In this document: one piece after another, positions 1-64,000 of the stretch
How the letters are laid out: the number at the start of each line of letters is the position of its first letter
Numbering within the stretch: position 1 is the stretch's first letter
Notes under the pieces: generated by a model
What the model was told of the DNA's origin: nothing
What the model saw: only the letters and a program-made list of their open reading frames with translations
Databases searched by the model: none
Position numbers and translations under genes: made by a program
From: Sneathiella chinensis
GTDB lineage: Bacteria > Pseudomonadota > Alphaproteobacteria > Sneathiellales > Sneathiellaceae
Direction of reading: 5' to 3'
Assembly: GCF_012720115.1 (NCBI RefSeq)
Contig: NZ_VNWN01000004.1
Coordinates: forward strand, 434,001 to 498,000
Length of the DNA: 64,000 bases

Positions 1-44
1 TGACATGACGGCTGATGGGAAAAGTTGTGAGAAAAGGAACGGTT

Positions 45-1190
45 ATGAAGAAGGAACGGACGGTTCGGCCCGAAACACTGGTTGCGCAGGGGCTGGGGCA
101 TATGGACAGCGAATTTAAGGGGATCATCCCCGGTATCTTCCCCAGCACCACCTTCGAGCGGGACGTGGATGGTGGTTATCCGTCCGGGCGGGTTTATACC
201 CGCGATCAGAACCCCAACTATGACCAGCCCGAGGCGGTCCTGACCGCGCTGGAAAAGGGGGCGGACAGTTTCCTGTTTTCCTCCGGGATGAGTGCGGCAG
301 TGACCGTTTTTCAGGCGCTTCGGCCGGGGGATCACGTGATTGCCCCGAAGGTCATGTACTGGTCGCTCAGAAACTGGCTGGCCACCTATGCGACGGAATG
401 GGGGATTGAAACCAGCTTTGTTGACAATGGCGATCTGGACGCGCTGAAGGCCGCCGTCCGGCCGGGGCAGACACGGCTGTTGTGGCTGGAAACCCCGGCG
501 AACCCCACATGGGTGGTGGATGATATCGCTGGCTGGGCGGAGGTGGCCCGGTCCTGCGGTGCCCGCCTTGCGGTGGACAATACAGTGGCAACACCGATCC
601 TGACCCGCCCGCTTGAGCTCGGGGCGGATATCGTCATGCACTCCGCCACCAAGTATCTGAACGGCCATTCCGATGTGCTGGCAGGGGCGCTGGTCACCCG
701 GCAGGCGGATGAATTCTGGGATCGGATCAGGACCATCCGGGCCGCAGGCGGCGCGGTGATGGGACCGTTCGAGGCGTGGCTTCTGATGCGGGGGATGCGG
801 ACCCTGTCGATCCGGGTTCGGCAGGCATCAACCAACGCCCTGAAAATTGCCGAAGCCCTGAAAACCCATGCCGGTATTGCCGAGGTGCTGTATCCCGGAT
901 TGCCGGAACACAAGAACCATGCGGTTGCGGCAAGCCAGATGACCGGCGGGTTCGGCGGGATGCTCAGCATCCGGGTTGCCGGGGGCGAGGCGCGGGCCAT
1001 GAATGTGGCCGGGCGCCTGACGCTGTTTAAACGGGCGACTTCCCTTGGCGGGGTTGAAAGTCTGGTGGAACACCGGGCGAGTATTGAGGGGGCAGGCACC
1101 CCCTGTCCAACGGATTTGTTACGCCTGTCCGTCGGGATTGAGGATGCGTCCGACCTGATTGCGGACCTTGAACAGGCGCTGGAGGAATAA
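45..1190 (+). CDS. PLP-dependent trans-sulfuration enzyme (cystathionine gamma-synthase/beta-lyase type)
   Basis: A 381-residue fold-type I PLP enzyme of the Cys/Met metabolism family, which makes or breaks C-S bonds in methionine/cysteine metabolism in the cytosol. The PLP lysine is K203 in the SATKYLNGHSD motif; an SSG at 79-81 and D178 in VDNT contribute the phosphate and pyridine contacts typical of the family. Length is normal. An ATG lies at 15, but only the ATG at 45 has a Shine-Dalgarno (AAAGGAA, about 7 nt upstream). It ends 3 nt before the next gene's ATG, so the two are co-transcribed. The exact reaction (gamma-synthase, beta-lyase or gamma-lyase) cannot be decided from the sequence alone, so no symbol is given. 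Confidence 0.87.
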   Translation: MKKERTVRPETLVAQGLGHMDSEFKGIIPGIFPSTTFERDVDGGYPSGRVYTRDQNPNYDQPEAVLTALEKGADSFLFSSGMSAAVTVFQALRPGDHVIAPKVMYWSLRNWLATYATEWGIETSFVDNGDLDALKAAVRPGQTRLLWLETPANPTWVVDDIAGWAEVARSCGARLAVDNTVATPILTRPLELGADIVMHSATKYLNGHSDVLAGALVTRQADEFWDRIRTIRAAGGAVMGPFEAWLLMRGMRTLSIRVRQASTNALKIAEALKTHAGIAEVLYPGLPEHKNHAVAASQMTGGFGGMLSIRVAGGEARAMNVAGRLTLFKRATSLGGVESLVEHRASIEGAGTPCPTDLLRLSVGIEDASDLIADLEQALEE

Positions 1191-1193
1191 TTG

Positions 1194-1940
1194 ATGAAGG
1201 GTTCTATTGTCATTACCGGGGCCAGCCGCGGTATCGGGGCTGTCACGGCCATCAAGGCAGCCGAGGCCGGGTATGAGGTTTGCGTCAATTATCATTCAAA
1301 CCGGGCCGCCGCAGACAGCGTTGTCGCCGCCATTGAGGCAAAGGGCGGGAAAGCCATTGCCGTGCAGGGGGATGTGGCTGTTGAGGCCGATATCCTGCGG
1401 ATGTTTGAAACCGTGGACAGCCAACTGGCGCCGCTTTCGGCACTGGTCAACAATGCCGGAATTCTGGAGACCCATGACCGGGTCGAGAATATCACCTTTG
1501 ATCGGCTGCAGCGGGTCATGACAACCAATATCACCGGGTCTTTTCTGTGTGCAAGGGAAGCGGTGCGGCGCCTGTCCACAGCCCACGGGGGGCAGGGCGG
1601 GGGTATCGTCAATATCTCGTCTGCTGCATCCCGGCTGGGGTCGCCCAATGAATATGTGGACTATGCCGCCTCGAAGGGGGCGATTGACAGCTTTACCATT
1701 GGGCTGGCGAAGGAAGTCGCAACCGAGGGGATCCGGGTGAATGCGGTTCGCCCCGGTGTGGTCTATACGGAAATTCACGCGCTGGGCGGAGAGCCGGGAC
1801 GCGTGGACCGGGTCAAGGACGCTGTTCCCATGCAGCGCGGCGGTCAGCCTGAGGAAATCGCCAATACGGTCCTTTGGTTGCTGTCGGATCAGGCCAGCTA
1901 TATCACCGGTTCGTTGCTGGATGTGTCGGGCGGACGCTAG
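1194..1940 (+). CDS. SDR-family NAD(P)-dependent oxidoreductase
   Basis: A 248-residue classical short-chain dehydrogenase. The nucleotide-binding TGASRGIG is at residues 8-15, NNAG at 86-89, and the catalytic Ser143, Tyr157, Lys161 are present (YAASK). The C-terminus ends in the usual ITGSLLDVSGGR. It most resembles sugar-alcohol or FabG-like members; the substrate is unknown. A TTG at 1191 precedes the chosen ATG in frame, but the Shine-Dalgarno GGAGGAA (1181-1187) sits 6 nt from the ATG at 1194 and overlaps the end of the upstream PLP gene, indicating translational linkage. Confidence 0.88.
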   Translation: MKGSIVITGASRGIGAVTAIKAAEAGYEVCVNYHSNRAAADSVVAAIEAKGGKAIAVQGDVAVEADILRMFETVDSQLAPLSALVNNAGILETHDRVENITFDRLQRVMTTNITGSFLCAREAVRRLSTAHGGQGGGIVNISSAASRLGSPNEYVDYAASKGAIDSFTIGLAKEVATEGIRVNAVRPGVVYTEIHALGGEPGRVDRVKDAVPMQRGGQPEEIANTVLWLLSDQASYITGSLLDVSGGR

Positions 1941-1963
1941 AGCAAAAAGAGACTGAAAAAGAG

Positions 1964-1989
1964 AAGGGCGAGAATATCTCGCCCTTTTT
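1964..1989. terminator. bidirectional intrinsic terminator
   Basis: A 9-bp perfect stem (AAGGGCGAG / CTCGCCCTT) with an AATAT loop, followed by T5 on the plus strand and, in the other direction, by a T-rich run. It lies between the convergent ends of the SDR gene and hemB and can serve both. Confidence 0.8.
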
Positions 1990-1992
1990 CGT

Positions 1993-4334
<2,342 letters not shown>

Positions 4335-4336
4335 CG

Positions 4337-5407
4337 ATGTCAGAAGAGCAAAAACAAGAGCAAGAAATCATTTTTGAAATCCGGGGGCAGATGGGTGTCA
4401 TTACCCTGAACCGGCCCAAGGCGCTGAATGCCCTGACCCATGAAATGGCGGTTGCGCTGGACGCGCAACTGGTGGAATGGGCAGATGATCCGGCGGTTCA
4501 GGCCGTTTTGGTGAAGGGGGCCGGGGAAAAGGCGTTCTGCGCTGGCGGCGATATCGTCCGGCTGTATAACGAGGGCAAGTCCGGCGGTGATTACCCCTAT
4601 CAGTTTTACCGCGATGAATATGTCTGTAATGCGAGGGTCAAGCATTTCCCCAAACCCTATATCGCGTTTCTGGATGGGATCGTCATGGGCGGCGGTGTCG
4701 GTGTGTCGGTTCATGGCAGCCATCGCATCGCAACGGAAAAGACCCTGTTTGCTATGCCGGAAACGGGCATCGGGCTGTTCCCCGATGTGGGGGGAACCTA
4801 TTTCCTGCCCCGCTGTCCGGGAGAGGTCGGCATGTATCTAGGCCTGACCGGGGATCGCCTGAAGGCCGCCGACACGGTCTATGCGGAAATCACAACGGGG
4901 TTTGTGGCATCTGAAAATCTGCAGGCGCTGGAAAATGCGCTGGTGTCCATGGAATTTTCCGGCAACAGCTTTGTGCAGGTCAACCAGCTGATCAAGGCCT
5001 ATGAGGAAGACCCCGGGGAAGCACCGCTTCAGGTCCTGCAGGCGCAGATTGATGCGCATTTCTCGAAGGGATCGGTCGAGGATATTCTGACAAGCCTGGA
5101 AGCGGCCGGGGATGCTTGGGCGATGCGGGTGGCCGCGTCCCTGAAAAGCAAGTCGCCGACTGCCCTGAAGCTGGCGTTCCGGCAATTGCGGGAAGGGGCC
5201 AAGGCCGAGTTTGACGAGTGCATGCAAATGGAATGGCGCATGGTGAACCGGGTCATCAAGGGCACGGAATTCTATGAAGGAACCCGTGCGGTCCTGATTG
5301 ACCGGGACCAGTCCCCCAAATGGAACCCCGCCACCCTTGAGGACGTCCATGAAGCGGACATCGACGCGTATTTCGCGCCGCTGGAAGTCGGGGAACTGGA
5401 TATCTGA
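4337..5407 (+). CDS. 3-hydroxyisobutyryl-CoA hydrolase (enoyl-CoA hydratase/isomerase fold)
   Basis: A crotonase-fold protein of 356 residues, the size of 3-hydroxyisobutyryl-CoA hydrolase rather than the roughly 260 of simple hydratases. It would release 3-hydroxyisobutyrate from its CoA ester in valine breakdown. The oxyanion segment KAFCAGGDIVRLY and the family block MPETGIGLFPDVGGTYFLPR, which carries the catalytic Glu and Asp of this subgroup, are both present. Two nucleotides separate it from the upstream dehydrogenase. The later valine genes (mmsB, mmsA) are not in the window, so the pathway is split or continues elsewhere. Confidence 0.88.
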   Translation: MSEEQKQEQEIIFEIRGQMGVITLNRPKALNALTHEMAVALDAQLVEWADDPAVQAVLVKGAGEKAFCAGGDIVRLYNEGKSGGDYPYQFYRDEYVCNARVKHFPKPYIAFLDGIVMGGGVGVSVHGSHRIATEKTLFAMPETGIGLFPDVGGTYFLPRCPGEVGMYLGLTGDRLKAADTVYAEITTGFVASENLQALENALVSMEFSGNSFVQVNQLIKAYEEDPGEAPLQVLQAQIDAHFSKGSVEDILTSLEAAGDAWAMRVAASLKSKSPTALKLAFRQLREGAKAEFDECMQMEWRMVNRVIKGTEFYEGTRAVLIDRDQSPKWNPATLEDVHEADIDAYFAPLEVGELDI

Positions 5408-5429
5408 TGTCTGAGTTCAGGTGGCGCCC

Positions 5430-5726
5430 TTATTCGGGCACGTAACCATCCAGAATGACAAACTGGCCCTCGGCTGCCCCGGAACGGGCGTCGCGGGCCT
5501 TTTTGTATTCCGGGCTGTCATAAAAGGCGCGGGCTGTCTCGAAATCGGGAAATTTGACCAGAACAACACGCTGGGTTTCCTCAGGCCCTTCCAGTGTTTC
5601 CATGGCCCCGCCCCGTGTCAGGTATTCGCCGCCATATTTCTGAATGGCAATCGGCGCAAGGGATTTATAGACCTCATACTGGTCCGGGTCACTGACGGTA
5701 ATACGGGCAACCATATAGGCGGGCAT
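5430..5726 (-). CDS. DUF1330 family protein
   Basis: A 98-residue protein starting MPAYMVARITVSDPDQYEVYK and containing the DUF1330 pattern of a ferredoxin-like dimeric alpha/beta barrel (RGGAMETLEG, FPDFETARAFYDSPEY). Function is unknown for most of the family. The reading frame stays open far upstream because it runs antisense to the next hydratase gene; the true start is the ATG at 5726, preceded by AAGGA at about 8 nt. It is divergent from the enoyl-CoA hydratase gene, with 69 bp between them. Confidence 0.85.
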   Translation of the reverse strand: MPAYMVARITVSDPDQYEVYKSLAPIAIQKYGGEYLTRGGAMETLEGPEETQRVVLVKFPDFETARAFYDSPEYKKARDARSGAAEGQFVILDGYVPE

Positions 5727-5795
5727 GAAAGGATCCTTCTTTCCGGTTTGGAACGGTGTTAGTCTTCTTGAAAAAAGACAATAACGGGGGGTTCC

Positions 5796-6590
5796 ATGTC
5801 CTACAAGTACGTTACCATTGAAAAGAAAAACCGGATTGCAACGGTTCGTTTTGATCGGGGGAATGAAATGAACCCCCTGTCCGTGGACCTGATGAAGGAA
5901 CTGACGGAAGCGGCCCGGTCGTTTGAGGGGGATACCGAGACAAATGTGGTTATCCTGACCGGGAACGGACGCAATTTTTCCGCAGGCTTCGATCTGAAGG
6001 ACGCCGCCCTGAAAGAACGGATGGAAGCCGGGATGCTGGAAAAGCGTCACATGCTGTCCGTTGGGCCAAAGCTGTGCAAGGCGTGGGAAGAGGTCGAGCC
6101 CATGACGCTGGTTGCGGTGGATGGATACTGTATTGGCGGCGGCGTTGCGCTGGCGGTGGCCTGTGATATGCGGATTGCCCATCCCGACGCCCTGTTTTAT
6201 GTGCCAGAAATCCGCAATGGCATGAATATGAGCTGGCAATCCATTCCCCGGATGGTCAACCTGATGGGACCGGCCAGAACGAAACAGCTTTGTATTGTCG
6301 CCGATATGATCACCGCGGCGCGGGCCGAGAAATGGGGGCTGATCGAGGAGGTGAGCGACGGTGTCCCAGCGTACGAGTTGGCGCTGGCCTATGCGGAAAA
6401 GATTGCGGAACGGCCGCCCATTCCGGTGCGCATGATCAAGCAGGGGGCGACCGCGGCGGCAACGGCCCTGAACCATGCGACCAGTTACATGGATCTGGAT
6501 CAGTATTCACTGGCCACCCTGTCCGAAGACTATGCCGAAGGCATTCAGGCTTTTGTGGAAAAACGGGCGCCCCGCTTCAAGGGGTGTTAG
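5796..6590 (+). CDS. enoyl-CoA hydratase/isomerase family protein
   Basis: A 264-residue crotonase-fold protein. The oxyanion-hole segments are NFSAGFDLKDA and DGYCIGGGVALAVACDMRIA. The usual catalytic Glu pair of true enoyl-CoA hydratases is not clearly conserved in FYVPEIRNGMNMSWQSIPRM, so hydratase activity is not assured and another crotonase reaction is possible. It stands alone between a divergent DUF1330 gene and a convergent membrane protein gene. The neighbourhood of acyl-CoA enzymes suggests a fatty or branched acyl-CoA substrate. Confidence 0.8.
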   Translation: MSYKYVTIEKKNRIATVRFDRGNEMNPLSVDLMKELTEAARSFEGDTETNVVILTGNGRNFSAGFDLKDAALKERMEAGMLEKRHMLSVGPKLCKAWEEVEPMTLVAVDGYCIGGGVALAVACDMRIAHPDALFYVPEIRNGMNMSWQSIPRMVNLMGPARTKQLCIVADMITAARAEKWGLIEEVSDGVPAYELALAYAEKIAERPPIPVRMIKQGATAAATALNHATSYMDLDQYSLATLSEDYAEGIQAFVEKRAPRFKGC

Positions 6591-6598
6591 GCGGTATC

Positions 6599-6618
6599 GG
6601 GGCAGGCGAGCCTGCCCC
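6599..6618. terminator. GC-rich hairpin between convergent genes
   Basis: GGGGCAGGC and GCCTGCCCC are separated by GA, a very stable stem just after the hydratase stop. There is no T-run on either side, so it may be a Rho-dependent 3' end or an mRNA-stabilising hairpin rather than a classical intrinsic terminator. Confidence 0.5.
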
Positions 6619-6651
6619 GGTCATTGCTGGAATTGGTAAGTTGGTAGTCTG

Positions 6652-7254
6652 TTATCGGCCTGTTCCCAGTTTTGCCAGTTGCCTGTCATGCAGGCGGGGC
6701 AGGGTGATCAGGGCCAGAATGGCGCCCAGCAGGGCCAGCGCCATGTCCGACTGGGTGTCCCAGACATATCCTTGTGTGCCAAGAAACGCCTCGGCGGCCT
6801 CGCCGCTGAGAAGGGCTGCCCACCATTCGATCAGTTCGTAAAAGGCGCTGAAGGCCAGACAGATACTGACAATGAACAGGGTACGCCATCCGGCGGAGGG
6901 GACCACGTTCAGGCGGATCAGGATTTCGCGGGCAATGATGGCGGGCACGAACCCCTGCGCCAGATGTCCGACCTTGTCATAGTTGTTCCGCTCAAACCCG
7001 AAAACCTCTTTCAGGTCGTCAAATAGCGGCACCTCGGCATAGGTGTAATGGCCGCCAATCATCAGAATGACCGCGTGGATCAGGATCAGCCCATAGAGAA
7101 GCGGGGTCAGCGGAAAGGTTTTTCGGGTGACGGCCAGCAGGATCAGGCCGATGATGGCCGGACTGACTTCCAGAAACCATGTGAAGCCGTCCTTCGGGTT
7201 GATGCCCGACCAGATCAGGACACCCAGATAAATCGCCAGCCAGAGTATTTTCAT
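6652..7254 (-). CDS. YjdF/DUF2238 family integral membrane protein
   Basis: A 200-residue protein with about six hydrophobic segments. It contains the DUF2238 pattern: GGHYTYAEVPLFDDLKE, then NNYDKVGHLAQGFVPA, and FYELIEWWAALLSG, with conserved Asp, His and Glu in or next to the membrane. The biochemical role of this family is unknown. Length fits E. coli YjdF (about 209). It lies 43 nt downstream of the SDR gene on the same strand and is probably co-transcribed with it. Confidence 0.85.
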   Translation of the reverse strand: MKILWLAIYLGVLIWSGINPKDGFTWFLEVSPAIIGLILLAVTRKTFPLTPLLYGLILIHAVILMIGGHYTYAEVPLFDDLKEVFGFERNNYDKVGHLAQGFVPAIIAREILIRLNVVPSAGWRTLFIVSICLAFSAFYELIEWWAALLSGEAAEAFLGTQGYVWDTQSDMALALLGAILALITLPRLHDRQLAKLGTGR

Positions 7255-7297
7255 CCCAAAAAAATCCTTTCCCGCGAACCCCTGTTGCGAGGGGGGA

Positions 7298-8062
7298 TTA
7301 CTTTACATAGAGGTCCCGCAAGCGCCGCATGCCGTTGATCCAGCGGTCATAATCGGCTGTTTTGCGGCGCATGTAGTCCAGCACTTTCGGGTGCGGCAGG
7401 ATCAGGAATTCCTCCCGGTCCATGGTCTCGATAACGCAATCGGCCAGTTCCTCCGGCTCCAGCGTACCGTCCACGTCGGAAACGGATCCGGCCCGGTTCT
7501 GGGTCATGGCCGTGCGGACCTGCTGCGGACACAGGACGGACACCCGGACCCCCTTGTCGCCATACCGGATCGCAAGGGTTTCGGCAAAGGCCACCGCCGC
7601 ATGTTTGCTGGTGGCGTAACTGGCGCTGTCGATCTGGCTGAGGAGCCCGGCGGCCGACGCCGTGTTGATCAGGTAACCGGAGCCGCGCTGGACCATCTTG
7701 TCCACCAAGGCGCGAGCCGCATAGACATGGGCCATGACATGGATATCCCAGTTCATCTGCCATATTTCGTCGGGGGTTTCCTCCCATCCATAGCGGGCAA
7801 TCCCGGCGTTGGAGACAAAGATATCAATGGGGCCGTATGCCTGTTCCGCTTGGGCGACAAGGTTCTGGATGTCGGCCTCTTTGGAAACGTCGCAGCGGAC
7901 TGCCAACCCGTCAATGCTGGCGGCAACCTCCTTGAGAAGGTCTTCCTGCAGGTCGGCGACGGTAATCCCGGCGGCACCTTCGGCCCGGAAGCGTTCCGCA
8001 AGGGCCTTGCCAATGCCGCTAGCACCGCCGGTGATGACGATATTCTTTCCTGCTACTTTCAT
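7298..8062 (-). CDS. SDR-family oxidoreductase
   Basis: A 254-residue classical SDR: TGGASGIG at residues 11-18, SNAGIA in place of NNAG, and the catalytic YATSK. The C-terminal half (FLILPHPKVLDYMRRK) resembles long-chain-alcohol or fatty-acyl dehydrogenase-like SDRs acting on hydrophobic substrates, but the substrate is unknown. The frame extends upstream to 8137, but the ATG at 8062 starts directly at MKVAGKNIVITGG with AGGGAGA as Shine-Dalgarno. It has 70-odd bp of upstream spacer before the gcdH terminator. Confidence 0.85.
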   Translation of the reverse strand: MKVAGKNIVITGGASGIGKALAERFRAEGAAGITVADLQEDLLKEVAASIDGLAVRCDVSKEADIQNLVAQAEQAYGPIDIFVSNAGIARYGWEETPDEIWQMNWDIHVMAHVYAARALVDKMVQRGSGYLINTASAAGLLSQIDSASYATSKHAAVAFAETLAIRYGDKGVRVSVLCPQQVRTAMTQNRAGSVSDVDGTLEPEELADCVIETMDREEFLILPHPKVLDYMRRKTADYDRWINGMRRLRDLYVK

Positions 8063-8157
8063 GATGGTCTCCCTGTCAGCTGCCTGTATGGTTTTTTGTA
8101 TGGCAGTCTTTTCTTGTTTACGGACAGGGTACCCCAATCGGGGTCAAGTACAATAAA

Positions 8158-8186
8158 AAATGGCCCGGGGGATGCCCGGGCCATTT
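8158..8186 (-). terminator. intrinsic terminator of gcdH
   Basis: Read on the minus strand: a 9-bp perfect stem (TGGCCCGGG / CCCGGGCCA), extended by A-T pairs, then TTTTTTATT. It lies 28 nt beyond the gcdH stop codon. Confidence 0.9.
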
Positions 8187-8214
8187 CTGGTATCTGTGTC
8201 AGACAGAGCGCTTA

Positions 8215-9411
8215 TCAGGCGCCTGTGAAAGACTGCAGGCCGGTCTGTGCGCGGCCAAGGATCAACGCGTGAACGTCGTGCGTCCCTTCATAGGTGTTGA
8301 CCGCTTCAAGGTTCATGACGTGGCGAATGACGTGGAATTCGTCACTGATGCCGTTACCGCCATGCATGTCACGGGCAACACGGGCAATGTCGAGGGCCTT
8401 GCCGCAGGAGTTCCGCTTGATCAGGGAAATGGTCTCCGGTGCAGCGCGGTTCTCGTCCTTCAGCTGGCCAACGCGCAGGCAGCTTTGCAGGCCAAGGGTG
8501 ATTTCAGTCTGCATGTCAGCCAGTTTTTTCTGGATCAACTGGTTGGCAGCGAGCGGGCGGCCGAACTGCTTGCGATCCAGAGTGTAGTTGAGGGCAGCCT
8601 GCCAGCAGAATTCAGCGGCGCCAAGGGCACCCCATGCAATACCGTAGCGGGCGTTGTTCAGGCAACCGAACGGACCGGCCAGCCCCTTGACGTTGGGCAG
8701 CAGGTTTTCTTCCGGCACGAAAACGTTGTCCATGACAATTTCGCCGGTGATGGAAGCCCGCAGGGAGAATTTACCCTCGATCTTCGGTGCGGACAGACCT
8801 TCCATGCCTTTTTCAAGGATGAAGCCGCGAATAACATCATCGTCGGTCTTGGCCCAGACAACGAAAACATCCGCAACCGGAGAGTTGGTGATCCACATCT
8901 TGGCACCGTTCAGGCGATAACCGCCGTCAACGGACTTGGCGCGTGTGACCATGCCGCCCGGATCGGAACCGTGGTCCGGCTCTGTCAGGCCGAAGCAGCC
9001 GATCCATTCGCCGGTGGCCAGCTTGGGCAGGTATTTCTGGCGCTGCTCTTCTGTGCCATAGGCGTGGATGGGGTGCATCACGAGGCTGGACTGTACGCTC
9101 ATCATGGAGCGGTAGCCGCTGTCCACACGCTCGACCTCACGGGCAACAAGGCCGTAGGAAACGTAGGACATGCCGGCGCAGCCATATCCGTCAATGGTGC
9201 AGCCGAGCAGGCCCAGTTCACCCATTTCCCGGAAAATGCTGACATCCATCTTTTCGTGACGGTTAGCTTCCAGCACCCGCGGCATCAATTTTTCCTGGCA
9301 ATAATCGTGCGCGGTTTGCCGGACAAGGCGTTCTTCTTCGGTCAGTTGTTCCTCAAGCAGGAAGGGGTCTTCAGCATTGAAGGCGGGGCGGTGGTTGCTT
9401 GGGGTGCTCAT
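8215..9411 (-). CDS. gcdH: glutaryl-CoA dehydrogenase
   Basis: Oxidatively decarboxylates glutaryl-CoA to crotonyl-CoA in lysine/tryptophan degradation, with FAD and ETF as electron carriers. The 398-residue protein has the features that separate GcdH from other acyl-CoA dehydrogenases: [21 protein letters not shown] in the substrate pocket, [32 protein letters not shown], and the catalytic base E375 in [17 protein letters not shown]. It is monocistronic, with its own terminator. A pair of 15-bp direct repeats 63 bp apart lies in the upstream region. No acyl-CoA transferase or regulator of glutarate metabolism is adjacent. Confidence 0.95.
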
Positions 9412-9420
9412 GGCATGATC

Positions 9421-9498
9421 TCCGATGCTATATACTTCTGTTATTGTTTTTCAAAATGAACCAGATGCGGTGTCCAGCTTGTATCGGATGTTATATAC
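9421..9498. repeat. pair of 15-bp direct repeats upstream of gcdH
   Basis: TCCGATGCTATATAC (9421-9435) and TCGGATGTTATATAC (9484-9498) match at 13 of 15 positions and are exactly 63 bp apart, about six helical turns. The second copy lies inside a TTGTAT-N10-ATACAA inverted repeat (9479-9500). The region separates gcdH from the divergent small gene, so a regulator binding both copies is plausible. Confidence 0.45.
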
Positions 9499-9557
9499 AA
9501 TCTCAACGCTGGCTGTGGTATTCTTTTTATCTGTTCAGGCTGTTCCGGGTGAAAAAT

Positions 9558-9800
9558 ATGTCGGGCCGACAAGAAAATGAAGGATATATCGTTGAATTTG
9601 TGCCGAACGGGAACGCGGTAAAGGTGTCCGCGGTGGACCCTGTGAGCCTTCGGGAGGTTTCGATCGTGGGTCCTGCGTCGGCCAGTCGCATGGAGTTGCA
9701 GATGGCGGCGGTGCGAAAACTGGAATATGTTCTGAACAGGGAGGCGGAGAAATCATCCGCAGAAACCCAGACCCCGCCCCGGCGCGGTATCATTGTCTAG
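9558..9800 (+). CDS. small conserved-looking protein (possibly DUF6898)
   Basis: An 80-residue cytosolic protein, MSGRQENEGYIVEFVPNGNA..., with a beta-rich first half (VEFVPNGNAVKVSAVDPVSLREVSIVGP) followed by one helix (MELQMAAVRKLEYVLNRE). The pattern 'VKVSA-DP--L-EVSI-GP' followed by 'A-RKLEYVL' resembles a small alphaproteobacterial family I know as DUF6898; I am only moderately sure of that name, and its function is unknown. The open frame extends further upstream, but that part is unlike a protein start; ATG 9558 is chosen by the onset of coding character. Confidence 0.6.
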   Translation: MSGRQENEGYIVEFVPNGNAVKVSAVDPVSLREVSIVGPASASRMELQMAAVRKLEYVLNREAEKSSAETQTPPRRGIIV

Positions 9801-9811
9801 CGCGGGCAAGC

Positions 9812-9838
9812 AGGGCCGACCGTGTCCGGGCCGGCCCT
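9812..9838. terminator. hairpin after the small gene
   Basis: AGGGCCG and CGGCCCT pair around a 13-nt loop, followed by an A/T-rich stretch with only short T runs. It is a weak terminator between convergent genes. Confidence 0.4.
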
Positions 9839-9882
9839 TGATTTAATCAGTCTTTATCCATCCGGGGATGCCAGACCTGAAA

Positions 9883-10350
9883 TCAGTGCTGACAGATTCT
9901 GGCCACTTCCGCGCCGCGCATCAGGATTTCAAAATCCCAATCCGTGACATGGACCAGATTTTCGTGGTCTCCGGCTTCGAAATAGATGTCGGTTTCCCCT
10001 TCCAGAGACTGGTCCATCATGACCTTCATGCCATAGGCATTGCCGATCGGCGGGACAGCCCCCACCTCGCAGTCATTGAACAGGGTGCAGAATTCCTGTT
10101 CCGGTGACAGGGCAAGGTGGCGATGGGTCTTTTTATTGACCTGATCGATGGACAGTTTTTCGGTGCTGGGCAGGACGGCCATGATAAAGCCCTGATCGTC
10201 CTTGAGGACCACAGCCTTGGCAACACAGTCCGATTTTACATGGGCATTCCGGGCTGCGCCCTGGGCCGTCATCGAAGGTTTGTGGTGAACAAGGTCGTAT
10301 TCAACGCCCGCGTTCAGCATGTAATTTTCAAGTGAGGATGCAATTCCCAT
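9883..10350 (-). CDS. YbaK/EbsC-type aminoacyl-tRNA deacylase
   Basis: A 155-residue single-domain protein of the YbaK/ProX superfamily, which hydrolyses mischarged aminoacyl-tRNAs in trans, outside the synthetase. Landmarks are the conserved lysines in CVAKAVVLKDDQGF, LSIDQVNKKTHRHLALSPEQE, and the GAVPPIGNAYGMKV loop that lines the substrate pocket. Substrate specificity (Cys-, Ala- or Ser-tRNA) cannot be assigned. It starts at ATG 10350, with AAGGAAA about 7 nt upstream, and diverges from the long leader of glyA. Confidence 0.85.
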   Translation of the reverse strand: MGIASSLENYMLNAGVEYDLVHHKPSMTAQGAARNAHVKSDCVAKAVVLKDDQGFIMAVLPSTEKLSIDQVNKKTHRHLALSPEQEFCTLFNDCEVGAVPPIGNAYGMKVMMDQSLEGETDIYFEAGDHENLVHVTDWDFEILMRGAEVARICQH

Positions 10351-10759
10351 TGTGTTTCCTTTCCGTAAGAAGGCGTAGGGGCAGAACTTCTGTCACAATG
10401 GTACGGAAAACGCGCTAACAAGAGGCATTAGGTCTGCTTCTGTTCGGTATTGCTAATATACACAAATTTGCGGCGTTTTGGTAGCGGGAAACTTGGATCA
10501 GATGGAAGGTTCCGGGAGGTGGTGGGGCAGGTCCCCAATTTTCTCGGAAATGGGCGTTTCTTTCCTATGATCTCGCCGGGGGTTGTGCTATTGAACCGGG
10601 GCCGATTGTGGGGCTGAAGTTGATAGCCGACCTGACTGACGACGACCCCGCCCCTTTCGGGAGATGGAAGGGGAATTTCCTTTTTACCCGGCTTGATTGT
10701 CCTGTCAGGGTGGAACCGCAAAGTCAGTGCGCCCTGCTCAAATTGAATGGAGTGATTTC
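10351..10759. other. 409-bp gene-free leader upstream of glyA
   Basis: I found no convincing gene here. A plus-strand hairpin, CCCCTTTC (10651-10658) with GGAAGGGG (10666-10673, one G-T pair), is followed 7 nt later by TTTTT (10681-10685) and could be a weak attenuator about 75 nt ahead of glyA. The 5' part holds AT-rich promoter-like sequence around 10440-10470. I could not match a known glycine, SAM or folate riboswitch core by eye. Confidence 0.4.
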
Positions 10760-12055
10760 GTGACCAGCCAGAGCTCTAACCACGTTAAGTTTTTCAACAC
10801 CGATCTCAAGACGAATGACGCCGACGTCTTCAATGCGATGGAACAGGAACTGGGTCGTCAGCGGGACCAGATTGAACTGATCGCATCCGAGAATATCGTC
10901 AGCCCTGCTGTTCTTGCCGCCCAAGGGTCAGTTCTGACAAACAAGTATGCCGAAGGATATCCGGGGCGCCGCTACTATGGTGGCTGCGAATATGTGGACA
11001 TCGTCGAAAATCTTGCCATTGAGCGGGCCAAGAAACTGTTCGGTTGCGAATTTGCCAACGTTCAGCCGAACTCCGGCTCACAGGCCAACCAGGGCGCCTT
11101 CATGGCCATGATCCAGCCGGGTGATACCATTCTGGGGATGTCGCTGGCCGCTGGTGGTCACCTGACACATGGCGCCGCACCGAACCAGTCCGGTAAATGG
11201 TTCAATGCCGTTCAGTATGGTGTTCGCAAGGAAGATCATCTGGTCGATTTTGACGAGGTTCGCAAGCTGGCGCAGGAACATAAGCCGAAGCTGATTGTTG
11301 CCGGTGGGTCCGCCTATCCGCGTCATCTGGACTTTGCCAAGTTCCGGGAAATTGCCGACGAAGTTGGCGCCTTCCTGATGGTTGATATGGCGCATTTCGC
11401 CGGTCTGGTTGCCGCCGGTGTTCACCCGAGCCCGTTCCCGCACGCCGATGTGGTTACCACAACAACCCACAAAACCCTGCGCGGTCCGCGCGGCGGCATG
11501 ATCCTCACCAATAACGAGGCGCTGGCCAAGAAGATCAACTCTGCCATCTTCCCGGGCATTCAGGGCGGCCCCCTGATGCACGTGATTGCCGGTAAGGCCG
11601 TTGCCTTTGGCGAAGCCCTGACACCGGAATTCAAGCAGTATGCGGCGGCAGTGGTTGAAAATGCGAACGCCCTTGCCAGCACACTGGTCGGGCATGGTCT
11701 GGATATCGTATCCGGCGGTACGGATACCCACGTTCTGCTGGTTGACCTGCGGCCCAAGAAGCTGACCGGTAACGTTGCCGAACGGGCGCTGGAAAATGCC
11801 AACATCACCTGCAACAAGAACGGTATTCCGTTCGACCCGGAAAAGCCGATGGTGACATCTGGGGTCCGTCTTGGATCGCCTGCTGCAACAACCCGTGGCT
11901 TTGGCCGCGAGGAGTTCGTGAAAGTTGGTGACCTGATCGCCGAAGTTCTTGACGGACTGGCCGCAAACCCAGAGGATAACAGTGCGGTAGAGGCGAAGGT
12001 GCGGGCCGATGTCAAGGAGTTGTGTGCGCAATTCCCGCTCTACCCGGCAATCTGA
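10760..12055 (+). CDS. glyA: serine hydroxymethyltransferase
   Basis: Interconverts serine and glycine with tetrahydrofolate, the main source of one-carbon units. The 431-residue PLP enzyme shows the complete family pattern: [42 protein letters not shown], and the PLP lysine K238 in [16 protein letters not shown]. There is no in-frame ATG at the right place; a GTG at 10760 has GGAG 7 nt upstream and gives the usual N-terminus. It is the first gene of the block with nrdR, the riboflavin genes, nusB and thiL, an arrangement typical of alphaproteobacteria. Confidence 0.96.
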
Positions 12056-12067
12056 TAGGGACGGGAC

Positions 12068-12095
12068 GTCGGCGCCGCCCGGTGTTGGCGCCGAC
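12068..12095 (+). other. intercistronic hairpin glyA-nrdR
   Basis: A perfect 9-bp stem (GTCGGCGCC / GGCGCCGAC) with a 10-nt loop and no T-run. It may trim or stabilise glyA mRNA and lower readthrough into nrdR. Confidence 0.55.
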
Positions 12096-12113
12096 CTATT
12101 GAGGAGTTAGGAT

Positions 12114-12575
12114 ATGCGTTGCCCATTTTGTCACGGTGAGGAAACCCAGGTAAAGGACAGCCGTCCGACGGAAGACAATACGGCCATTCGTCGGCGTCGT
12201 GTCTGTACGGGGTGTGGCGGTCGCTTCACCACGTTTGAACGGGTTCAGCTTCGTGAACTGACCGTGGTCAAGAAAAATGGGCAGCGAATTCCCTTTGAAC
12301 GGGACAAGCTGGAGCGGTCGGTGATGATCGCCACCCGCAAGCGTCCTGTTGACCAGGAAAAGGTGGACCGGATGATCAACGGGATTGTCCGCCAGCTTGA
12401 AAGCAGTGGTGAACAGGAAATCCCGTCGGATAAAATCGGCGAACTGGTGATGGAAGGGTTGGAAAACCTCGACAGTGTCGCCTATGTGCGCTTTGCCTCG
12501 GTCTACCGGGACTTCCGCGAGGCAAAGGATTTCGAGAAATTTATTGGTGAACTCAGCAGTGGCGTCACCTCCTGA
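12114..12575 (+). CDS. nrdR: ribonucleotide reductase transcriptional repressor
   Basis: A 153-residue repressor that binds NrdR boxes upstream of ribonucleotide reductase genes and senses ATP/dATP. The N-terminal zinc ribbon has C3, C6, C31 and C34, with the DNA-contacting RRRRVC between them; residues about 49-139 form the ATP-cone ([20 protein letters not shown]). It starts at ATG 12114 behind GGAG. It overlaps the start of ribD, consistent with translational coupling. I saw no obvious NrdR box in this window. Confidence 0.96.
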
Positions 12576-13680
12576 CCATACCGTCGTTGATGCGGAATTC
12601 ATGGCGCTTGCGCTTCGTCTGGCCCGGCGGGGCCTTGGACGCGTGGCGCCCAATCCGGCTGTTGGCTGTGTGATCGTTCGGGACGGGGTTGTGGTTGGCC
12701 GGGGCTGGACCCAACCGGGTGGTCGCCCCCATGCCGAAGTGGGGGCGCTGGCCGCTGCCGGGGAACAGGCCCGGGGCGCCACGGCCTATGTGACGCTGGA
12801 GCCTTGTTCCCATCACGGAAAAACACCGCCTTGTTGTGATGCCCTGATTGATGCCGGTGTGGCGCGGGTGGTCGTGGCGGTTCAGGACCCGGATGGCCGG
12901 GTCAACGGACAGGGGCTGGCGCGGCTGAAACAGGCCGGGATCACCGTCACAACCGGCCTTTGCGAGACTGAGGCCCGGACCCTCAATGAAGGGTTCATGT
13001 TGGCCAAGACAGCGGGTCGGCCCGTGGTTACCCTGAAAATGGCCACCTCGCTGGATGGCAAGATCGCCACCAAAACCGGTAACAGTAAATGGATTACAGG
13101 CGATGCCGCCCGCCGCTACGGACATCTGTTGCGGGCCAGTCATGACGCCATCATGGTCGGGGTGGGAACGGCCCTTGCGGATAATCCGTCCCTGACCTGC
13201 CGGATTGACGGGCTTTTGGACCGCTCGCCGGTTCGAATTGTCGCCGATACCCGGTTGAGCCTGCCCCTGACCAGTGAACTGGTTAAAACCGCAAGGCAGG
13301 TTCCCGTGTGGATCGTGACCGTTCCCGGCAATGACCCGGACCGCCTTGAAGCGTTTCGCGATCTTGGGGTTGAAATTATCGAGGTCAAGCCATCGGAAAG
13401 CGGTTTTGCCCATATGAAAACGGCCCTTGATGTGCTGGCCCAGCGCGGAATTACGCGTTTGCTGGTCGAAGGTGGTTCCCATCTTCAGGCATCATTGGTA
13501 AAAGAACATTTGGCCGACTACCTGATGTGGTTCAGGGCGGCAAAGATCATTGGAGGGGACGGTATTTCCGCGCTTCAGTCCATTGGGCTGACAAATGTCG
13601 GATTGGCGCCTTCTCTGGAATTACTGGAGACCCGTCGGGTGGGCGGGGATCAACTGGAAAAATACCTTCTTCGGAAATAG
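12559..13680 (+). CDS. ribD: bifunctional diaminohydroxyphosphoribosylaminopyrimidine deaminase / 5-amino-6-(5-phosphoribosylamino)uracil reductase
   Basis: Performs the second and third steps of riboflavin synthesis. The N-terminal deaminase domain carries the zinc ligands H58 (HAE), C83 and C92 (PC-x8-C). The C-terminal reductase starts near [16 protein letters not shown], and [13 protein letters not shown] is the NADPH/substrate site. Length is 373 residues. No ATG fits; the GTG at 12559 lies inside the nrdR end (17-nt overlap) with GGTGA upstream and gives a start about 14 residues before the conserved MALALRLA. An internal ATG at 12601 would cut into the first helix. Confidence 0.93.
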
Positions 13681-13686
13681 GCGACC

Positions 13687-14283
13687 ATGTTCACGGGAAT
13701 AATAACGGATGTTGGCACGATTGATGCCATCGAAAAAAGCGGTGACACGCGTATCACGGTCAAGACAAGCTTCGATACTGATGATATCGAAATCGGGGCG
13801 TCCATTGCCTGTTCCGGGCCGTGCCTGACTGTTGTCGACAAGGGCGATGACTGGTTCGCGGTCGAGGCGTCTGACGAAACCCTGTCCTGCACCAACCTGA
13901 ACGGCTGGGCTGTCGGCACGCCTGTCAATCTGGAACGCGCCCTGAAACTGGGTGACGAGCTTGGCGGGCATGTTGTCACCGGGCATGTGGATGCGGTGAT
14001 TACCCTGAAATCCATCGAGACAATCGGGGATTCCACCAAGCTGACCTTGTCGCTGCCCGCCGATTATGCGGCTTTTGTGGCGGCCAAGGGCTCGGTGACA
14101 CTGGACGGCATTTCACTGACCGTCAACGAGGTGGGGGATGACTTCTTTACCGTCAATATTATCTCTCATACCAAGGCCCACACAACTTTCCGGACTGTGC
14201 AGGAAGGCCAGAGGATCAATTTCGAAATCGATGTGCTGGCGCGGTATGTGGCACGGATGACCGAGGTGCAAAACAAGAAATGA
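13687..14283 (+). CDS. ribE: riboflavin synthase, alpha subunit
   Basis: Dismutates two 6,7-dimethyl-8-ribityllumazine molecules to riboflavin. It starts with the family signature MFTGIITDVGTI, and the 198 residues form two homologous lumazine-binding beta barrels, repeat 2 beginning near GGHVVTGHVDAV. LTVNEVGDDFFTVNIISHT is the conserved end of repeat 2. It is 6 nt from ribD and overlaps the next gene by 4 nt (ATGA). Confidence 0.95.
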   Translation: MFTGIITDVGTIDAIEKSGDTRITVKTSFDTDDIEIGASIACSGPCLTVVDKGDDWFAVEASDETLSCTNLNGWAVGTPVNLERALKLGDELGGHVVTGHVDAVITLKSIETIGDSTKLTLSLPADYAAFVAAKGSVTLDGISLTVNEVGDDFFTVNIISHTKAHTTFRTVQEGQRINFEIDVLARYVARMTEVQNKK

Positions 14284-15398
14284 GCGACAGCTATAAACAA
14301 TACCTCTCTCCGATCGAGGATATTCTGGATGATGCCCGCAATGGCAAGATGATCATTCTTGTGGATGCGGAAGATCGCGAAAATGAAGGGGATCTGGTGA
14401 TCCCGGCCCAGATGGCGACCCCGGACGTTATCAATTTCATGGCGAAATACGGGCGCGGCCTGATCTGTCTGACCATGACGGAAGAGCGGATCAACGAATT
14501 GGAACTGCCGCTGATGGCGCAGTCCAATGCCTCCCGCCTGCACACCAACTTCACCGTCTCCATCGAGGCGCGGGAAGGGGTGACAACGGGTATTTCCGCT
14601 GCCGACCGGGCGCATACCATCTCTGTCGCCATCGACCATTCAAAAGGCGCGCAGGATATTGTCAGTCCGGGGCATGTGTTCCCGCTGGTCGCCCGCGAAG
14701 GCGGTGTATTGCGCCGCACCGGCCATACAGAAGCCGCCGTTGATATTGCGCGGCTGGCCGGCCTGATGCCGTATGGTGTCATCTGCGAAATCATGAACGA
14801 TGACGGGACCATGGCCCGTCTGCCCGATCTGGTCGAGTTTGCAAAAACGCATGGCTTGAAAGTCGGAACCATTGCCGACCTGATCGCCTATCGCCGCCGT
14901 CATGACAGCCTGATCACGCGGGAAGTGGAAACCGACATTTCCAGTAAATATGGCGGTGACTGGAAGATGATTGTGTTTTCCAACAAACCGGAATATGCAG
15001 AGCATGTGGCGCTGGTCAAAGGGGACATTACCGCTGACGAGCCAGCATTGGTCAGAATGCATGCCCTGAACCTGCTGGGCGATGTTCTGGGGGAAAGCGA
15101 CGAGCACCCGGACATGCTGCATGACGCGATGGAGCAGATCAACGAGGCAGGCAAGGGTGTTGTGGTCCTGATCCGCGAGCCGCGCCCGATGGCCTTGTCC
15201 GATCGGGTTCGCAAGAAGCTGGGCAAGCCGGTCAAGGAAAACCCGGACCTGCGCGACTATGGTATCGGGGCGCAGATTCTACTGGATCTTGGCGTTCGGG
15301 AAATGGTCCTGCTGTCCAATACGGAGCGGCATATTATCGGCCTGGAAGGCTATAGTCTGAAGATCGTGGAAACCCGGCCGATCACGGCAAAAGGATAA
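14280..15398 (+). CDS. ribB: 3,4-dihydroxy-2-butanone 4-phosphate synthase with degenerate GTP cyclohydrolase II-like domain (RibBX type)
   Basis: The N-terminal domain (about 1-205) makes the four-carbon riboflavin precursor from ribulose 5-phosphate: EDRENEGD at 31-38 and the HTEAAVD segment are intact. The C-terminal domain (about 206-372) is homologous to GTP cyclohydrolase II, but the zinc-site segment, normally HSECLTGD followed by RCDCG, reads MHALNLLGD then ESDEHPDM at 260-279: all three metal cysteines are gone. This matches the proteobacterial variant called RibBX, whose second domain is not an active cyclohydrolase, so a genuine ribA must lie elsewhere. It overlaps ribE by 4 nt and is 4 nt from ribH. 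Confidence 0.92.
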   Translation: MSDSYKQYLSPIEDILDDARNGKMIILVDAEDRENEGDLVIPAQMATPDVINFMAKYGRGLICLTMTEERINELELPLMAQSNASRLHTNFTVSIEAREGVTTGISAADRAHTISVAIDHSKGAQDIVSPGHVFPLVAREGGVLRRTGHTEAAVDIARLAGLMPYGVICEIMNDDGTMARLPDLVEFAKTHGLKVGTIADLIAYRRRHDSLITREVETDISSKYGGDWKMIVFSNKPEYAEHVALVKGDITADEPALVRMHALNLLGDVLGESDEHPDMLHDAMEQINEAGKGVVVLIREPRPMALSDRVRKKLGKPVKENPDLRDYGIGAQILLDLGVREMVLLSNTERHIIGLEGYSLKIVETRPITAKG

Positions 15399-15402
15399 GA
15401 GT

Positions 15403-15867
15403 ATGAGTGACAATATTCATGTATTGATCGTGGAGGCGGATTTCTACCGCGATATTTCTGATGCTCTGCTGGACGGGGCGAAGACGGTTCTGGACGGGGT
15501 GGATGCCACCTATGAAATCGTTCGGGTTCCGGGCTGTCTGGAAATTCCGGCGGCGGTTCGCTATGCGGTCAAGTCCATGGAATTCATGGGCGGACGGCGC
15601 CGGTTTGATGCCTATGTGGCGCTCGGCTGTGTGATCCGCGGTGAGACCTCCCACTATGACACGGTTTCCGAGGAAAGCGCCCGCGGCCTTCTGGACCTGT
15701 CCACTGAATTCTGCCTTGCCCTTGGAAACGGGATCATTACCTGTGAGAACGAGGCTCAGGCCTGGGCACGTGCCCGCAAGGAAGAAAAAGACAAGGGCGG
15801 CGCTGCGGCGCAGGCGGCCCTTGACATGTTGTCAGTTAAAGAACATTTCGGACTATTCCCACGATGA
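15403..15867 (+). CDS. ribH: 6,7-dimethyl-8-ribityllumazine synthase
   Basis: Condenses the RibB and RibD products into lumazine, the penultimate riboflavin step. The 154-residue protein has the phosphate-binding and substrate loops ALGCVIRGETSHYD, with the catalytic His in SHYD, and RVPGCLEIP in place of the more common VPGAFEIP. The late block NGIITCENEAQAWARA differs slightly from the standard GVLT-ENEEQA form but keeps the key acidic and Asn residues. It overlaps nusB by 4 nt. Confidence 0.94.
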   Translation: MSDNIHVLIVEADFYRDISDALLDGAKTVLDGVDATYEIVRVPGCLEIPAAVRYAVKSMEFMGGRRRFDAYVALGCVIRGETSHYDTVSEESARGLLDLSTEFCLALGNGIITCENEAQAWARARKEEKDKGGAAAQAALDMLSVKEHFGLFPR

Positions 15868-16343
15868 CAAGCAAATCCGATAAGCGCGGTGACAAGCACA
15901 GCCGGCGGCGGCTGGCCCGGTTGAACGCGGTTCAGGCCTTCTACCAGATGGGGTTGGAGCAAAAATCCCCCCACGAGGTCGTTTCCGAGTTTGAGACTCA
16001 CCGCCTTGGTGCCGAGATAGACGGTGTCCAGTTCAAGGATACGGACAAGACGTTTTTCCGTGATCTGGTGATCGGTGCATCGGAACGACAGGGTGAGATT
16101 GATGCCGCCATTTCCGCCGTTCTGGACAAGGACCGGAAGCTGGAGCGGCTGGAACTGGTGTTGCAGGCCCTGCTGCGTGTTTCCACCTATGAACTGATGG
16201 CGCGGATTGATTTCCCGGCCAAGGTGGTCATCGCCGAATATGTGGGATTGGCCCGCTCCTTCTTTGGGGGGAACGAACCGTCCTTCGTCAATGGTGTTCT
16301 GGATCGGCTCGCCCGCGATATGCGTTCTGCCGAATTCGAATAA
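15864..16343 (+). CDS. nusB: transcription antitermination factor NusB
   Basis: An RNA-binding component of the Nus complex that, with NusE (S10), binds boxA of rRNA leaders. The all-helical 159-residue protein opens with a basic extension and the family start RRLARLNAVQAFYQMGLE; the end ELMARIDFPAKVVIAEYVGLARSFFGGNEPSFVNGVLDRLAR is diagnostic. Position after ribH and before thiL is the standard arrangement. It abuts thiL with no gap. Confidence 0.95.
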   Translation: MTSKSDKRGDKHSRRRLARLNAVQAFYQMGLEQKSPHEVVSEFETHRLGAEIDGVQFKDTDKTFFRDLVIGASERQGEIDAAISAVLDKDRKLERLELVLQALLRVSTYELMARIDFPAKVVIAEYVGLARSFFGGNEPSFVNGVLDRLARDMRSAEFE

Positions 16344-17342
16344 ATGACCAAAACCGGCTCAACATCCGGCGAGTTTGACATTATCCGTCAGGCCTTTGCG
16401 CCTCTGGCATCCGCGATGCCAGGGGCGCTTGACTTGTTGGATGATGCCGCGCTTCTGGATGTGCCGGCAGGGGAGCAGCTGGTCCTGACAAAGGATGCGC
16501 TGGTTGCGGGCGTTCATTTTCTGGAAACGGACGCCCCCGACCTTGTGGCGCGAAAATTGTTGCGAACCAATTTGTCCGACCTTGCAGCCATGGGCGCAGC
16601 GCCCGCCGGATATTTGCTGGCAACAGCATGGAGCCCGGATTGCGACGATGCGTGGATACAGCGCTTTGCCGACGGGCTGCGGCAGGATCAGGAAGAATTT
16701 GGGATTGCCCTGCTGGGCGGCGATACGGTCAAGACACCGGGCCCGAAAACCTTCACCCTGACAGCCCTCGGCCGGGTGCCACGCGGAACGGCGCTGCGGC
16801 GCGGCGGGGCGACTGCCGGCGAGACGGTTTATGTTTCCGGTACCATAGGGGACGGGTTTTTGGGGCTGATGTCCCTGACGGGCAAGCTGCCGGCAGGTGC
16901 GGTTTCGAAAACCGATGCGGAATATCTGGAAGGCCGGTATCATCTGCCCCGCCCTCGTCTGGCACTGGGCCAAAGGTTGCGGAATGTTGCATCGGCCTGT
17001 CTGGATGTGTCGGATGGTCTGGTCGCGGATCTTGGGCATCTTTCGGAGGTGTCCGGTGTGGGGATCAATCTGTATCTGGATCAGGTGCCCTTGTCGGATG
17101 CGGCAAGACCCCTGACAGAAGCAGACCCTGCCTTGGTTGCCCGTCTGGTCACCGGCGGGGATGATTATGAACTGGCCTTTACAGCCCCTGCAGACTTGGC
17201 GGGGGAGATAGAGGCGATATCTTCTGAACTGAACCTTTCGATCACGGCCGTTGGCACGGTGGTGGAGGGGGCCGGGGTCAGGGGGTTTGACAAATCCGGT
17301 GCGGAAGTGGTTTTTGACCGCGCCGGCTGGACACATTTTTAG
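16344..17342 (+). CDS. thiL: thiamine-monophosphate kinase
   Basis: Phosphorylates thiamine monophosphate to thiamine pyrophosphate with ATP. The 332-residue protein of the PurM/ThiL fold begins GEFDIIRQAFAPLAS and contains DDAALLDVPAGEQLVLTKDALVAGVHF (Mg/ATP site), RTNLSDLAAMGA, GGDTVKTPG, CLDVSDGLVADLGHL and TGGDDYELAFT. The start codon follows directly on the nusB stop. It is the last gene of the rib-nusB-thiL operon; I see no strong intrinsic terminator right after it, only a long-range inverted repeat (AAAAAGCGG 17354-17362 with CCGCTTTTT 17419-17427). Confidence 0.95.
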   Translation: MTKTGSTSGEFDIIRQAFAPLASAMPGALDLLDDAALLDVPAGEQLVLTKDALVAGVHFLETDAPDLVARKLLRTNLSDLAAMGAAPAGYLLATAWSPDCDDAWIQRFADGLRQDQEEFGIALLGGDTVKTPGPKTFTLTALGRVPRGTALRRGGATAGETVYVSGTIGDGFLGLMSLTGKLPAGAVSKTDAEYLEGRYHLPRPRLALGQRLRNVASACLDVSDGLVADLGHLSEVSGVGINLYLDQVPLSDAARPLTEADPALVARLVTGGDDYELAFTAPADLAGEIEAISSELNLSITAVGTVVEGAGVRGFDKSGAEVVFDRAGWTHF

Positions 17343-17467
17343 GGGGTATTTGGAAAAAGCGGTTTATGCCTTCCTTATATGCATGCGAGGTATGCGTATC
17401 TGACAATTGTTCTGGGCGCCGCTTTTTGGAAAAATCCCCTCTTCGATCCATCGTGTGGGAGAGCTAT

Positions 17468-18028
17468 ATGCTGGCAATGCAGTATTCAGTCCGTTTGCCC
17501 GAAGATTTCGATGATGCCCGGGTCCATGATCGTGTATCCGCCCGCGGCCCCATGTTCGAAGGGTATCCCGGCCTGACATACAAGTTTTATTTGTATGATG
17601 CCGAAGAGCATATCTATGCTCCGCTGTATATTTGGGAAAATGCCCAGGCCGCACAAAGTTTTCTGATGAACAACCTGTTTGGGGATGTGGTTCAGGATTT
17701 TGGCCGCCCTCGGGTTAGAAGCTGGCAGATTCTTGAATTCGGTTATAAAGGGGCTGATGTGGAGCCGCGCTTCATGATGTCCGAAATCGACAAGGTCCAG
17801 TGTCAGAAACCGCTTCGCGACCTGAAAGAGCGGGAAAGCTGTACGCATCAGGAAATGATGAAACATGAAGAACTGGTGGCCCATATGGTCCTTTTGGACC
17901 CGGACCGCTGGGAAATTTCACGTTTCAGCCTCTGGACGTCAGAGGACAAGGCCGTTTCTTCAAAGGCCGATTGTGTCTGTCGGTACGAAGTGCTGGAAGA
18001 AACCAAGCAGATCAGCGGAGCGGCGTAG
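17468..18028 (+). CDS. DUF4865 family protein
   Basis: A 186-residue protein beginning MLAMQYSVRLPEDFDD, then YPGLTYKFYLYDAEEHIYAPLYIWENAQAAQSFL and FGRPRVRSWQILEF, which match the DUF4865 pattern (a dimeric ferredoxin-like barrel of unknown role). The C-terminal 80 residues go beyond the core and include EVEPRFMMSEIDK-like linker and a Cys pair (CVCRYE). The ATG at 17468 is chosen for its GGGAGAG Shine-Dalgarno; the longer frame from 17366 lacks one. DUF4865 genes often sit near monooxygenases or LysR genes; none is here. Confidence 0.75.
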   Translation: MLAMQYSVRLPEDFDDARVHDRVSARGPMFEGYPGLTYKFYLYDAEEHIYAPLYIWENAQAAQSFLMNNLFGDVVQDFGRPRVRSWQILEFGYKGADVEPRFMMSEIDKVQCQKPLRDLKERESCTHQEMMKHEELVAHMVLLDPDRWEISRFSLWTSEDKAVSSKADCVCRYEVLEETKQISGAA

Positions 18029-18145
18029 GACGGGGAACCCTGTCCTGAGTCGCTTTTTCTGTTTTTGTGGCTGGTGTAAACCTTTCGGTAAATCTTGTGT
18101 GCAAAAGTCTGCCCAGGTGAAACAAGTACCAAGAGGTGGATGCGG

Positions 18146-18598
18146 ATGGCCCGGGAATGTTCAAGGCGCCTGTTCGGCAAGGTTATCGTGGCGGTCCTGA
18201 TGTCCGTTCTTGTTCTGGGGAATCCGGGACACAGCATGGCGGCCGGTTCCTCCGAAGAGGAAGAAAACGCGGAAGTCGGTCCCTTCTACTGGGAGATGGA
18301 GCCGCTGAGCATCCCGGTTCGGTCCAAAAGAAGCGGCCGGACCAAATACTATATGTTCATGACCTTGAGCATGGAATTCGCCGAACGGTCCCAGAAAGAA
18401 TACTCAGAGCGTCTGGCCCCCCGTATTCGCGACGCCTTCCTGATGGAGATGAACGGAACCGGTGCGGTACATGACGATCCGGCAAATGGGGTCAATCTGG
18501 CATTGGTCAAGTCCCGCCTGAAGAAACAGGCAGAAAAGGTTCTTGGGGGAAATGCCCCTACTGACATTCTCGTTGTCAGGGTGATAAAAGGTAGTTAG
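18146..18598 (+). CDS. FliL-like exported or membrane-anchored protein
   Basis: A 150-residue protein with a basic N-terminus and one hydrophobic segment (VIVAVLMSVLVLGN) ending at HSMAAG, so a signal peptide or anchor. The mature part has the FliL layout: PFYWEMEPLSIPVR, then YYMFMTLSMEFAERSQ, LAPRIRDAFLMEM, a helix LVKSRLKKQAEKVLG, and the final strand DILVVRVIKG. FliL stabilises the flagellar motor, but no flagellar gene is near, so this is a fold-level assignment. ATG 18146 is preferred: GAGGTGG lies 6 nt upstream, whereas an ATG two codons earlier overlaps it. Confidence 0.6.
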   Translation: MARECSRRLFGKVIVAVLMSVLVLGNPGHSMAAGSSEEEENAEVGPFYWEMEPLSIPVRSKRSGRTKYYMFMTLSMEFAERSQKEYSERLAPRIRDAFLMEMNGTGAVHDDPANGVNLALVKSRLKKQAEKVLGGNAPTDILVVRVIKGS

Positions 18599-18647
18599 GA
18601 GCGACCCTTTCTGTCCCTCCTTGTTCTGATTTAAAGGAGTGGCAGAC

Positions 18648-19853
18648 GTGAATAGCCGCCAAACAAAAATAAGTATTCTGCTCATGGCCGGGTGTCAGGC
18701 CATGATGACCAGCACCACATCGATCATGATCAGTTCCGCATCGCTTGTGGCGCTGCTGCTTCTTGGGGATGACAAGACCCTGGCGACCTTGCCGGTCACG
18801 GCCGTTGTGACGGGAACCGCCCTTGCCACCATTCCGGCCTCCCTGTTCATGAAGAAAGCCGGGCGGAAAGCCGGTTTCATTTTTGGCGCCCTGCTGGGGA
18901 TCATGGGTGCGGTGATCGCGTCGCTGTCGATCTATATGGGCAGCTTTATCGGCTTTACGCTGGGTGTTCTTCTGGTCGGTACCTACACCGCCTTTGGGAA
19001 CTATTACCGGTTTGCGGCCATTGATGTGGCAGGCCCTGCCTTCCGCAGCAAGGCGGTCTCCTATGTCATGGCAGGGGGATTGATCGCCGGTTTCCTGGGG
19101 CCGCAGATTGCCAGCCATAGCAAGGATCTGTTCCTGCCCTTTACCTATCTGGGGCCGTATCTTGCGATTATCCCGTTGGGACTGCTGGTTGTCCTGATGA
19201 TCAGTTTTGTGAAAATCCCGTCCCCCAAGATGGAAGAACAGGCCGCCGAAGCCCGGCCATTGCTGGAAATTATCAGCCAGCCGACGGCCGTTCTGGCGAT
19301 CCTGAGTGCCATGATCGGTTATGCGGGGATGAGTTTTGTCATGACGGCAACACCGCTGGCCATGATTGGCTGCGGGCTGACGCCGACCGACTCTTTCAAC
19401 GTGATCAGTTGGCATGTGGTGGCCATGTATGGCCCCAGTTTCTTTACCGGCTCCCTGATTGCCCGGTATGGGGAATTTAAAATCATCTTTATCGGGGCTG
19501 TTCTTGGCATGCTCTGTGTTGCCGTTGCGCTGTCCGGGCTGGCCATTTCCCATTTCTGGGTGGCGCTTGTCCTGCTTGGGGTGTCGTGGAACTTCATGTT
19601 CATTGGCGGGACAACCCTGCTGGCCACGACCTATCGGCCGTCAGAAACAGCCAAGGTGCAGGGCTTCAACGACTTCATGGTGTTTGGCACGGTGGCAACT
19701 GCCTCCCTGTCCGCAGGTATCCTGCAGCAGACCTTTGGTTGGGATGTGGTCAACATGACCGTTCTGCCGTTCTTCGCCGTTGTGGCCGGGATCGCCCTGT
19801 TCAAGATTTTCGGGCGCCGCCGGTCCGAGGTCATGGCGGAAGGGGCTGAATAA
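18648..19853 (+). CDS. MFS transporter
   Basis: A 401-residue protein with about twelve hydrophobic segments and the short basic loop FMKKAGRKAGF between segments 2 and 3, the place of the MFS GRxxGR motif. A cytoplasmic loop with KIPSPKMEEQAAEAR divides the two six-helix halves. Related uncharacterised proteobacterial MFS proteins are about this long. The substrate is unknown. No ATG fits; GTG 18648 has AAAGGAG at 8 nt, while a GTG at 18639 would overlap that site. It is followed by a strong terminator. Confidence 0.82.
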   Translation: MNSRQTKISILLMAGCQAMMTSTTSIMISSASLVALLLLGDDKTLATLPVTAVVTGTALATIPASLFMKKAGRKAGFIFGALLGIMGAVIASLSIYMGSFIGFTLGVLLVGTYTAFGNYYRFAAIDVAGPAFRSKAVSYVMAGGLIAGFLGPQIASHSKDLFLPFTYLGPYLAIIPLGLLVVLMISFVKIPSPKMEEQAAEARPLLEIISQPTAVLAILSAMIGYAGMSFVMTATPLAMIGCGLTPTDSFNVISWHVVAMYGPSFFTGSLIARYGEFKIIFIGAVLGMLCVAVALSGLAISHFWVALVLLGVSWNFMFIGGTTLLATTYRPSETAKVQGFNDFMVFGTVATASLSAGILQQTFGWDVVNMTVLPFFAVVAGIALFKIFGRRRSEVMAEGAE

Positions 19854-19877
19854 CCCCTTTTTCCAACGTGAAAAGAA

Positions 19878-19912
19878 AGCCGCAAATCCGCATCAGGGTT
19901 TGCGGCTTTTTT
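19878..19912 (+). terminator. intrinsic terminator after the MFS gene
   Basis: A 12-bp stem (AGCCGCAAATCC / GGGTTTGCGGCT, one G-T pair), a 6-nt loop, then T6. Confidence 0.92.
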
Positions 19913-20152
19913 CGTTTTGGAGGGTCGCTTTCTTTCGGGGGTTCTTTTTTATGAGGGTAAGTTAAAGTAATATATTCTCTTTTTAGGGGAGAAATTACAT
20001 TACAAATATATAAACTATGTTAGGGTAAGGGCGGGGAAGGAAGAAAACCTGGGGGTGCCTGACGTGACCTTTTATCCTGATCCGCCTTGTTTCCCATTGC
20101 GGGACCTTCCTCCGGGGGTGGTGGCGAATACGGCACAAATCGGGGAGGGAAA
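19913..20152. other. AT-rich intergenic region upstream of uspA
   Basis: This 240-bp stretch is clearly richer in A and T than its surroundings between about 19940 and 20030 and holds no gene. Two AGGGTAAG copies occur about 70 bp apart (near 19953 and 20023). It probably contains the promoter for the uspA-symporter pair, but I cannot pick -35/-10 boxes with confidence. Confidence 0.35.
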
Positions 20153-20584
20153 ATGCCTTACAACTATATTGTCGGCTTTGACGGAACAGATCAGTCCCGC
20201 CGGGCCGTGGACTATGCCGCGGCGCAGGCGGAAAAGTCCGGTGCTGAACTTCATCTTGTTTTTGTGATTGAGTGGTCACCCTACAGTTTCCATACCGCTG
20301 CTGAACTGGCCGAACGCAAGGGACGGCGGGTTCAGGAATTGAAACGGGCCGAGGAAATTGTTCTTCCGCTGGCGGAGGAATTGAAGGCGAGGGGCGTTGT
20401 GTCCCATGCCGTTGCCCGCCATGGCAATGCGGTCGAGGTTCTTTGCTCGTTGGCGAAGGAAAAAGAGACCGCCCAGATCATCATCGGCCGGACGGGAGAT
20501 ACGGCCCTGACGCAGCGGTTGCTTGGCGGGCTTGCCATTTCATTGGCACAGGCCTCGCCCGTACCGCTGACGATCGTGCCGTAA
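20153..20584 (+). CDS. universal stress protein (UspA family)
   Basis: A 143-residue single-domain UspA fold: MPYNYIVGFDGTDQSRRAVDYAAAQAEKSGAELHLVFV at the start, and the nucleotide-binding end IIIGRTGDTALTQRLLGGLAISLAQASPVPLTIVP. The ATP-type signature G-2x-G-9x-G(S/T) is only partly kept (GRTGD then GGLA), so nucleotide binding is uncertain. Start ATG 20153 has GGGAGGGA upstream. It lies 37 nt ahead of the sodium/amino acid symporter and is likely co-transcribed. Confidence 0.88.
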   Translation: MPYNYIVGFDGTDQSRRAVDYAAAQAEKSGAELHLVFVIEWSPYSFHTAAELAERKGRRVQELKRAEEIVLPLAEELKARGVVSHAVARHGNAVEVLCSLAKEKETAQIIIGRTGDTALTQRLLGGLAISLAQASPVPLTIVP

Positions 20585-20621
20585 CGGCAGACTGAAATCA
20601 CAGACAACAGGGGGGAATATT

Positions 20622-22139
20622 ATGCTAAGAAGCCTTGCAGGCGCCATTTGCAGCCTGTTTTTCATGACATCCATCGCCCATGCCGAGGGCAGTATTGATC
20701 AGGCCATCAGTGATATTGTGGCGCCGATCGTCAATCCGATTGTCAGTACGGTTTTCTATTCCGTGCCTATTTTCGGCACCGACTTTCCGTTGATTGTGGG
20801 CTGGCTGGTGCTGGCGGCGACAATCTTCACCATCTATTTCGGTTTCGTCCAGTTTCGCGGGTTCAAGCATTCGATCGAACTGGTAAGGGGCGACTATCTG
20901 GACCCGAAAGATGCAGGCGAGGTGACGCCGTTTCAGGCGCTGGCCACGGCTTTGTCCGGGACGGTCGGGCTTGGCAATATCGCGGGTGTCGGCGTGGCCG
21001 TCTATATCGGCGGTCCCGGCGCAACCTTCTGGATGATCCTTGCCGGATTGCTGGGAATGGCCTCCAAATTCACCGAATGTATTCTGGGGGTTCGGTATCG
21101 GAATGAATATGCGGACGGGACGGTTTCCGGTGGCCCCATGTATTATCTGTCCAAGGGCCTGTCCGAGGATGGCCGGGCCAGACTGGGCAAGTTCCTTGCC
21201 ATTTTCTTCTCCATTTGCTGCATCGGCGGGGCACTTGGCGGCGGCAACATGTTCCAGGCCAATCAATCCTATGCCCAGATTTCCGGCATTTTCCCGTTTT
21301 TTGAAGGCAGGGGCTGGTTATTTGGCCTGATCATGGCGGCCCTTGTGGGGGTTGTTATTATCGGCGGGATCAAATCCATTGCGCGGGTTACGGAAAAAGT
21401 GGTCCCGGCCATGGCGGTGATCTATGTGGGGGCGGCCCTGATCATTATCCTGATCAACTTCACGGCCATTCCAGACGCCATCAGCGCCATTTTCACAGGG
21501 GCGTTTGCCCCGACGGCGGTTGCCGGCGGGATTGTGGGGGCCCTTATTCAGGGGTTCAAGCGGGCGGCCTTTTCCAATGAGGCCGGTATCGGTTCTGCCT
21601 CGATCGCCCATTCCGCCGTCCAGACCAAGCATCCTGTGACCGAAGGGTATGTCGCCCTGCTGGAGCCGTTCATTGATACGGTTGTCATTTGTACCATGAC
21701 CTCGCTGGTGATCATCATTACCGGTTCCTGGGTTCCGGGCGATGGTGTGACGGGCATCGCGCTGACCTCGAAGGCGTTTGAAGCCAATTTCGCGGGCTTT
21801 GGATATGTACTGGCCTTTGCGGCAGTCCTGTTCGCCTTCTCGACCATGATTTCCTGGTCCTATTATGGGCTCAAGGCGTGGACCTATATGTTTGGGGAAG
21901 GCAAGTCGAAGGAGGTGACGTTCAAGTTGATCTTCTGCGTCTTTGTCGTGATCGGCGCGTCCATGAGCCTTGGACCGGTCATTGATTTCTCGGATGCCAT
22001 GATCTTTGCCATGGGGATTGCCAATATCATCGGGTTGTATCTGTTGATGCCGAAGGTGAAGGCCCTGCTGAAGGATTATCACGAGAAACTTTCCAGTGGT
22101 GAAATCCGCAAGGTCAAGGAACTGGCCGCTGCTGAATAG
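20622..22139 (+). CDS. sodium:alanine/glycine symporter family protein (AGCS)
   Basis: An inner-membrane transporter of 505 residues with about eleven membrane helices. AGCS signatures are plain: ALATALSGTVGLGNIAGVGVAVYIGGPGATFWM, GGPMYYLSKGL, AFSNEAGIGSASIAHSA, and the late FAFSTMISWSYYGLKAW. It imports alanine or glycine with sodium. The first 22 residues look like a cleavable signal peptide (MLRSLAGAICSLFFMTSIAHA), which some family members have. It is preceded by uspA and followed by a strong terminator. Confidence 0.92.
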   Translation: MLRSLAGAICSLFFMTSIAHAEGSIDQAISDIVAPIVNPIVSTVFYSVPIFGTDFPLIVGWLVLAATIFTIYFGFVQFRGFKHSIELVRGDYLDPKDAGEVTPFQALATALSGTVGLGNIAGVGVAVYIGGPGATFWMILAGLLGMASKFTECILGVRYRNEYADGTVSGGPMYYLSKGLSEDGRARLGKFLAIFFSICCIGGALGGGNMFQANQSYAQISGIFPFFEGRGWLFGLIMAALVGVVIIGGIKSIARVTEKVVPAMAVIYVGAALIIILINFTAIPDAISAIFTGAFAPTAVAGGIVGALIQGFKRAAFSNEAGIGSASIAHSAVQTKHPVTEGYVALLEPFIDTVVICTMTSLVIIITGSWVPGDGVTGIALTSKAFEANFAGFGYVLAFAAVLFAFSTMISWSYYGLKAWTYMFGEGKSKEVTFKLIFCVFVVIGASMSLGPVIDFSDAMIFAMGIANIIGLYLLMPKVKALLKDYHEKLSSGEIRKVKELAAAE

Positions 22140-22160
22140 GTAAAATACCGCTTTCACCTG

Positions 22161-22193
22161 AAAGGGCTGGCGCCACGGTGTCAGCCCTTTTTT
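22161..22193 (+). terminator. intrinsic terminator after the symporter gene
   Basis: Stem AAAGGGCTG / CAGCCCTTT, extended by five pairs including two G-T, and followed by T6 and another T-run. Confidence 0.92.
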
Positions 22194-22390
22194 GTTTTTT
22201 CGCATCGGAAGAGAGAGGGGGGGCGGCAGAGGCGGGGGGACGTGTTTCAAAATTGTGAAATAATCTGGCAACCTCTTCGCTTTTAAAAAGATTTTCTTGT
22301 TTATCCGTTCGGGAAGTCTCTAGACTGCTGGCGGCAGGAAAAGGAAAAATAACATCCTGCCTCATAAGGTTACAGTATCCGGGCGCGTCA

Positions 22391-24283
22391 ATGACTGTAA
22401 ATGCACTATTGGAAGTTCTCAGGTTCACGGTAATGACCGGCCTGATCACCGTTATCCTGTTCAAGGGCTGGCCCCGAACGGGGCAGGGGGGCAGGCTTGG
22501 CTATCTGATGGTTGTTGCGGGATTTGTGTTGCTGCTGTTCGGAATGGTGATCGATGTTCTGGATGACTTCACCGATTTCATGCCGACCGTTCTGGCGCTG
22601 GACCCGTCGGGCGGGCTTGTCACATTTTTGGAAAAAGGCGTGGGCTATACGGCGGGCTTCACCGTTCTCGGGGTCGGATTTTTCCTGTGGTTGCCAAAGG
22701 TCAAGCGCTATGGCGAGGCGGTTGCGGGCCGGGAGTTGGCGGAAGGGGCACTGAAAGCACGGGAAGAGGATCTGGTCCGTGCCCAGCGGCAAGCCCGCAT
22801 CGGTAGTTTTCGCTGGAATGTGGAGAAGGATGAGCTGTCCTCGTGGAGTGAGGAATATGCCCGAATTCTGGGCGTTCCCGGTCAGGATGTCCGGGCCTAT
22901 CTGAAAGAGCATATGCTGGAAGCCATCCATCCCGATGACCGGAAATGGGTTTCTGCCGAATTCGAGAATATTGATCGGGACCGGAAGGATTACGAACTGG
23001 CTTACCGACTGGTTCGTCAGGATGGGTCCTTCATGGATGTGCTGGAGCATGGGGAATTTGTCCGGGGGGCGGACGGGACCGTAACCGAGCGGTTTGGCAC
23101 CTTACAGGATGTGACCCAGATGCGGGATGCCGAAGCAAAATTGCGGCAGTCCCAGAAAATGGAAGCGGTGGGCCAGCTTACCGGCGGGATTGCCCATGAT
23201 TTCAACAACCTGCTGGCGGTGATTCAGGGCAATGCGGAACTGCTTGAAGATGAACTGGGCAGCGGGAACAAAATGTTGCAGGCGGTGCTGCGGTCGTCAG
23301 AACGGGGCGCCCAACTGACCCAGCAACTGCTTGCCTATTCCCGCAAGCAGGCCCTGTATCCGGAAGTGGTGGATATCAACGCCACGCTGGAGGTGGTGGG
23401 GTCCATGCTGAACCGTATTCTGGGCGAGGCGGTGCAGCTTGATATGGTGGCTGGCAAGGATTTGTGGTCCAGTAAAATTGATCCGGGTCAGCTTGAAAAT
23501 GCCCTTCTGAACCTGTCGATCAATGCACGGGATGCCATGCCGAACGGGGGCTGCCTGACGGTCGAGACCGGGAATCTCGCGCTGGACGAGAACTGGGCCG
23601 AGGGGCGAAACAGCATCCCGGCGGGGGAATATGTGGTTCTGTCGGTCAGTGATACCGGGCAGGGGATGTCCCCGGAAATTCAGGAACGGGCGTTCGAGCC
23701 TTTCTTCACCACAAAGGAAGTGGGCAAGGGATCGGGGCTTGGGCTCAGTATGGTGTCCGGCTTTGTCCGGCAAACCGGTGGCCATATCACGATTTACAGT
23801 GAAATGGACAAGGGCACCACGGTCCGCCTGTTCCTTCCCCGATATACAGAAGGGCTGCCTTCCGGGGGGACGGTATACAGGGAAAGCCTGTCAGGAAGCC
23901 TTGGTCAGGAAGTCATTCTGTTGGTTGAGGATAATAGCGAGTTGATGGACCTGATTGGTGAGTTGCTGAGATCCTTGCGCTATGAGGTTTTGAGCGCGGC
24001 CAGCGCCGACCATGCGTTTGAGGTGCTTCAGAGCGGAAAAACGGTTGATCTGATCCTGACCGATGTCATGCTGCCGGGGCAGACAAACGGGATCGACTTC
24101 GTTGCAGAGGCAAGGAAGATGTACGGTCCCATTCCCGCCCTTTACATGTCCGGCTATACCAAGGCCGCGGCCAGCCATCTGGACCGGTTTGAAAAGGATA
24201 TCACCCTGCTTCAGAAACCGTTCCGAAAAGTTGAACTGGCGGGCCAAATCCGCAAGACCCTGTCCCGCACCGCCGTTTCCTGA
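22391..24283 (+). CDS. membrane hybrid histidine kinase (3 TM - PAS - HisKA - HATPase - REC)
   Basis: A 630-residue sensor. Three hydrophobic helices (about 7-25, 37-57, 85-101) are followed by a PAS domain (about 125-240), HisKA with the phosphorylated H269 in GGIAHDFNNLLAV, an ATPase domain with LSINARDAMPNGG (N box), DTGQGM and GKGSGLGLSM, and a receiver domain with phospho-acceptor D558 in LILTDVMLPG. The HisKA subtype and fused receiver are like FixL-type or BaeS-distant soluble hybrid kinases that signal to an unlinked partner; no output regulator is adjacent. The N-terminal three-helix module resembles that of the kinase at 35727-36926. Confidence 0.9.
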   Translation: MTVNALLEVLRFTVMTGLITVILFKGWPRTGQGGRLGYLMVVAGFVLLLFGMVIDVLDDFTDFMPTVLALDPSGGLVTFLEKGVGYTAGFTVLGVGFFLWLPKVKRYGEAVAGRELAEGALKAREEDLVRAQRQARIGSFRWNVEKDELSSWSEEYARILGVPGQDVRAYLKEHMLEAIHPDDRKWVSAEFENIDRDRKDYELAYRLVRQDGSFMDVLEHGEFVRGADGTVTERFGTLQDVTQMRDAEAKLRQSQKMEAVGQLTGGIAHDFNNLLAVIQGNAELLEDELGSGNKMLQAVLRSSERGAQLTQQLLAYSRKQALYPEVVDINATLEVVGSMLNRILGEAVQLDMVAGKDLWSSKIDPGQLENALLNLSINARDAMPNGGCLTVETGNLALDENWAEGRNSIPAGEYVVLSVSDTGQGMSPEIQERAFEPFFTTKEVGKGSGLGLSMVSGFVRQTGGHITIYSEMDKGTTVRLFLPRYTEGLPSGGTVYRESLSGSLGQEVILLVEDNSELMDLIGELLRSLRYEVLSAASADHAFEVLQSGKTVDLILTDVMLPGQTNGIDFVAEARKMYGPIPALYMSGYTKAAASHLDRFEKDITLLQKPFRKVELAGQIRKTLSRTAVS

Positions 24284-24299
24284 AGCCGGGCGGAGGTGT

Positions 24300-25094
24300 T
24301 CAGCCAGCCTGTATGTCTGGATACAGGCCAGCAGGACCGAAACGGTGCTGAATTTTGGAAATACTGCTATGCCGTTCGGGAATCGTAAAGGGGGTAAAGC
24401 CACCAAAGACCCGCCGTTGATGATCATAAAGAGAGGACGCCCCTATTTGTTCCATACGGGGGTCAGCCCATATTTTCTGCCATCCTTCATCACGTGCCTT
24501 CTTCGATGGCCATTGAACCCAAGACAGGGCGACATTCTCCTGTTCCGTTGCCTGTACGGCACGGAAAAAATCGGTGAGCGTTCCGTTTGGCAGGGAATCT
24601 CCCCACGCTTCGGCAACCTGCAGGGCCCCGTGTTCCTTGAAAATGCGGGCGGCGTGCCGGGCCTGCTGTTCGTAGGCGTCCCTGTTCGAGAAGGGCACTG
24701 CAAGAAGGGACACATCCATATAGCCTGCGTCCAAGGCGGTGGGGGCCTCGGTTAGGGGGGTGAAGCCCCCAAAAATCATTCTCTTTCCATCGAACGGCAT
24801 TTCTGTTTCCAGACGGCGTACCTCCTCGTTTTCTGCCATTTTCTGATAGCTGCTGTCGGCCGTTGCCTTGTCGGGAAATTCCAGCAGGGAAAAGACAATG
24901 GCTTCGCCCGCTTGTGCCAGGACTGACCGCCGGAAATCCGTGATCTTTCCATCGGGGATGTCGTTTTCCCAATATTCAAGCAGATAGTTTGTGCCGATCT
25001 CCTTGAAGTAGGGGGCCAGACTGTCCGTGTGTTGGCGATAGGCGTCCTTGTTTTTGATCGGAATCGCAGCAACGCATCCAATGAAATGTGGCAA
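24300..25094 (-). CDS. tandem DUF1428 protein
   Basis: A 264-residue protein made of two DUF1428 domains, about residues 1-118 and 126-245, each ending in the hallmark (GKRMIFGGFTPL and HQRRVFGGFTPF). Each half repeats the order 'DAY..., GDSLPNG.-TDF, E---FSL/LSW, (W)P.K-A'. DUF1428 proteins are normally single domains of about 117 residues with a dimeric ferredoxin-like fold and no known function; here the dimer seems covalently linked. The start is a TTG at 25094, with GGGAGGA upstream; no ATG or GTG lies nearby. It diverges from a MarR gene whose promoter overlaps an operator-like palindrome. Confidence 0.83.
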   Translation of the reverse strand: MPHFIGCVAAIPIKNKDAYRQHTDSLAPYFKEIGTNYLLEYWENDIPDGKITDFRRSVLAQAGEAIVFSLLEFPDKATADSSYQKMAENEEVRRLETEMPFDGKRMIFGGFTPLTEAPTALDAGYMDVSLLAVPFSNRDAYEQQARHAARIFKEHGALQVAEAWGDSLPNGTLTDFFRAVQATEQENVALSWVQWPSKKARDEGWQKIWADPRMEQIGASSLYDHQRRVFGGFTPFTIPERHSSISKIQHRFGPAGLYPDIQAG

Positions 25095-25142
25095 TGATTT
25101 TCCTCCCTTTTCTCGTTTAGCAAAAACCTTTGGGTTCTCGTA

Positions 25143-25170
25143 TTGACAATTAGGTTGGTATCAACATAAT
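25143..25170 (+). promoter_or_regulatory. marR promoter with embedded operator palindrome
   Basis: -35 TTGACA (25143-25148), 16-bp spacer, -10 CATAAT (25165-25170). Within it, TTAGGTTGGTATCAACATAA (25150-25169) is an interrupted palindrome TTA-n-GTTG-n-TA-n-CAAC-n-TAA, the right size for a MarR dimer. Binding there would block the marR promoter and probably the divergent DUF1428 gene. Confidence 0.7.
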
Positions 25171-25176
25171 TTGCGT

Positions 25177-25626
25177 ATGTCAAATATGAAGCAATTTCCA
25201 TATGCCGCGACCCTTGATGTCCGGGATCATTGTCTGTGTCTGGCGGCGCAACGGGCTGCACGGGTTCTGGCCCGTAAATTCGATGTGGCTTTTCAGGCGG
25301 TCGGGCTGACCAATGGGCAGTTCTCGCTGATGATGTCCTTGAACCGGCCTGCGCCGGGTCTCACGATCGGTGCGGCTGCGTCTTTTCTGGCCATGGACCG
25401 AACAACCTTGACCGCTGCCCTGAAGCCACTGGTAAAGCGGGGGCTTGTCGATATGACAGAGGACCCGTCAGATCGGCGCAGCCGTCTTCTGACCCTGACG
25501 GAGGAGGGGCATGCCGTGTTGCTGAAGGCCTACCCGATCTGGGAGGCAACCCACCGTGAAATTGACCAGAAGCTGGGTGAACCGGGGGGGGAGGCCTTAA
25601 GGGGCGGATTACAGGCTGTCCTCTAG
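25177..25626 (+). CDS. MarR-family transcriptional regulator
   Basis: A 149-residue winged-helix regulator. The recognition region is LTIGAAASFLAMDRTTLTAALKPLVKRGLVDMTEDPSDRRSRLLTLTEEG, with the wing DRRSR complete. MarR proteins usually repress their own gene and a divergent one and are released by small phenolic or lipophilic ligands. The start is uncertain: ATG 25177 and ATG 25186 both lack a Shine-Dalgarno, and the promoter places the transcript start at about 25177, so a leaderless mRNA is likely. The partner is the divergent tandem DUF1428 gene. Confidence 0.87.
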   Translation: MSNMKQFPYAATLDVRDHCLCLAAQRAARVLARKFDVAFQAVGLTNGQFSLMMSLNRPAPGLTIGAAASFLAMDRTTLTAALKPLVKRGLVDMTEDPSDRRSRLLTLTEEGHAVLLKAYPIWEATHREIDQKLGEPGGEALRGGLQAVL

Positions 25627-25653
25627 AAAGGGGTGCCTTTTCCGAACGGCTGA

Positions 25654-26532
25654 TTACCGCGCCTTTTCGGTAATGAACTCAAGAACGGTCTGGTTGAAAA
25701 GGTCCGGCTCTTCCAGATGGAGGAAATGCCCGGCCTCTGGCAGCAGGACTTTTTTCAGGCCTTCTGGATAAAGCTGTTCCATGCCGTCGGCCAGATCCAC
25801 CCCCATGCAGCCGTCTTTCATCCCCTGAAAATAGAGGCCGGGAACAGGGATGGGCTGGGTGCCGAAGCCGCTTTTCTTCTGGCCGGGGCGCGCCTTTTCC
25901 GGGGCGGGCCCAAAGGTGTGCCGGTAATAGTCAAGGGCGCTTTTAAGGACGCCGGGGCGGCGGAACGTTTCCTTCAGGTGTGCCATATAATCCTCGTCCC
26001 GTATCCATCCCGGTGACCAGTCGGCCCACAGGCGGTCAAGAAAGGCGAAATCATCATGCCGAACTGCCGCTTCGGCAAACGGGGAGAGAAAAAAGAACAT
26101 GTACCACGAACGGCGCTGCTGATCGGGATCGGTGATCAGGGCTTCGGCGAAGCGACGCCCATAGGGCACGGCAAGGGTGACCAGTTTGTGAATACGCTCC
26201 GGCGCGCGTAAGGTCGCGGCATAGGCGGCGGTGGCCCCCCAGTCATGACCGATCAGAAGTGTTTTCTCGATATTGAGGGCATCCAGAAGATTAATCACAT
26301 CAAGGGACGTTTCAGAGGCTGTAAAGCGGGGGTTCTGGTCCCGAATATCCGGGCCGTATCCGCGCATGAAGGGGGCGATGACGCGGTAGCCTTGGTTGCT
26401 GAAAAACCGGATCTGGTGTTGAAAGCTGTAGGGGTGATCCGGGAAACCGTGCAGGCAGAGGAGGGCAGGGCCGTCCCCGGCCTCAAGATAGTCCACCGGG
26501 GTTCCGGCAATCGTCAGCGTCTTTTTATCCAT
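25654..26532 (-). CDS. alpha/beta hydrolase, epoxide hydrolase-like
   Basis: A 292-residue alpha/beta hydrolase. The oxyanion motif HGFPD is at 28-32, and the nucleophile elbow is GHDWGA with Asp97 rather than Ser, which marks epoxide hydrolases and haloalkane dehalogenases. The acid-base His is in EAGHFLHLEEP near the end, and tyrosines that could polarise an epoxide lie in the lid (RRSWYMFFFL, DYYRHTF). The HGxP motif favours epoxide hydrolase. It is 10 nt upstream of nothing on its own strand except the response regulator start region, which precedes it by 10 nt, so it could be read through from the two-component genes. Confidence 0.83.
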   Translation of the reverse strand: MDKKTLTIAGTPVDYLEAGDGPALLCLHGFPDHPYSFQHQIRFFSNQGYRVIAPFMRGYGPDIRDQNPRFTASETSLDVINLLDALNIEKTLLIGHDWGATAAYAATLRAPERIHKLVTLAVPYGRRFAEALITDPDQQRRSWYMFFFLSPFAEAAVRHDDFAFLDRLWADWSPGWIRDEDYMAHLKETFRRPGVLKSALDYYRHTFGPAPEKARPGQKKSGFGTQPIPVPGLYFQGMKDGCMGVDLADGMEQLYPEGLKKVLLPEAGHFLHLEEPDLFNQTVLEFITEKAR

Positions 26533-26542
26533 GATCCCTGTC

Positions 26543-27916
26543 TCAGTCTGGTTCCGCCTTTACGGCGTTTTTATCGATGCCATATTTTCGAACTCTAAGG
26601 TACAGGGTTTTGTAGGGGATTTTCAACTCATCCGCTGTTTTCTGCATGGAGCCCCCATGGGCCGCCAGTGTTCGGAGGATGAGGCTTTTCTCGAATTGTT
26701 CAAGGCGCTGTTGCAGGCCATGCCCCTCCGAGGTGGGGGAGGGCGTTTCCTTTCCGCCTGAGGAGCCGGTAAGCGGAAGCCCAAGCACATATCGTTCCGC
26801 CGCGCTGATCAGTTCGCGAACGTTGCCCGGCCATGTATGGGACAGCAGGTCCTGATCCAGTTCCGGCGAGACCGGGGGCAGGGGGCGGTCCAGCCTGTCC
26901 GCAGCGCGGGACAGGAAGGTGCGAAACAGAACCGGGATATCTTCGTGGCGTTCCCGCAAGGGGGGGATGAAAATCTCGGCCACATGCAGGCGGTAATAGA
27001 GGTCTTCGCGGAAGCTGCCAGCCAATGCCCGTTCGTGCAGGTCATCCTTGCTGGCGGCGATGAAGCGGATATCCACGGGGACAATCCTGTTGCCGCCAAT
27101 GGGCTCAATCACCTTGTCTTGAAGGACCCGCAGCAACCGGACCTGAAGATCAAGGGGCATGGATTCGATTTCATCCAGAAACACCGTGCCCCCATCCGCA
27201 TGTTCCAGTTTTCCGATCCGCCGCTTGTCGGCGCCCGTGAAGGCGCCTTTCTCATGGCCGAACAGTTCGCTTTCAATCATGCTGCCCGGGACGGCGCCGC
27301 AGTTGATGGCGACAAAGTTCCGGTCCTTGCGGGGGCCAAATTCATGCAGGCAGCGGGCAACCTCTTCCTTGCCGGAGCCGGTCTCGCCGCGAATGAGGAT
27401 GTTGACATCTGTGGTCGCAAGGGCAGCAACGGTTTCCCGCAGCGATACCATTCCGGCGCTTTGTCCGATCAGGCGTTCCCGAATGCCGGTTTGGTCCTGA
27501 AGCGAGTTTCGAAAAGCCCGGTTTTCCAGAACAACGGCCCGGTGGCGGGTGGCCCGCTCAACGCATTCGACAAGTTGCCGGGGGTGAACCGGTTTTTGCA
27601 GGAAGTCCCACGCACCGTTTCGCATGGCGGTGACCGCCATATCCACATCCCCGTGCCCGGTCAGCATGATGACAGGCAGTTCGCCGTCAAGGGACACGGC
27701 CTCTTTCAGAAAGGCATGTCCATCCATTCCCGGCATCCGCACATCCACCACCACCACGGCGGCAAGATGGGGGGAGATTTCCTCAATCGCCTCAGCCGCA
27801 TTGTCAAAGGTGCGAACGTGAAAGCCGGACAGCTCAAGGGTTTGGGCCGCGCTGGTCAGGACGGCCGGGTCATCGTCAATAAAGAAGACGGCAATGTCCG
27901 GGGTTTTGCTTTCCAT
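26543..27916 (-). CDS. sigma54-dependent response regulator (NtrC/DctD type)
   Basis: A 457-residue activator. Receiver domain about 8-125 with phospho-acceptor D58 (VVVDVRMPG); AAA+ domain about 147-375 with Walker A GETGSGKE at 177-184, the sigma54-contacting GAFTGA loop at 224-229 and Walker B TVFLDEIE; Fis-type helix-turn-helix at about 405-450. It must act with RNA polymerase-sigma54 from distant enhancer sites. Its start overlaps the kinase stop by 1 nt (TAATG). A sigma54 promoter and twin dyads occur upstream of the divergent phnD gene, the obvious target. DctD of C4-dicarboxylate uptake is the nearest textbook relative, but no dicarboxylate transporter is here. Confidence 0.93.
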   Translation of the reverse strand: MESKTPDIAVFFIDDDPAVLTSAAQTLELSGFHVRTFDNAAEAIEEISPHLAAVVVVDVRMPGMDGHAFLKEAVSLDGELPVIMLTGHGDVDMAVTAMRNGAWDFLQKPVHPRQLVECVERATRHRAVVLENRAFRNSLQDQTGIRERLIGQSAGMVSLRETVAALATTDVNILIRGETGSGKEEVARCLHEFGPRKDRNFVAINCGAVPGSMIESELFGHEKGAFTGADKRRIGKLEHADGGTVFLDEIESMPLDLQVRLLRVLQDKVIEPIGGNRIVPVDIRFIAASKDDLHERALAGSFREDLYYRLHVAEIFIPPLRERHEDIPVLFRTFLSRAADRLDRPLPPVSPELDQDLLSHTWPGNVRELISAAERYVLGLPLTGSSGGKETPSPTSEGHGLQQRLEQFEKSLILRTLAAHGGSMQKTADELKIPYKTLYLRVRKYGIDKNAVKAEPD

Positions 27917-30297
27917 TACCAGATTTCCTCTGCTTGTACGGGAAGGGTGGCCGGATGCCCTTCTGTCGGCAGCGACAGGGTGAAGGTGGCGCCTTGCCAG
28001 TCCCCGTTATTGTGGGCGGTCAGTGTGCCCCCCAGTGTTCTTGCGATATTATACGAAATGGACAGCCCAAGTCCCATCCCCTGTCCGACGTCCTTGGTCG
28101 AGAAAAACGGGTCGAAAACATGGGGTAGAACCGCTTCTTCAAGGCCGGATCCGGTATCGGAGAAGGACAGGGTCAGCAGTCCTGTATCCCCGGTCGTTGC
28201 GGTGATGGTCAATTCCCGTTCCTCCTTGCCCTGCATGGCGTCAAAGGCGTTGGAAATCAGGTTGATGAAGATTTGCTCAAGCCGCAGGCCGTCGGTCTGC
28301 AGGGAAAAGGCCCCTTCCGGGATTTGGCGGCTGACCGTAATGTGGTCCTGACTGATCCGGGTGCTGAACAGATCAAGGGCCCGGCCCAGACATTTTGCCG
28401 GGTCCGTGGGGGCAAAGCTGAGGTCGGGCTGCCGTGCAAGGGTGCGGAGGTGCGAAGCAAGCTCAATCATTCGAACCACCTGAACATCCATGTCCTGAAG
28501 GGCCTTGCCCGCAGAAGCAAGGTCGCCTTTGTCGATGAGCAGGGTAGCATTGTGGATCCAGTTGGAAACGGCCATCAGGGGCTGGTTCAATTCATGGGAA
28601 ATGCCCGATGCCATCTTGCCAAGGGACGCCAGCTTGCTGGCCTGTACCAGTTCCTCGCGGGTGTTGCGCAAGGATTGCTCGGCCTTTTTACGGATCATGA
28701 CCTCCTGCCGCAGTTCATCAACCACGGAGCGGAGGTCAGCGGTTCTGAGGGCAACAGTTTCTTCCAGCTTTTCCTGTGCCTGTTTGCGGTCAGTGACATC
28801 ATAAATCGTGAAAATCCGCTTGATGCCGGATCGCTGGCGAACGGTTCGGCAGGCGATGTCGCCGGGAAAACAGGTGCCGTCTCGCGTGCGGAAGGTCAGT
28901 TCGATGATGGTGGGTATCCAGGTGTCCTGCTGGCCGGGGACCGGTTCATTCCCGGCGCTCAGGAGGGCGGCAAGGGCGGGCCTGTCCTTGTCGCTGATCA
29001 GGTCCGCCATGAATTTTTCGGATTGCCCGGATATGTCGGCGGGATAGCCGAAAAGCTGCCTTGCGGTATGGCTGAAAAATTCGATCCGGCCGGCATCATC
29101 CGTCATGACCAGTCCGGCAACGGAGCTTTCGATAATGGCACGGGTCTGCTGCTCTTCCACCTCTCTGGCGGTATTGCGGAAGATGACAAGGGCGTCGGCC
29201 ATGCGGGATATCTCGTCATGACCACGGGTGTCGATCGGGGTATCCAGTTGCCCTTCGGCAATTTTCTGCATGGACTGCCCCAGTTTGGTCAGGCGCCGGA
29301 CAAGGGACCGCCGAACAAAAACAAGGCTGGCGAAAAAGGCGGTCAGGACCACCACGATCACCGCAAGGGCCAGTTGCGCCGTCCGCAGGCTGATCAGGTT
29401 GCGGGCGGTGTCGGTCGCTTCCTTGATGGCATCTTCCGTTCGCTTGACGGTCAGGGACAGGACCAGCCTGATCTGGGTAATCTTGACCTGTATCTTGTCC
29501 AGTTCGCGGGTGGCGTTCTCTTCGGTTTGAAGTTGCTGTTCCTTCAAATGGACCAGATTTTGATCCCCGTGGATGTGGGATGTAAAACGGCTGACGGCTT
29601 TCTGGACATAACTTGGCATTTGGGCGGCCGTGTCCGTCATGTCCTTTTCAAGTTGTCGCAACTGGTGCACAGAGGCTGAAAACCCTTCAACGGACAGGGT
29701 GTTCAGATCGTTGGACAGAATGTCGTGAAAGCGGTTCGACAGACGGTCCAGCGAGACAAGTTCGCTGCCCACGGTTGTGCGGATGGAGGCCATGTTGGAG
29801 AGCAGCTTTTGCAGGTGCCGGTGATCGGCCTGAAGCAGGGCCTGTCGGTCCTGCTGAAAACGCAGCAGGCGGATGCGATACTGGGCCGAGGTGTTCAGCA
29901 GGGTAAGGCTGGTTTTCAGGCGTTCAACCAGATCGTCAATGCGCCCCTTGTTGTCTTCATCCAGACCTTCCCGTTCGTAGGCGATATTCAGGATGCCCAT
30001 CCGGTTCAGGTAATCATTCAGACGGCCATAGATGGCGCGCCGCTGGGCCTCGTCCGGGGCGCGGGCCAGTGTTGGTCCCGCCTCATGGAAGCTGTTGGCA
30101 ATACCAAGCAGGTTGATGGACTTGGCAAGCGAAGGGGTGCGGACCTCACTGAATTCGGTGATCTGGTCCCCCAGTTCCTCAAACGCCAGCCAGGACAGGA
30201 CAAGGGTGCCGATCATGACCGAGCAGATGACCGCAAATGCCAGATTGACCTTGGCCCCAATACCGCGAGGAATAAATCTTGGCGAAAAACTGCGCAT
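27916..30297 (-). CDS. sensor histidine kinase (TorS-like sensor - HAMP - PAS - DctB-like kinase)
   Basis: A 793-residue inner-membrane kinase. TM1 is at about 17-38; a long, almost wholly helical periplasmic domain spans about 40-303; TM2 at 305-328; HAMP to about 381; PAS about 385-505; a coiled coil; HisKA with H568 in SGISHELNQPLMAVSNW; ATPase with DTGSGLE and GMGLGLSIS. The HELNQPL box is that of DctB-type kinases. The size and helical make-up of the sensor recall TorS, which reads its ligand through a periplasmic binding protein. The frame runs upstream to 30474, but ATG 30297 has AAGGAAG at 5 nt. It pairs with the overlapping regulator gene and diverges from phnD. Confidence 0.9.
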   Translation of the reverse strand: MRSFSPRFIPRGIGAKVNLAFAVICSVMIGTLVLSWLAFEELGDQITEFSEVRTPSLAKSINLLGIANSFHEAGPTLARAPDEAQRRAIYGRLNDYLNRMGILNIAYEREGLDEDNKGRIDDLVERLKTSLTLLNTSAQYRIRLLRFQQDRQALLQADHRHLQKLLSNMASIRTTVGSELVSLDRLSNRFHDILSNDLNTLSVEGFSASVHQLRQLEKDMTDTAAQMPSYVQKAVSRFTSHIHGDQNLVHLKEQQLQTEENATRELDKIQVKITQIRLVLSLTVKRTEDAIKEATDTARNLISLRTAQLALAVIVVVLTAFFASLVFVRRSLVRRLTKLGQSMQKIAEGQLDTPIDTRGHDEISRMADALVIFRNTAREVEEQQTRAIIESSVAGLVMTDDAGRIEFFSHTARQLFGYPADISGQSEKFMADLISDKDRPALAALLSAGNEPVPGQQDTWIPTIIELTFRTRDGTCFPGDIACRTVRQRSGIKRIFTIYDVTDRKQAQEKLEETVALRTADLRSVVDELRQEVMIRKKAEQSLRNTREELVQASKLASLGKMASGISHELNQPLMAVSNWIHNATLLIDKGDLASAGKALQDMDVQVVRMIELASHLRTLARQPDLSFAPTDPAKCLGRALDLFSTRISQDHITVSRQIPEGAFSLQTDGLRLEQIFINLISNAFDAMQGKEERELTITATTGDTGLLTLSFSDTGSGLEEAVLPHVFDPFFSTKDVGQGMGLGLSISYNIARTLGGTLTAHNNGDWQGATFTLSLPTEGHPATLPVQAEEIW

Positions 30298-30407
30298 CTG
30301 CTTCCTTGACTGACCCGTGATTTCCCTAGTTTTAGGGCGCATTGGGCCCTGCCTGCAAGTGTTTCGGTGGTTGGGCGCGGTGGGGAGGAGAGGGGCGAGG
30401 AATAAAA

Positions 30408-30458
30408 TCTGACAAATTTGGCAGATTGTTTGTTTTTCGGCCTGCCAAAATTGTCCGA
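30408..30458. promoter_or_regulatory. twin 18-bp dyads, probable enhancer sites (UAS)
   Basis: TCTGACAAATTTGGCAGA (30408-30425) is a palindrome with a single mismatched pair. CCTGCCAAAATTGTCCGA (30441-30458) matches the reverse complement of the first at 15 of 18 positions. The centres are 33 bp apart (about three turns) and lie 120 and 87 bp upstream of the -24 GG of the sigma54 promoter, the usual range for NtrC-family enhancers. A related half-site, TTTGCCAAACT, overlaps the -24 box (30525-30535). Confidence 0.7.
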
Positions 30459-30533
30459 ATGTGTCGCCGGTCACAGAATTAAGCTAACGTAATAAAGTTA
30501 TAAAATCAGAACCTTGTTTGATTGTTTGCCAAA

Positions 30534-30550
30534 CTGGCGCAATCCTTGCT
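30534..30550 (+). promoter_or_regulatory. sigma54 (-24/-12) promoter of phnD
   Basis: CTGGCGCAATCCTTGCT agrees with YTGGCACGRNNNTTGCW at 15 of 17 positions, including the GG at -24 and GC at -12 with exact spacing. Transcription would start near 30562, about 70 nt ahead of the phnD ATG. Confidence 0.8.
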
Positions 30551-30633
30551 GATGCGAAATGGAATGCCTGTAGCATCGCACGAAGAGGTGTGGGCAGTTC
30601 AAGATGGAAAGAAATCAAGGGAGGATCGTTGTA

Positions 30634-31650
30634 ATGCGTTCCAAATTATTGCTTTGTGCTGCTGTTGGCGGCGCCATGATCATGGGAGCTTCTGCTCCTG
30701 CTTTTGCGGATGAAAACTGTCCGCGTGGTTCACTCGATACACTCTATTGTGACGTTGACGGGGACCTTGTCGCCGACTCACCGACCGATGAGTCCAAGTG
30801 GAAAGACCCGAGCACGCTGGTCTTTACCTATACTCCGGTTGAAGATCCGGCTGTATATCGTGACGCATTTGCCGATTTCCAGGAGTATCTGTCCAAGGCA
30901 ACTGGCAAGAAGGTTGTCTATTACACCGTTCAGTCCAACTCTGCTGAAATTGAAGCCATGCGCTCCGGCCGTCTGCATATCGCCGGCTTCTCCACCGGTC
31001 CGACCGGCTTCGCCGTCAACCTTGCCGGTGCGGTTCCGATCGCTGTTAAAGGGACACCGGACGGGTTCCAGGGCTATAACCTGATTATGATCACCCGCAA
31101 GGACAGCGGTATCAAATCCCTTGCCGACCTGAAGGGCAAGAAGGTTGCGCATACCTCTCCTTCCTCCAACTCCGGCAACCTGGCGCCGCGCGCCCTGCTG
31201 CCTGATGAAGGTCTGGTTCCGGGCGAAGATTACGAAATCGTTTTCTCCGGCAAGCATGACCAGTCCGTCATGGGCGTTGTCTCCGGTGACTATGATGCCG
31301 CTCCGGTTGCATCCGACGTTTACACCCGGATGGTTGCCCGTGGTGTCGTGAACGGCGACGAGATCGAGGTTCTGTATCGCAGCCCGAAATTCCCGACCTC
31401 CTCCTTTGCCTATGCACATGACCTGCACCCGGACCTGGTTCGGAAGATTGTCGGTGCTTTCCACACCTATCGTTTCCCGAAGCCCATGCAGGACGCCTTC
31501 AAGGGCGCGGATCGTTTCTACCCGATCACCTACAAGGCTGACTGGGACGTGATCCGCACAATCGCTAACGCAACCGGCGCTTCCTATGACCGTAAGGGTC
31601 TGGACGCAATGGCCGCGAAGGAAGCGGAAAAGAAAGCCAAGAAAAAGTAA
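30634..31650 (+). CDS. phnD: PhnD-family phosphonate/phosphite-type substrate-binding protein
   Basis: A periplasmic binding protein of 338 residues with a clear signal peptide (cleavage after APAFA, residue 25). The PhnD core is present: VEDPAVYRDAFADFQEYLSKATG, SNSAEIEAMRSGRLHIAGFSTG, and SPSSNSGNLAPRALL. Before it lies an extension with C29 and C39 and an acidic DVDGDLVAD (40-48) that looks like a calcium-loop motif. The C-terminus is a Lys/Ala-rich helix. Start ATG 30634 follows GGGAGG. It heads the importer genes and is driven by the sigma54 promoter. The substrate may be a phosphonate, phosphite or a similar oxyanion; there is no catabolic gene to decide. Confidence 0.88.
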   Translation: MRSKLLLCAAVGGAMIMGASAPAFADENCPRGSLDTLYCDVDGDLVADSPTDESKWKDPSTLVFTYTPVEDPAVYRDAFADFQEYLSKATGKKVVYYTVQSNSAEIEAMRSGRLHIAGFSTGPTGFAVNLAGAVPIAVKGTPDGFQGYNLIMITRKDSGIKSLADLKGKKVAHTSPSSNSGNLAPRALLPDEGLVPGEDYEIVFSGKHDQSVMGVVSGDYDAAPVASDVYTRMVARGVVNGDEIEVLYRSPKFPTSSFAYAHDLHPDLVRKIVGAFHTYRFPKPMQDAFKGADRFYPITYKADWDVIRTIANATGASYDRKGLDAMAAKEAEKKAKKK

Positions 31651-31660
31651 CGCATGACGG

Positions 31661-31730
31661 GGTCAGGTTGGAATTACCGGCCTGACCTTGTTTTCGGGTG
31701 GGACAGCCTGTCGTTTCCGGCCTGCTGTCC
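31661..31730 (+). other. two intercistronic hairpins between phnD and phnC
   Basis: GGTCAGG (31661-31667) pairs with CCTGACC (31681-31687), followed by TTGTTTT. Then GGACAGC (31701-31707) pairs with GCTGTCC (31724-31730). Such elements after binding-protein genes often leave the first gene more abundant than the membrane components, by partial termination or by protecting the phnD 3' end. Confidence 0.6.
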
Positions 31731-31811
31731 GCCCTTGATTAGTTATTGAATTACGCCCCTTCTTCGGATCGGTTTCGGGCCGTCAGGGGGTCAGTTGACA
31801 GGAAATCAATT

Positions 31812-32615
31812 ATGAATCAAACGGCTGCCTCGTCTTTGGCACATGCGGATGCTGAGACGTCCCGTGCACTTGTCATCAAGAATCTTGTTAAGGAATATAC
31901 TCCGGGGAAACCGGTTCTCTCCGGTATTTCACTTGAACTGGAAGCCCGGGGCATCACGGCCATCATCGGGCCTTCCGGAACCGGTAAAAGTACCCTGATC
32001 CGGTGCATCAATCGTCTGGTTGATCCGACCAAGGGGGAAATCCTGTTCAAGGGGAAGGACCTGGCAAAACTGAGCGGCAAGCAACTGCGCCTTGCCCGCC
32101 GTCATATCGGCATGGTTTTTCAGGAATATAACCTTCTGGAACGCCTGTCCGTCATGGAAAACGTTCTGAGTGGACGGCTTGGATATGTGTCCCCGTTCCG
32201 CGCCTGGCTGCGGAAATTCTCGGAGGCGGACATGCAGCGCGCCTTTGAACTTCTGGATCAGGTTGGCATGGCAGACTTCGCCGACCAGCGGGCCGATGCC
32301 CTGTCCGGTGGTCAGCGCCAGCGTGTCGCCATTGCCCGCGCCCTGATGCAGTCCCCGGATATTCTTCTGGCCGACGAGCCGACCTCCAGCCTTGACCCGA
32401 AAACCTCGGTTGAAATTCTGGACCTGATGACGGAACAGGCGAAAATTCGCAACATCCCGGTTGTCATCAACATCCACGACGTGACACTCGCCAAGCGGTT
32501 TGCCGATCGCATCGTTGGCATGTCTTCCGGTCACGTGGTTTATGATGGCGCCCCGGACGGATTGCAGGACGAGCATCTCAAGGCCATCTACGGCGGCGAG
32601 GACTGGCTGTCATGA
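31812..32615 (+). CDS. phnC: PhnC-like ABC transporter ATP-binding protein
   Basis: A 267-residue ABC ATPase that powers the importer. Walker A is GPSGTGKS at 53-60, the Q-loop is [13 protein letters not shown], the signature is [15 protein letters not shown], and Walker B is [13 protein letters not shown]. The block [23 protein letters not shown] is typical of PhnC proteins. ATG 31812 has AGGAAA upstream; a longer frame from 31746 lacks a start signal. It overlaps the first permease by 4 nt (ATGA). Confidence 0.93.
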
Positions 32616-33412
32616 CGTCATCCGATACCACCACTGCCGTGCAGAGGAGATACAAGCCAAAGCGCAACTGGCTGGCGACGATCTCCTATATCCTGCTCGG
32701 GGTTTATCTGGTTTACGTCCTCAGCCTGTTTGACGTGAACACAGGCCGCCTTGCAGACGGGATGGAGCATGGCGCCAACTTTCTGGGCCGGATGTTCCCG
32801 CCCAACTTTGAACGCTACAATCTGCTGATCGAAGGTTTGCTCGAAAGTATGCAGATTGCCATCATCGCCACCACCGCCGGGGTCGTTCTGTCCTTGCCGG
32901 TTGGTTTTCTGGCGGCACGCAACCTGATGCCTGCCTGGGTGACCTGGCCTGCGCGTCTTCTGATTGTGGCCTGTCGGTCCTTCCACCCGGTGATTGTTGC
33001 GATCCTGTTCGTGAAGGCCGTTGGCTTTGGTGCCCTGGCGGGTACTTTGGCGCTGGTGGTTGCTTCCATCGGCTTCATTGCCAAACTGTTTGCCGAGGCG
33101 ATCGAGGAAATTTCCCTGAAGCAAATCGAGGCCATCCGGGCCACGGGCGCCCCGTTCGGCAGCGTGATCATTTTTGGTGTTCTGCCGCAGGTCATGGGCC
33201 GCTTTATCGGTTTCACCTCCTACCAGCTTGATTCCAATCTCAGAAACTCGACCATGGTCGGGATCGTCGGTGCCGGTGGCATCGGGGGCACCTTGTTTGC
33301 TGCCTTCCAGCGGTTCGACTACGACTTTGTATCTGCGATCCTGATCTCCATTATTGCGCTGATCATGGCAGCAGAAGGCATCAACAACATCATGAGGAGG
33401 CTTTATCGATGA
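32612..33412 (+). CDS. phnE: PhnE-like ABC transporter permease 1
   Basis: A 266-residue inner-membrane permease with about six helices. The ABC-interacting EAA loop is [34 protein letters not shown], as in PhnE. It is translationally coupled to both neighbours through ATGA overlaps. With the second permease it likely forms a heterodimeric channel. Confidence 0.93.
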
Positions 33413-34230
33413 GCGAGAATACGGCTAACGCCTCTTTCATGGAAAAGAGGACCTGGTCCCGCTTCACCCCCATGGAACGGACCGCCCGGTTCCTGTTCTA
33501 TTTCGTAACGGTTGCCGCCATCGTTGTGTCTGCACAGACCATCGAAATTATCCCGGAATTCCTGATGGATGCCCCGGAGCAGATTGGTGACATGTTCAAC
33601 CGCATGTGGCCGCCGGCCCTCAGCTATTATCCAGACAGCATTCACGAGGCGCTGCTGGAAACCATCCATATCGCCACCCTTGGCACCTTGATCGCGCTTA
33701 TTCTTGCGGTCCCTGTCGGGGTTATGGTTGCCGAGAACGTGACCAAGAATAAGTTCCTGAACTGGTTCGGTCGCCTGATCCTTGTGTCTTCACGCAGCAT
33801 CAACTCCCTCGTCTGGGCGCTGTTGTTCGTTGCCATCCTCGGCCCGGGACCGCTGGCGGGTGCCTTTGCCATTGCCTTCCGGTCTGTCGGTTTTGTCGGC
33901 AAGCTGTTCGGTGAGGCGCTGGAGGAAAGTCACAAGGGGCCCATTGAGGCGCTGGAGGCAAGTGGTTCCCCGTGGTTCAGCACCATGATGATGGGGTACT
34001 GGCCGCAGGTCCTGCCCACATTCTGGTCGGTTGCCCTGTTCCGCTGGGACATCAACCTGCGCGAATCCGCTGTCCTTGGCCTTGTCGGTGCCGGTGGTAT
34101 CGGTGTGGCCCTGAACACGGCACTGGAGCTGTTCTATTGGGATCGTGTCGCCATGGTGCTGATCAGCATGCTGGTGGTTGTCGGTCTGGTGGAGCTTCTG
34201 GTGACCCAGATCAGAAAGCGCATTATCTGA
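33409..34230 (+). CDS. phnE: PhnE-like ABC transporter permease 2
   Basis: A second PhnE-type permease of 273 residues, with EAA loop EALEESHKGPIEALEASGSPWFSTMMMGYWPQVL. Its long N-terminal part includes a periplasmic segment (IEIIPEFLMDAPEQIGDMFNRMWPPA). It differs enough from permease 1 to be an old duplication. Last gene of the importer operon, followed by a strong terminator, so no enzyme gene is co-transcribed. Confidence 0.93.
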   Translation: MSENTANASFMEKRTWSRFTPMERTARFLFYFVTVAAIVVSAQTIEIIPEFLMDAPEQIGDMFNRMWPPALSYYPDSIHEALLETIHIATLGTLIALILAVPVGVMVAENVTKNKFLNWFGRLILVSSRSINSLVWALLFVAILGPGPLAGAFAIAFRSVGFVGKLFGEALEESHKGPIEALEASGSPWFSTMMMGYWPQVLPTFWSVALFRWDINLRESAVLGLVGAGGIGVALNTALELFYWDRVAMVLISMLVVVGLVELLVTQIRKRII

Positions 34231-34271
34231 TCCTTCTATCGGAAAAAAGCAGGTTTGATCCTGTTTGATGG

Positions 34272-34306
34272 AAAGCCCGGTTCATGTCTTGAGCCGGGCT
34301 TTTTTT
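34272..34306 (+). terminator. intrinsic terminator of the phn operon
   Basis: Stem AGCCCGGTTCA / TGAGCCGGGCT (one G-T pair) with a short loop, followed by T7. Confidence 0.92.
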
Positions 34307-34379
34307 ATAACCGCGGTTATGTTTTTATTTGAGCATTATTAAATGAGGATATACCATCTGGGGTGGAGGCGCAGTCTGG

Positions 34380-35717
34380 ATGCCCATACGGGATATTGAT
34401 ATTGCGGCAACGTTCCGAAAGGCGGAGCAAGCCGGCTTGAGAGTGGCCTTGAAAGGCCGGTTGATTGCGATCGCCATTATCGGCACTTTCTTTGTGCTGT
34501 CGCGCATGATGGACCCGGATATCGCCCTAGGATATCTGATCGCCTTTTCCGGTTTTTTTCTGTTGGGGGCCCTGCATCTGAAGCTGCTGGGGTCGCGGTT
34601 TGACTGTTACTGGGTCAAATATATCTTCGTGACCATTGATTTCGCGGTTTTTGCGGCCCTGATGGCGACGCAAAAGGTATATCAGTATATGGACCTGCCC
34701 GTTGTCATGAATTTCCGTCTGACCTATTTCCCCTTCCTGTATCTGGTGCTGGCCATGGCGGCGTTCAGCCTGTCCCCGTGGCTTGTCCTGTGGGCCGGTG
34801 GGGTCGGGGTGGTGGCATGGCTGGGGGCTTGGCTCTGGGCCATTCGGGACATGCCGGTTCGGTTCGATTGGCAGGATATCGGGGCGCAGCCGGACAAGGA
34901 AACCTTTCTTTATATCTTCTTCAACGAGAACTTCATTGGATTGGGTAGCCGGGTGCAGGAAAGCATTGCCTTCCTGATTGTCGCGGTCCTGATTTCCATG
35001 GTCATCTGGCGGGCCCGCAATACGGTGTTCCGGCAACTGGAACTGGATCAGGAACGCCAGACGATCACCGAGGTGTTCTCGCAATATGTGCCGGAGGAAA
35101 TTGCCAACGCCCTGATTGCCGACAAGGGTTTGCTGGAACCGGTAGAGCGGGAGGCCACGGTCCTGTTCGTGGATATCGCAGGCTTTACAAAAATGACGGA
35201 GGATGATGGCCCCCAGCGGATTGTCAGGGTCCTGAACGAGTATTTCGACGGGGCAACGGCCATAATCTCGCGCCATCAGGGGGTGGTGACCAGTTTTATT
35301 GGCGATGCGATTATGGCAACCTTCAACCTGCCGGTGGAAGACCCGGATCATGCCCGCCACGCCATTGACGCGGCCCATGATATTCTGGCGCTGGTGGAGA
35401 GGGCGCGGTTCGATGGGAAAAAGCTGGATGTCCGGATTGGCCTTAGCACCGGTCCTGTGATCGGGGGCAGTATCGGCGGTGCCGGACGGCAGAGCTATAC
35501 GGTGTATGGCGATACGGTCAATCTTGCCTCGCGGCTTGAGGGCATGAACAAGGAGCAGGGAACCCGCCTTCTGATGACGGAAACAACCGTCGAAGCGGCG
35601 GGCCATCAGGCCGCCGAAAAGGTGGGTGAGTTGCCGGTTCGGGGATTGGCCCGGCCAGTGAGTGTGTTCAGGAGTTCGGCCTCGTCCCCATCCCCCAGCC
35701 CCATCGCTGGTCCGTGA
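34380..35717 (+). CDS. membrane-bound class III adenylate/guanylate cyclase
   Basis: A 445-residue protein with six hydrophobic helices (about 26-43, 48-68, 78-95, 113-130, 134-154, 193-210), a short coiled linker, and a C-terminal class III cyclase domain (about 255-430). The metal-binding aspartates are D265 in VLFVDIAGFT and D309 in SFIGDAIMATFN; VYGDTVNLASRLE carries the adenine/transition-state residues. The product is most likely cAMP. The six-helix domain has no similarity to a sensor I recognise. The final 15 residues are Ser/Pro-rich. It stands alone between the phn terminator and a convergent kinase gene. Confidence 0.9.
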   Translation: MPIRDIDIAATFRKAEQAGLRVALKGRLIAIAIIGTFFVLSRMMDPDIALGYLIAFSGFFLLGALHLKLLGSRFDCYWVKYIFVTIDFAVFAALMATQKVYQYMDLPVVMNFRLTYFPFLYLVLAMAAFSLSPWLVLWAGGVGVVAWLGAWLWAIRDMPVRFDWQDIGAQPDKETFLYIFFNENFIGLGSRVQESIAFLIVAVLISMVIWRARNTVFRQLELDQERQTITEVFSQYVPEEIANALIADKGLLEPVEREATVLFVDIAGFTKMTEDDGPQRIVRVLNEYFDGATAIISRHQGVVTSFIGDAIMATFNLPVEDPDHARHAIDAAHDILALVERARFDGKKLDVRIGLSTGPVIGGSIGGAGRQSYTVYGDTVNLASRLEGMNKEQGTRLLMTETTVEAAGHQAAEKVGELPVRGLARPVSVFRSSASSPSPSPIAGP

Positions 35718-35726
35718 GGGAGACGA

Positions 35727-36926
35727 TTAGGGCAGTGCGAGGGCGCTGTCGGTCTCGCCGGTTTCGGGGGCGGGCAGGTACAAATTGCACTGGGTGCCAT
35801 TGGTCCCGTCACTTTGAATGTCAAGGCGTCCGTTCTGGACCTCGGTCATTCGGTAGCAAAGGGCCAGTCCCAGTCCTGTACCGCTGCCATCATCGGCGGT
35901 GGCCCCCCGGTTTTGCCAGCGTTCTGCCCGGCTGAACAGTTCGAAGATAGAATCCAGAAAGTCAGGATCTATTCCGGGTCCCTGATCCTTGATGGAGACC
36001 TTGACCTGTCGGTTGCTGCCTTGGCCGGTAAAGCCGCTTTCAATGGTGATTTCGGAATTTGCGGGGGAATATGTGACCGCGTTGTCCAGTAACCGGATCA
36101 GGACATGACTTGTGGCCGTAGCATCAAAAATGGCGGTAGGGGCCTGTTCCGGCGGCGGGGTGCAGGTGATGCCGATATTCTTTGTCTGGGCCTTGGGGCG
36201 GGCGACGCTCAGGCTCTGCTCAAGGGCGTCTTCAAGGGATTGTTGCTTCAGGCTGGGGGCATAATCGTCCGCCCTGATACGGGCAATTTCCAGAATGGTA
36301 TCAATGGTTTTCAGAAGGGTCCTGCCGGAGGTCAGGATCATGCCTGCGAATTCTTCTGCCTGCCGGGCGTCTTTCGCCTGTCCTGATTTCAGAATCTCGG
36401 ACAGGCCGATAATGGCGTTCAGGGGGGTGCGCAGTTCATGGCTGGTATTGCGCAGGAAGTTGGTCTTGGACTTTTCCGAGGCGATGGCCGCCTCCCGCTG
36501 TTGCAGGTAATCGACCGTGCGGATTTCCAGATCCCGGCTTTTTTCCTGCAGGCTGGCATTTTGCGCGATCAGTTCATCCTTCAATTCCCGGACTTCCTGA
36601 AGGGTGGATTGCAACACGGCAACCGACAGGGACCAGCGATAGATGCCAATCACGATGAAGGCCACGCCCAGAATATAGCCGCCGAAATTGATGGCAATCT
36701 GGAAGGGAACGGCGGCGTTGGGAATGGGGATGATGCCGGTTTTGACAAGTTCGTTGTAGAAAATATCCAGGGCGCCGCCAAAGGCCAGCAACAGAAACCC
36801 GCCAATAAAAAAGCGCATCCCCTGTTCTTTACGGGAGATATGGCTCTGGATAAAAGCCACATAGATAAAGATACCCACGAAGAGTACCAATCTTATGGAG
36901 GCAAATATCATGGGGGCTCTGTCCAT
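35727..36926 (-). CDS. membrane sensor histidine kinase (3 TM - coiled coil - HisKA - HATPase)
   Basis: A 399-residue kinase: three hydrophobic helices (about 8-26, 38-56, 78-98), a coiled coil (about 105-155), HisKA with H163 in NTSHELRTPLNAIIG, and an ATPase domain with LIRLLDNAVTYSP (N box), DQGPGID and GSGTGLGLAL. No partner regulator is adjacent. Its three-helix start, with GFLLLAFGGALDIF and GYILGVAFIVIGIYRW, closely parallels the hybrid kinase at 22391-24283. It ends 9 nt from the convergent cyclase stop. Confidence 0.9.
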   Translation of the reverse strand: MDRAPMIFASIRLVLFVGIFIYVAFIQSHISRKEQGMRFFIGGFLLLAFGGALDIFYNELVKTGIIPIPNAAVPFQIAINFGGYILGVAFIVIGIYRWSLSVAVLQSTLQEVRELKDELIAQNASLQEKSRDLEIRTVDYLQQREAAIASEKSKTNFLRNTSHELRTPLNAIIGLSEILKSGQAKDARQAEEFAGMILTSGRTLLKTIDTILEIARIRADDYAPSLKQQSLEDALEQSLSVARPKAQTKNIGITCTPPPEQAPTAIFDATATSHVLIRLLDNAVTYSPANSEITIESGFTGQGSNRQVKVSIKDQGPGIDPDFLDSIFELFSRAERWQNRGATADDGSGTGLGLALCYRMTEVQNGRLDIQSDGTNGTQCNLYLPAPETGETDSALALP

Positions 36927-37081
36927 CTTTCAGATACTCTCCTCCGTCATTGCCCTGTCCAACCAACTCGTCTGAACGCTATTATAATAATACTAAAATT
37001 ACCTTAAAGGGGCGCGGGGGGTGTTCTGGCCGAGAAGTCGCGCCCCCGGATTGGCGCCAACCCACCCCGCCCGGGGGCGGG

Positions 37082-37480
37082 TTACAGCAGGCTCTGTAAT
37101 TCCTTCAATCGGGCGGTCAGGGCCTCTTTGTCGTATGGGATGGCCTGTCCCTGTCCCCAGACCGGCCCCGGCCATGCGGCGTCCTCCGGGGTGCGGGCAA
37201 TGACATGGATATGAAGCTGGGGGACCAGATTGCCAAGGGCGCCTACATTGATCTTGCAGGGGACATACAGGGCGGAAAGGCTTTCGGAAACCGTGCGGAT
37301 ATCGCCCGACACTTTCTGATAGGTGTCCGGGTCCAGATCATGAAGTTCCGTGATGTCGTCAACTGTCGGTACAAGGATCACCCACGGGTAGCGGGCATCA
37401 TTCATGAGCAGGGCGCGGCAGGCGGAAAGATCACCGATGGAATGGGTGTCGGCCTGCAGTCTGGGATGAAGTTTGAACAT
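37082..37480 (-). CDS. HIT-family nucleotide-binding protein
   Basis: A 132-residue histidine-triad protein, probably a nucleotide hydrolase of the diadenosine-polyphosphate or nucleoside-phosphoramidate type. The triad reads Q88-L-H90-I-H92-V, so the first His of the usual H-x-H-x-H is Gln, while the nucleophilic middle His is kept. The tail DAAWPGPVWGQG is typical of a bacterial subgroup that shares the Gln. The physiological substrate is unknown. It is monocistronic and flanked by divergent and unrelated genes. Confidence 0.88.
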   Translation of the reverse strand: MFKLHPRLQADTHSIGDLSACRALLMNDARYPWVILVPTVDDITELHDLDPDTYQKVSGDIRTVSESLSALYVPCKINVGALGNLVPQLHIHVIARTPEDAAWPGPVWGQGQAIPYDKEALTARLKELQSLL

Positions 37481-37726
37481 GGGGGGCTCTCGCGGTTGAA
37501 TGACAGGATACTATCGTTGAAGCCTTGGAATGACAAACCGGTTTTACCCTGCTGCAGGGCTCTGGGCGCCTGCGGGCAGGGCCGTGCCGGGAATGAAATA
37601 GTCAGTTGGCATCCGGGGTTTTGATGCGTATTCTGGCGCCGTCAAAAGATAACAAGATGGCGATCAGGACAGGTCGGCAGAGGGGAGCCTCGCTGGCATC
37701 GTTGCGCCAATAACAAGGAAGTAGAT

Positions 37727-39319
37727 ATGACCACTCACCCTCTGCCGGAGACCGGACTTTTCAGCGAGCGCAGCACAGAGGCCCCCTTCATCAGTTTTCC
37801 AGAGCGTATCCGAAAAGCGGCCGCCGACCATCCTGACATGGAAGTCCTGAGAGTTGGAGAGCGCGTTCACACCTGGCGGACTTTCATGCCAAGGATCAAC
37901 AGGGTTTCGAACCTGCTGCAAAGCCGGGGCATCGGGCGCGGTGACAAGGTGGCTGTTCTCGCGACCAGCAGCCTTGAATATATCGAGGTCTTTTTGGGTA
38001 CCGTTCAGGCAGGCGCCTGTTTGGTCCCCCTGTCCGGCATGGCATCTTCCTCGCAGCTTCAGGGCATGATCGAGGATAGCGGGGCGGCCATGGTGTTTGC
38101 CTCGGCCTCGACGCGGGGCCTGATCGACCCGTTTCGGGGGCAGGTCAAGGGTCTCCCCGATGATGGATATGTGGCCTTTGATTTCACGGCAGACGGCTGG
38201 GCGGCGTATGAGCAGGTATTGGCGGCGCAATCCGATCAGGAGGTGATCATCCCGATCCAGCCAGAGGACGCGTTCAACCTGATCTACAGTTCCGGGACAA
38301 CAGGCGTTCCCAAGGGAATTGAGCAGAGCCACCACATGCGCAACCAGCATGTGGCCCGTTTTGAAAAACTGGGCTTTGAGGTTGGCGCTGTGACATTGAG
38401 CTCAACCGCCCTTTATTCCAACACCACGCTGGTGGCCATGCTGCCGACGCTGGCGCTGGGGGGGCAGGTTGTCCTGATGCCCAAGTTCAATGTGGATGAG
38501 TATCTGAAACTGGCCGAGAAACACAAGGTCACGCACACCATGCTGGTCCCGGTCCAGTATCAGCGGATTCTGGCCTCCCCGGATTTTGACAGCTATGACC
38601 TCAGTCATTTCCGGATGAAAATGTCCACAAGCGCCCAGCTTCGGGCCGATGTGAAGGCGGATGCCCTGAAGCGATGGCCGGGCAAGCTGATCGAGATTTA
38701 TGGCCTCACCGAAGGGGGGATTGGCACGGTACTGGTGGCGACCGACTTCCCGGACAAGCTGGCCTCGGTCGGCAAGCCGGGCGAGGGCGTTGATCTTCGC
38801 ATCATCAACGAGGCAGGCGAGGAACTGCCGCAAGGCGAGATCGGTGAGGTTGTCGGGCGTTCCGATGCCATGATGACCGGTTATCACAACAAGCCGGAAC
38901 AGACATCGGACATGCTGTGGACGTCCCCGGAAGGAAAGATTTTCTTCCGCAGCGGCGATATGGGGCGTCTGGACGAGGACAATTTCCTCTATTTGCTGGA
39001 CCGCAAGAAAGACATGATCCTGTCCGGTGGGTTCAATATCTATGCCGCTGATATCGAGGCGGAGCTGTTCCCGCATCCGGCGGTTGCTGATGCCGCCGTG
39101 ATTGCTATTCCCAGCGAGGAATGGGGGGAAACCCCGTTGGCGCTGGTGGTGAAAAAAGCCGGGGACCAGACAACGGAAGCGGAACTGATGGCCTGGGTGA
39201 ATGAGCGGCTTGGCAAAACACAGCGGGTATCCGGTGTGAAATTCCGCGATGACCTTCCGCGCAATACCATTGGCAAGGTCATGAAGCGGGAATTGCGGGA
39301 AGAATATAGCGGCAAATAA
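37727..39319 (+). CDS. acyl-CoA ligase (AMP-dependent synthetase family)
   Basis: A 530-residue ANL-superfamily enzyme that adenylates a carboxylic acid and transfers it to CoA. Phosphate loop YSSGTTGVPKG at 187-197, EIYGLTEGG (A5 motif), FFRSGDMGRLDEDNFLYLLDRKKDMILSGGFNIYAADIE (A7-A8), and the catalytic lysine K517 in PRNTIGKVMKRE. Size and motifs are those of fatty- or aryl-acid ligases; specificity is not readable. AAGGAAG lies upstream of ATG 37727. A hairpin follows the gene. Confidence 0.9.
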   Translation: MTTHPLPETGLFSERSTEAPFISFPERIRKAAADHPDMEVLRVGERVHTWRTFMPRINRVSNLLQSRGIGRGDKVAVLATSSLEYIEVFLGTVQAGACLVPLSGMASSSQLQGMIEDSGAAMVFASASTRGLIDPFRGQVKGLPDDGYVAFDFTADGWAAYEQVLAAQSDQEVIIPIQPEDAFNLIYSSGTTGVPKGIEQSHHMRNQHVARFEKLGFEVGAVTLSSTALYSNTTLVAMLPTLALGGQVVLMPKFNVDEYLKLAEKHKVTHTMLVPVQYQRILASPDFDSYDLSHFRMKMSTSAQLRADVKADALKRWPGKLIEIYGLTEGGIGTVLVATDFPDKLASVGKPGEGVDLRIINEAGEELPQGEIGEVVGRSDAMMTGYHNKPEQTSDMLWTSPEGKIFFRSGDMGRLDEDNFLYLLDRKKDMILSGGFNIYAADIEAELFPHPAVADAAVIAIPSEEWGETPLALVVKKAGDQTTEAELMAWVNERLGKTQRVSGVKFRDDLPRNTIGKVMKRELREEYSGK

Positions 39320-39331
39320 CTGCATGTCTGG

Positions 39332-39358
39332 AGGGGCAAATTGATTGCATTTGCCCCT
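39332..39358 (+). terminator. hairpin after the acyl-CoA ligase gene
   Basis: A perfect 10-bp stem AGGGGCAAAT / ATTTGCCCCT with a 7-nt loop. The following sequence has only a few T residues, so termination may be incomplete. Confidence 0.6.
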
Positions 39359-39483
39359 TCCTGACTGTTAAACCTCTGTTAACGACAATGTTGCAGTATG
39401 GTCGGCATAATCTGGCGGTATTTCGAGGCCGGACAGATAAATGGGGCGTATCGGGTTGAGTACAGGATCAGGCAGCGCGAGAG

Positions 39484-40392
39484 ATGAGTGAGGTGAATAA
39501 TCTCCCCTTGAAGGAGCGATTGAAGCTCTGGTGGGAGGGATATGAACTGCACAAGGTTGCAAAGAAGGTGGAGGTGGAGCCGGAGCCGGTCCATGATGAT
39601 GGTCCTCCTACCGTTCACGGCTGGAGCCTGAGTCGTCAAAGGTCCGTTGTCACCCTGTTCGGTGTGGGCATGACCCGCTGTATTCCCGACAATGTCAAGG
39701 CACGCCTGACAACCCCCATGGGCATCAACAAGACAATGAGCGTGGTCGAACTTGGGTCCGGCCTGTGCGGGTTTTCCCATTGGGTGGTGGATCAGTACGA
39801 AACCTATATCACCGCCTATGAGGAAGATGCCGACCTTGTGGAGGCAGCGTCCACCCAGACACGGATGGCTGGCCTGTCCCGGAATGTCCGGGTAGAGCAG
39901 TGCAATTTCGAGAATTTCGAACCCAAGCCCAAGTCTGCCAACGCGGCCTATGCGTCAGAGGCCCTGTTCCATGTGAAGAACAAGCAGGACTGTTTCAACC
40001 GGATTCATGAAATGATGAAGCCGGAAGGCCAGTTCATGATGTCCGATTACATGCTGGACGGCAGCAAGGCCGATCACCCTGCCTTGCAGGAATGGTTCGG
40101 TCTGGAACGAGAGGTTCCGCATCTTCACGATGTGAGAGAGATTCGCCGCATGCTGACCAAGGCAGGTTTCGAAGTCAGTATCGCAGAGGATACAACAGAC
40201 GAATACAAGGCCAACGTCTTGAAGGCCTTCTCCGAATATGCCGCCAGAACCGGCCGGGGTGAAAAAAGCGGTCATCTTCATGACTGGGTTCTGAAAGAAG
40301 GGGAATTGTGGACAGCACGGGTGAAAGCCATGGAAGCCGGAGCGTTGAAAGTGTTCCGTATCTATGCCCGCGTGCCGGCGCAAATCCTTTAA
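39484..40392 (+). CDS. class I SAM-dependent methyltransferase
   Basis: A 302-residue methyltransferase. The SAM-binding motif I is [12 protein letters not shown] (87-98), followed by an acidic [12 protein letters not shown] and the late [16 protein letters not shown]. The overall layout resembles small-molecule or phospholipid/sterol-type methyltransferases, but the acceptor is unknown. It opens with a charged, possibly membrane-associated helix ([22 protein letters not shown]). It lies about 125 nt upstream of rpmJ. Confidence 0.8.
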
Positions 40393-40517
40393 CGCCGTCA
40401 GGGCGCCCGCCAGCGGATATGAATCGCAGGAACCGGGCGTTTTCGGCATTGACAGACGGGGGACGGGCAAGTATGGTCCGGCCTTCAAATTTGAACAGTT
40501 ATTGTAGGGCCTGTACA

Positions 40518-40643
40518 ATGAAAGTCATTAACTCGCTGAAATCTGCGAAGAAACGTCATCGCGATTGCCGCGTAGTCCGTCGCAAGGGTCGTGTCTATGT
40601 TATCAACAAGACAAACCCGCGCTTCAAGGCACGCCAGGGCTGA
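40518..40643 (+). CDS. rpmJ: 50S ribosomal protein bL36
   Basis: A 41-residue ribosomal protein, [41 protein letters not shown] in outline (start [17 protein letters not shown]). Only one Cys remains, so it is the zinc-free longer form usual in alphaproteobacteria. ATG 40518 is the family start; the frame stays open upstream only because it runs past the end of the methyltransferase gene. It has its own terminator. Confidence 0.95.
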
Positions 40644-40686
40644 TACGCTTTGAAAATAAAAATCTGGCCAGAATTTCTGGATAGTG

Positions 40687-40723
40687 AAAAAAAACCGCAC
40701 TGAGCTTCAGCTGCGGTTTTTTT
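40687..40723 (+). terminator. intrinsic terminator of rpmJ
   Basis: AAAAACCGCA pairs with TGCGGTTTTT, capped by CTGA/TCAG, and followed by a run of T. Confidence 0.92.
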
Positions 40724-40744
40724 ATTGCCCGCATGACACTATAG

Positions 40745-40781
40745 TCTCTTCAACTAAGAGAATCTGGCCCTGAAGGCCAGA
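40745..40781. promoter_or_regulatory. two adjacent inverted repeats ahead of glcD
   Basis: TCTCTT-CAACT-AAGAGA (40745-40761) and TCTGGCC-CTGAA-GGCCAGA (40763-40781) are both perfect, both have 5-nt centres, and are 1 bp apart, just after a TATAGT -10-like box (40740-40745) and 20 bp before glcD. They may be an operator for a glycolate regulator or leader RNA hairpins. Confidence 0.5.
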
Positions 40782-40800
40782 CGCAGTGTGGGAAGCCATT

Positions 40801-42291
40801 ATGAAAATGCCGGAACCGGATCAGGAAGTCCTCGCCAAGAGAGACTATCTGGTTCGTCGCTTGAAAGAAATTGTCCGAAACCCGGAAGGTGTGATCGACC
40901 GGGAAACGGACCTGCGAGCCTTTGAATGTGACGGGTTGAGCGCCTATCGGCAGCTCCCCATGATTGCCGTGCTGCCGGAAACGAAGGAAGAAGTTGCCGA
41001 AATCCTGAAATTCTGTGCCCGCGAAAAGGTCAATGTGGTGCCGCGCGGGGCCGGGACGGGGTTATCCGGCGGGGCCTTGCCCCTTGCGGACGGTGTCTTG
41101 CTGGGGCTTGGGAAATTCAACCGTATCCTTGAGGTCGATTATGAGAACCGCTGCGCCGTGTGCCAGCCGGGCGTTACCAATCTGGCCATCACCGACGCGG
41201 TCAAGGCCGACGGGTTCTATTATGCGCCGGACCCGTCCAGCCAGATTGCCTGTACCATCGGCGGCAATATCGCCGAAAATTCCGGCGGGGTGCATTGCCT
41301 GAAATACGGGCTGACCACCAATAATGTCCTTGGCGTGGAAATGGTGACCATGGAGGGCGAGATCGTCCGTCTGGGCGGCAAGCATCTGGATGCGGAGGGG
41401 TATGACCTGCTGGGCATTCTGACCGGATCGGAAGGATTGCTGGGGGTTATTACCGAGGTTACCGTGCGCCTGCTGCGAAGCCCGGAGCATATCTCGGCCC
41501 AACTGATCGGTTTCCCCACCAGCGAGCAGGCCGGTGATTGTGTTGGCCGGATCATCGCCGAGGGGATTATTCCCGCCGGGATGGAGATGATGGACCGTCC
41601 GGCCATTCACGCGGCTGAGGAATTCTGTCACGCCGGATATCCGCTGGATGTGGAGGCCCTGCTGATCGTGGAACTGGACGGGCCGGAAGTGGAAATCACC
41701 TATCTGAATGACCGGATCGGGGAGATTGCCAAGGCATGCGGCGCCACGGTTATTCGCCAGAGCCGGACAGAGGAAGAGCGGATGACCTTCTGGGCCGGAC
41801 GAAAGGCGGCGTTTCCGGCTGTGGGGCGGATTTCCCCCGATTATATGTGCATGGATGGCACCATCCCGCGCAGCCAGCTTCCCCATGTGCTGGCGCGGAT
41901 GAATGAACTGTCAGAGCACTACGGGCTGCGGGTTGCAAACGTGTTCCATGCCGGGGATGGGAACCTGCATCCCCTGATCCTTTTTGATGCCAACGTGCCG
42001 GGAGAGCTGGAGCGGTGCGAGCAGTTCGGGGCTGATATCCTGAAATTATGTGTTGAGGTTGGCGGCGTCCTGACGGGCGAGCATGGCGTCGGGATTGAGA
42101 AGCGCGACCTTATGGGCGAGATGTTCTCGGAAGAGGATTTGAAACAGCAACAAAGACTGAAATGCGCGTTCGATCCGGAAGGGCGCCTGAACCCCGGAAA
42201 GGTGTTCCCGGTTTTGCACCGCTGCGCTGAACTGGGCCGGATGCATGTGCATCATGGCCAGTTGCCGTTCCCGGACATTCCCAGATTTTAA
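40801..42291 (+). CDS. glcD: glycolate oxidase subunit GlcD (FAD-linked)
   Basis: The FAD-binding catalytic subunit that oxidises glycolate (or D-lactate) to glyoxylate. 496 residues, with the PCMH-type FAD segment VPRGAGTGLSGGALPL, CTIGGNIAENSGGVHCLKYG, and the C-terminal VFHAGDGNLHPLILFD and GEHGVGIEKRDLM. ATG 40801 is taken (GGGAAG upstream); a GTG at 40786 is in frame but has no better site. It is followed by glcE after 9 nt and then glcF. Confidence 0.94.
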   Translation: MKMPEPDQEVLAKRDYLVRRLKEIVRNPEGVIDRETDLRAFECDGLSAYRQLPMIAVLPETKEEVAEILKFCAREKVNVVPRGAGTGLSGGALPLADGVLLGLGKFNRILEVDYENRCAVCQPGVTNLAITDAVKADGFYYAPDPSSQIACTIGGNIAENSGGVHCLKYGLTTNNVLGVEMVTMEGEIVRLGGKHLDAEGYDLLGILTGSEGLLGVITEVTVRLLRSPEHISAQLIGFPTSEQAGDCVGRIIAEGIIPAGMEMMDRPAIHAAEEFCHAGYPLDVEALLIVELDGPEVEITYLNDRIGEIAKACGATVIRQSRTEEERMTFWAGRKAAFPAVGRISPDYMCMDGTIPRSQLPHVLARMNELSEHYGLRVANVFHAGDGNLHPLILFDANVPGELERCEQFGADILKLCVEVGGVLTGEHGVGIEKRDLMGEMFSEEDLKQQQRLKCAFDPEGRLNPGKVFPVLHRCAELGRMHVHHGQLPFPDIPRF

Positions 42292-42300
42292 GGGCTGAAG

Positions 42301-43533
42301 ATGCGTCAGATAGAAATCAAGACAGAAGACCAGATCAGCGATGTTCTGGAGTGGGCACTGGCGGGCAAGCACCGGCTGGCAATTGCCGGGGCGGGGACCA
42401 AGATCGGTATTGGCCGTCCCGTTGAGGCCGATGCAGCCGTTCGGCTGGAGGGGTTGTCCGGGGTGGAGTTGTATGAACCGGCAGAGCTTGTCATGCAGGC
42501 ACAGGCGGGAACCCGGCTGACGGAAATTCGCGATATTCTGGGGCGTGAAGGGCAGAAACTGGCCTTTGACCCACCGGATTATGGGCCGCTTTTGGGGCAC
42601 CCGGCCGGGCTTGGCACCATCGGCGGTATTTTCTGTTGCAATCTGTCGGGCGCGGCGCGGGTTAAGGCGGGCGCAGCGCGGGATCACCTGCTGGGTGTTC
42701 AGGGCTTTACAGGCCGGGGGCAGGCCTTCAAGACCGGAAGCCGGGTCATGAAAAACGTGACGGGCTATGATCTTTGCAAACTTGTGGCGGGCAGCTACGG
42801 CACCCTGACCATTGCCAGCCGCATGACATTCAAGGTGCTGCCCCGGCCAGAGAAAACCCGAACCGTGCTGGTCTTCGGTGTGGGCGAGGCCGAGGCCGTG
42901 GCCGCCATGCGCGATGCCCTGTCCTCAGAACATGAGGTGTGCGCCGCTGCCTATCTGCCGGAAGGGGTCGCCCGGCGAAGCGGGGTTTCCTACCTTCAGT
43001 CGGAAAACCGTTCAGTTGTGGCTTTGCGGATCGAGGGGCCGGGACCATCGGCTGAGTTTCGCTGCGTGGCCATCCGGGGGCTGATGGCCGCCTATGGTGA
43101 GACCGAAGAATTACATGGACAGAATTCCGGAACCCTGTGGCGCTTTGTCGGCGATGTGGGGGCCTTTGTTCAGGATGACCCCGGCGTTGTCTGGAAGGTT
43201 TCCGTTCCGCCCGCCGGTGCCCCGGCTTATCTGAAAAGGCTGCGCGAGCATGTTCAGGACATGGAATATTATCTGGACTGGGGCGGGGGGCTGATCTGGA
43301 TTGCCTTGCCGAACCATACGGCGACCGGGGGCGAGTATGCAATCCGGCAGTCCTTGAACGGGGAAGGGCACGCAACCCTGATCCGGGGCAGTGAGAGCCT
43401 GCGCGCTTCCATTGCGCCGTTCCAGCCACAAAATCCGGTCCTGGCCCGGATTTCCGAGAAAATTCGCGAGGGGTTTGACCCTCACCGGATTCTTAATCCG
43501 GGACGGATGTATGCGTTTGGCGGAGAAGGCTAG
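42301..43533 (+). CDS. glcE: glycolate oxidase subunit GlcE
   Basis: The second FAD-binding-domain subunit of glycolate oxidase. 410 residues: AIAGAGTKIGIGRP is the phosphate-contact loop, GTIGGIFCCNLSGAARVKAGAARDHLLGVQGF and SRVMKNVTGYDLCKLVAGSYGTLTIASRMTFKVLPRPE are diagnostic of GlcE. It shares the flavin fold with GlcD but lacks its C-terminal catalytic histidines. Three nucleotides from glcF. Confidence 0.94.
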   Translation: MRQIEIKTEDQISDVLEWALAGKHRLAIAGAGTKIGIGRPVEADAAVRLEGLSGVELYEPAELVMQAQAGTRLTEIRDILGREGQKLAFDPPDYGPLLGHPAGLGTIGGIFCCNLSGAARVKAGAARDHLLGVQGFTGRGQAFKTGSRVMKNVTGYDLCKLVAGSYGTLTIASRMTFKVLPRPEKTRTVLVFGVGEAEAVAAMRDALSSEHEVCAAAYLPEGVARRSGVSYLQSENRSVVALRIEGPGPSAEFRCVAIRGLMAAYGETEELHGQNSGTLWRFVGDVGAFVQDDPGVVWKVSVPPAGAPAYLKRLREHVQDMEYYLDWGGGLIWIALPNHTATGGEYAIRQSLNGEGHATLIRGSESLRASIAPFQPQNPVLARISEKIREGFDPHRILNPGRMYAFGGEG

Positions 43534-43536
43534 GCC

Positions 43537-44829
43537 ATGAAGACTGATTTTTCCCTTGCCCAGCTCGCCGATCCCCGGTTTGCGGCTTCCAATGATATCC
43601 TGCGAAAATGTGTTCATTGCGGTTTTTGTACAGCAACCTGCCCGACCTATGTGGAACTTGGCGATGAACGGGACAGCCCGCGGGGGCGCATCTATCTGAT
43701 CCAGCAGATGCTGGAAAGCGGAGAGCCGGCGCCGGACAGCACCGTAACGCATGTTGACCGCTGCCTGTCCTGCCTGTCCTGCATGACCACCTGTCCGTCC
43801 GGTGTGGACTACATGCATCTGGTCGATCATGCGCGGCAATATATTGAGGAAACCCATGAGCGACCGCTTCGGGAGCGGGTGCTGCGTAAAATTCTGGCGG
43901 GTCTTTTGCCATCGCCGACCCTGTTCAGGCTGTCGCTGATCGGGGCGTGGGCTGCCCGGCCTTTCAGAAAGCTGTTCTTTGGCCGGGTTCGGGCCATGCT
44001 GGAGATGGCGCCTGCGACGATCCCGTCGCCGTCAACCCTTGACACCCAGCCCCGTCATGAGGCTTCGGGCGGCGGGGCACCGGTGAAACGGGTTGTCCTG
44101 ATGACGGGCTGTGCCCAGAAAGTCCTGTCCCCCGACATCAATGACGCCACCATCCGCCTGCTGACCCGGTTGGGGGTTGAGGTGATTATCCCCCCGGCGG
44201 CCGGATGCTGCGGGGCGCTGCCCTTGCATATGGGGCAGGAGGACCCGGCGCGGAAACTGGCCCGGGACAATATTCAGGCATGGTATGAAGAACAGGAACG
44301 GGCAGGGCTGGATGCCATTGTGATCAATACGTCGGGATGCGGGACCACGGTCAAGGATTATGGCCACATGTTTCGCGACGACCCCGGTCTTGCAGAAAAA
44401 GCCGCGGTGGTTGCGGGCCTTGCCAAGGATATCACCGAGTTTCTGGTGGATCTGGACCTGAAGCCGGTTCTGGACATGCAGGGCTACAAGGTGGCGTATC
44501 ATTCTGCCTGTTCCCTTCAGCATGGACAGAAGGTGAAAGAGCCGCCAATGCAATTGCTGCGACAGGCAGGATATACGGTTCTGCCGGTGCCGGAGGCGCA
44601 TTTGTGCTGTGGTTCGGCGGGGACCTATAACCTGCTGCAGCCAGAGCTGTCGGCCCGCTTGAAAGAACGAAAGGTCCGGAATATTGCTTCGCTTGCACCG
44701 GATATGGTTGCTGCCGGGAATATCGGCTGTATTACCCAAATCGCTTCGGGAATGCAGGTGCCGGTTGTTCATACGGTCCAGCTTCTGGATTGGGCAACGG
44801 GCGGGCCGAAGCCGGGTGGGGTGAGCTGA
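43537..44829 (+). CDS. glcF: glycolate oxidase iron-sulfur subunit GlcF
   Basis: Carries electrons from the flavin subunits to the quinone pool at the membrane. 430 residues. Two 4Fe-4S motifs: C25, C28, C31, C35 (CVHCGFCTATCP) and C76, C79, C82, C86 (CLSCLSCMTTCPSG). Two CCG domains follow, PAAGCCGALPLHMG and AHLCCGSAGTYNL. Last gene of the glcDEF operon; no glcC regulator or malate synthase gene is adjacent. Confidence 0.95.
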   Translation: MKTDFSLAQLADPRFAASNDILRKCVHCGFCTATCPTYVELGDERDSPRGRIYLIQQMLESGEPAPDSTVTHVDRCLSCLSCMTTCPSGVDYMHLVDHARQYIEETHERPLRERVLRKILAGLLPSPTLFRLSLIGAWAARPFRKLFFGRVRAMLEMAPATIPSPSTLDTQPRHEASGGGAPVKRVVLMTGCAQKVLSPDINDATIRLLTRLGVEVIIPPAAGCCGALPLHMGQEDPARKLARDNIQAWYEEQERAGLDAIVINTSGCGTTVKDYGHMFRDDPGLAEKAAVVAGLAKDITEFLVDLDLKPVLDMQGYKVAYHSACSLQHGQKVKEPPMQLLRQAGYTVLPVPEAHLCCGSAGTYNLLQPELSARLKERKVRNIASLAPDMVAAGNIGCITQIASGMQVPVVHTVQLLDWATGGPKPGGVS

Positions 44830-44912
44830 CCGGCTCGCTCCCCCTTGTCTTGTCCCGGTCCCTGACGGACTGAAATTTTGCCCGTAGGCCTGTGCCGCCC
44901 TAGATTTCTCTT

Positions 44913-45470
44913 ATGAGAAACTCAAAAATTCTGTGGGTTGTCTTGTGTCTCATACTTTGGGGTGTCGGGGTGGCTAATGCCCGGCAGGACGATAATCGTC
45001 TTGATCCGCTGTTTGAGAAGCTCACCAACGCCACGTCTGTTTCCGAAGGCAAGGATATAGAGCGGGCCATATGGGAAATCTGGCTTGTATCGGGGAATGA
45101 TGCCGTGGATTCCCTGATGACGCAGGGGATCATGTATCTGTCCCTTGGGCAACTGCCGCAGGCCCTGTTCTTTTTCACGGCAATCACCGAGATGGACCCC
45201 GGTTTCGCGGAGGCTTGGAACAAAAGGGCCATGGTCCTGTTCATCATGGGCGATCTGAACGGCTCCCTCAAGGATGTGGGAAGAACGCTGGAACTGGAGC
45301 CGCGCCATTTCGGGGCAATGGCCGGGCTGGGTCAGATCATGGAAAGCAAGAGGGCCTACAAGAAGGCATTGGCGGCGTTCGAGCAGGCAATCCGGGTGAA
45401 CCCGCACATGACAGAAGTCCAGAAACGGGTTCGCCGATTGCGTCTGGAATACGGGGACAGAAAAATCTGA
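44913..45470 (+). CDS. exported TPR-repeat protein
   Basis: A 185-residue protein with a signal peptide (MRNSKILWVVLCLILWGVGVANA) and at least three TPR-like helical repeats: IMYLSLGQLPQALFFFTAITEMDPGFAEAWNKRAMVLFIMGDLNGSLKDVGRTLELEPRHF and the following GQIMESKRAYKKALAAFEQAIRVNP. It is likely a periplasmic scaffold. A gene like it is common beside housekeeping genes in alphaproteobacteria, but its role is unknown. Confidence 0.82.
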   Translation: MRNSKILWVVLCLILWGVGVANARQDDNRLDPLFEKLTNATSVSEGKDIERAIWEIWLVSGNDAVDSLMTQGIMYLSLGQLPQALFFFTAITEMDPGFAEAWNKRAMVLFIMGDLNGSLKDVGRTLELEPRHFGAMAGLGQIMESKRAYKKALAAFEQAIRVNPHMTEVQKRVRRLRLEYGDRKI

Positions 45471-45524
45471 TCCCCGCCCAGTTCCCCCGGTGTCCGGGGG
45501 GTGTTCGGGTGTTTCCGACTGCGG

Positions 45525-46961
45525 TCAGGTGGATTGCAGGGGCTTTTCGCCAACCCACGCAATTCTGAGAATATTGGTTGAACCGGGGGTCCCGAAGGGG
45601 ACACCGGCCATGATGACGATGCGTTCTCCCGGTTGGGCGAAGTCTTCGGAAAAGGCGATGTTGCACGCCTTGCCAACCATGTCGGCAAAGTTTTCGGCAT
45701 CGTCCGTATGGACGCAGTGCAGGCCCCAGACAAGGGCCAGCCGCCTTGCAGTTGTCAGGGACGGTGTCAGGGCCAGTACCGGGGTCTCCCCCCGTTCACG
45801 GGCAGCCCGAAGCGCGGTGGAGCCAGAGGTGGTATAGGTCACAATGGCCGAGGCTCCGATGGTACGGGCAACCTGTGTTGCGGCGGCGCTGATCGCGTCG
45901 GCGGTGGTGGCTTCCAGTCCACTATGCTTGGCGGCCATGATGGTGCGGTAATTGGGATCGTTTTCCGTTTCTTCCGCAATGTCGTTCATCATGGTCACGG
46001 CCTCAACGGGAAACTCACCCGCCGCACTTTCCGCAGACAGCATCACCGCATCCGTGCCGTCATAGATGGCGTTGGCCACGTCAGTGACTTCCGCCCGTGT
46101 CGGAACCGGCGAGGAAATCATGCTTTCCAGCATTTGCGTGGCGACGACCACGGGTTTCCCGGCTTCCTTGGCAAGACCGATGATTTTCTTCTGGATGACC
46201 GGGACTTCCTGCACCGGCAGTTCGACCCCCAGATCGCCGCGGGCGACCATGACCGCATCGGACAGTTCAATGATGTCGGTCAGGTGTTCAATGGCGGCCG
46301 GCTTTTCAATCTTGGCCATCACGCCCGCCCGTCCGGCAACGATTTTCTTGATTTCGGCAATATCCTCGGGCCGCTGAACGAAACTGAGGGCGACCCAGTC
46401 AACGCCGAGTTCAAGGGCGTAATCCAGATCCCGCCGGTCCTTGTCGGTCAGCGGGCTCATGCGGATCAGGGCATTGGGAATGTTGACCCCCTTGCGATCG
46501 GACAGCTTGCCGCCGGTGATGACCGTGCAGTCCACATGGGTTTTGGATGTGGCTGTCACCTCCAGCTTCAGTTTGCCATCGTCCAGCAGCAGGTTGGTAC
46601 CTGTCTCAAGCGACTGTATGACTTGCGGGTGGGGCAGCGAGACACGGGAAATGTCGCCGGGTGTTTCGTCAAGGTCCAGCCGGAAGCGGGCGCCTTTTTC
46701 AAGCCGGACAGGGCCATCGGCGAAGGTGCCGATCCGGATTTTCGGGCCCTGCAAATCCGCGAGAACGCCAATGGGCCGCCCCAGTTTCTGTTCCAGATTG
46801 CGGATGATATCCAGCCGTTCCTTGTGGTCGGCATGGGCGCCGTGACTGAAGTTCAGGCGGAAAACATCTGCGCCTGCCAGAACCAGCTTTTCCACCATCT
46901 CTTCGCCGGAGCTTGCCGGACCCAGGGTTGCAAGGATTTTGGTTTTTCTCTGTCGTCGCAT
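45525..46961 (-). CDS. pyk: pyruvate kinase
   Basis: Converts phosphoenolpyruvate and ADP to pyruvate and ATP. The 478-residue protein has RRQRKTKILATLGPASS at the start, the catalytic-lysine signature VMVARGDLGVELP region preceded by MAKIEKPAAIEHL, and the monovalent/divalent cation residues in FRLNFSHG. The C-domain VTYTTSGSTALRAARERGETPVLALTP is complete. The frame extends upstream to 47021, but ATG 46961, with GGAAG upstream, gives the standard start. Confidence 0.95.
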   Translation of the reverse strand: MRRQRKTKILATLGPASSGEEMVEKLVLAGADVFRLNFSHGAHADHKERLDIIRNLEQKLGRPIGVLADLQGPKIRIGTFADGPVRLEKGARFRLDLDETPGDISRVSLPHPQVIQSLETGTNLLLDDGKLKLEVTATSKTHVDCTVITGGKLSDRKGVNIPNALIRMSPLTDKDRRDLDYALELGVDWVALSFVQRPEDIAEIKKIVAGRAGVMAKIEKPAAIEHLTDIIELSDAVMVARGDLGVELPVQEVPVIQKKIIGLAKEAGKPVVVATQMLESMISSPVPTRAEVTDVANAIYDGTDAVMLSAESAAGEFPVEAVTMMNDIAEETENDPNYRTIMAAKHSGLEATTADAISAAATQVARTIGASAIVTYTTSGSTALRAARERGETPVLALTPSLTTARRLALVWGLHCVHTDDAENFADMVGKACNIAFSEDFAQPGERIVIMAGVPFGTPGSTNILRIAWVGEKPLQST

Positions 46962-47217
46962 GGTGTTGTTTCTTCCGGGCTGAAAAGTATGTGGAACGCC
47001 GGGGCGCAATCTTACCTCCACAGGGAGAATGTTACTGTCGGTAAGAATTTTGTGAACCTTTTCTTATACGTAGCATTATCCGTAAAAGTTGCAAAGGAAA
47101 TTGTCAGTGTATTGCTTTCGTTTGATCTTCGCTATCTTTCGAATTTGAGAGGGTGTGAAGGGCTGAAAAAGAATCGATTTAAGGAATTTTTTACGATATT
47201 TGTGGCATAGGAGGGGC

Positions 47218-47739
47218 ATGGAACGAGTGGAGAAAACCCGGCCCCCACGCCGTCTGAAACAGAAGCAGGTTGCCGAGTGTCTGGCAGCGGGCGTCTATTT
47301 TATTGCGGATTGTATCGGGTTTGTGGTGGGAGAGTTCCGCCTTCATGTTGTTCCGGCCGTTCGGGTGGGGGTTCGCCATCTGCGGTGGCGCTGGCGTCAG
47401 TACCGGGCCCGGCGGCATGATGTCCCGCGCGGCGCCATTGCACGGCAGGAGCCGGAATTTCAGGTTTTGATCCGGGACCATCAGGCATCAGGCGGGGGGA
47501 ACCCCAGCGGTACGGCGCCGCTTCCCCAGACCGAGCCGCTATCCGTCAGGCGATACAAGTATGATTACGACTGGGCGGTTGCCCGCATCACAGAGCTGGA
47601 GGCATTTGGGATTAGTGATCCCATCGCCTATTTCAATAATGAAATGACAGACTGGTGGCTGGCACCGGGCGGCATGATGGAAGAAGAAGCCGATTTCGTC
47701 GGCATTGCCCGTGTGATCGAGGAACACTGGCACACCTGA
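47218..47739 (+). CDS. uncharacterised protein, 173 residues
   Basis: I do not recognise the family. The first 85 residues are very basic and Arg-rich (VRVGVRHLRWRWRQYRARRHD) with a mildly hydrophobic segment CLAAGVYFIADCIGFVVGEF that could touch the membrane. The second half is acidic and more ordered, with YDYDWAVARITELEAFGISDPIAYFNNEMTDWWLAPGG and the end VIEEHWHT. The strong GGAGGGG lies directly before ATG 47218. It sits between pyk (divergent) and an N-formylglutamate amidohydrolase gene. Confidence 0.6.
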   Translation: MERVEKTRPPRRLKQKQVAECLAAGVYFIADCIGFVVGEFRLHVVPAVRVGVRHLRWRWRQYRARRHDVPRGAIARQEPEFQVLIRDHQASGGGNPSGTAPLPQTEPLSVRRYKYDYDWAVARITELEAFGISDPIAYFNNEMTDWWLAPGGMMEEEADFVGIARVIEEHWHT

Positions 47740-47841
47740 ACGGGCGACCCGCCGCCCCATCACACCGGGCGGATTGGACCTTTTCAGCCTATCCCATTTG
47801 TGACATACCATTAGGTCCCAGACTGAGCGAAACGGTGCCCC

Positions 47842-48594
47842 ATGTTCAAGGCTTTTCATATCCAGAATGAAACGAGTACGTCTCCTGTTTTCCTGATTGC
47901 GGATCATGCCAGCAATGCCATACCGGAAGACTACGGGACGCTTGGGATTGAGGATCCCGTCGCGCTGCGGCGTCATGTGGCGTGGGATATCGGGATCGAG
48001 GATGTGACCCGCCGCCTTGCCGATCATTTGCAGGCCACGGCCATCTATTCAACATTCTCGCGTTTGCTAATCGATGCCAACCGGTATCCGGACGATCCGG
48101 CATCAACCCCGGTGATCAGTGACGGGGTCTCTGTCCCTGCCAATGTGGATATGACCAAGGCCGAACGTAAAAAGCGGGTCGATACCTATTTTACGCCCTA
48201 TCATGATCAGGTTAGCCGCCTTCTGGCCGAAAAGCGGGCGCAGCATGCCCTGCCGCTGGTCTTTTCCATGCACAGTTTCACACCGGTCATGAATGATTTT
48301 GAACGACCGTGGCATGTGGGCGTTCTGTGGGATCAGGACGACCGGATTGCGGCACCGCTTTTGGAGATACTGGGCAAGAACCCGGCCCTTGTGGTCGGGG
48401 ATAATGAGCCTTATTCGGCGCGGGAGCCGTTGGGATATACCATGAATGTTCATGGCACCGAATTGAAGGTTCCCCATGTGGTCATTGAAATCCGGCAGGA
48501 CCTGATTGATACCCATCATGGGGCGGAACAATGGGCTGGCCTGATGGCCGATGCCATTCGGCAGGTCCAGAAGCGGCTGGAGGGAGCCGCCTGA
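47842..48594 (+). CDS. N-formylglutamate amidohydrolase family protein
   Basis: A 250-residue zinc hydrolase of the HutG-type family, which removes formyl from N-formylglutamate or a similar compound. Family blocks: PVFLIADHASNAIPEDYGTLG, RRHVAWDIG, STFSRLLIDANR, FSMHSFTP, and PHVVIEIRQDLI. In histidine degradation this is the last step, but no hut genes are here and this branch is found in many alphaproteobacteria without them. It is followed 16 nt later by a YbdK-type ligase gene, a frequent companion. Confidence 0.88.
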   Translation: MFKAFHIQNETSTSPVFLIADHASNAIPEDYGTLGIEDPVALRRHVAWDIGIEDVTRRLADHLQATAIYSTFSRLLIDANRYPDDPASTPVISDGVSVPANVDMTKAERKKRVDTYFTPYHDQVSRLLAEKRAQHALPLVFSMHSFTPVMNDFERPWHVGVLWDQDDRIAAPLLEILGKNPALVVGDNEPYSAREPLGYTMNVHGTELKVPHVVIEIRQDLIDTHHGAEQWAGLMADAIRQVQKRLEGAA

Positions 48595-48610
48595 CACAAG
48601 GGAGACAGGG

Positions 48611-49753
48611 ATGGGTTTGAAGGAACCTTCTTTTACGCTGGGAATTGAGGAAGAATATCTGCTGGTTGATCCGGAAACCCGTGATCTTGCCATTGATCCC
48701 CCGGCTTCCATTTTGAAGGAATGCCAGCGGCGCCTTCCCGATCATCAGGTAACCCCTGAATTTCTCCGCTCCCAGATCGAGATCGGGACGCGGGTCTGTA
48801 CCGATATTTCAGAAGCGCGGGCGGCGCTGGTGGAATTGCGATCGGTTGTTGCCGGGGTGGCCGAAGAACATGGGTTGGGGTTGATGGCGGCCTCGACCCA
48901 TCCGTTTGCGGACTGGCACCTTCTCAAGCATACCGCGAAGGAGCGGTACGAGATTATCGCGCAGGATTTGCAGGCGGTGGTGCGGCGACTGATGATCTGT
49001 GGCATGCATGTGCATTGCGGCATCCCGGACCCGGAAATGCGGATCGATCTGATGAACCAGATGTCCTATTTCCTGCCGCATCTTTTATCGCTGAGCACGT
49101 CTTCCCCCTTCTGGCGGGGCGAGGTCAGTGGCCTGAAATCCTATCGGCTGAGTGTGTTCGACAGCCTGCCCCGAACCGGTATTCCCGACCGGTTTGACAG
49201 CTATGGTGAATTTGAGCGCTTGGTCAATGTCATGGTGGAGGCAGGCAGTATCGAGGATGGTTCGAAAATCTGGTGGGATTTGCGACCGTCCTCAAAATTC
49301 CCCACGCTGGAAATGCGCATGACCGATGTGTGCCCGCTGGTGGAAGATACCCTGTGCATCGCGGCCCTTTATACCTGCTTGCTGCGGATGCTGTATCGGT
49401 TGCGGCGGCGAAATCAGCGCTGGCGGATCTATCCGCGTACGCTGGTATCGGAAAACCGGTGGCTGGCCCAGCGGTTCGGCGTGGAGGGGCGTTTGATTGA
49501 TCTTGGTATTCCGGGGCAGGTGCCGGTAGCGGAACTGATGGAAGAGATTATCGGGCTGGTGGAAGAGGATGCCGATGCGCTGGGCTGCAAGAAGGAGGTC
49601 TTGCATGTCCGAACGATTTTGGCGCGGGGAACATCGGCGGATCGCCAGCTTGAGGCCTATAACAAATCCCTGCAGGAAGGGGCCTCGGTCAAGCAGGCCC
49701 TTCACACTGTTGTGGATCTGGTCTTGAAAGAGACGGTCAGCGGATTAAACTGA
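48611..49753 (+). CDS. carboxylate-amine ligase (YbdK/GCS2 family)
   Basis: A 380-residue ATP-dependent ligase of the glutamate-cysteine ligase 2 family. It begins SFTLGIEEEYLLVDPETRDL (the metal-binding EEE), with MICGMHVHCGIPDPEMRIDLM and WWDLRPSSKFPTLEMRMTDVCP. E. coli YbdK has weak glutamate-cysteine ligase activity; the true substrate is unknown. ATG 48611 follows GGAGACAGGG. Probably co-transcribed with the amidohydrolase, so both may process a modified glutamate or amino acid (inference). Confidence 0.88.
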   Translation: MGLKEPSFTLGIEEEYLLVDPETRDLAIDPPASILKECQRRLPDHQVTPEFLRSQIEIGTRVCTDISEARAALVELRSVVAGVAEEHGLGLMAASTHPFADWHLLKHTAKERYEIIAQDLQAVVRRLMICGMHVHCGIPDPEMRIDLMNQMSYFLPHLLSLSTSSPFWRGEVSGLKSYRLSVFDSLPRTGIPDRFDSYGEFERLVNVMVEAGSIEDGSKIWWDLRPSSKFPTLEMRMTDVCPLVEDTLCIAALYTCLLRMLYRLRRRNQRWRIYPRTLVSENRWLAQRFGVEGRLIDLGIPGQVPVAELMEEIIGLVEEDADALGCKKEVLHVRTILARGTSADRQLEAYNKSLQEGASVKQALHTVVDLVLKETVSGLN

Positions 49754-49788
49754 CCTGCAGACAAAACCCTATTTTTAAGGATGAGAAG

Positions 49789-50085
49789 ATGACCGACCAG
49801 ACAACACTGGAACTGGAAGCCGCTGCATTCAGGCGTTTGATTGACCATTTGCAGAAACGGACCGATGTTCAGAATATCGATCTGATGAATCTGGCGGGGT
49901 TCTGCCGCAACTGTCTGTCCAACTGGTATCAGGAAGCAGCCGAAGGCAAGGGGATTGAGATGGACAAGGCCGCGGCCCGTGAAATCGTGTATGGCATGCC
50001 CTATGACGACTGGAAAGAGAAATACCAGACCGAGGCCACACCGGAACAGCTTGCGAAGATGAAGGAAGTCCATCCCGGCCATTGA
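49789..50085 (+). CDS. DUF1244 family protein
   Basis: A 98-residue protein with the DUF1244 pattern: AFRRLIDHLQKRTDVQNIDLMNLAGFCRNCLSNWYQEAA and MPYDDWKEKYQTEATPEQLAKM. The conserved GFCRNCLSNWY with two Cys suggests a metal or redox site. Function is unknown. It lies close to the GapR gene, a conserved neighbourhood in alphaproteobacteria. A Shine-Dalgarno AAGGATGAGAAG precedes ATG 49789. Confidence 0.9.
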   Translation: MTDQTTLELEAAAFRRLIDHLQKRTDVQNIDLMNLAGFCRNCLSNWYQEAAEGKGIEMDKAAAREIVYGMPYDDWKEKYQTEATPEQLAKMKEVHPGH

Positions 50086-50191
50086 TCGGTATAAATCGTA
50101 ATATGGGGATAGGCGGACGGTTTCAAATAATGTAGAACCGTCCCCGAAGAAATTTTTGACCTGTCACAGATTAAGCAGAACGAGGTAGACA

Positions 50192-50500
50192 ATGGCTGAC
50201 GTGGGCGGCGTTGCTGCGGATCACTTGCGGTCCTACATCGAGCGTATCGAACGTTTGGAAGAAGAGAAAAAAGGCATTGCGGATGACATCAAGGAAATCT
50301 TTGCGGAAGCAAAGGGGACCGGATTTGATGTCAAGGCCATGCGGGCGATCCTGCGTTTCCGGAAAATGGACAAGGCGGAATACCAGGAACAGGAATACAT
50401 GATTGACCTGTACAAGCATGCCCTCGGGATGCTGGAAATGCCCGGCAATCCGAATGACGCGGATCAGGACGACATGCCCCCGGAAGGCGACGCCTTCTGA
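50192..50500 (+). CDS. gapR: GapR-family DUF2312 DNA-binding protein
   Basis: A 102-residue protein of the DUF2312 family, whose Caulobacter member GapR clamps overtwisted DNA ahead of replication and transcription forks and supports topoisomerases. The helical core LRSYIERIERLEEEKKGIADDIKEIFAEAKGTGFDVKAMRAILRFRKM is plain, followed by DKAEYQEQEYMIDLYKHALGML and an acidic tail (DADQDDMPPEGDAF) longer than in Caulobacter. The tail may modulate DNA release. Followed by a strong terminator. Confidence 0.9.
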   Translation: MADVGGVAADHLRSYIERIERLEEEKKGIADDIKEIFAEAKGTGFDVKAMRAILRFRKMDKAEYQEQEYMIDLYKHALGMLEMPGNPNDADQDDMPPEGDAF

Positions 50501-50518
50501 TATCCGTATCGAGACAGG

Positions 50519-50552
50519 AAAAGCGGCACCGGAAACGGCGCCGCTTTTTTTT
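50519..50552 (+). terminator. intrinsic terminator after gapR
   Basis: Stem AAAGCGGCaCCG / CGGcGCCGCTTT (one A-C mismatch) with a GAAA loop, followed by T8. Confidence 0.9.
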
Positions 50553-50683
50553 ATGGCCAGCGGCACCGCATGGCAGCGAACGGATGATGGGTATTGGAGG
50601 GACTTGAAATAAGAATTTTCTCTTATTAAGTGCAAAAGGGCTGCCCTGTTCTGGTTGGTGGCCTTTTGTAAGACGCTGGAGCC

Positions 50684-51049
50684 ATGCAGGATTTTTCCGT
50701 TCATACCGCCGGATTTGCGGCCCTGACCCTTTCCGAGATTTTGTTGCAGGAATGCCTGATGAAGGGTGTCCTGACGGAAGAAGAGGTCAGGCGGGTGCTG
50801 ACGGCCGCAGCACGCCGTCATGAAGATGCCGCGAGCGGTGATGCGGAGCGGGTCGATATGAACATGGAGGCCGCCCGCCTGATCCGGCATATGCAATCTG
50901 GCCTTGTCCCCCTTTTTGAGCGGCTTGCCGAACAGCAGGCGCACCAGAAAGCCACCGCAGAGCAGAAGCGGAAAAAGGCCAAAAAGAAGAAGCGCAAGGC
51001 CGCAAAAAGGAGGGCCAAGAGCGGGCTGGAAACGGGAAAGGCGGGGTAG
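50684..51049 (+). CDS. uncharacterised protein with Lys/Arg-rich tail
   Basis: A 121-residue protein. The first 90 residues are helical and not strongly charged (LTLSEILLQECLMKGVLTEEEVRRVLTAAARRHEDAA). The last 30 are mostly Lys, Arg and Ala (KRKKAKKKKRKAAKRRAKS), histone-H1-like, and could bind nucleic acid or membrane phosphate. I do not recognise a family. ATG 50684 is the first; GGAG lies 6-10 nt upstream. It converges on the large oxidoreductase gene. Confidence 0.6.
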   Translation: MQDFSVHTAGFAALTLSEILLQECLMKGVLTEEEVRRVLTAAARRHEDAASGDAERVDMNMEAARLIRHMQSGLVPLFERLAEQQAHQKATAEQKRKKAKKKKRKAAKRRAKSGLETGKAG

Positions 51050-51096
51050 CCGGTTGACCCTCTGACAGGGAAAGTCAACCGGCAGCAGGGGTAAGG

Positions 51097-54000
51097 TTAC
51101 TCGGCAGCCTCAGCCTTTGGGGCCGGGGTATTGAAGCCGGTCATCAGGTTCTTCCGTTCTGTGTGATAACGCTGGATGGCCTGCTCCTTGATATGGCCAT
51201 AGCCGCGCAGCATCATGGGAAGTTCGGCAATCTCGACAGCAAGGGCGTGATTATCCCGGTTCAATCCATCAATCAGGTGCTGGATATCCTGTTCAAGCTC
51301 GGTGATCAGGCGGCGTTCCTGCTTGCGTTCCTCCTGATATCCAAAGGGATCAAAAGAAGTGCCACGCAGGCCCTTGAACCGGGCCAGCATCCTGAACGCC
51401 TTTGCCATCCATTGCCCGTATTCCTTTTTCCGAAGATGGCCCGTATCCGGGTCTTGCGCGGCGAACAGGGGCGGGGCCAGATGGTATTTCACCGTATAGT
51501 CCCCTTCGAACAGGCGATCCACCTTTTCCAGAAAACCGGTCTGGGTATGCAGGCGGGCCACTTCATATTCATCCTTGTAGGCCATGAACTTGAACAGGGA
51601 GCGGACAACAGCACGGGTCAGAAGATCGCTGTCGGTTTTGCGTTTTTCCGCCTTCTGGACCTTGCGGACCCACTGCAGATAGCGGTTTGCGTATTTGCGG
51701 TTCTGGTAATCGGTCAGGAATTCCACCCGGCGGTTGATCATTTCCTCAAGATCATCGGTCGGGTGGACGATATCCACCGGTCCTTTCAGGGTATCCACCT
51801 CTTTCAGGACCTCCTCCGGGTGATGGGCCATGGCCCGCCCCCATGAGAATGCCTTCTTGTTGCTTTCAACGGCCACGCCGTTCAATTCAACAGCCTCCAT
51901 CAGGGCCTCAAGGCTGATCGGGATGAACCCTTTTTGCCACGCATAGCCAAGCATGAACAGGTTGGTGGCGATGGAGTCGCCCATCAGGGTCGTGGCGATT
52001 TCACTGGCCTCGATCAGGTAGCAGGCATCCTCGCCGACGGCATCCCGGATATGGTCAATGGTATCCTGAACGGGGAAGGGGGCATCCGGGTTGAGGGTGA
52101 AATCCATGGTCGGGGCCGGGTGTGTGTTGACCACCGCCTTGGCAATCCCGACATCCAGCTTGGCCAGCGAGTCATAGGACCCGGCCACCACCATGTCACA
52201 GCCAATCAGAAGGTCGGCGCGCCCCGCAGGAATGCGGACGGCGCTGATGGCTTCCGGGGTCGGGGCCAGATGGATATGGCTGGTGACGGCGCCGCCTTTC
52301 TGTGCAAGACCTGCCTGATCCAGGACGGTGACCCCCTTGCCCTCGATATGGGCGGCCATGCCCAGCAGGGCGCCGATGGTCACGACACCGGTGCCGCCAA
52401 TCCCGGTAATCAGGATGCGATAGGGATTGACCAGTTCCTTGGGGGTTGGCAGGGGAACGTCAGCGGCCGGATCATCGGCGGAGCTTGGTGCCGCTTTTCG
52501 AAGGCCGCCCCCCTCAATGGTGACAAAGCTGGGGCAGAAACCCTTGACGCAGGAATAGTCCTTGTTGCAGGTGGACTGGTTGATGGTCCTTTTTCGCCCA
52601 AACTCCGTTTCCAGTGGCTCCACGGAAATGCAGTTGGACTTGATGGAACAATCCCCGCATCCCTCACACACCAGATCATTGATCAGCACCCGTTTGGCCG
52701 GATCGGGGTAGGTACCCCGCTTGCGGCGGCGGCGTTTCTCGGCGGCGCAGGTCTGATCATAAAGCAGGATCGTCACGCCTTCCTCCTCGCGGAGGGATTT
52801 CTGGATATGGTCCAGCTCGTCGCGGTGATGGATGGTTGTACCCTTCGGCCACGGGGTGCCTTTCGGGTATTTGTCCGGCTCGTCGGTGACAACGCGGATG
52901 ATCTCGACGCCTTCGCCGGCCACTTGCTGGGCAATGTGCCAGGGGGTCAATTCCACATCCAGCGGCTGCCCGCCGGTCATGGCAACAGCATCGTTATAGA
53001 GAATTTTATAGGTGATGCGGGCCTTGGCCGCGATGGCCTGACGAATGGCCAGCAAACCGGAATGGTGATAGGTGCCATCCCCGAGATTGGCGAAAATATG
53101 CTTCTCGTCGGTGAAGTGCATCTGACCGACCCACGGCACACCTTCGCCGCCCATCTGGGTGAATTCCGTGGTGTTGCGGTTCATCCATGTGACCATGTAA
53201 TGGCAGCCGATACCGGCAACGGCGCGGCTGCCGTCCGGCACCACGGTGGATGTGTTATGGGGGCAACCCGAACAGTAAAACGGGGTCCGGGTCAGTTTGG
53301 CAGGGTGGGCCAGAAGCTGCCGTTCCTTGCGCTCAAGAAAGGCGAGGCGGTTCTCGATGGACTCGGATGTGTAGAAACGGCGAATGCGTTCGGCAATGAC
53401 CTGAGCCACGCGGGCCGGTGTCAGTTCCCCGCGGGACGGCAGGATATGTTTGTGGCTTTCGTCATACTCCCCGATGATCCGGGGGCGAACGGTTGTCTCC
53501 CAGTTATAAAGCTGCTCCTTCATCTGGTTTTCGACGATGGCGCGCTTTTCCTCGACAACCAGAACCTCTTCCAGACCTTCGGCAAAGTTGCGAATGCCGG
53601 TCGGCTCCAGCGGCCAGGGCATACCCACCTTGTAAACGGTAAGGCCGATATCCGCCGCCAGTTCATCCCCAATCCCGAGATCGCGAAGGGCCTGCCGCAC
53701 ATCCAGATAGGCCTTGCCCGTGGTGACGATGCCAAAGCGGCGTTTCGGGGAATCCATGACCACCTTGTCGATCTGGTTGACGCGGGCAAATTCGCGGGCG
53801 GCATAGATTTTATGCTCGTTCAGGCGGATTTCCTGATCAAACCGGTTGTCGCCGCCCCGGATGTTCAGTCCGCCGGGAGGCAGTTCAATATCGGGTCGGA
53901 TGGTTTGCGCCCGGTTCGGCCCGACCCGGACAGAGGCGCCGCCCTCGATGGTTTCGGAAATGCACTTGAAGCCGACCCACAGGCCGGAAAAGCGGGACAT

Positions 54001-54564
54001 CTCGATCCCGATCAGGCCATAGTCCAGAACCTCCTGCACATTGGCGGGGTGCAGGACGGGCATCATCCAGCCGATAAAGCCGTGTTCGCTCTGGTGGGCG
54101 ACGGTGGAGGAAACAATCCCGTGATCATCCCCGGCAAGGGCCAGAACCCCACCATATCGGGACGTGCCGTTGGAATTGGCATGGCGGAAGACGTCACCGG
54201 TCCGATCAACGCCGGGGCCTTTTCCGTACCACAGGCCGAACACCCCGTCATAGCGGGCGCCCTTGTACATGTTGAGTTGCTGGCTGCCCCAGACGGCGGT
54301 GGCGGCCAGATCCTCGTTCACGCCGGGTTCAAAATGGATATCGTTATCCTTCAGGCGCTGGCGGACTTTCCACAGGGCCTGATCATATCCGCCAAGGGGG
54401 GACCCCCGGTATCCGGAAATGAAACCGGCGGTGTTCAGACCGGCGGCCCGGTCTCGCTGCTTTTGCAGCAAGGGAAGCCTGACCAGTGCCTGAATACCGG
54501 TCAGGAAGACACGGCCTTCCTCCAGATCGTATTTGTCATCGAGGGATACATTCGCCAACTGCAT
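51097..54564 (-). CDS. fused indolepyruvate:ferredoxin oxidoreductase
   Basis: A 1155-residue single-chain 2-oxoacid:ferredoxin oxidoreductase that decarboxylates aryl pyruvates (indole-, phenyl- or hydroxyphenylpyruvate) to aryl-acyl-CoA. The N-terminal pyrimidine-binding half has GYRGSPLGGYDQALW and PGVNEDLAATAVWGSQQ; TPP/Mg domain GDGTYHHSGLLAIRQAI and ILYNDAVAMTGGQP; an Fe-S region CEGCGDCSIKSNC to CNKDYSCVKGFCPSF; gamma domain ITGIGGTGVVTIGALLGMAAH from about 725. The proteobacterial fused form is usual at this length. No paa genes are adjacent, so the downstream fate of the product is not shown here. It has its own promoter. Confidence 0.93.
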   Translation of the reverse strand: MQLANVSLDDKYDLEEGRVFLTGIQALVRLPLLQKQRDRAAGLNTAGFISGYRGSPLGGYDQALWKVRQRLKDNDIHFEPGVNEDLAATAVWGSQQLNMYKGARYDGVFGLWYGKGPGVDRTGDVFRHANSNGTSRYGGVLALAGDDHGIVSSTVAHQSEHGFIGWMMPVLHPANVQEVLDYGLIGIEMSRFSGLWVGFKCISETIEGGASVRVGPNRAQTIRPDIELPPGGLNIRGGDNRFDQEIRLNEHKIYAAREFARVNQIDKVVMDSPKRRFGIVTTGKAYLDVRQALRDLGIGDELAADIGLTVYKVGMPWPLEPTGIRNFAEGLEEVLVVEEKRAIVENQMKEQLYNWETTVRPRIIGEYDESHKHILPSRGELTPARVAQVIAERIRRFYTSESIENRLAFLERKERQLLAHPAKLTRTPFYCSGCPHNTSTVVPDGSRAVAGIGCHYMVTWMNRNTTEFTQMGGEGVPWVGQMHFTDEKHIFANLGDGTYHHSGLLAIRQAIAAKARITYKILYNDAVAMTGGQPLDVELTPWHIAQQVAGEGVEIIRVVTDEPDKYPKGTPWPKGTTIHHRDELDHIQKSLREEEGVTILLYDQTCAAEKRRRRKRGTYPDPAKRVLINDLVCEGCGDCSIKSNCISVEPLETEFGRKRTINQSTCNKDYSCVKGFCPSFVTIEGGGLRKAAPSSADDPAADVPLPTPKELVNPYRILITGIGGTGVVTIGALLGMAAHIEGKGVTVLDQAGLAQKGGAVTSHIHLAPTPEAISAVRIPAGRADLLIGCDMVVAGSYDSLAKLDVGIAKAVVNTHPAPTMDFTLNPDAPFPVQDTIDHIRDAVGEDACYLIEASEIATTLMGDSIATNLFMLGYAWQKGFIPISLEALMEAVELNGVAVESNKKAFSWGRAMAHHPEEVLKEVDTLKGPVDIVHPTDDLEEMINRRVEFLTDYQNRKYANRYLQWVRKVQKAEKRKTDSDLLTRAVVRSLFKFMAYKDEYEVARLHTQTGFLEKVDRLFEGDYTVKYHLAPPLFAAQDPDTGHLRKKEYGQWMAKAFRMLARFKGLRGTSFDPFGYQEERKQERRLITELEQDIQHLIDGLNRDNHALAVEIAELPMMLRGYGHIKEQAIQRYHTERKNLMTGFNTPAPKAEAAE

Positions 54565-54610
54565 ATAAATACTCCCATCCTCCCAAGGATAATCTTATTA
54601 TAATATAAGG

Positions 54611-54639
54611 AGAATAGTGGAGTTAGCAAAAAAGGTCAA
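54611..54639 (-). promoter_or_regulatory. sigma70-type promoter of the indolepyruvate oxidoreductase gene
   Basis: On the minus strand: TTGACC (54639-54634), a 17-bp spacer, and TATTCT (54616-54611), about 45 nt before the ATG at 54564. The AT-rich CTTATTATAATATAAG at 54593-54608 follows. Confidence 0.55.
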
Positions 54640-54750
54640 TAGGGCTGACCTTTAGAAAGAATGTTACGCGGAAATTTCTTTTGACTTTTGAGGCTATTCA
54701 GTGCTTTTCAAAGGCAATCAATCTGTAAAACCGTTCTGGAGTGTTCTGAC

Positions 54751-55734
54751 ATGACGATACTGGTAACCGGTGCCGCAGGGTTTATCGGTATGCATGTTTC
54801 GCAGGCGCTACTGGCCATGGGCCAATCCGTTGTCGGGCTGGATAACATGAACAGTTACTACGACCCGGCCTTGAAAGAGGCGCGCCTTGAGCGTTTGCAG
54901 AGGTTTGAGAATTTCTCCTTTGTCCGGGCCAGTGTCGCGGATGAGGCCGCGCTGGCCGAGGCATTGGCGCCCTTTGGCGATATCACCCATGTCATTCATC
55001 TGGCGGCACAGGCGGGGGTGCGCTACAGCATTGATCATCCGCTCAATTACGTGGATGACAATATGCGGGGCTTTCTGAACATCCTGGAATATTGTCGTCA
55101 TAATGACCTGCTGGAGCATCTGATCTATGCCAGTTCCAGTTCGGTCTATGGCGGGAACCGGGAATTACCCTATTCGGTTTCCCAATCTGTGGACCGGCCG
55201 GTTTCGCTTTATGCGGCCAGCAAAAAGGCCAATGAACTGATGGCCCACAGCTATAGCCACCTGTACCGCATTCCAGCGACGGGCTTGCGGTTCTTTACGG
55301 TATACGGGCCGTGGGGCCGCCCGGACATGGCTTACTGGCTGTTTGTCGATGCCATGCTGAAGGGCGATCCGATCCGGATCTTCAATCACGGCGACATGCG
55401 GCGGGACTTCACCTATATCGATGATATAGTCTGGGCCATTGTCCGGCTTGTGGACAAGGCGCCGGAGGACGGCGGGGCGGAAAAGCCGCCTTATGCGCTC
55501 TACAACATCGGGAATAATCGCCCGGAACAGCTCCTTGAAATGGTCCATATTCTGGAAGACCTTCTGGGGCTTGAAGCGGAAAAGGTTCTGTTGCCCATGC
55601 AGCCGGGCGATGTAAAAGAGACATTCGCCGATATTGAGCCCTTGCGGCAGGCTATCGGTTTTGAACCACAAACGGACTTGCGGACCGGGCTTGGCCGCTT
55701 TGTGGAATGGTATAAAAGTTACAAGAAGGAATGA
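54751..55734 (+). CDS. NAD-dependent nucleotide-sugar epimerase (UDP-glucuronate 4-epimerase-like)
   Basis: A 327-residue extended SDR. The NAD-binding TGAAGFIG is at 6-13, catalytic Tyr154 and Lys158 in YAASKKAN, and Ser129/130 in ASSSSVYGG. FFTVYGPWGRPDMAYWLFVDAMLKG and NHGDMRRDFTYIDDIV match UDP-glucuronate 4-epimerases of capsule and O-antigen pathways. No other polysaccharide gene is near, so it is an isolated sugar-epimerising enzyme. ATG 54751 is the family start; the upstream part of the frame is not conserved-looking. Confidence 0.88.
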   Translation: MTILVTGAAGFIGMHVSQALLAMGQSVVGLDNMNSYYDPALKEARLERLQRFENFSFVRASVADEAALAEALAPFGDITHVIHLAAQAGVRYSIDHPLNYVDDNMRGFLNILEYCRHNDLLEHLIYASSSSVYGGNRELPYSVSQSVDRPVSLYAASKKANELMAHSYSHLYRIPATGLRFFTVYGPWGRPDMAYWLFVDAMLKGDPIRIFNHGDMRRDFTYIDDIVWAIVRLVDKAPEDGGAEKPPYALYNIGNNRPEQLLEMVHILEDLLGLEAEKVLLPMQPGDVKETFADIEPLRQAIGFEPQTDLRTGLGRFVEWYKSYKKE

Positions 55735-55741
55735 CACGCAG

Positions 55742-56215
55742 ATGTCAGACAGTTTCGATATCAACCAGATACAGAACATCATTGATGCCGGAATACCGCA
55801 ATGTGCGGATATTGGCGTCAAGGTGCATGAAATGGATGAGGGGGGCGTGACCTTCCGCCTTCCCTATGATGAAAAACTTGCAGGTAACCCGGTGACGGGT
55901 GTTTTGCATGGCGGCGTGATCACCACCCTGATCGACAGTGCATCTGGCATGTGCATCTATGTAAAACTGAAGAAATATATTCCCATCGCGACGCTGGACC
56001 TGCGGATTGACTATCTGAAACCGGCAACCCCCGGCGAGATGCTGTATGCCCATGCCTATTGCTACAAACTGACCGAGAAAATCGGGTTTGTACGGTCCGT
56101 AGCCTATCACACCGATCGGAACGACCCCATCGCCAACAGTGTCAGCACCTTTATGCTGCGGTCCTCGGCAACGCCTCCGCTTAACGAGGTGTCAGAAAGC
56201 ATGAAGAAGGTATAA
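55742..56215 (+). CDS. PaaI-type hotdog thioesterase
   Basis: A 157-residue hotdog-fold thioesterase that hydrolyses acyl- or aryl-CoA. The active-site block is GNPVTGVLHGGVITTLIDSASGMCIYVKL, with the catalytic acid Asp in TLID, then ATLDLRIDYLKPATPGE. It starts 7 nt after the epimerase and ends 2 nt before a second, related thioesterase gene, so the two are a tandem pair that probably forms homo- or hetero-oligomers. Confidence 0.88.
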   Translation: MSDSFDINQIQNIIDAGIPQCADIGVKVHEMDEGGVTFRLPYDEKLAGNPVTGVLHGGVITTLIDSASGMCIYVKLKKYIPIATLDLRIDYLKPATPGEMLYAHAYCYKLTEKIGFVRSVAYHTDRNDPIANSVSTFMLRSSATPPLNEVSESMKKV

Positions 56216-56217
56216 CC

Positions 56218-56664
56218 ATGGACATGACATCAGAACAATTCCTGGACGTGATCAGCAAGGCCCGGGAAACACGGGAATGGAAGCCGGTTTTCGAAATCAT
56301 CCCCTATTTCAGCTATCTTGGGCTGGAATTGGAAGAATGCGAGGGGCGGATTATCTGCCGCTTGCCCAAAGACAAGAAATTCATTGGCAACCCGGTTCTT
56401 CCGGCCTTGCATGGTGGCATTGTCGGTGCGTTTCTGGAGACGACCGCGCTGGTCCACATGCTGATGACGCAGGATGTCACCAGATTGCCAAAAATCATCA
56501 ATATCACTGTTGAGTACCTTCGCTCTGCCAAGCTGGAGGACAGCTTTGCCGAGGCCGTGATCACCAAGCCGGGCCGGCGGGTTGCCAACATGCGCGTCCG
56601 AGCCTGGCAGGAGAGCAAGGACAAGCCCATCGCAACCGCCAGTGCAAACTTTCTGGTCAGCTAG
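56218..56664 (+). CDS. PaaI-type hotdog thioesterase, second copy
   Basis: A 148-residue hotdog protein with the corresponding block GNPVLPALHGGIVGAFLETTALVHML; the acid is Glu in FLET rather than the Asp of the first copy. IINITVEYLRSAKLED and VANMRVRAWQES follow. The two neighbours share only the fold, not close identity, suggesting an old duplication and different substrates. Confidence 0.87.
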   Translation: MDMTSEQFLDVISKARETREWKPVFEIIPYFSYLGLELEECEGRIICRLPKDKKFIGNPVLPALHGGIVGAFLETTALVHMLMTQDVTRLPKIINITVEYLRSAKLEDSFAEAVITKPGRRVANMRVRAWQESKDKPIATASANFLVS

Positions 56665-56717
56665 TCGCGTTAGGTTTTCAGTGAAATACAGAAGAAAAAT
56701 TACCTGAGAGGATCAGA

Positions 56718-58493
56718 ATGTCTGAAGCAGCTTTGACAAATCTACCGGAATGGGATCTGGAGGATTTGTACCCGTCCCGCACTTCTGCGGAATTGAAGGA
56801 TGACCTTCGGAAGGTCGCGGATGGGGCCAAGGCATTTGCGGAAAAATACAAGGGCCGGGTGACCGAACTGGATGGCGCCGGTCTTGGTACGGCCATTGCC
56901 GAATATGAGGAACTGGAAGAGGTGATGGGGCGGATCATGTCCTATGCCTATCTTGTTTATGCAGGCGATATGTCCGACCCGGACATTGGCAAGTTTTTCC
57001 AGACCATGCAGGAAAAGATCACGCTGGTTTCAACGGACCTTCTGTTCTTTACGCTGGATATCAACCTCATTGCGGAAGACCGGTTGCTTGGCCTTTATGA
57101 GGACGCGACGCTGGCCCGCTACCGGCCGTGGCTGGATCAGGTGCGCGCCCTGAAGCCGTATCAGTTGTCTGATGAGGTCGAGAAACTGCTTCATGAAAAG
57201 GACATCGCCGGTCGGAGCGCGTGGATCCGGTTGTTTGACGAGACCATGGCGGGCCTGCGTTTTGACATGAACGGCGAGAAATTGCCGTCGCAGCAGGTTC
57301 TGCATCTGCTGTCCAGCAAGGACCCGGTAGAGCGCAAGGCAGCCGCCAAAAGTCTGGGCAAGGTGTTTGGCGAGAATGTGCGCCTGTTTGCCCTGATCAC
57401 CAATACGCTGGCCAAGGACAAGGCCATTGTGGACGAGTGGCGGAAAACCGAAAGCCCCATGACCCTTCGAAACCTGTCCAATCAGGTGGAGGATGAGGTT
57501 GTCGAAGCCCTGTCCACGGCGGTTCAGGATGCCTATCCCCGTTTGTCCCATCGCTATTACAAATTGAAGGCGAAATGGATGGGGCAGGAGAAACTGGATT
57601 ATTGGGATCGGAATGCCCCCTTGCCGGAAGATGATGACCGGCTGATCCCGTGGGACGAGGCGCGGGACATCGTGCTTGAAGCCTATGGCCGTTTTTCACC
57701 AGAGCTTGCCGATCTTGGGCGGGAGTTTTTTGACAAGCCGTGGATCGACGCAGGTGTTCGGCCGGGCAAGTCCCCCGGTGCCTTTGCCCATCCGACCGTG
57801 CCGAGTGCCCATCCGTATCTGTTGCTGAACTATCAGGGGCGCATCCGGGATGTGATGACGCTGGCCCATGAACTGGGGCACGGGGTTCATCAGGTGCTGG
57901 CAGGCCCGCAAGGGGCGTTGCTGTCCGACACCCCGCTGACCCTTGCGGAAACCGCCAGTGTGTTCGGGGAGCAACTGACGTTCCGGGCGCTTCTGGAAAA
58001 GGAGCAGGACCCAAAAAAGCGCCGTGTCATGTTGGCTGGCAAGGTCGAGGACATGCTGAACACCGTCGTTCGGCAGATTGCTTTCTATGAGTTTGAGGTT
58101 CGGGTCCATACTGCAAGGCGGGAAGAGGAACTGTCGCCTGAGCAGATCGGCAAGATCTGGATGGATGTGCAGAAGGAAAGTCTGGGTCCGGCAATCCGGA
58201 TGCATGACGAGTACCAGTATTTCTGGTGCTACATCCCGCATTTCATCCACTCGCCCTTCTATGTGTATGCCTATGCCTTCGGGGACTGTCTGGTGAACGC
58301 ACTGTATGCGGTTTATCAGGATGCGGAAGAAGGATTTCAGGAGAAATATTTCGACATGCTGAAAGCGGGCGGGACCCTTCGTCACAAGGAACTGCTGGCG
58401 CCGTTCGGCCTTGATGCTTCGGACCCGGCGTTCTGGCTGCGGGGCCTGAAGATTATCGAGGGGCTGATCGATGAATTGGAGGAACTCTCCTGA
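56718..58493 (+). CDS. M3-family oligoendopeptidase (PepF-like)
   Basis: A 591-residue zinc metallopeptidase that degrades oligopeptides in the cytosol. The zinc motif HELGH is at 384-388 (LAHELGHGVHQVLAG), with the third ligand Glu in LAETASVFGEQL. The long helical N-terminal lid and the GAFAHPTVPSAHPYLLLNYQG strand are typical of PepF. Length is normal. Followed directly by a strong terminator. Confidence 0.93.
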   Translation: MSEAALTNLPEWDLEDLYPSRTSAELKDDLRKVADGAKAFAEKYKGRVTELDGAGLGTAIAEYEELEEVMGRIMSYAYLVYAGDMSDPDIGKFFQTMQEKITLVSTDLLFFTLDINLIAEDRLLGLYEDATLARYRPWLDQVRALKPYQLSDEVEKLLHEKDIAGRSAWIRLFDETMAGLRFDMNGEKLPSQQVLHLLSSKDPVERKAAAKSLGKVFGENVRLFALITNTLAKDKAIVDEWRKTESPMTLRNLSNQVEDEVVEALSTAVQDAYPRLSHRYYKLKAKWMGQEKLDYWDRNAPLPEDDDRLIPWDEARDIVLEAYGRFSPELADLGREFFDKPWIDAGVRPGKSPGAFAHPTVPSAHPYLLLNYQGRIRDVMTLAHELGHGVHQVLAGPQGALLSDTPLTLAETASVFGEQLTFRALLEKEQDPKKRRVMLAGKVEDMLNTVVRQIAFYEFEVRVHTARREEELSPEQIGKIWMDVQKESLGPAIRMHDEYQYFWCYIPHFIHSPFYVYAYAFGDCLVNALYAVYQDAEEGFQEKYFDMLKAGGTLRHKELLAPFGLDASDPAFWLRGLKIIEGLIDELEELS

Positions 58494-58518
58494 CGCGGGT
58501 GTCGCTGTCACGGGATCA

Positions 58519-58548
58519 GGGGAAGGCGGTTGCCTTCCCCTTTTTTTT
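58519..58548 (+). terminator. intrinsic terminator of the pepF-like gene
   Basis: A perfect 9-bp stem GGGGAAGGC / GCCTTCCCC with a GGTT loop, followed by T8. Confidence 0.95.
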
Positions 58549-58736
58549 ATGGGCCTTTCAGGAGGCTTGGGAAAACAGGCGCGGGGGCTACGAAACGGGC
58601 CGGTCCGGTGCAAATCTACCCTGAATTTCTGTATGAATGCCGAATGAACACACAATTTGTTGCTCGAAATTCGTGGTTTGGTATATTGCACCGCAATGAG
58701 ACTAATAAAAAGTAGCTTGATTTAAGGGGAAATAGC

Positions 58737-58865
58737 ATGAGCGAACATGGCAACATGAATATCGAGCAGCAGCAGGGAGCCTACGGCAGCTTTGTAAATT
58801 TGTTCACCTGGGGCACAATTATTGTGTGCGGCATTCTGGCCCTGATGGCCCTGTTTTTGCTGTAG
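58737..58865 (+). CDS. aa3-type cytochrome c oxidase subunit IV, small membrane protein
   Basis: A 42-residue protein, MSEHGNMNIEQQQGAYGSF at the start, followed by one membrane helix (FTWGTIIVCGILALMALFLL). It matches the bacterial aa3 oxidase subunit IV family (PF07835), a single-helix subunit at the rim of cytochrome c oxidase. It lies about 100 nt ahead of pntAA, a position I know in other alphaproteobacteria although the oxidase genes themselves are elsewhere. AAGGGGAAATAGC precedes ATG 58737, a good Shine-Dalgarno. Confidence 0.82.
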   Translation: MSEHGNMNIEQQQGAYGSFVNLFTWGTIIVCGILALMALFLL

Positions 58866-58970
58866 ACAACAAGGCGCACTCACCAGGAATGTTTGAGCGT
58901 GCCTGACACCAATTGACGTTTGCGGGGGCGTCGATCACCCACCTAATAATAACCAGAATGAGGATCGATT

Positions 58971-60125
58971 ATGCAAATCGCTATCCCCAGGGAACGGCGG
59001 GAGCACGAGAAGCGTGTTGCTGCGTCCCCTGACACAGTAAAGAAGTTTGTGGGGCTGGGGGCTGAAGTCGTGATTGAAACGGGAGCGGGTCTGACCAGTT
59101 CCTTCTCCGATCAGGACTATATGGACGCTGGCGCCAAGGTGGCTGCGGATGAAGCTGCAGCCCTGAAGGATGCCGATGTGGTCCTGAAGGTTCAGCGCCC
59201 TTTAACCGAGGCCGAAGGCGGACCGGATGAACTGTCCCTGATGAAAAAGGGGGCGACGCTTGTCTCCGTGCTGGCTCCGCTTCAGAACCGGGAGCAGGTC
59301 GAGGCCTATGCCAAGGCCGGTATTGAGGCCCATGCCATGGAACTGGTTCCGCGGATCAGCCGGGCGCAGTCCATGGACGTTCTGTCCTCACAATCGAACC
59401 TGGCCGGTTACAAGGCCGTTCTTGACGCCGCCTATGAATATGGCAAGGCCATGCCCATGATGATGACGGCTGCGGGGACGGTTGCCCCGGCAAAAGCCTT
59501 TATCATGGGGGTTGGCGTGGCCGGTCTTCAGGCAATTGCCACGGCCCGTCGCCTTGGTGCCATCGTGACGGCAACGGACGTCCGGGCGGCAACCAAGGAA
59601 CAGGTGGAAAGCCTTGGCGCCAAATTTGTCATGGTTGAATCCGAAGAAACCGGTGAAGGCGAAGGCGGTTATGCCAAGGAAATGTCCGATGAGTATAAGC
59701 GCAAACAGGCCGAACTTGTTTTCGAGCATGTGAAAAAGCAGGATCTCATCATCACGACGGCCCTTATTCCGGGGCGTGCGGCACCGGTCCTGATTACGGA
59801 CGAAATGCTGGCTGTCATGAAGCCGGGCTCTGTGATTATCGATCTGGCGGTTGAGAATGGCGGCAACGTCACCCAGTCCCGACCGGGCGAAGTGGTCGTG
59901 ACGGACAATGGTGTCAAGATTGTTGGGCATCATAACGTTCCAAGCCGTCTGGCCAGTGACGCGTCCGCGCTCTATGCCAAGAACCTCCTGAATTTCCTGA
60001 CGCCGATGATCAATAAGGAAACCGGCGCACTGGATATGAACTGGGAAGATGAAATCATTCTGGGCACCGGCCTGACACGGGATGGCAAGGTTGTTCACCC
60101 GCTTCTGACAGAGGGAGGTAACTGA
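58971..60125 (+). CDS. pntAA: NAD(P) transhydrogenase subunit alpha part 1 (soluble NAD domain)
   Basis: Domain I of the proton-translocating transhydrogenase, which makes NADPH from NADH at the inner membrane. 384 residues: [20 protein letters not shown] at the start, [26 protein letters not shown] is the NAD-binding site, and the mobile loop is near [20 protein letters not shown]. The subunit is split from the membrane part, as in Rhodospirillum rubrum. Two nucleotides separate its stop from pntAB. Confidence 0.95.
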
Positions 60126-60127
60126 TC

Positions 60128-60421
60128 ATGGATATTGTCGATCCTACTGTTTTCCGGCTGGCCATTTTTGTCCTGGCAATCTTTGTCGGTTATTACGTTG
60201 TGTGGAGCGTTACACCCGCCCTGCATACACCGCTGATGGCGGTTACCAACGCCATTTCCTCCGTTATCATCGTGGGTGCATTGATTGCTGCGGGTCCCGC
60301 AGACATGAACCTTGCCAAGATCTTCGGCTTTGTTGCCATTGTTCTGGCCTCGGTGAATATTTTTGGTGGCTTCCTTGTGACGCAACGGATGCTGGCCATG
60401 TACAAGAAAAAACAGAAGTAA
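60128..60421 (+). CDS. pntAB: NAD(P) transhydrogenase subunit alpha part 2 (membrane)
   Basis: 97 residues with three to four membrane helices: [49 protein letters not shown] is the conserved PntAB stretch. It joins PntB helices to form the proton channel. It sits between pntAA and pntB with 2 and 12 nt spacers. Confidence 0.95.
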
Positions 60422-60433
60422 GGGGGAAAGCCA

Positions 60434-61825
60434 GTGTCAGCTAACTTTACGGCGCTTGCCTATCTGGTATCCGCCATTCTATTCATCCTGTCCCTGCGGG
60501 GCCTGTCTTCTCCGGAAAGTTCCCGTCGCGGTAACGTCATGGGTATGCTGGGGATGGCCATTGCCATCGTTGTCACCATCCTGAGCCCCAATGTCCTGTC
60601 CTATGAGTGGATCATTGGCGGTATTCTGGTGGGCGGTGCCATTGGTGCCGTGATCGCACAGCGTATCGCCATGACTGCCATGCCGCAGCTTGTGGCCGCG
60701 TTCCACTCTCTCGTGGGTCTGGCAGCGGTTCTTGTGGCCGCAGCGGCCTTCTACAACCCGGAAGCCTACGGCATTGTCGATGCGGGAGGGGAGCTTAAAG
60801 TCCTCAGCCGCGTGGAAATGGGGATTGGTATCGTTGTCGGTGCCATTACATTCTCCGGCTCTATCGTTGCCTTTACAAAACTGCAGGGTCTTGTCTCTGG
60901 CAACCCGGTCGTTTTCCCGGGACAGCATATGCTGAACCTGCTGATCGGTATCGGCATTCTTGGCCTGATTGTCTGGTTCTGCATGGACATGAACCCGACC
61001 GTCTTCTGGGCGATGACAGCCCTTGCCTTCCTGATCGGCTTCCTGATCATCATCCCCATCGGGGGTGCGGACATGCCGGTTGTGGTATCCATGCTGAACT
61101 CCTATTCAGGCTGGGCGGCCGCGGGTATTGGCTTCACACTTGAAAACACGGCGCTGATTATCGTCGGTGCGCTGGTCGGCTCTTCCGGTGCCATTCTGTC
61201 CTACATCATGTGTAAGGCCATGAACCGGTCTTTCTTCAGCGTGATTCTGGGCGGTTTCGGCGGCGAGGAAGGCGGCGCAGGCCCCGCGCAGCAGACCGAC
61301 CGTCCGTTCAAGGCAGGGTCTGCGGACGATGCCTCTTTCATCCTGAAGAATGCCGGCAAGGTTATCATTGTTCCGGGGTATGGTCTTGCCGTTGCGCAGG
61401 CCCAGCATGCCCTGCGTGAAATGGTCGACGAACTGAAAGAAGAAGGGGTCGATGTGGCCTACGCCATTCATCCGGTTGCCGGACGTATGCCGGGTCATAT
61501 GAACGTGCTTCTTGCCGAAGCCAGCGTTCCCTATGACGAGGTGTTCGAGCTTGAGGAAATCAACTCTGACTTCTCGACGGCTGATGTGGCGCTGGTCATC
61601 GGTGCCAACGACGTGACCAACCCGGCAGCGCGGGATGATCCGCAAAGCCCGATCTATGGTATGCCGATCCTTGATGTGGATAAGGCCAGAACCGTTCTGT
61701 TCGTCAAGCGGTCCATGTCCGCCGGTTATGCCGGTATCGACAACGAGCTGTTCTACAAGGACAACACCATGATGCTTTTCGGCGATGCCAAGAAGATGGT
61801 CGAGGATATCATGAAAGGATTCTGA
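60434..61825 (+). CDS. pntB: NAD(P) transhydrogenase subunit beta
   Basis: 463 residues: about nine membrane helices, then a cytosolic NADP-binding domain from about residue 285. GADMPVVVSMLNSYSGWAAAGIGFTL is the conserved membrane block, and IIVPGYGLAVAQAQHALREMVDELKEEGVDVAYAIHPVAGRMPGHMNVLLAEA is the NADP site. The start is GTG at 60434, behind AGGGGGAAAG. Last gene of the pnt operon, ending in a strong terminator. Confidence 0.96.
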   Translation: MSANFTALAYLVSAILFILSLRGLSSPESSRRGNVMGMLGMAIAIVVTILSPNVLSYEWIIGGILVGGAIGAVIAQRIAMTAMPQLVAAFHSLVGLAAVLVAAAAFYNPEAYGIVDAGGELKVLSRVEMGIGIVVGAITFSGSIVAFTKLQGLVSGNPVVFPGQHMLNLLIGIGILGLIVWFCMDMNPTVFWAMTALAFLIGFLIIIPIGGADMPVVVSMLNSYSGWAAAGIGFTLENTALIIVGALVGSSGAILSYIMCKAMNRSFFSVILGGFGGEEGGAGPAQQTDRPFKAGSADDASFILKNAGKVIIVPGYGLAVAQAQHALREMVDELKEEGVDVAYAIHPVAGRMPGHMNVLLAEASVPYDEVFELEEINSDFSTADVALVIGANDVTNPAARDDPQSPIYGMPILDVDKARTVLFVKRSMSAGYAGIDNELFYKDNTMMLFGDAKKMVEDIMKGF

Positions 61826-61847
61826 TCCCCCGTTGGATCAGGACGCT

Positions 61848-61878
61848 AAGCCGCAGGGGTAACCCTGCGGCTTTTTTT
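61848..61878 (+). terminator. intrinsic terminator of the pnt operon
   Basis: A perfect 10-bp stem AGCCGCAGGG / CCCTGCGGCT with a GTAA loop, followed by T7. Confidence 0.95.
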
Positions 61879-62184
61879 GTGCCCAAAGTACGGATTGGAT
61901 ACAGGAAAAGCGCAAGTCGCGGCTTTCCGAAGGCGATGGATGCAACCAGATCAGGGTGCGAAGGGAAACAGAAAGGCACGTAAGGCCAAGCGAGGCAAGG
62001 GCGGCACGGCGCAGCATGTGACCGGGAACAGGGTGCGCTCAGGGGCAGGCCGGGGTTTCTGTCTTTGCAAGGAGGGACGGGAGAGGCCGCAGGCTGAGGC
62101 GGGCTGGGGGAGGCGCGGAGGTGAGGCGACCGTGATCGCATCAGGGGGTGTGTTGCGCGTCCCGCCTGATCACGGTACAAGAAC
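61879..62184. other. gene-free, purine-rich stretch with a long hairpin
   Basis: No convincing gene. The plus strand is unusually rich in G and A (AAGGC, GAGGC, GGGAAAC runs). Near its end, ACCGTGATC (62129-62137) pairs with GATCACGGT (62168-62176), and AGGGGG with CCCGCCT can extend the stem inward. Open frames on both strands have no protein-like composition. It could encode a structured small RNA; I could not match RNase P, tmRNA, SRP or 6S cores. Confidence 0.35.
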
Positions 62185-62220
62185 CAAAAGCCGCAAACTG
62201 GTTTCCCAGTGCGGCTTTGA
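62185..62220 (-). terminator. terminator downstream of rpsU
   Basis: AAAGCCGCA (62187-62195) pairs with TGCGGCTTT (62210-62218), with an inner CTGG/CCAG. On the minus strand it is followed by TTTTGGTT; on the plus strand GATCGTTTTT follows, so it may work in both directions. Confidence 0.75.
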
Positions 62221-62271
62221 TCGTTTTTGATCGCTGGTTAGGGATACGGCTGTATCCCTGAAAGGCGAGAC

Positions 62272-62472
62272 TTAACCTTCGCGGAGAGCGCGCTTGCGGG
62301 CCAGCTTACGGGCGCGGCGAACAGCCTCTGCCTTCTGGCGAGCACGTTTCTCGGACGGCTTTTCGTAGGCTCCACGGAGTTTCAACTCACGGAAGATGCC
62401 TTCGCGTTGCATTTTCTTTTTCAGTGCGCGTAGCGCTTGGTCGACATTGTTGTCGCGAACATGTACCTGCAC
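62272..62472 (-). CDS. rpsU: 30S ribosomal protein bS21
   Basis: A 66-residue basic protein: [33 protein letters not shown], then [27 protein letters not shown], the standard alphaproteobacterial bS21. It takes part in translation initiation on the 30S subunit near the anti-Shine-Dalgarno. It stands alone on the minus strand, with its own terminator. Confidence 0.96.
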
Positions 62473-62559
62473 AGCTAACAGTGCTCCTTCGCTAGTATTC
62501 GGTTAAGTCTGATCACAAAGTGGCCGGTTAAGTAACACGCGCTCAGAACCTTGTGAAGT

Positions 62560-62586
62560 GATAATGTATAAAATATGTACATTATC
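62560..62586. repeat. 27-bp AT-rich inverted repeat
   Basis: GATAATGTA-TAAAATATG-TACATTATC: perfect 9-bp arms around a 9-bp centre, about 90 bp upstream of the rpsU start. It may be an operator at the rpsU promoter. The rest of 62473-62893 contains no gene I can support. Confidence 0.55.
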
Positions 62587-62664
62587 GCTAATGTCATGCT
62601 TTTTAACATAAACCTGCCCCCTCTGATAGGGTAAAAATCCGGGAAATGGTCAGTCCAATGCCTT

Positions 62665-62723
62665 GAATCGGTGTATAAAAGGGTTGGAAATGAACGGAAT
62701 CGCCTTCGAATCGACCAGAATCG
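62665..62723. repeat. four GAATCG direct repeats, helically phased
   Basis: GAATCG occurs at 62665, 62697, 62708 and 62718. The steps of 32, 11 and 10 bp place all four on one face of the helix. It lies 170-230 bp before the COQ9-family gene and could bind an oligomeric regulator. Confidence 0.5.
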
Positions 62724-62893
62724 CCTGAACACGGGAAGATGGCGGTTCGGGGCAGCGGATCGATGTTCCCGGCCCGGAAGGGCAAAAGCCGTTCTGAAGG
62801 CATGACAGGGATCGGGTATCTGGTGTATGAAAGGGAAAAGGGGGGCGTTACCCACGCCCCGATGAACGTTCAGGAAGTAACGGAGAAATCTTG

Positions 62894-63550
62894 ATGAACA
62901 GAAGAGATGAGGAAAAAAGGCGGCTTCTGGATGCTGTTTTGCCCCATGTCATGTTTGACGGGTGGTCCCGTGAGGCGTTCAAGCATGCCGCCAAGGACCT
63001 TGATATTGATCTGTTGACCTTTGATCGGTTTTTTCCGGGCGGCCCCGTGGACATGGTTTCCTTCTTCATTCGCGATGCGGATGACCGTATGGAAGCGGAA
63101 CTGGAAAAGCGCGGTGTCCTGTCCATGAAAATTCGCGACAGGATTACACTGGCCATTCGCTTGCGCTTGGAAATGTATGCCCCGCACAAGGATGCGGTTC
63201 GCAAGGCCCTGACCCTTCTGGCGTTGCCCCAGAATGCCGCCTTGGGCATGAAACTGACAGCGGGCACCGTTAGCCGCATGTGGTATGCGACCGGCGACCG
63301 GTCTTCCGACTTCAGCTATTATACAAAGCGCCTGACCCTGTCGGCGGTTTACAGTTCAACCCTGCTTTACTGGCTGGATGATACCTCGGACGATTGTCAG
63401 AATAGCTGGGGCTTTCTGGATCGGCGCATTGAAAATGTGATGCAGTTTGAAAAGGCCAAGTTCAAGACCCGGCAGGTCTTTTCCCGGCGTCCCGATCTGG
63501 GCTTCTTCCCGTCACCGGGCCGGTTCATCCGAAACCTCAAGGCCCGTTAG
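62894..63550 (+). CDS. COQ9-family protein
   Basis: A 218-residue protein of the COQ9 family, TetR-fold lipid-binding proteins that present ubiquinone intermediates to the hydroxylase COQ7. RRLLDAVLPHVMFDGWSREAFKHAAKDLDID is the N-terminal TetR-like part; MWYATGDRSSDFSYYTKRLTLSAVYSSTLLYWLDDTSDD is the diagnostic lipid-site block. ATG 62894 is taken; a TTG immediately before it is in frame. No other ubiquinone gene is near. Confidence 0.92.
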   Translation: MNRRDEEKRRLLDAVLPHVMFDGWSREAFKHAAKDLDIDLLTFDRFFPGGPVDMVSFFIRDADDRMEAELEKRGVLSMKIRDRITLAIRLRLEMYAPHKDAVRKALTLLALPQNAALGMKLTAGTVSRMWYATGDRSSDFSYYTKRLTLSAVYSSTLLYWLDDTSDDCQNSWGFLDRRIENVMQFEKAKFKTRQVFSRRPDLGFFPSPGRFIRNLKAR

Positions 63551-63589
63551 GGGCGGGGTCCTTTTCGCGCAAACCTCAGGACAAGAAAC

Positions 63590-64000
63590 ATGCTGAACAA
63601 TAAAATCATCCTGATGACAGATGCTACCCATTTTCTGGGAACGCCCGGAACAAAGGCCCTGCTGGCGGAGGGCGCGACTGTGTATGCACAGGACGCGTCC
63701 TTTGAGGCCGAAGCAGCACGGCAGGCGTTTGAGGCGGCCCTGCCGGGCGCCGTCGCGCTGGCAGAGCAGGAACCTGCCGAGGTTGTCAGTGCCGTTGTTG
63801 AGGCCGCCGGGCGCATTGATGTGCTGATTAATAACGATGCCTATCCGGCGGTTCGTGCCCCCATTGACGAGGCGGATGTGGACGAGTTTCGGAAAACCCT
63901 GGACGCCCTGATGGTGCGGGGGTTTGCCTATGCCCATGCGGTTGCGCCGGGTATGAAGCAGGCGGGCCGGGGCAAGATTATTTTTGTCTCGTCCGCTGCG
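63590..64000 (+). CDS. halohydrin dehalogenase-like SDR, 5' part (cut by window edge)
   Basis: 137 residues remain, all in frame to the edge. The Rossmann glycine motif TGxxxGxG is absent; instead residues 10-17 are T-DATH-F-L-G, fitting T-x4-F-x-G, the halide/nucleophile-binding loop of halohydrin dehalogenases. Further along, AEQEPAEVVSAV, GRIDVLINNDAYPAVRAPIDEADVDEFRKTLDAL and GKIIFVSSA parallel Agrobacterium HheC (EQEPAE, VDVLVSND, IIFITSA), with S135 at the catalytic serine. The Tyr and Arg of the S-x12-Y-x3-R triad lie beyond the edge, so the assignment is incomplete. 39 nt downstream of the COQ9 gene and probably co-transcribed. Confidence 0.72.
   Translation, partial: MLNNKIILMTDATHFLGTPGTKALLAEGATVYAQDASFEAEAARQAFEAALPGAVALAEQEPAEVVSAVVEAAGRIDVLINNDAYPAVRAPIDEADVDEFRKTLDALMVRGFAYAHAVAPGMKQAGRGKIIFVSSAA

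Follow-up and report, generated by a model that had tools for sequence, protein, structure and literature searches.

What does the reading frame that runs off the right edge of this stretch of the Sneathiella chinensis genome encode, and what would its product do in a marine genus? The window, that is, the whole stretch of 64,000 nucleotides that was analyzed (G000:C14:434001-498000), ends within a gene in which the first-pass annotation saw a likely halohydrin dehalogenase (HHDH). HHDHs convert halogenated alcohols into epoxides and back and find use as biocatalysts; what they do in nature is a matter of presumption.

Extent of the truncated gene and its sequence signatures

The frame starts with ATG and stays open up to the right edge of the window, where 137 amino acids can be read. 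The genome sequence past that edge, on a contig of 757 kb, completes the gene at 243 codons plus a stop (L010:9590-10321), with its end 321 bases beyond the window (whole gene, G000:C14:497590-498321). The features within the window that are needed at this point are as follows:

63590..64000, plus strand: 5' 137 codons of the predicted halohydrin dehalogenase gene, one open frame with an ATG start
63617..63640, plus strand: HHDH motif 1, TDATHFLG, corresponding to T10-x4-F15-x-G17 (residues 10-17)

According to the available text of 2 publications (PMC11976700, PMC4989007), HHDHs are marked by the motifs T-x4-F/Y-x-G and S-x12-Y-x3-R, the SDR counterparts of which are T-G/A-x3-G/A-x-G and S-x10-14-Y-x3-K. 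The replacement of the SDR glycine motif by T-x4-F-x-G, already pointed out from the partial frame, is confirmed by TDATHFLG. The second motif, which had been predicted to lie downstream of the edge, was found there as S135, Y148, and R152 (residues 135-152, SAAPKHGLPNYSMYVAAR), with Arg152 at the position of the usual SDR lysine. Y-x3-K, named beforehand as the mark of an ordinary SDR, was looked for past the edge of the window, and Y-x3-R was found instead. All 6 motif residues of HHDHs are present in the gene product, and neither half of the classical SDR signature occurs in the 243-residue protein.

One expectation failed: a Trp-rich C-terminal segment had been anticipated, and the complete protein stops at ...YFAGGWA, its last residue being 243, without such a segment. 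HheC has a C-terminal extension bearing Trp249 that the Sneathiella protein lacks, and since the available text of PMC4989007 reports this Trp extension for HheC only, its absence is no objection to an HHDH.

Relationship to known dehalogenases and to SDRs

Searching the PDB sequences with the 243-residue protein returned dehalogenases as the top 10 matches, ahead of the first SDR reductase: 6a41 at an E value of 5.9e-73, followed by forms of HheC, HheA, and HheA2 together with 8oxf at 4e-47 to 9e-44, and FabG at 5.3e-34. The remoter HHDHs 7wkq (83.5 bits) and HheB (81.5) scored below many SDR reductases. The nearest solved structure, 6a41 (244 residues), is known by its PDB title, "Dehalogenation enzyme"; it is 50.4% identical to the Sneathiella protein over 242 aligned residues and shares with it both motifs, a near-equal length, and the C-terminal GGWA. 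We found no paper describing 6a41, and the literature search yielded none that names halohydrin dehalogenase together with Sneathiella or with Bradyrhizobium erythrophlei, which we take to be the source species of 6a41 and on which we did not rely. HheC of Agrobacterium radiobacter AD1 (1pwx, 5kwe) is 39.0% identical (to 5kwe) over 236 aligned residues, with both motifs and a PN[YF] loop in common; the blocks said earlier to run parallel to HheC are thus real and include a common EQEPAE. HheA (4z9f, 1zmo) is similar in length (244 residues) and 38.8% identical to 4z9f, with NPTYFP in the loop that reads SPTYFP in the Sneathiella protein. FabG-type SDR reductases such as 4nbu have the fold in common, whereas the Sneathiella protein has neither a glycine-rich NAD(P) motif nor Y-x3-K.

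How discriminating the motifs are can be judged from 29 control SDR rows taken from the genome of the window, 3 congeners, and GTDB relatives. Neither motif 1 nor S-x12-Y-x3-R was present in any of the 29, 26 of them carried S-x10-14-Y-x3-K, and 24 combined the glycine-rich NAD(P) motif with Y-x3-K. In the HHDH clade, 48 of the 60 full-length rows carried both HHDH motifs, 5 rows shorter than 230 residues (L030, L096, L105, L107, and L108) having been omitted from this count.

A maximum likelihood tree of 81 rows separated 63 HHDH-like rows, with HheA, HheC, and 6a41 among them, from 18 SDRs with an SH-aLRT support of 100; the tree is a quick search without bootstrap, the HheA and HheC branches are long, and the SDR rows had been picked as weaker matches, which favors the split. 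Within the HHDH clade, 6a41 lies on another branch, nearest to genomes of family f66, and HheA sits with other alphaproteobacterial genes (branch support, 98) to the exclusion of the Sneathiella gene. The position of HheC is not settled in this tree, which includes no HheB, D, E, F, or G references. Of the HheA to HheG groups proposed for comparison in the first-pass annotation, the tree covers HheA and HheC, and the gene falls into the clade that holds both. Because the gene falls neither within the HheA branch nor clearly beside HheC, we assign no subtype letter.

Structural comparison was made with a model of an ortholog (L061, 74% identical), built from 9 sequences, with a mean pLDDT of 85.1 and a pTM of 0.83 (pLDDT below 50 at residues 181-186, 203-210, and 240-243). 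Foldseek placed 10 dehalogenase chains on top, with 6a41 at 4.6e-30 and FabG next. VIA-align Z values ran from 32.8 (6a41) down to 30.4 for dehalogenases and from 30.9 downward for SDRs; since these ranges overlap, the fold alone cannot tell an HHDH from an SDR. For a relative with 34% identity, no entry named halohydrin dehalogenase appeared among the best 60 of 186 PDB matches, and this relative was not relied on.

These results bear directly on whether the protein could be an ordinary, though unusual, NAD(P)-dependent SDR that has acquired the HHDH motifs by coincidence. Domain assignment would leave room for such a protein, given that Pfam and NCBIfam return SDR-level families alone and that none of the best 25 of 210 NCBIfam rows reaches its cut-off, and so would the shared fold and the overlapping VIA-align values. 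We nevertheless regard this coincidence as very improbable: the T-G-x3-G-x-G nucleotide motif is missing, the catalytic lysine is replaced by arginine, the sequence search ranks HheA, HheC, and 6a41 ahead of every SDR, and Foldseek does the same for the 10 dehalogenase chains. The original suggestion of a truncated HHDH gene is borne out by both motifs, the PDB matches, the tree, and Foldseek, and we estimate at about 0.88 the probability that the gene product is a cofactor-independent halohydrin dehalogenase. As judged from sequence comparison, it would add an ordinary further member to the known HHDH family, the sole mildly unusual point being its broad presence across the genus without a partner gene found.

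Distribution and gene neighborhood

The HHDH gene is present in 21 of the 24 genomes of the genus. Both motifs are kept in all 20 full-length genes; in the 21st carrier, where a contig end interrupts the gene, motif 2 alone is visible. Across the 20 orthologs, which align without gaps, 93 of the 243 positions never vary, T10, F15, G17, S135, Y148, and R152 among them, and the median dN/dS is 0.127 when only pairs with dS below 2 are counted (45 of 190). The gene is under purifying selection in the genus. Among the remaining genomes, G010 has purK abutting a SulP gene with no HHDH remnant found, and this is a clean absence of the gene rather than an assembly gap. In G008, close to a contig end, purK has a different frame as its neighbor (best match in the genome, 6.3e-25 with 33% identity), and neither the HHDH gene nor purK was found in G002. 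As 2 of the 24 genomes are without the gene although purK was found, the HHDH is not essential to the genus. The 21 carriers, together with a clean absence in at least 1 genome, provide a comparative and genetic handle on the natural role of HHDHs.

Beyond the genus, 42 of 385 sampled Alphaproteobacteria genomes gave a match at E ≤ 1e-40; both motifs occur together in one gene in 33 of these, 5 of which belong to this genus; 8 have no such gene, and in 1 (G116) the gene is cut. The description of the family as sparse in databases does not hold for Alphaproteobacteria, where 33 of 385 sampled genomes carry a both-motif gene. In a phylum-wide sample, 2 of 398 genomes matched, one being the genome of the window itself, at a threshold (E ≤ 1e-45) that differs from that of the class-wide search. 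A candidate fusion in G089, a frame of 1,116 residues ending in an HHDH (L056), was set aside, as Pfam at E ≤ 1e-5 sees only SDR-fold domains in it, at residues 880-1115.

In the genome of the window, the HHDH gene lies between a COQ9-family gene on its 5' side and purK on its 3' side. This arrangement differs from that of the HheC gene, which shares an operon with an epoxide hydrolase (available text of PMC11976700). Two further features of the window are relevant:

62894..63550, plus strand: COQ9-family gene (Pfam PF08511, TIGR02396), directly upstream of the HHDH gene with a 39-base gap
25654-26532, minus strand: putative soluble epoxide hydrolase (best match among solved structures, 5ng7 at an E value of 6.8e-37; Pfam alpha/beta hydrolase)

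The 3' neighbor is nearly constant, purK following the HHDH gene in 20 of the 21 genus loci (the exception is L026). Upstream, COQ9 is found in 10 loci and a SulP-type anion transporter gene replaces it in 9 (L017, L019, L022, and L024-L029); a TPR-repeat frame (L031/L050) and a contig end (L030) account for 1 locus each. No conserved functional operon was found among the 21 loci. The order COQ9-HHDH-purK recurs in another genus of the family (G024, HHDH 55% identical), whereas outside the family none of the 3 genes COQ9, SulP, and purK was found near an HHDH gene in 28 loci (stretches of 2.2 to 13 kb) or in 27 shorter stretches, which come partly from the same genomes. With the order common to 2 genera and none of these neighbors found in the 28 loci from outside the family, the HHDH gene appears to have been inherited together with its chromosomal place, and the common neighbors COQ9, SulP, and purK look like an inherited gene order, not a pathway. 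No conserved epoxide-hydrolase or halide-handling partner was found beside the HHDH gene in the loci examined. In a separate observation, L118 has a SulP gene beside purK, the HHDH gene being missing between them.

The gene at 25654-26532 had been described as epoxide-hydrolase-like, and by sequence it is: its product probably is a true epoxide hydrolase, its matches to haloalkane dehalogenase profiles being weak and far below the cut-off. Its suggested link to the HHDH gene fared less well. A single haloalcohol degradation route made up of the 2 enzymes would draw on the best solved match of the hydrolase being an epoxide hydrolase, yet 37 kb separate the genes, which lie on opposite strands, and the hydrolase gene occurs in only 2 of 24 genus genomes (E ≤ 1e-50) compared with 21 of 24 for the HHDH gene. 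We consider such a joint route hardly credible, and the same counts rule out the hydrolase as a conserved partner of the HHDH.

Proposed reaction and native role

For catalysis, reaction direction, substrate, and biological role of the Sneathiella enzyme, we infer the following from known HHDHs. In these enzymes, Ser places the hydroxyl of the substrate, Tyr takes its proton, and Arg lowers the pKa of Tyr; the motif 1 loop and other loops contribute the residues that form the anion pocket (available text of PMC4989007). By analogy with HheC, Ser135 would hold the hydroxyl of a vicinal haloalcohol and Tyr148, its pKa lowered by Arg152, would accept the proton; the oxygen would then displace the adjacent halide, yielding an epoxide. 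The leaving halide would enter a presumed pocket formed by the T10-x4-F15-x-G17 loop and, putatively, the loop at 178-188 (PNFVESPTYFP). Since the reaction is reversible, the enzyme could equally use small anions to open epoxides. The natural role of HHDHs is assumed to lie in haloalcohol detoxification and degradation (PMC11536340, available text), and for the Sneathiella enzyme the stand-alone removal of haloalcohols or epoxides would be the likeliest function.

The persistence of the gene nevertheless allows a different reading of its function, namely that the protein descends from HHDHs and keeps their Ser-Tyr-Arg triad, while its native job is another reaction of epoxides or beta-substituted alcohols with a physiological anion and dehalogenation is a side activity. 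Retention in 21 of 24 genus genomes with no epoxide hydrolase partner found would be in keeping with such a job, as would the SulP anion transporter gene that adjoins the HHDH gene in 9 of 21 loci; in addition, the available text of PMC4989007 counts only 2 known HHDH genes that share an operon with an epoxide hydrolase gene and leaves room for other physiological functions. Nothing, however, points to a substrate or pathway for this other job, and the neighbors, with 0 of 28 loci and 0 of 27 shorter stretches outside the family, look like inherited order. We therefore think this alternative unlikely, though worth keeping in mind, and retain stand-alone removal of haloalcohols or epoxides by a halohydrin dehalogenase as the preferred reading. 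A more general proposal, that the original job of the whole HHDH family was an endogenous epoxide or anion reaction and not the breakdown of halogenated pollutants, is speculative and in our judgment doubtful. It would build on the gene being nearly fixed in one genus, on its place predating the split of the 2 genera, and on no degradation partner having been found. If it were true, Sneathiella would offer a natural setting in which to look for the native substrate of HHDHs.

Exceptions within the HHDH-like clade

One or both motifs are missing from 12 of the 60 full-length rows of the clade, and clade membership alone is thus no guarantee of the HHDH reaction. In L032, L086, and L089 (family f40), the central aromatic residue of motif 1 is Trp (T-x4-W-x-G), with S-x12-Y-x3-R intact. 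Thr of motif 1 is replaced by Ser in L082 and L094; the same exchange in HheC, T7S, leaves an active enzyme (available text of PMC11976700). L040, L109, and L110, which belong to the HheA branch, keep motif 1 and lack a Tyr where the catalytic residue aligns. Finally, all 3 matching genomes of one alphaproteobacterial genus (g98) carry a tandem pair of HHDH-like genes (L100:5647-7140; L101, about 5780-7324; L102, about 5860-7337). One gene of each pair has S-x12-Y-x3-R; the other has Gln in place of Arg and a motif 1 without the aromatic residue, and in L100 the first-mentioned gene of the pair has Ile in place of the motif 1 Thr. The sequences of these pairs suggest a catalytic subunit together with a non-catalytic one, or else a new reaction.
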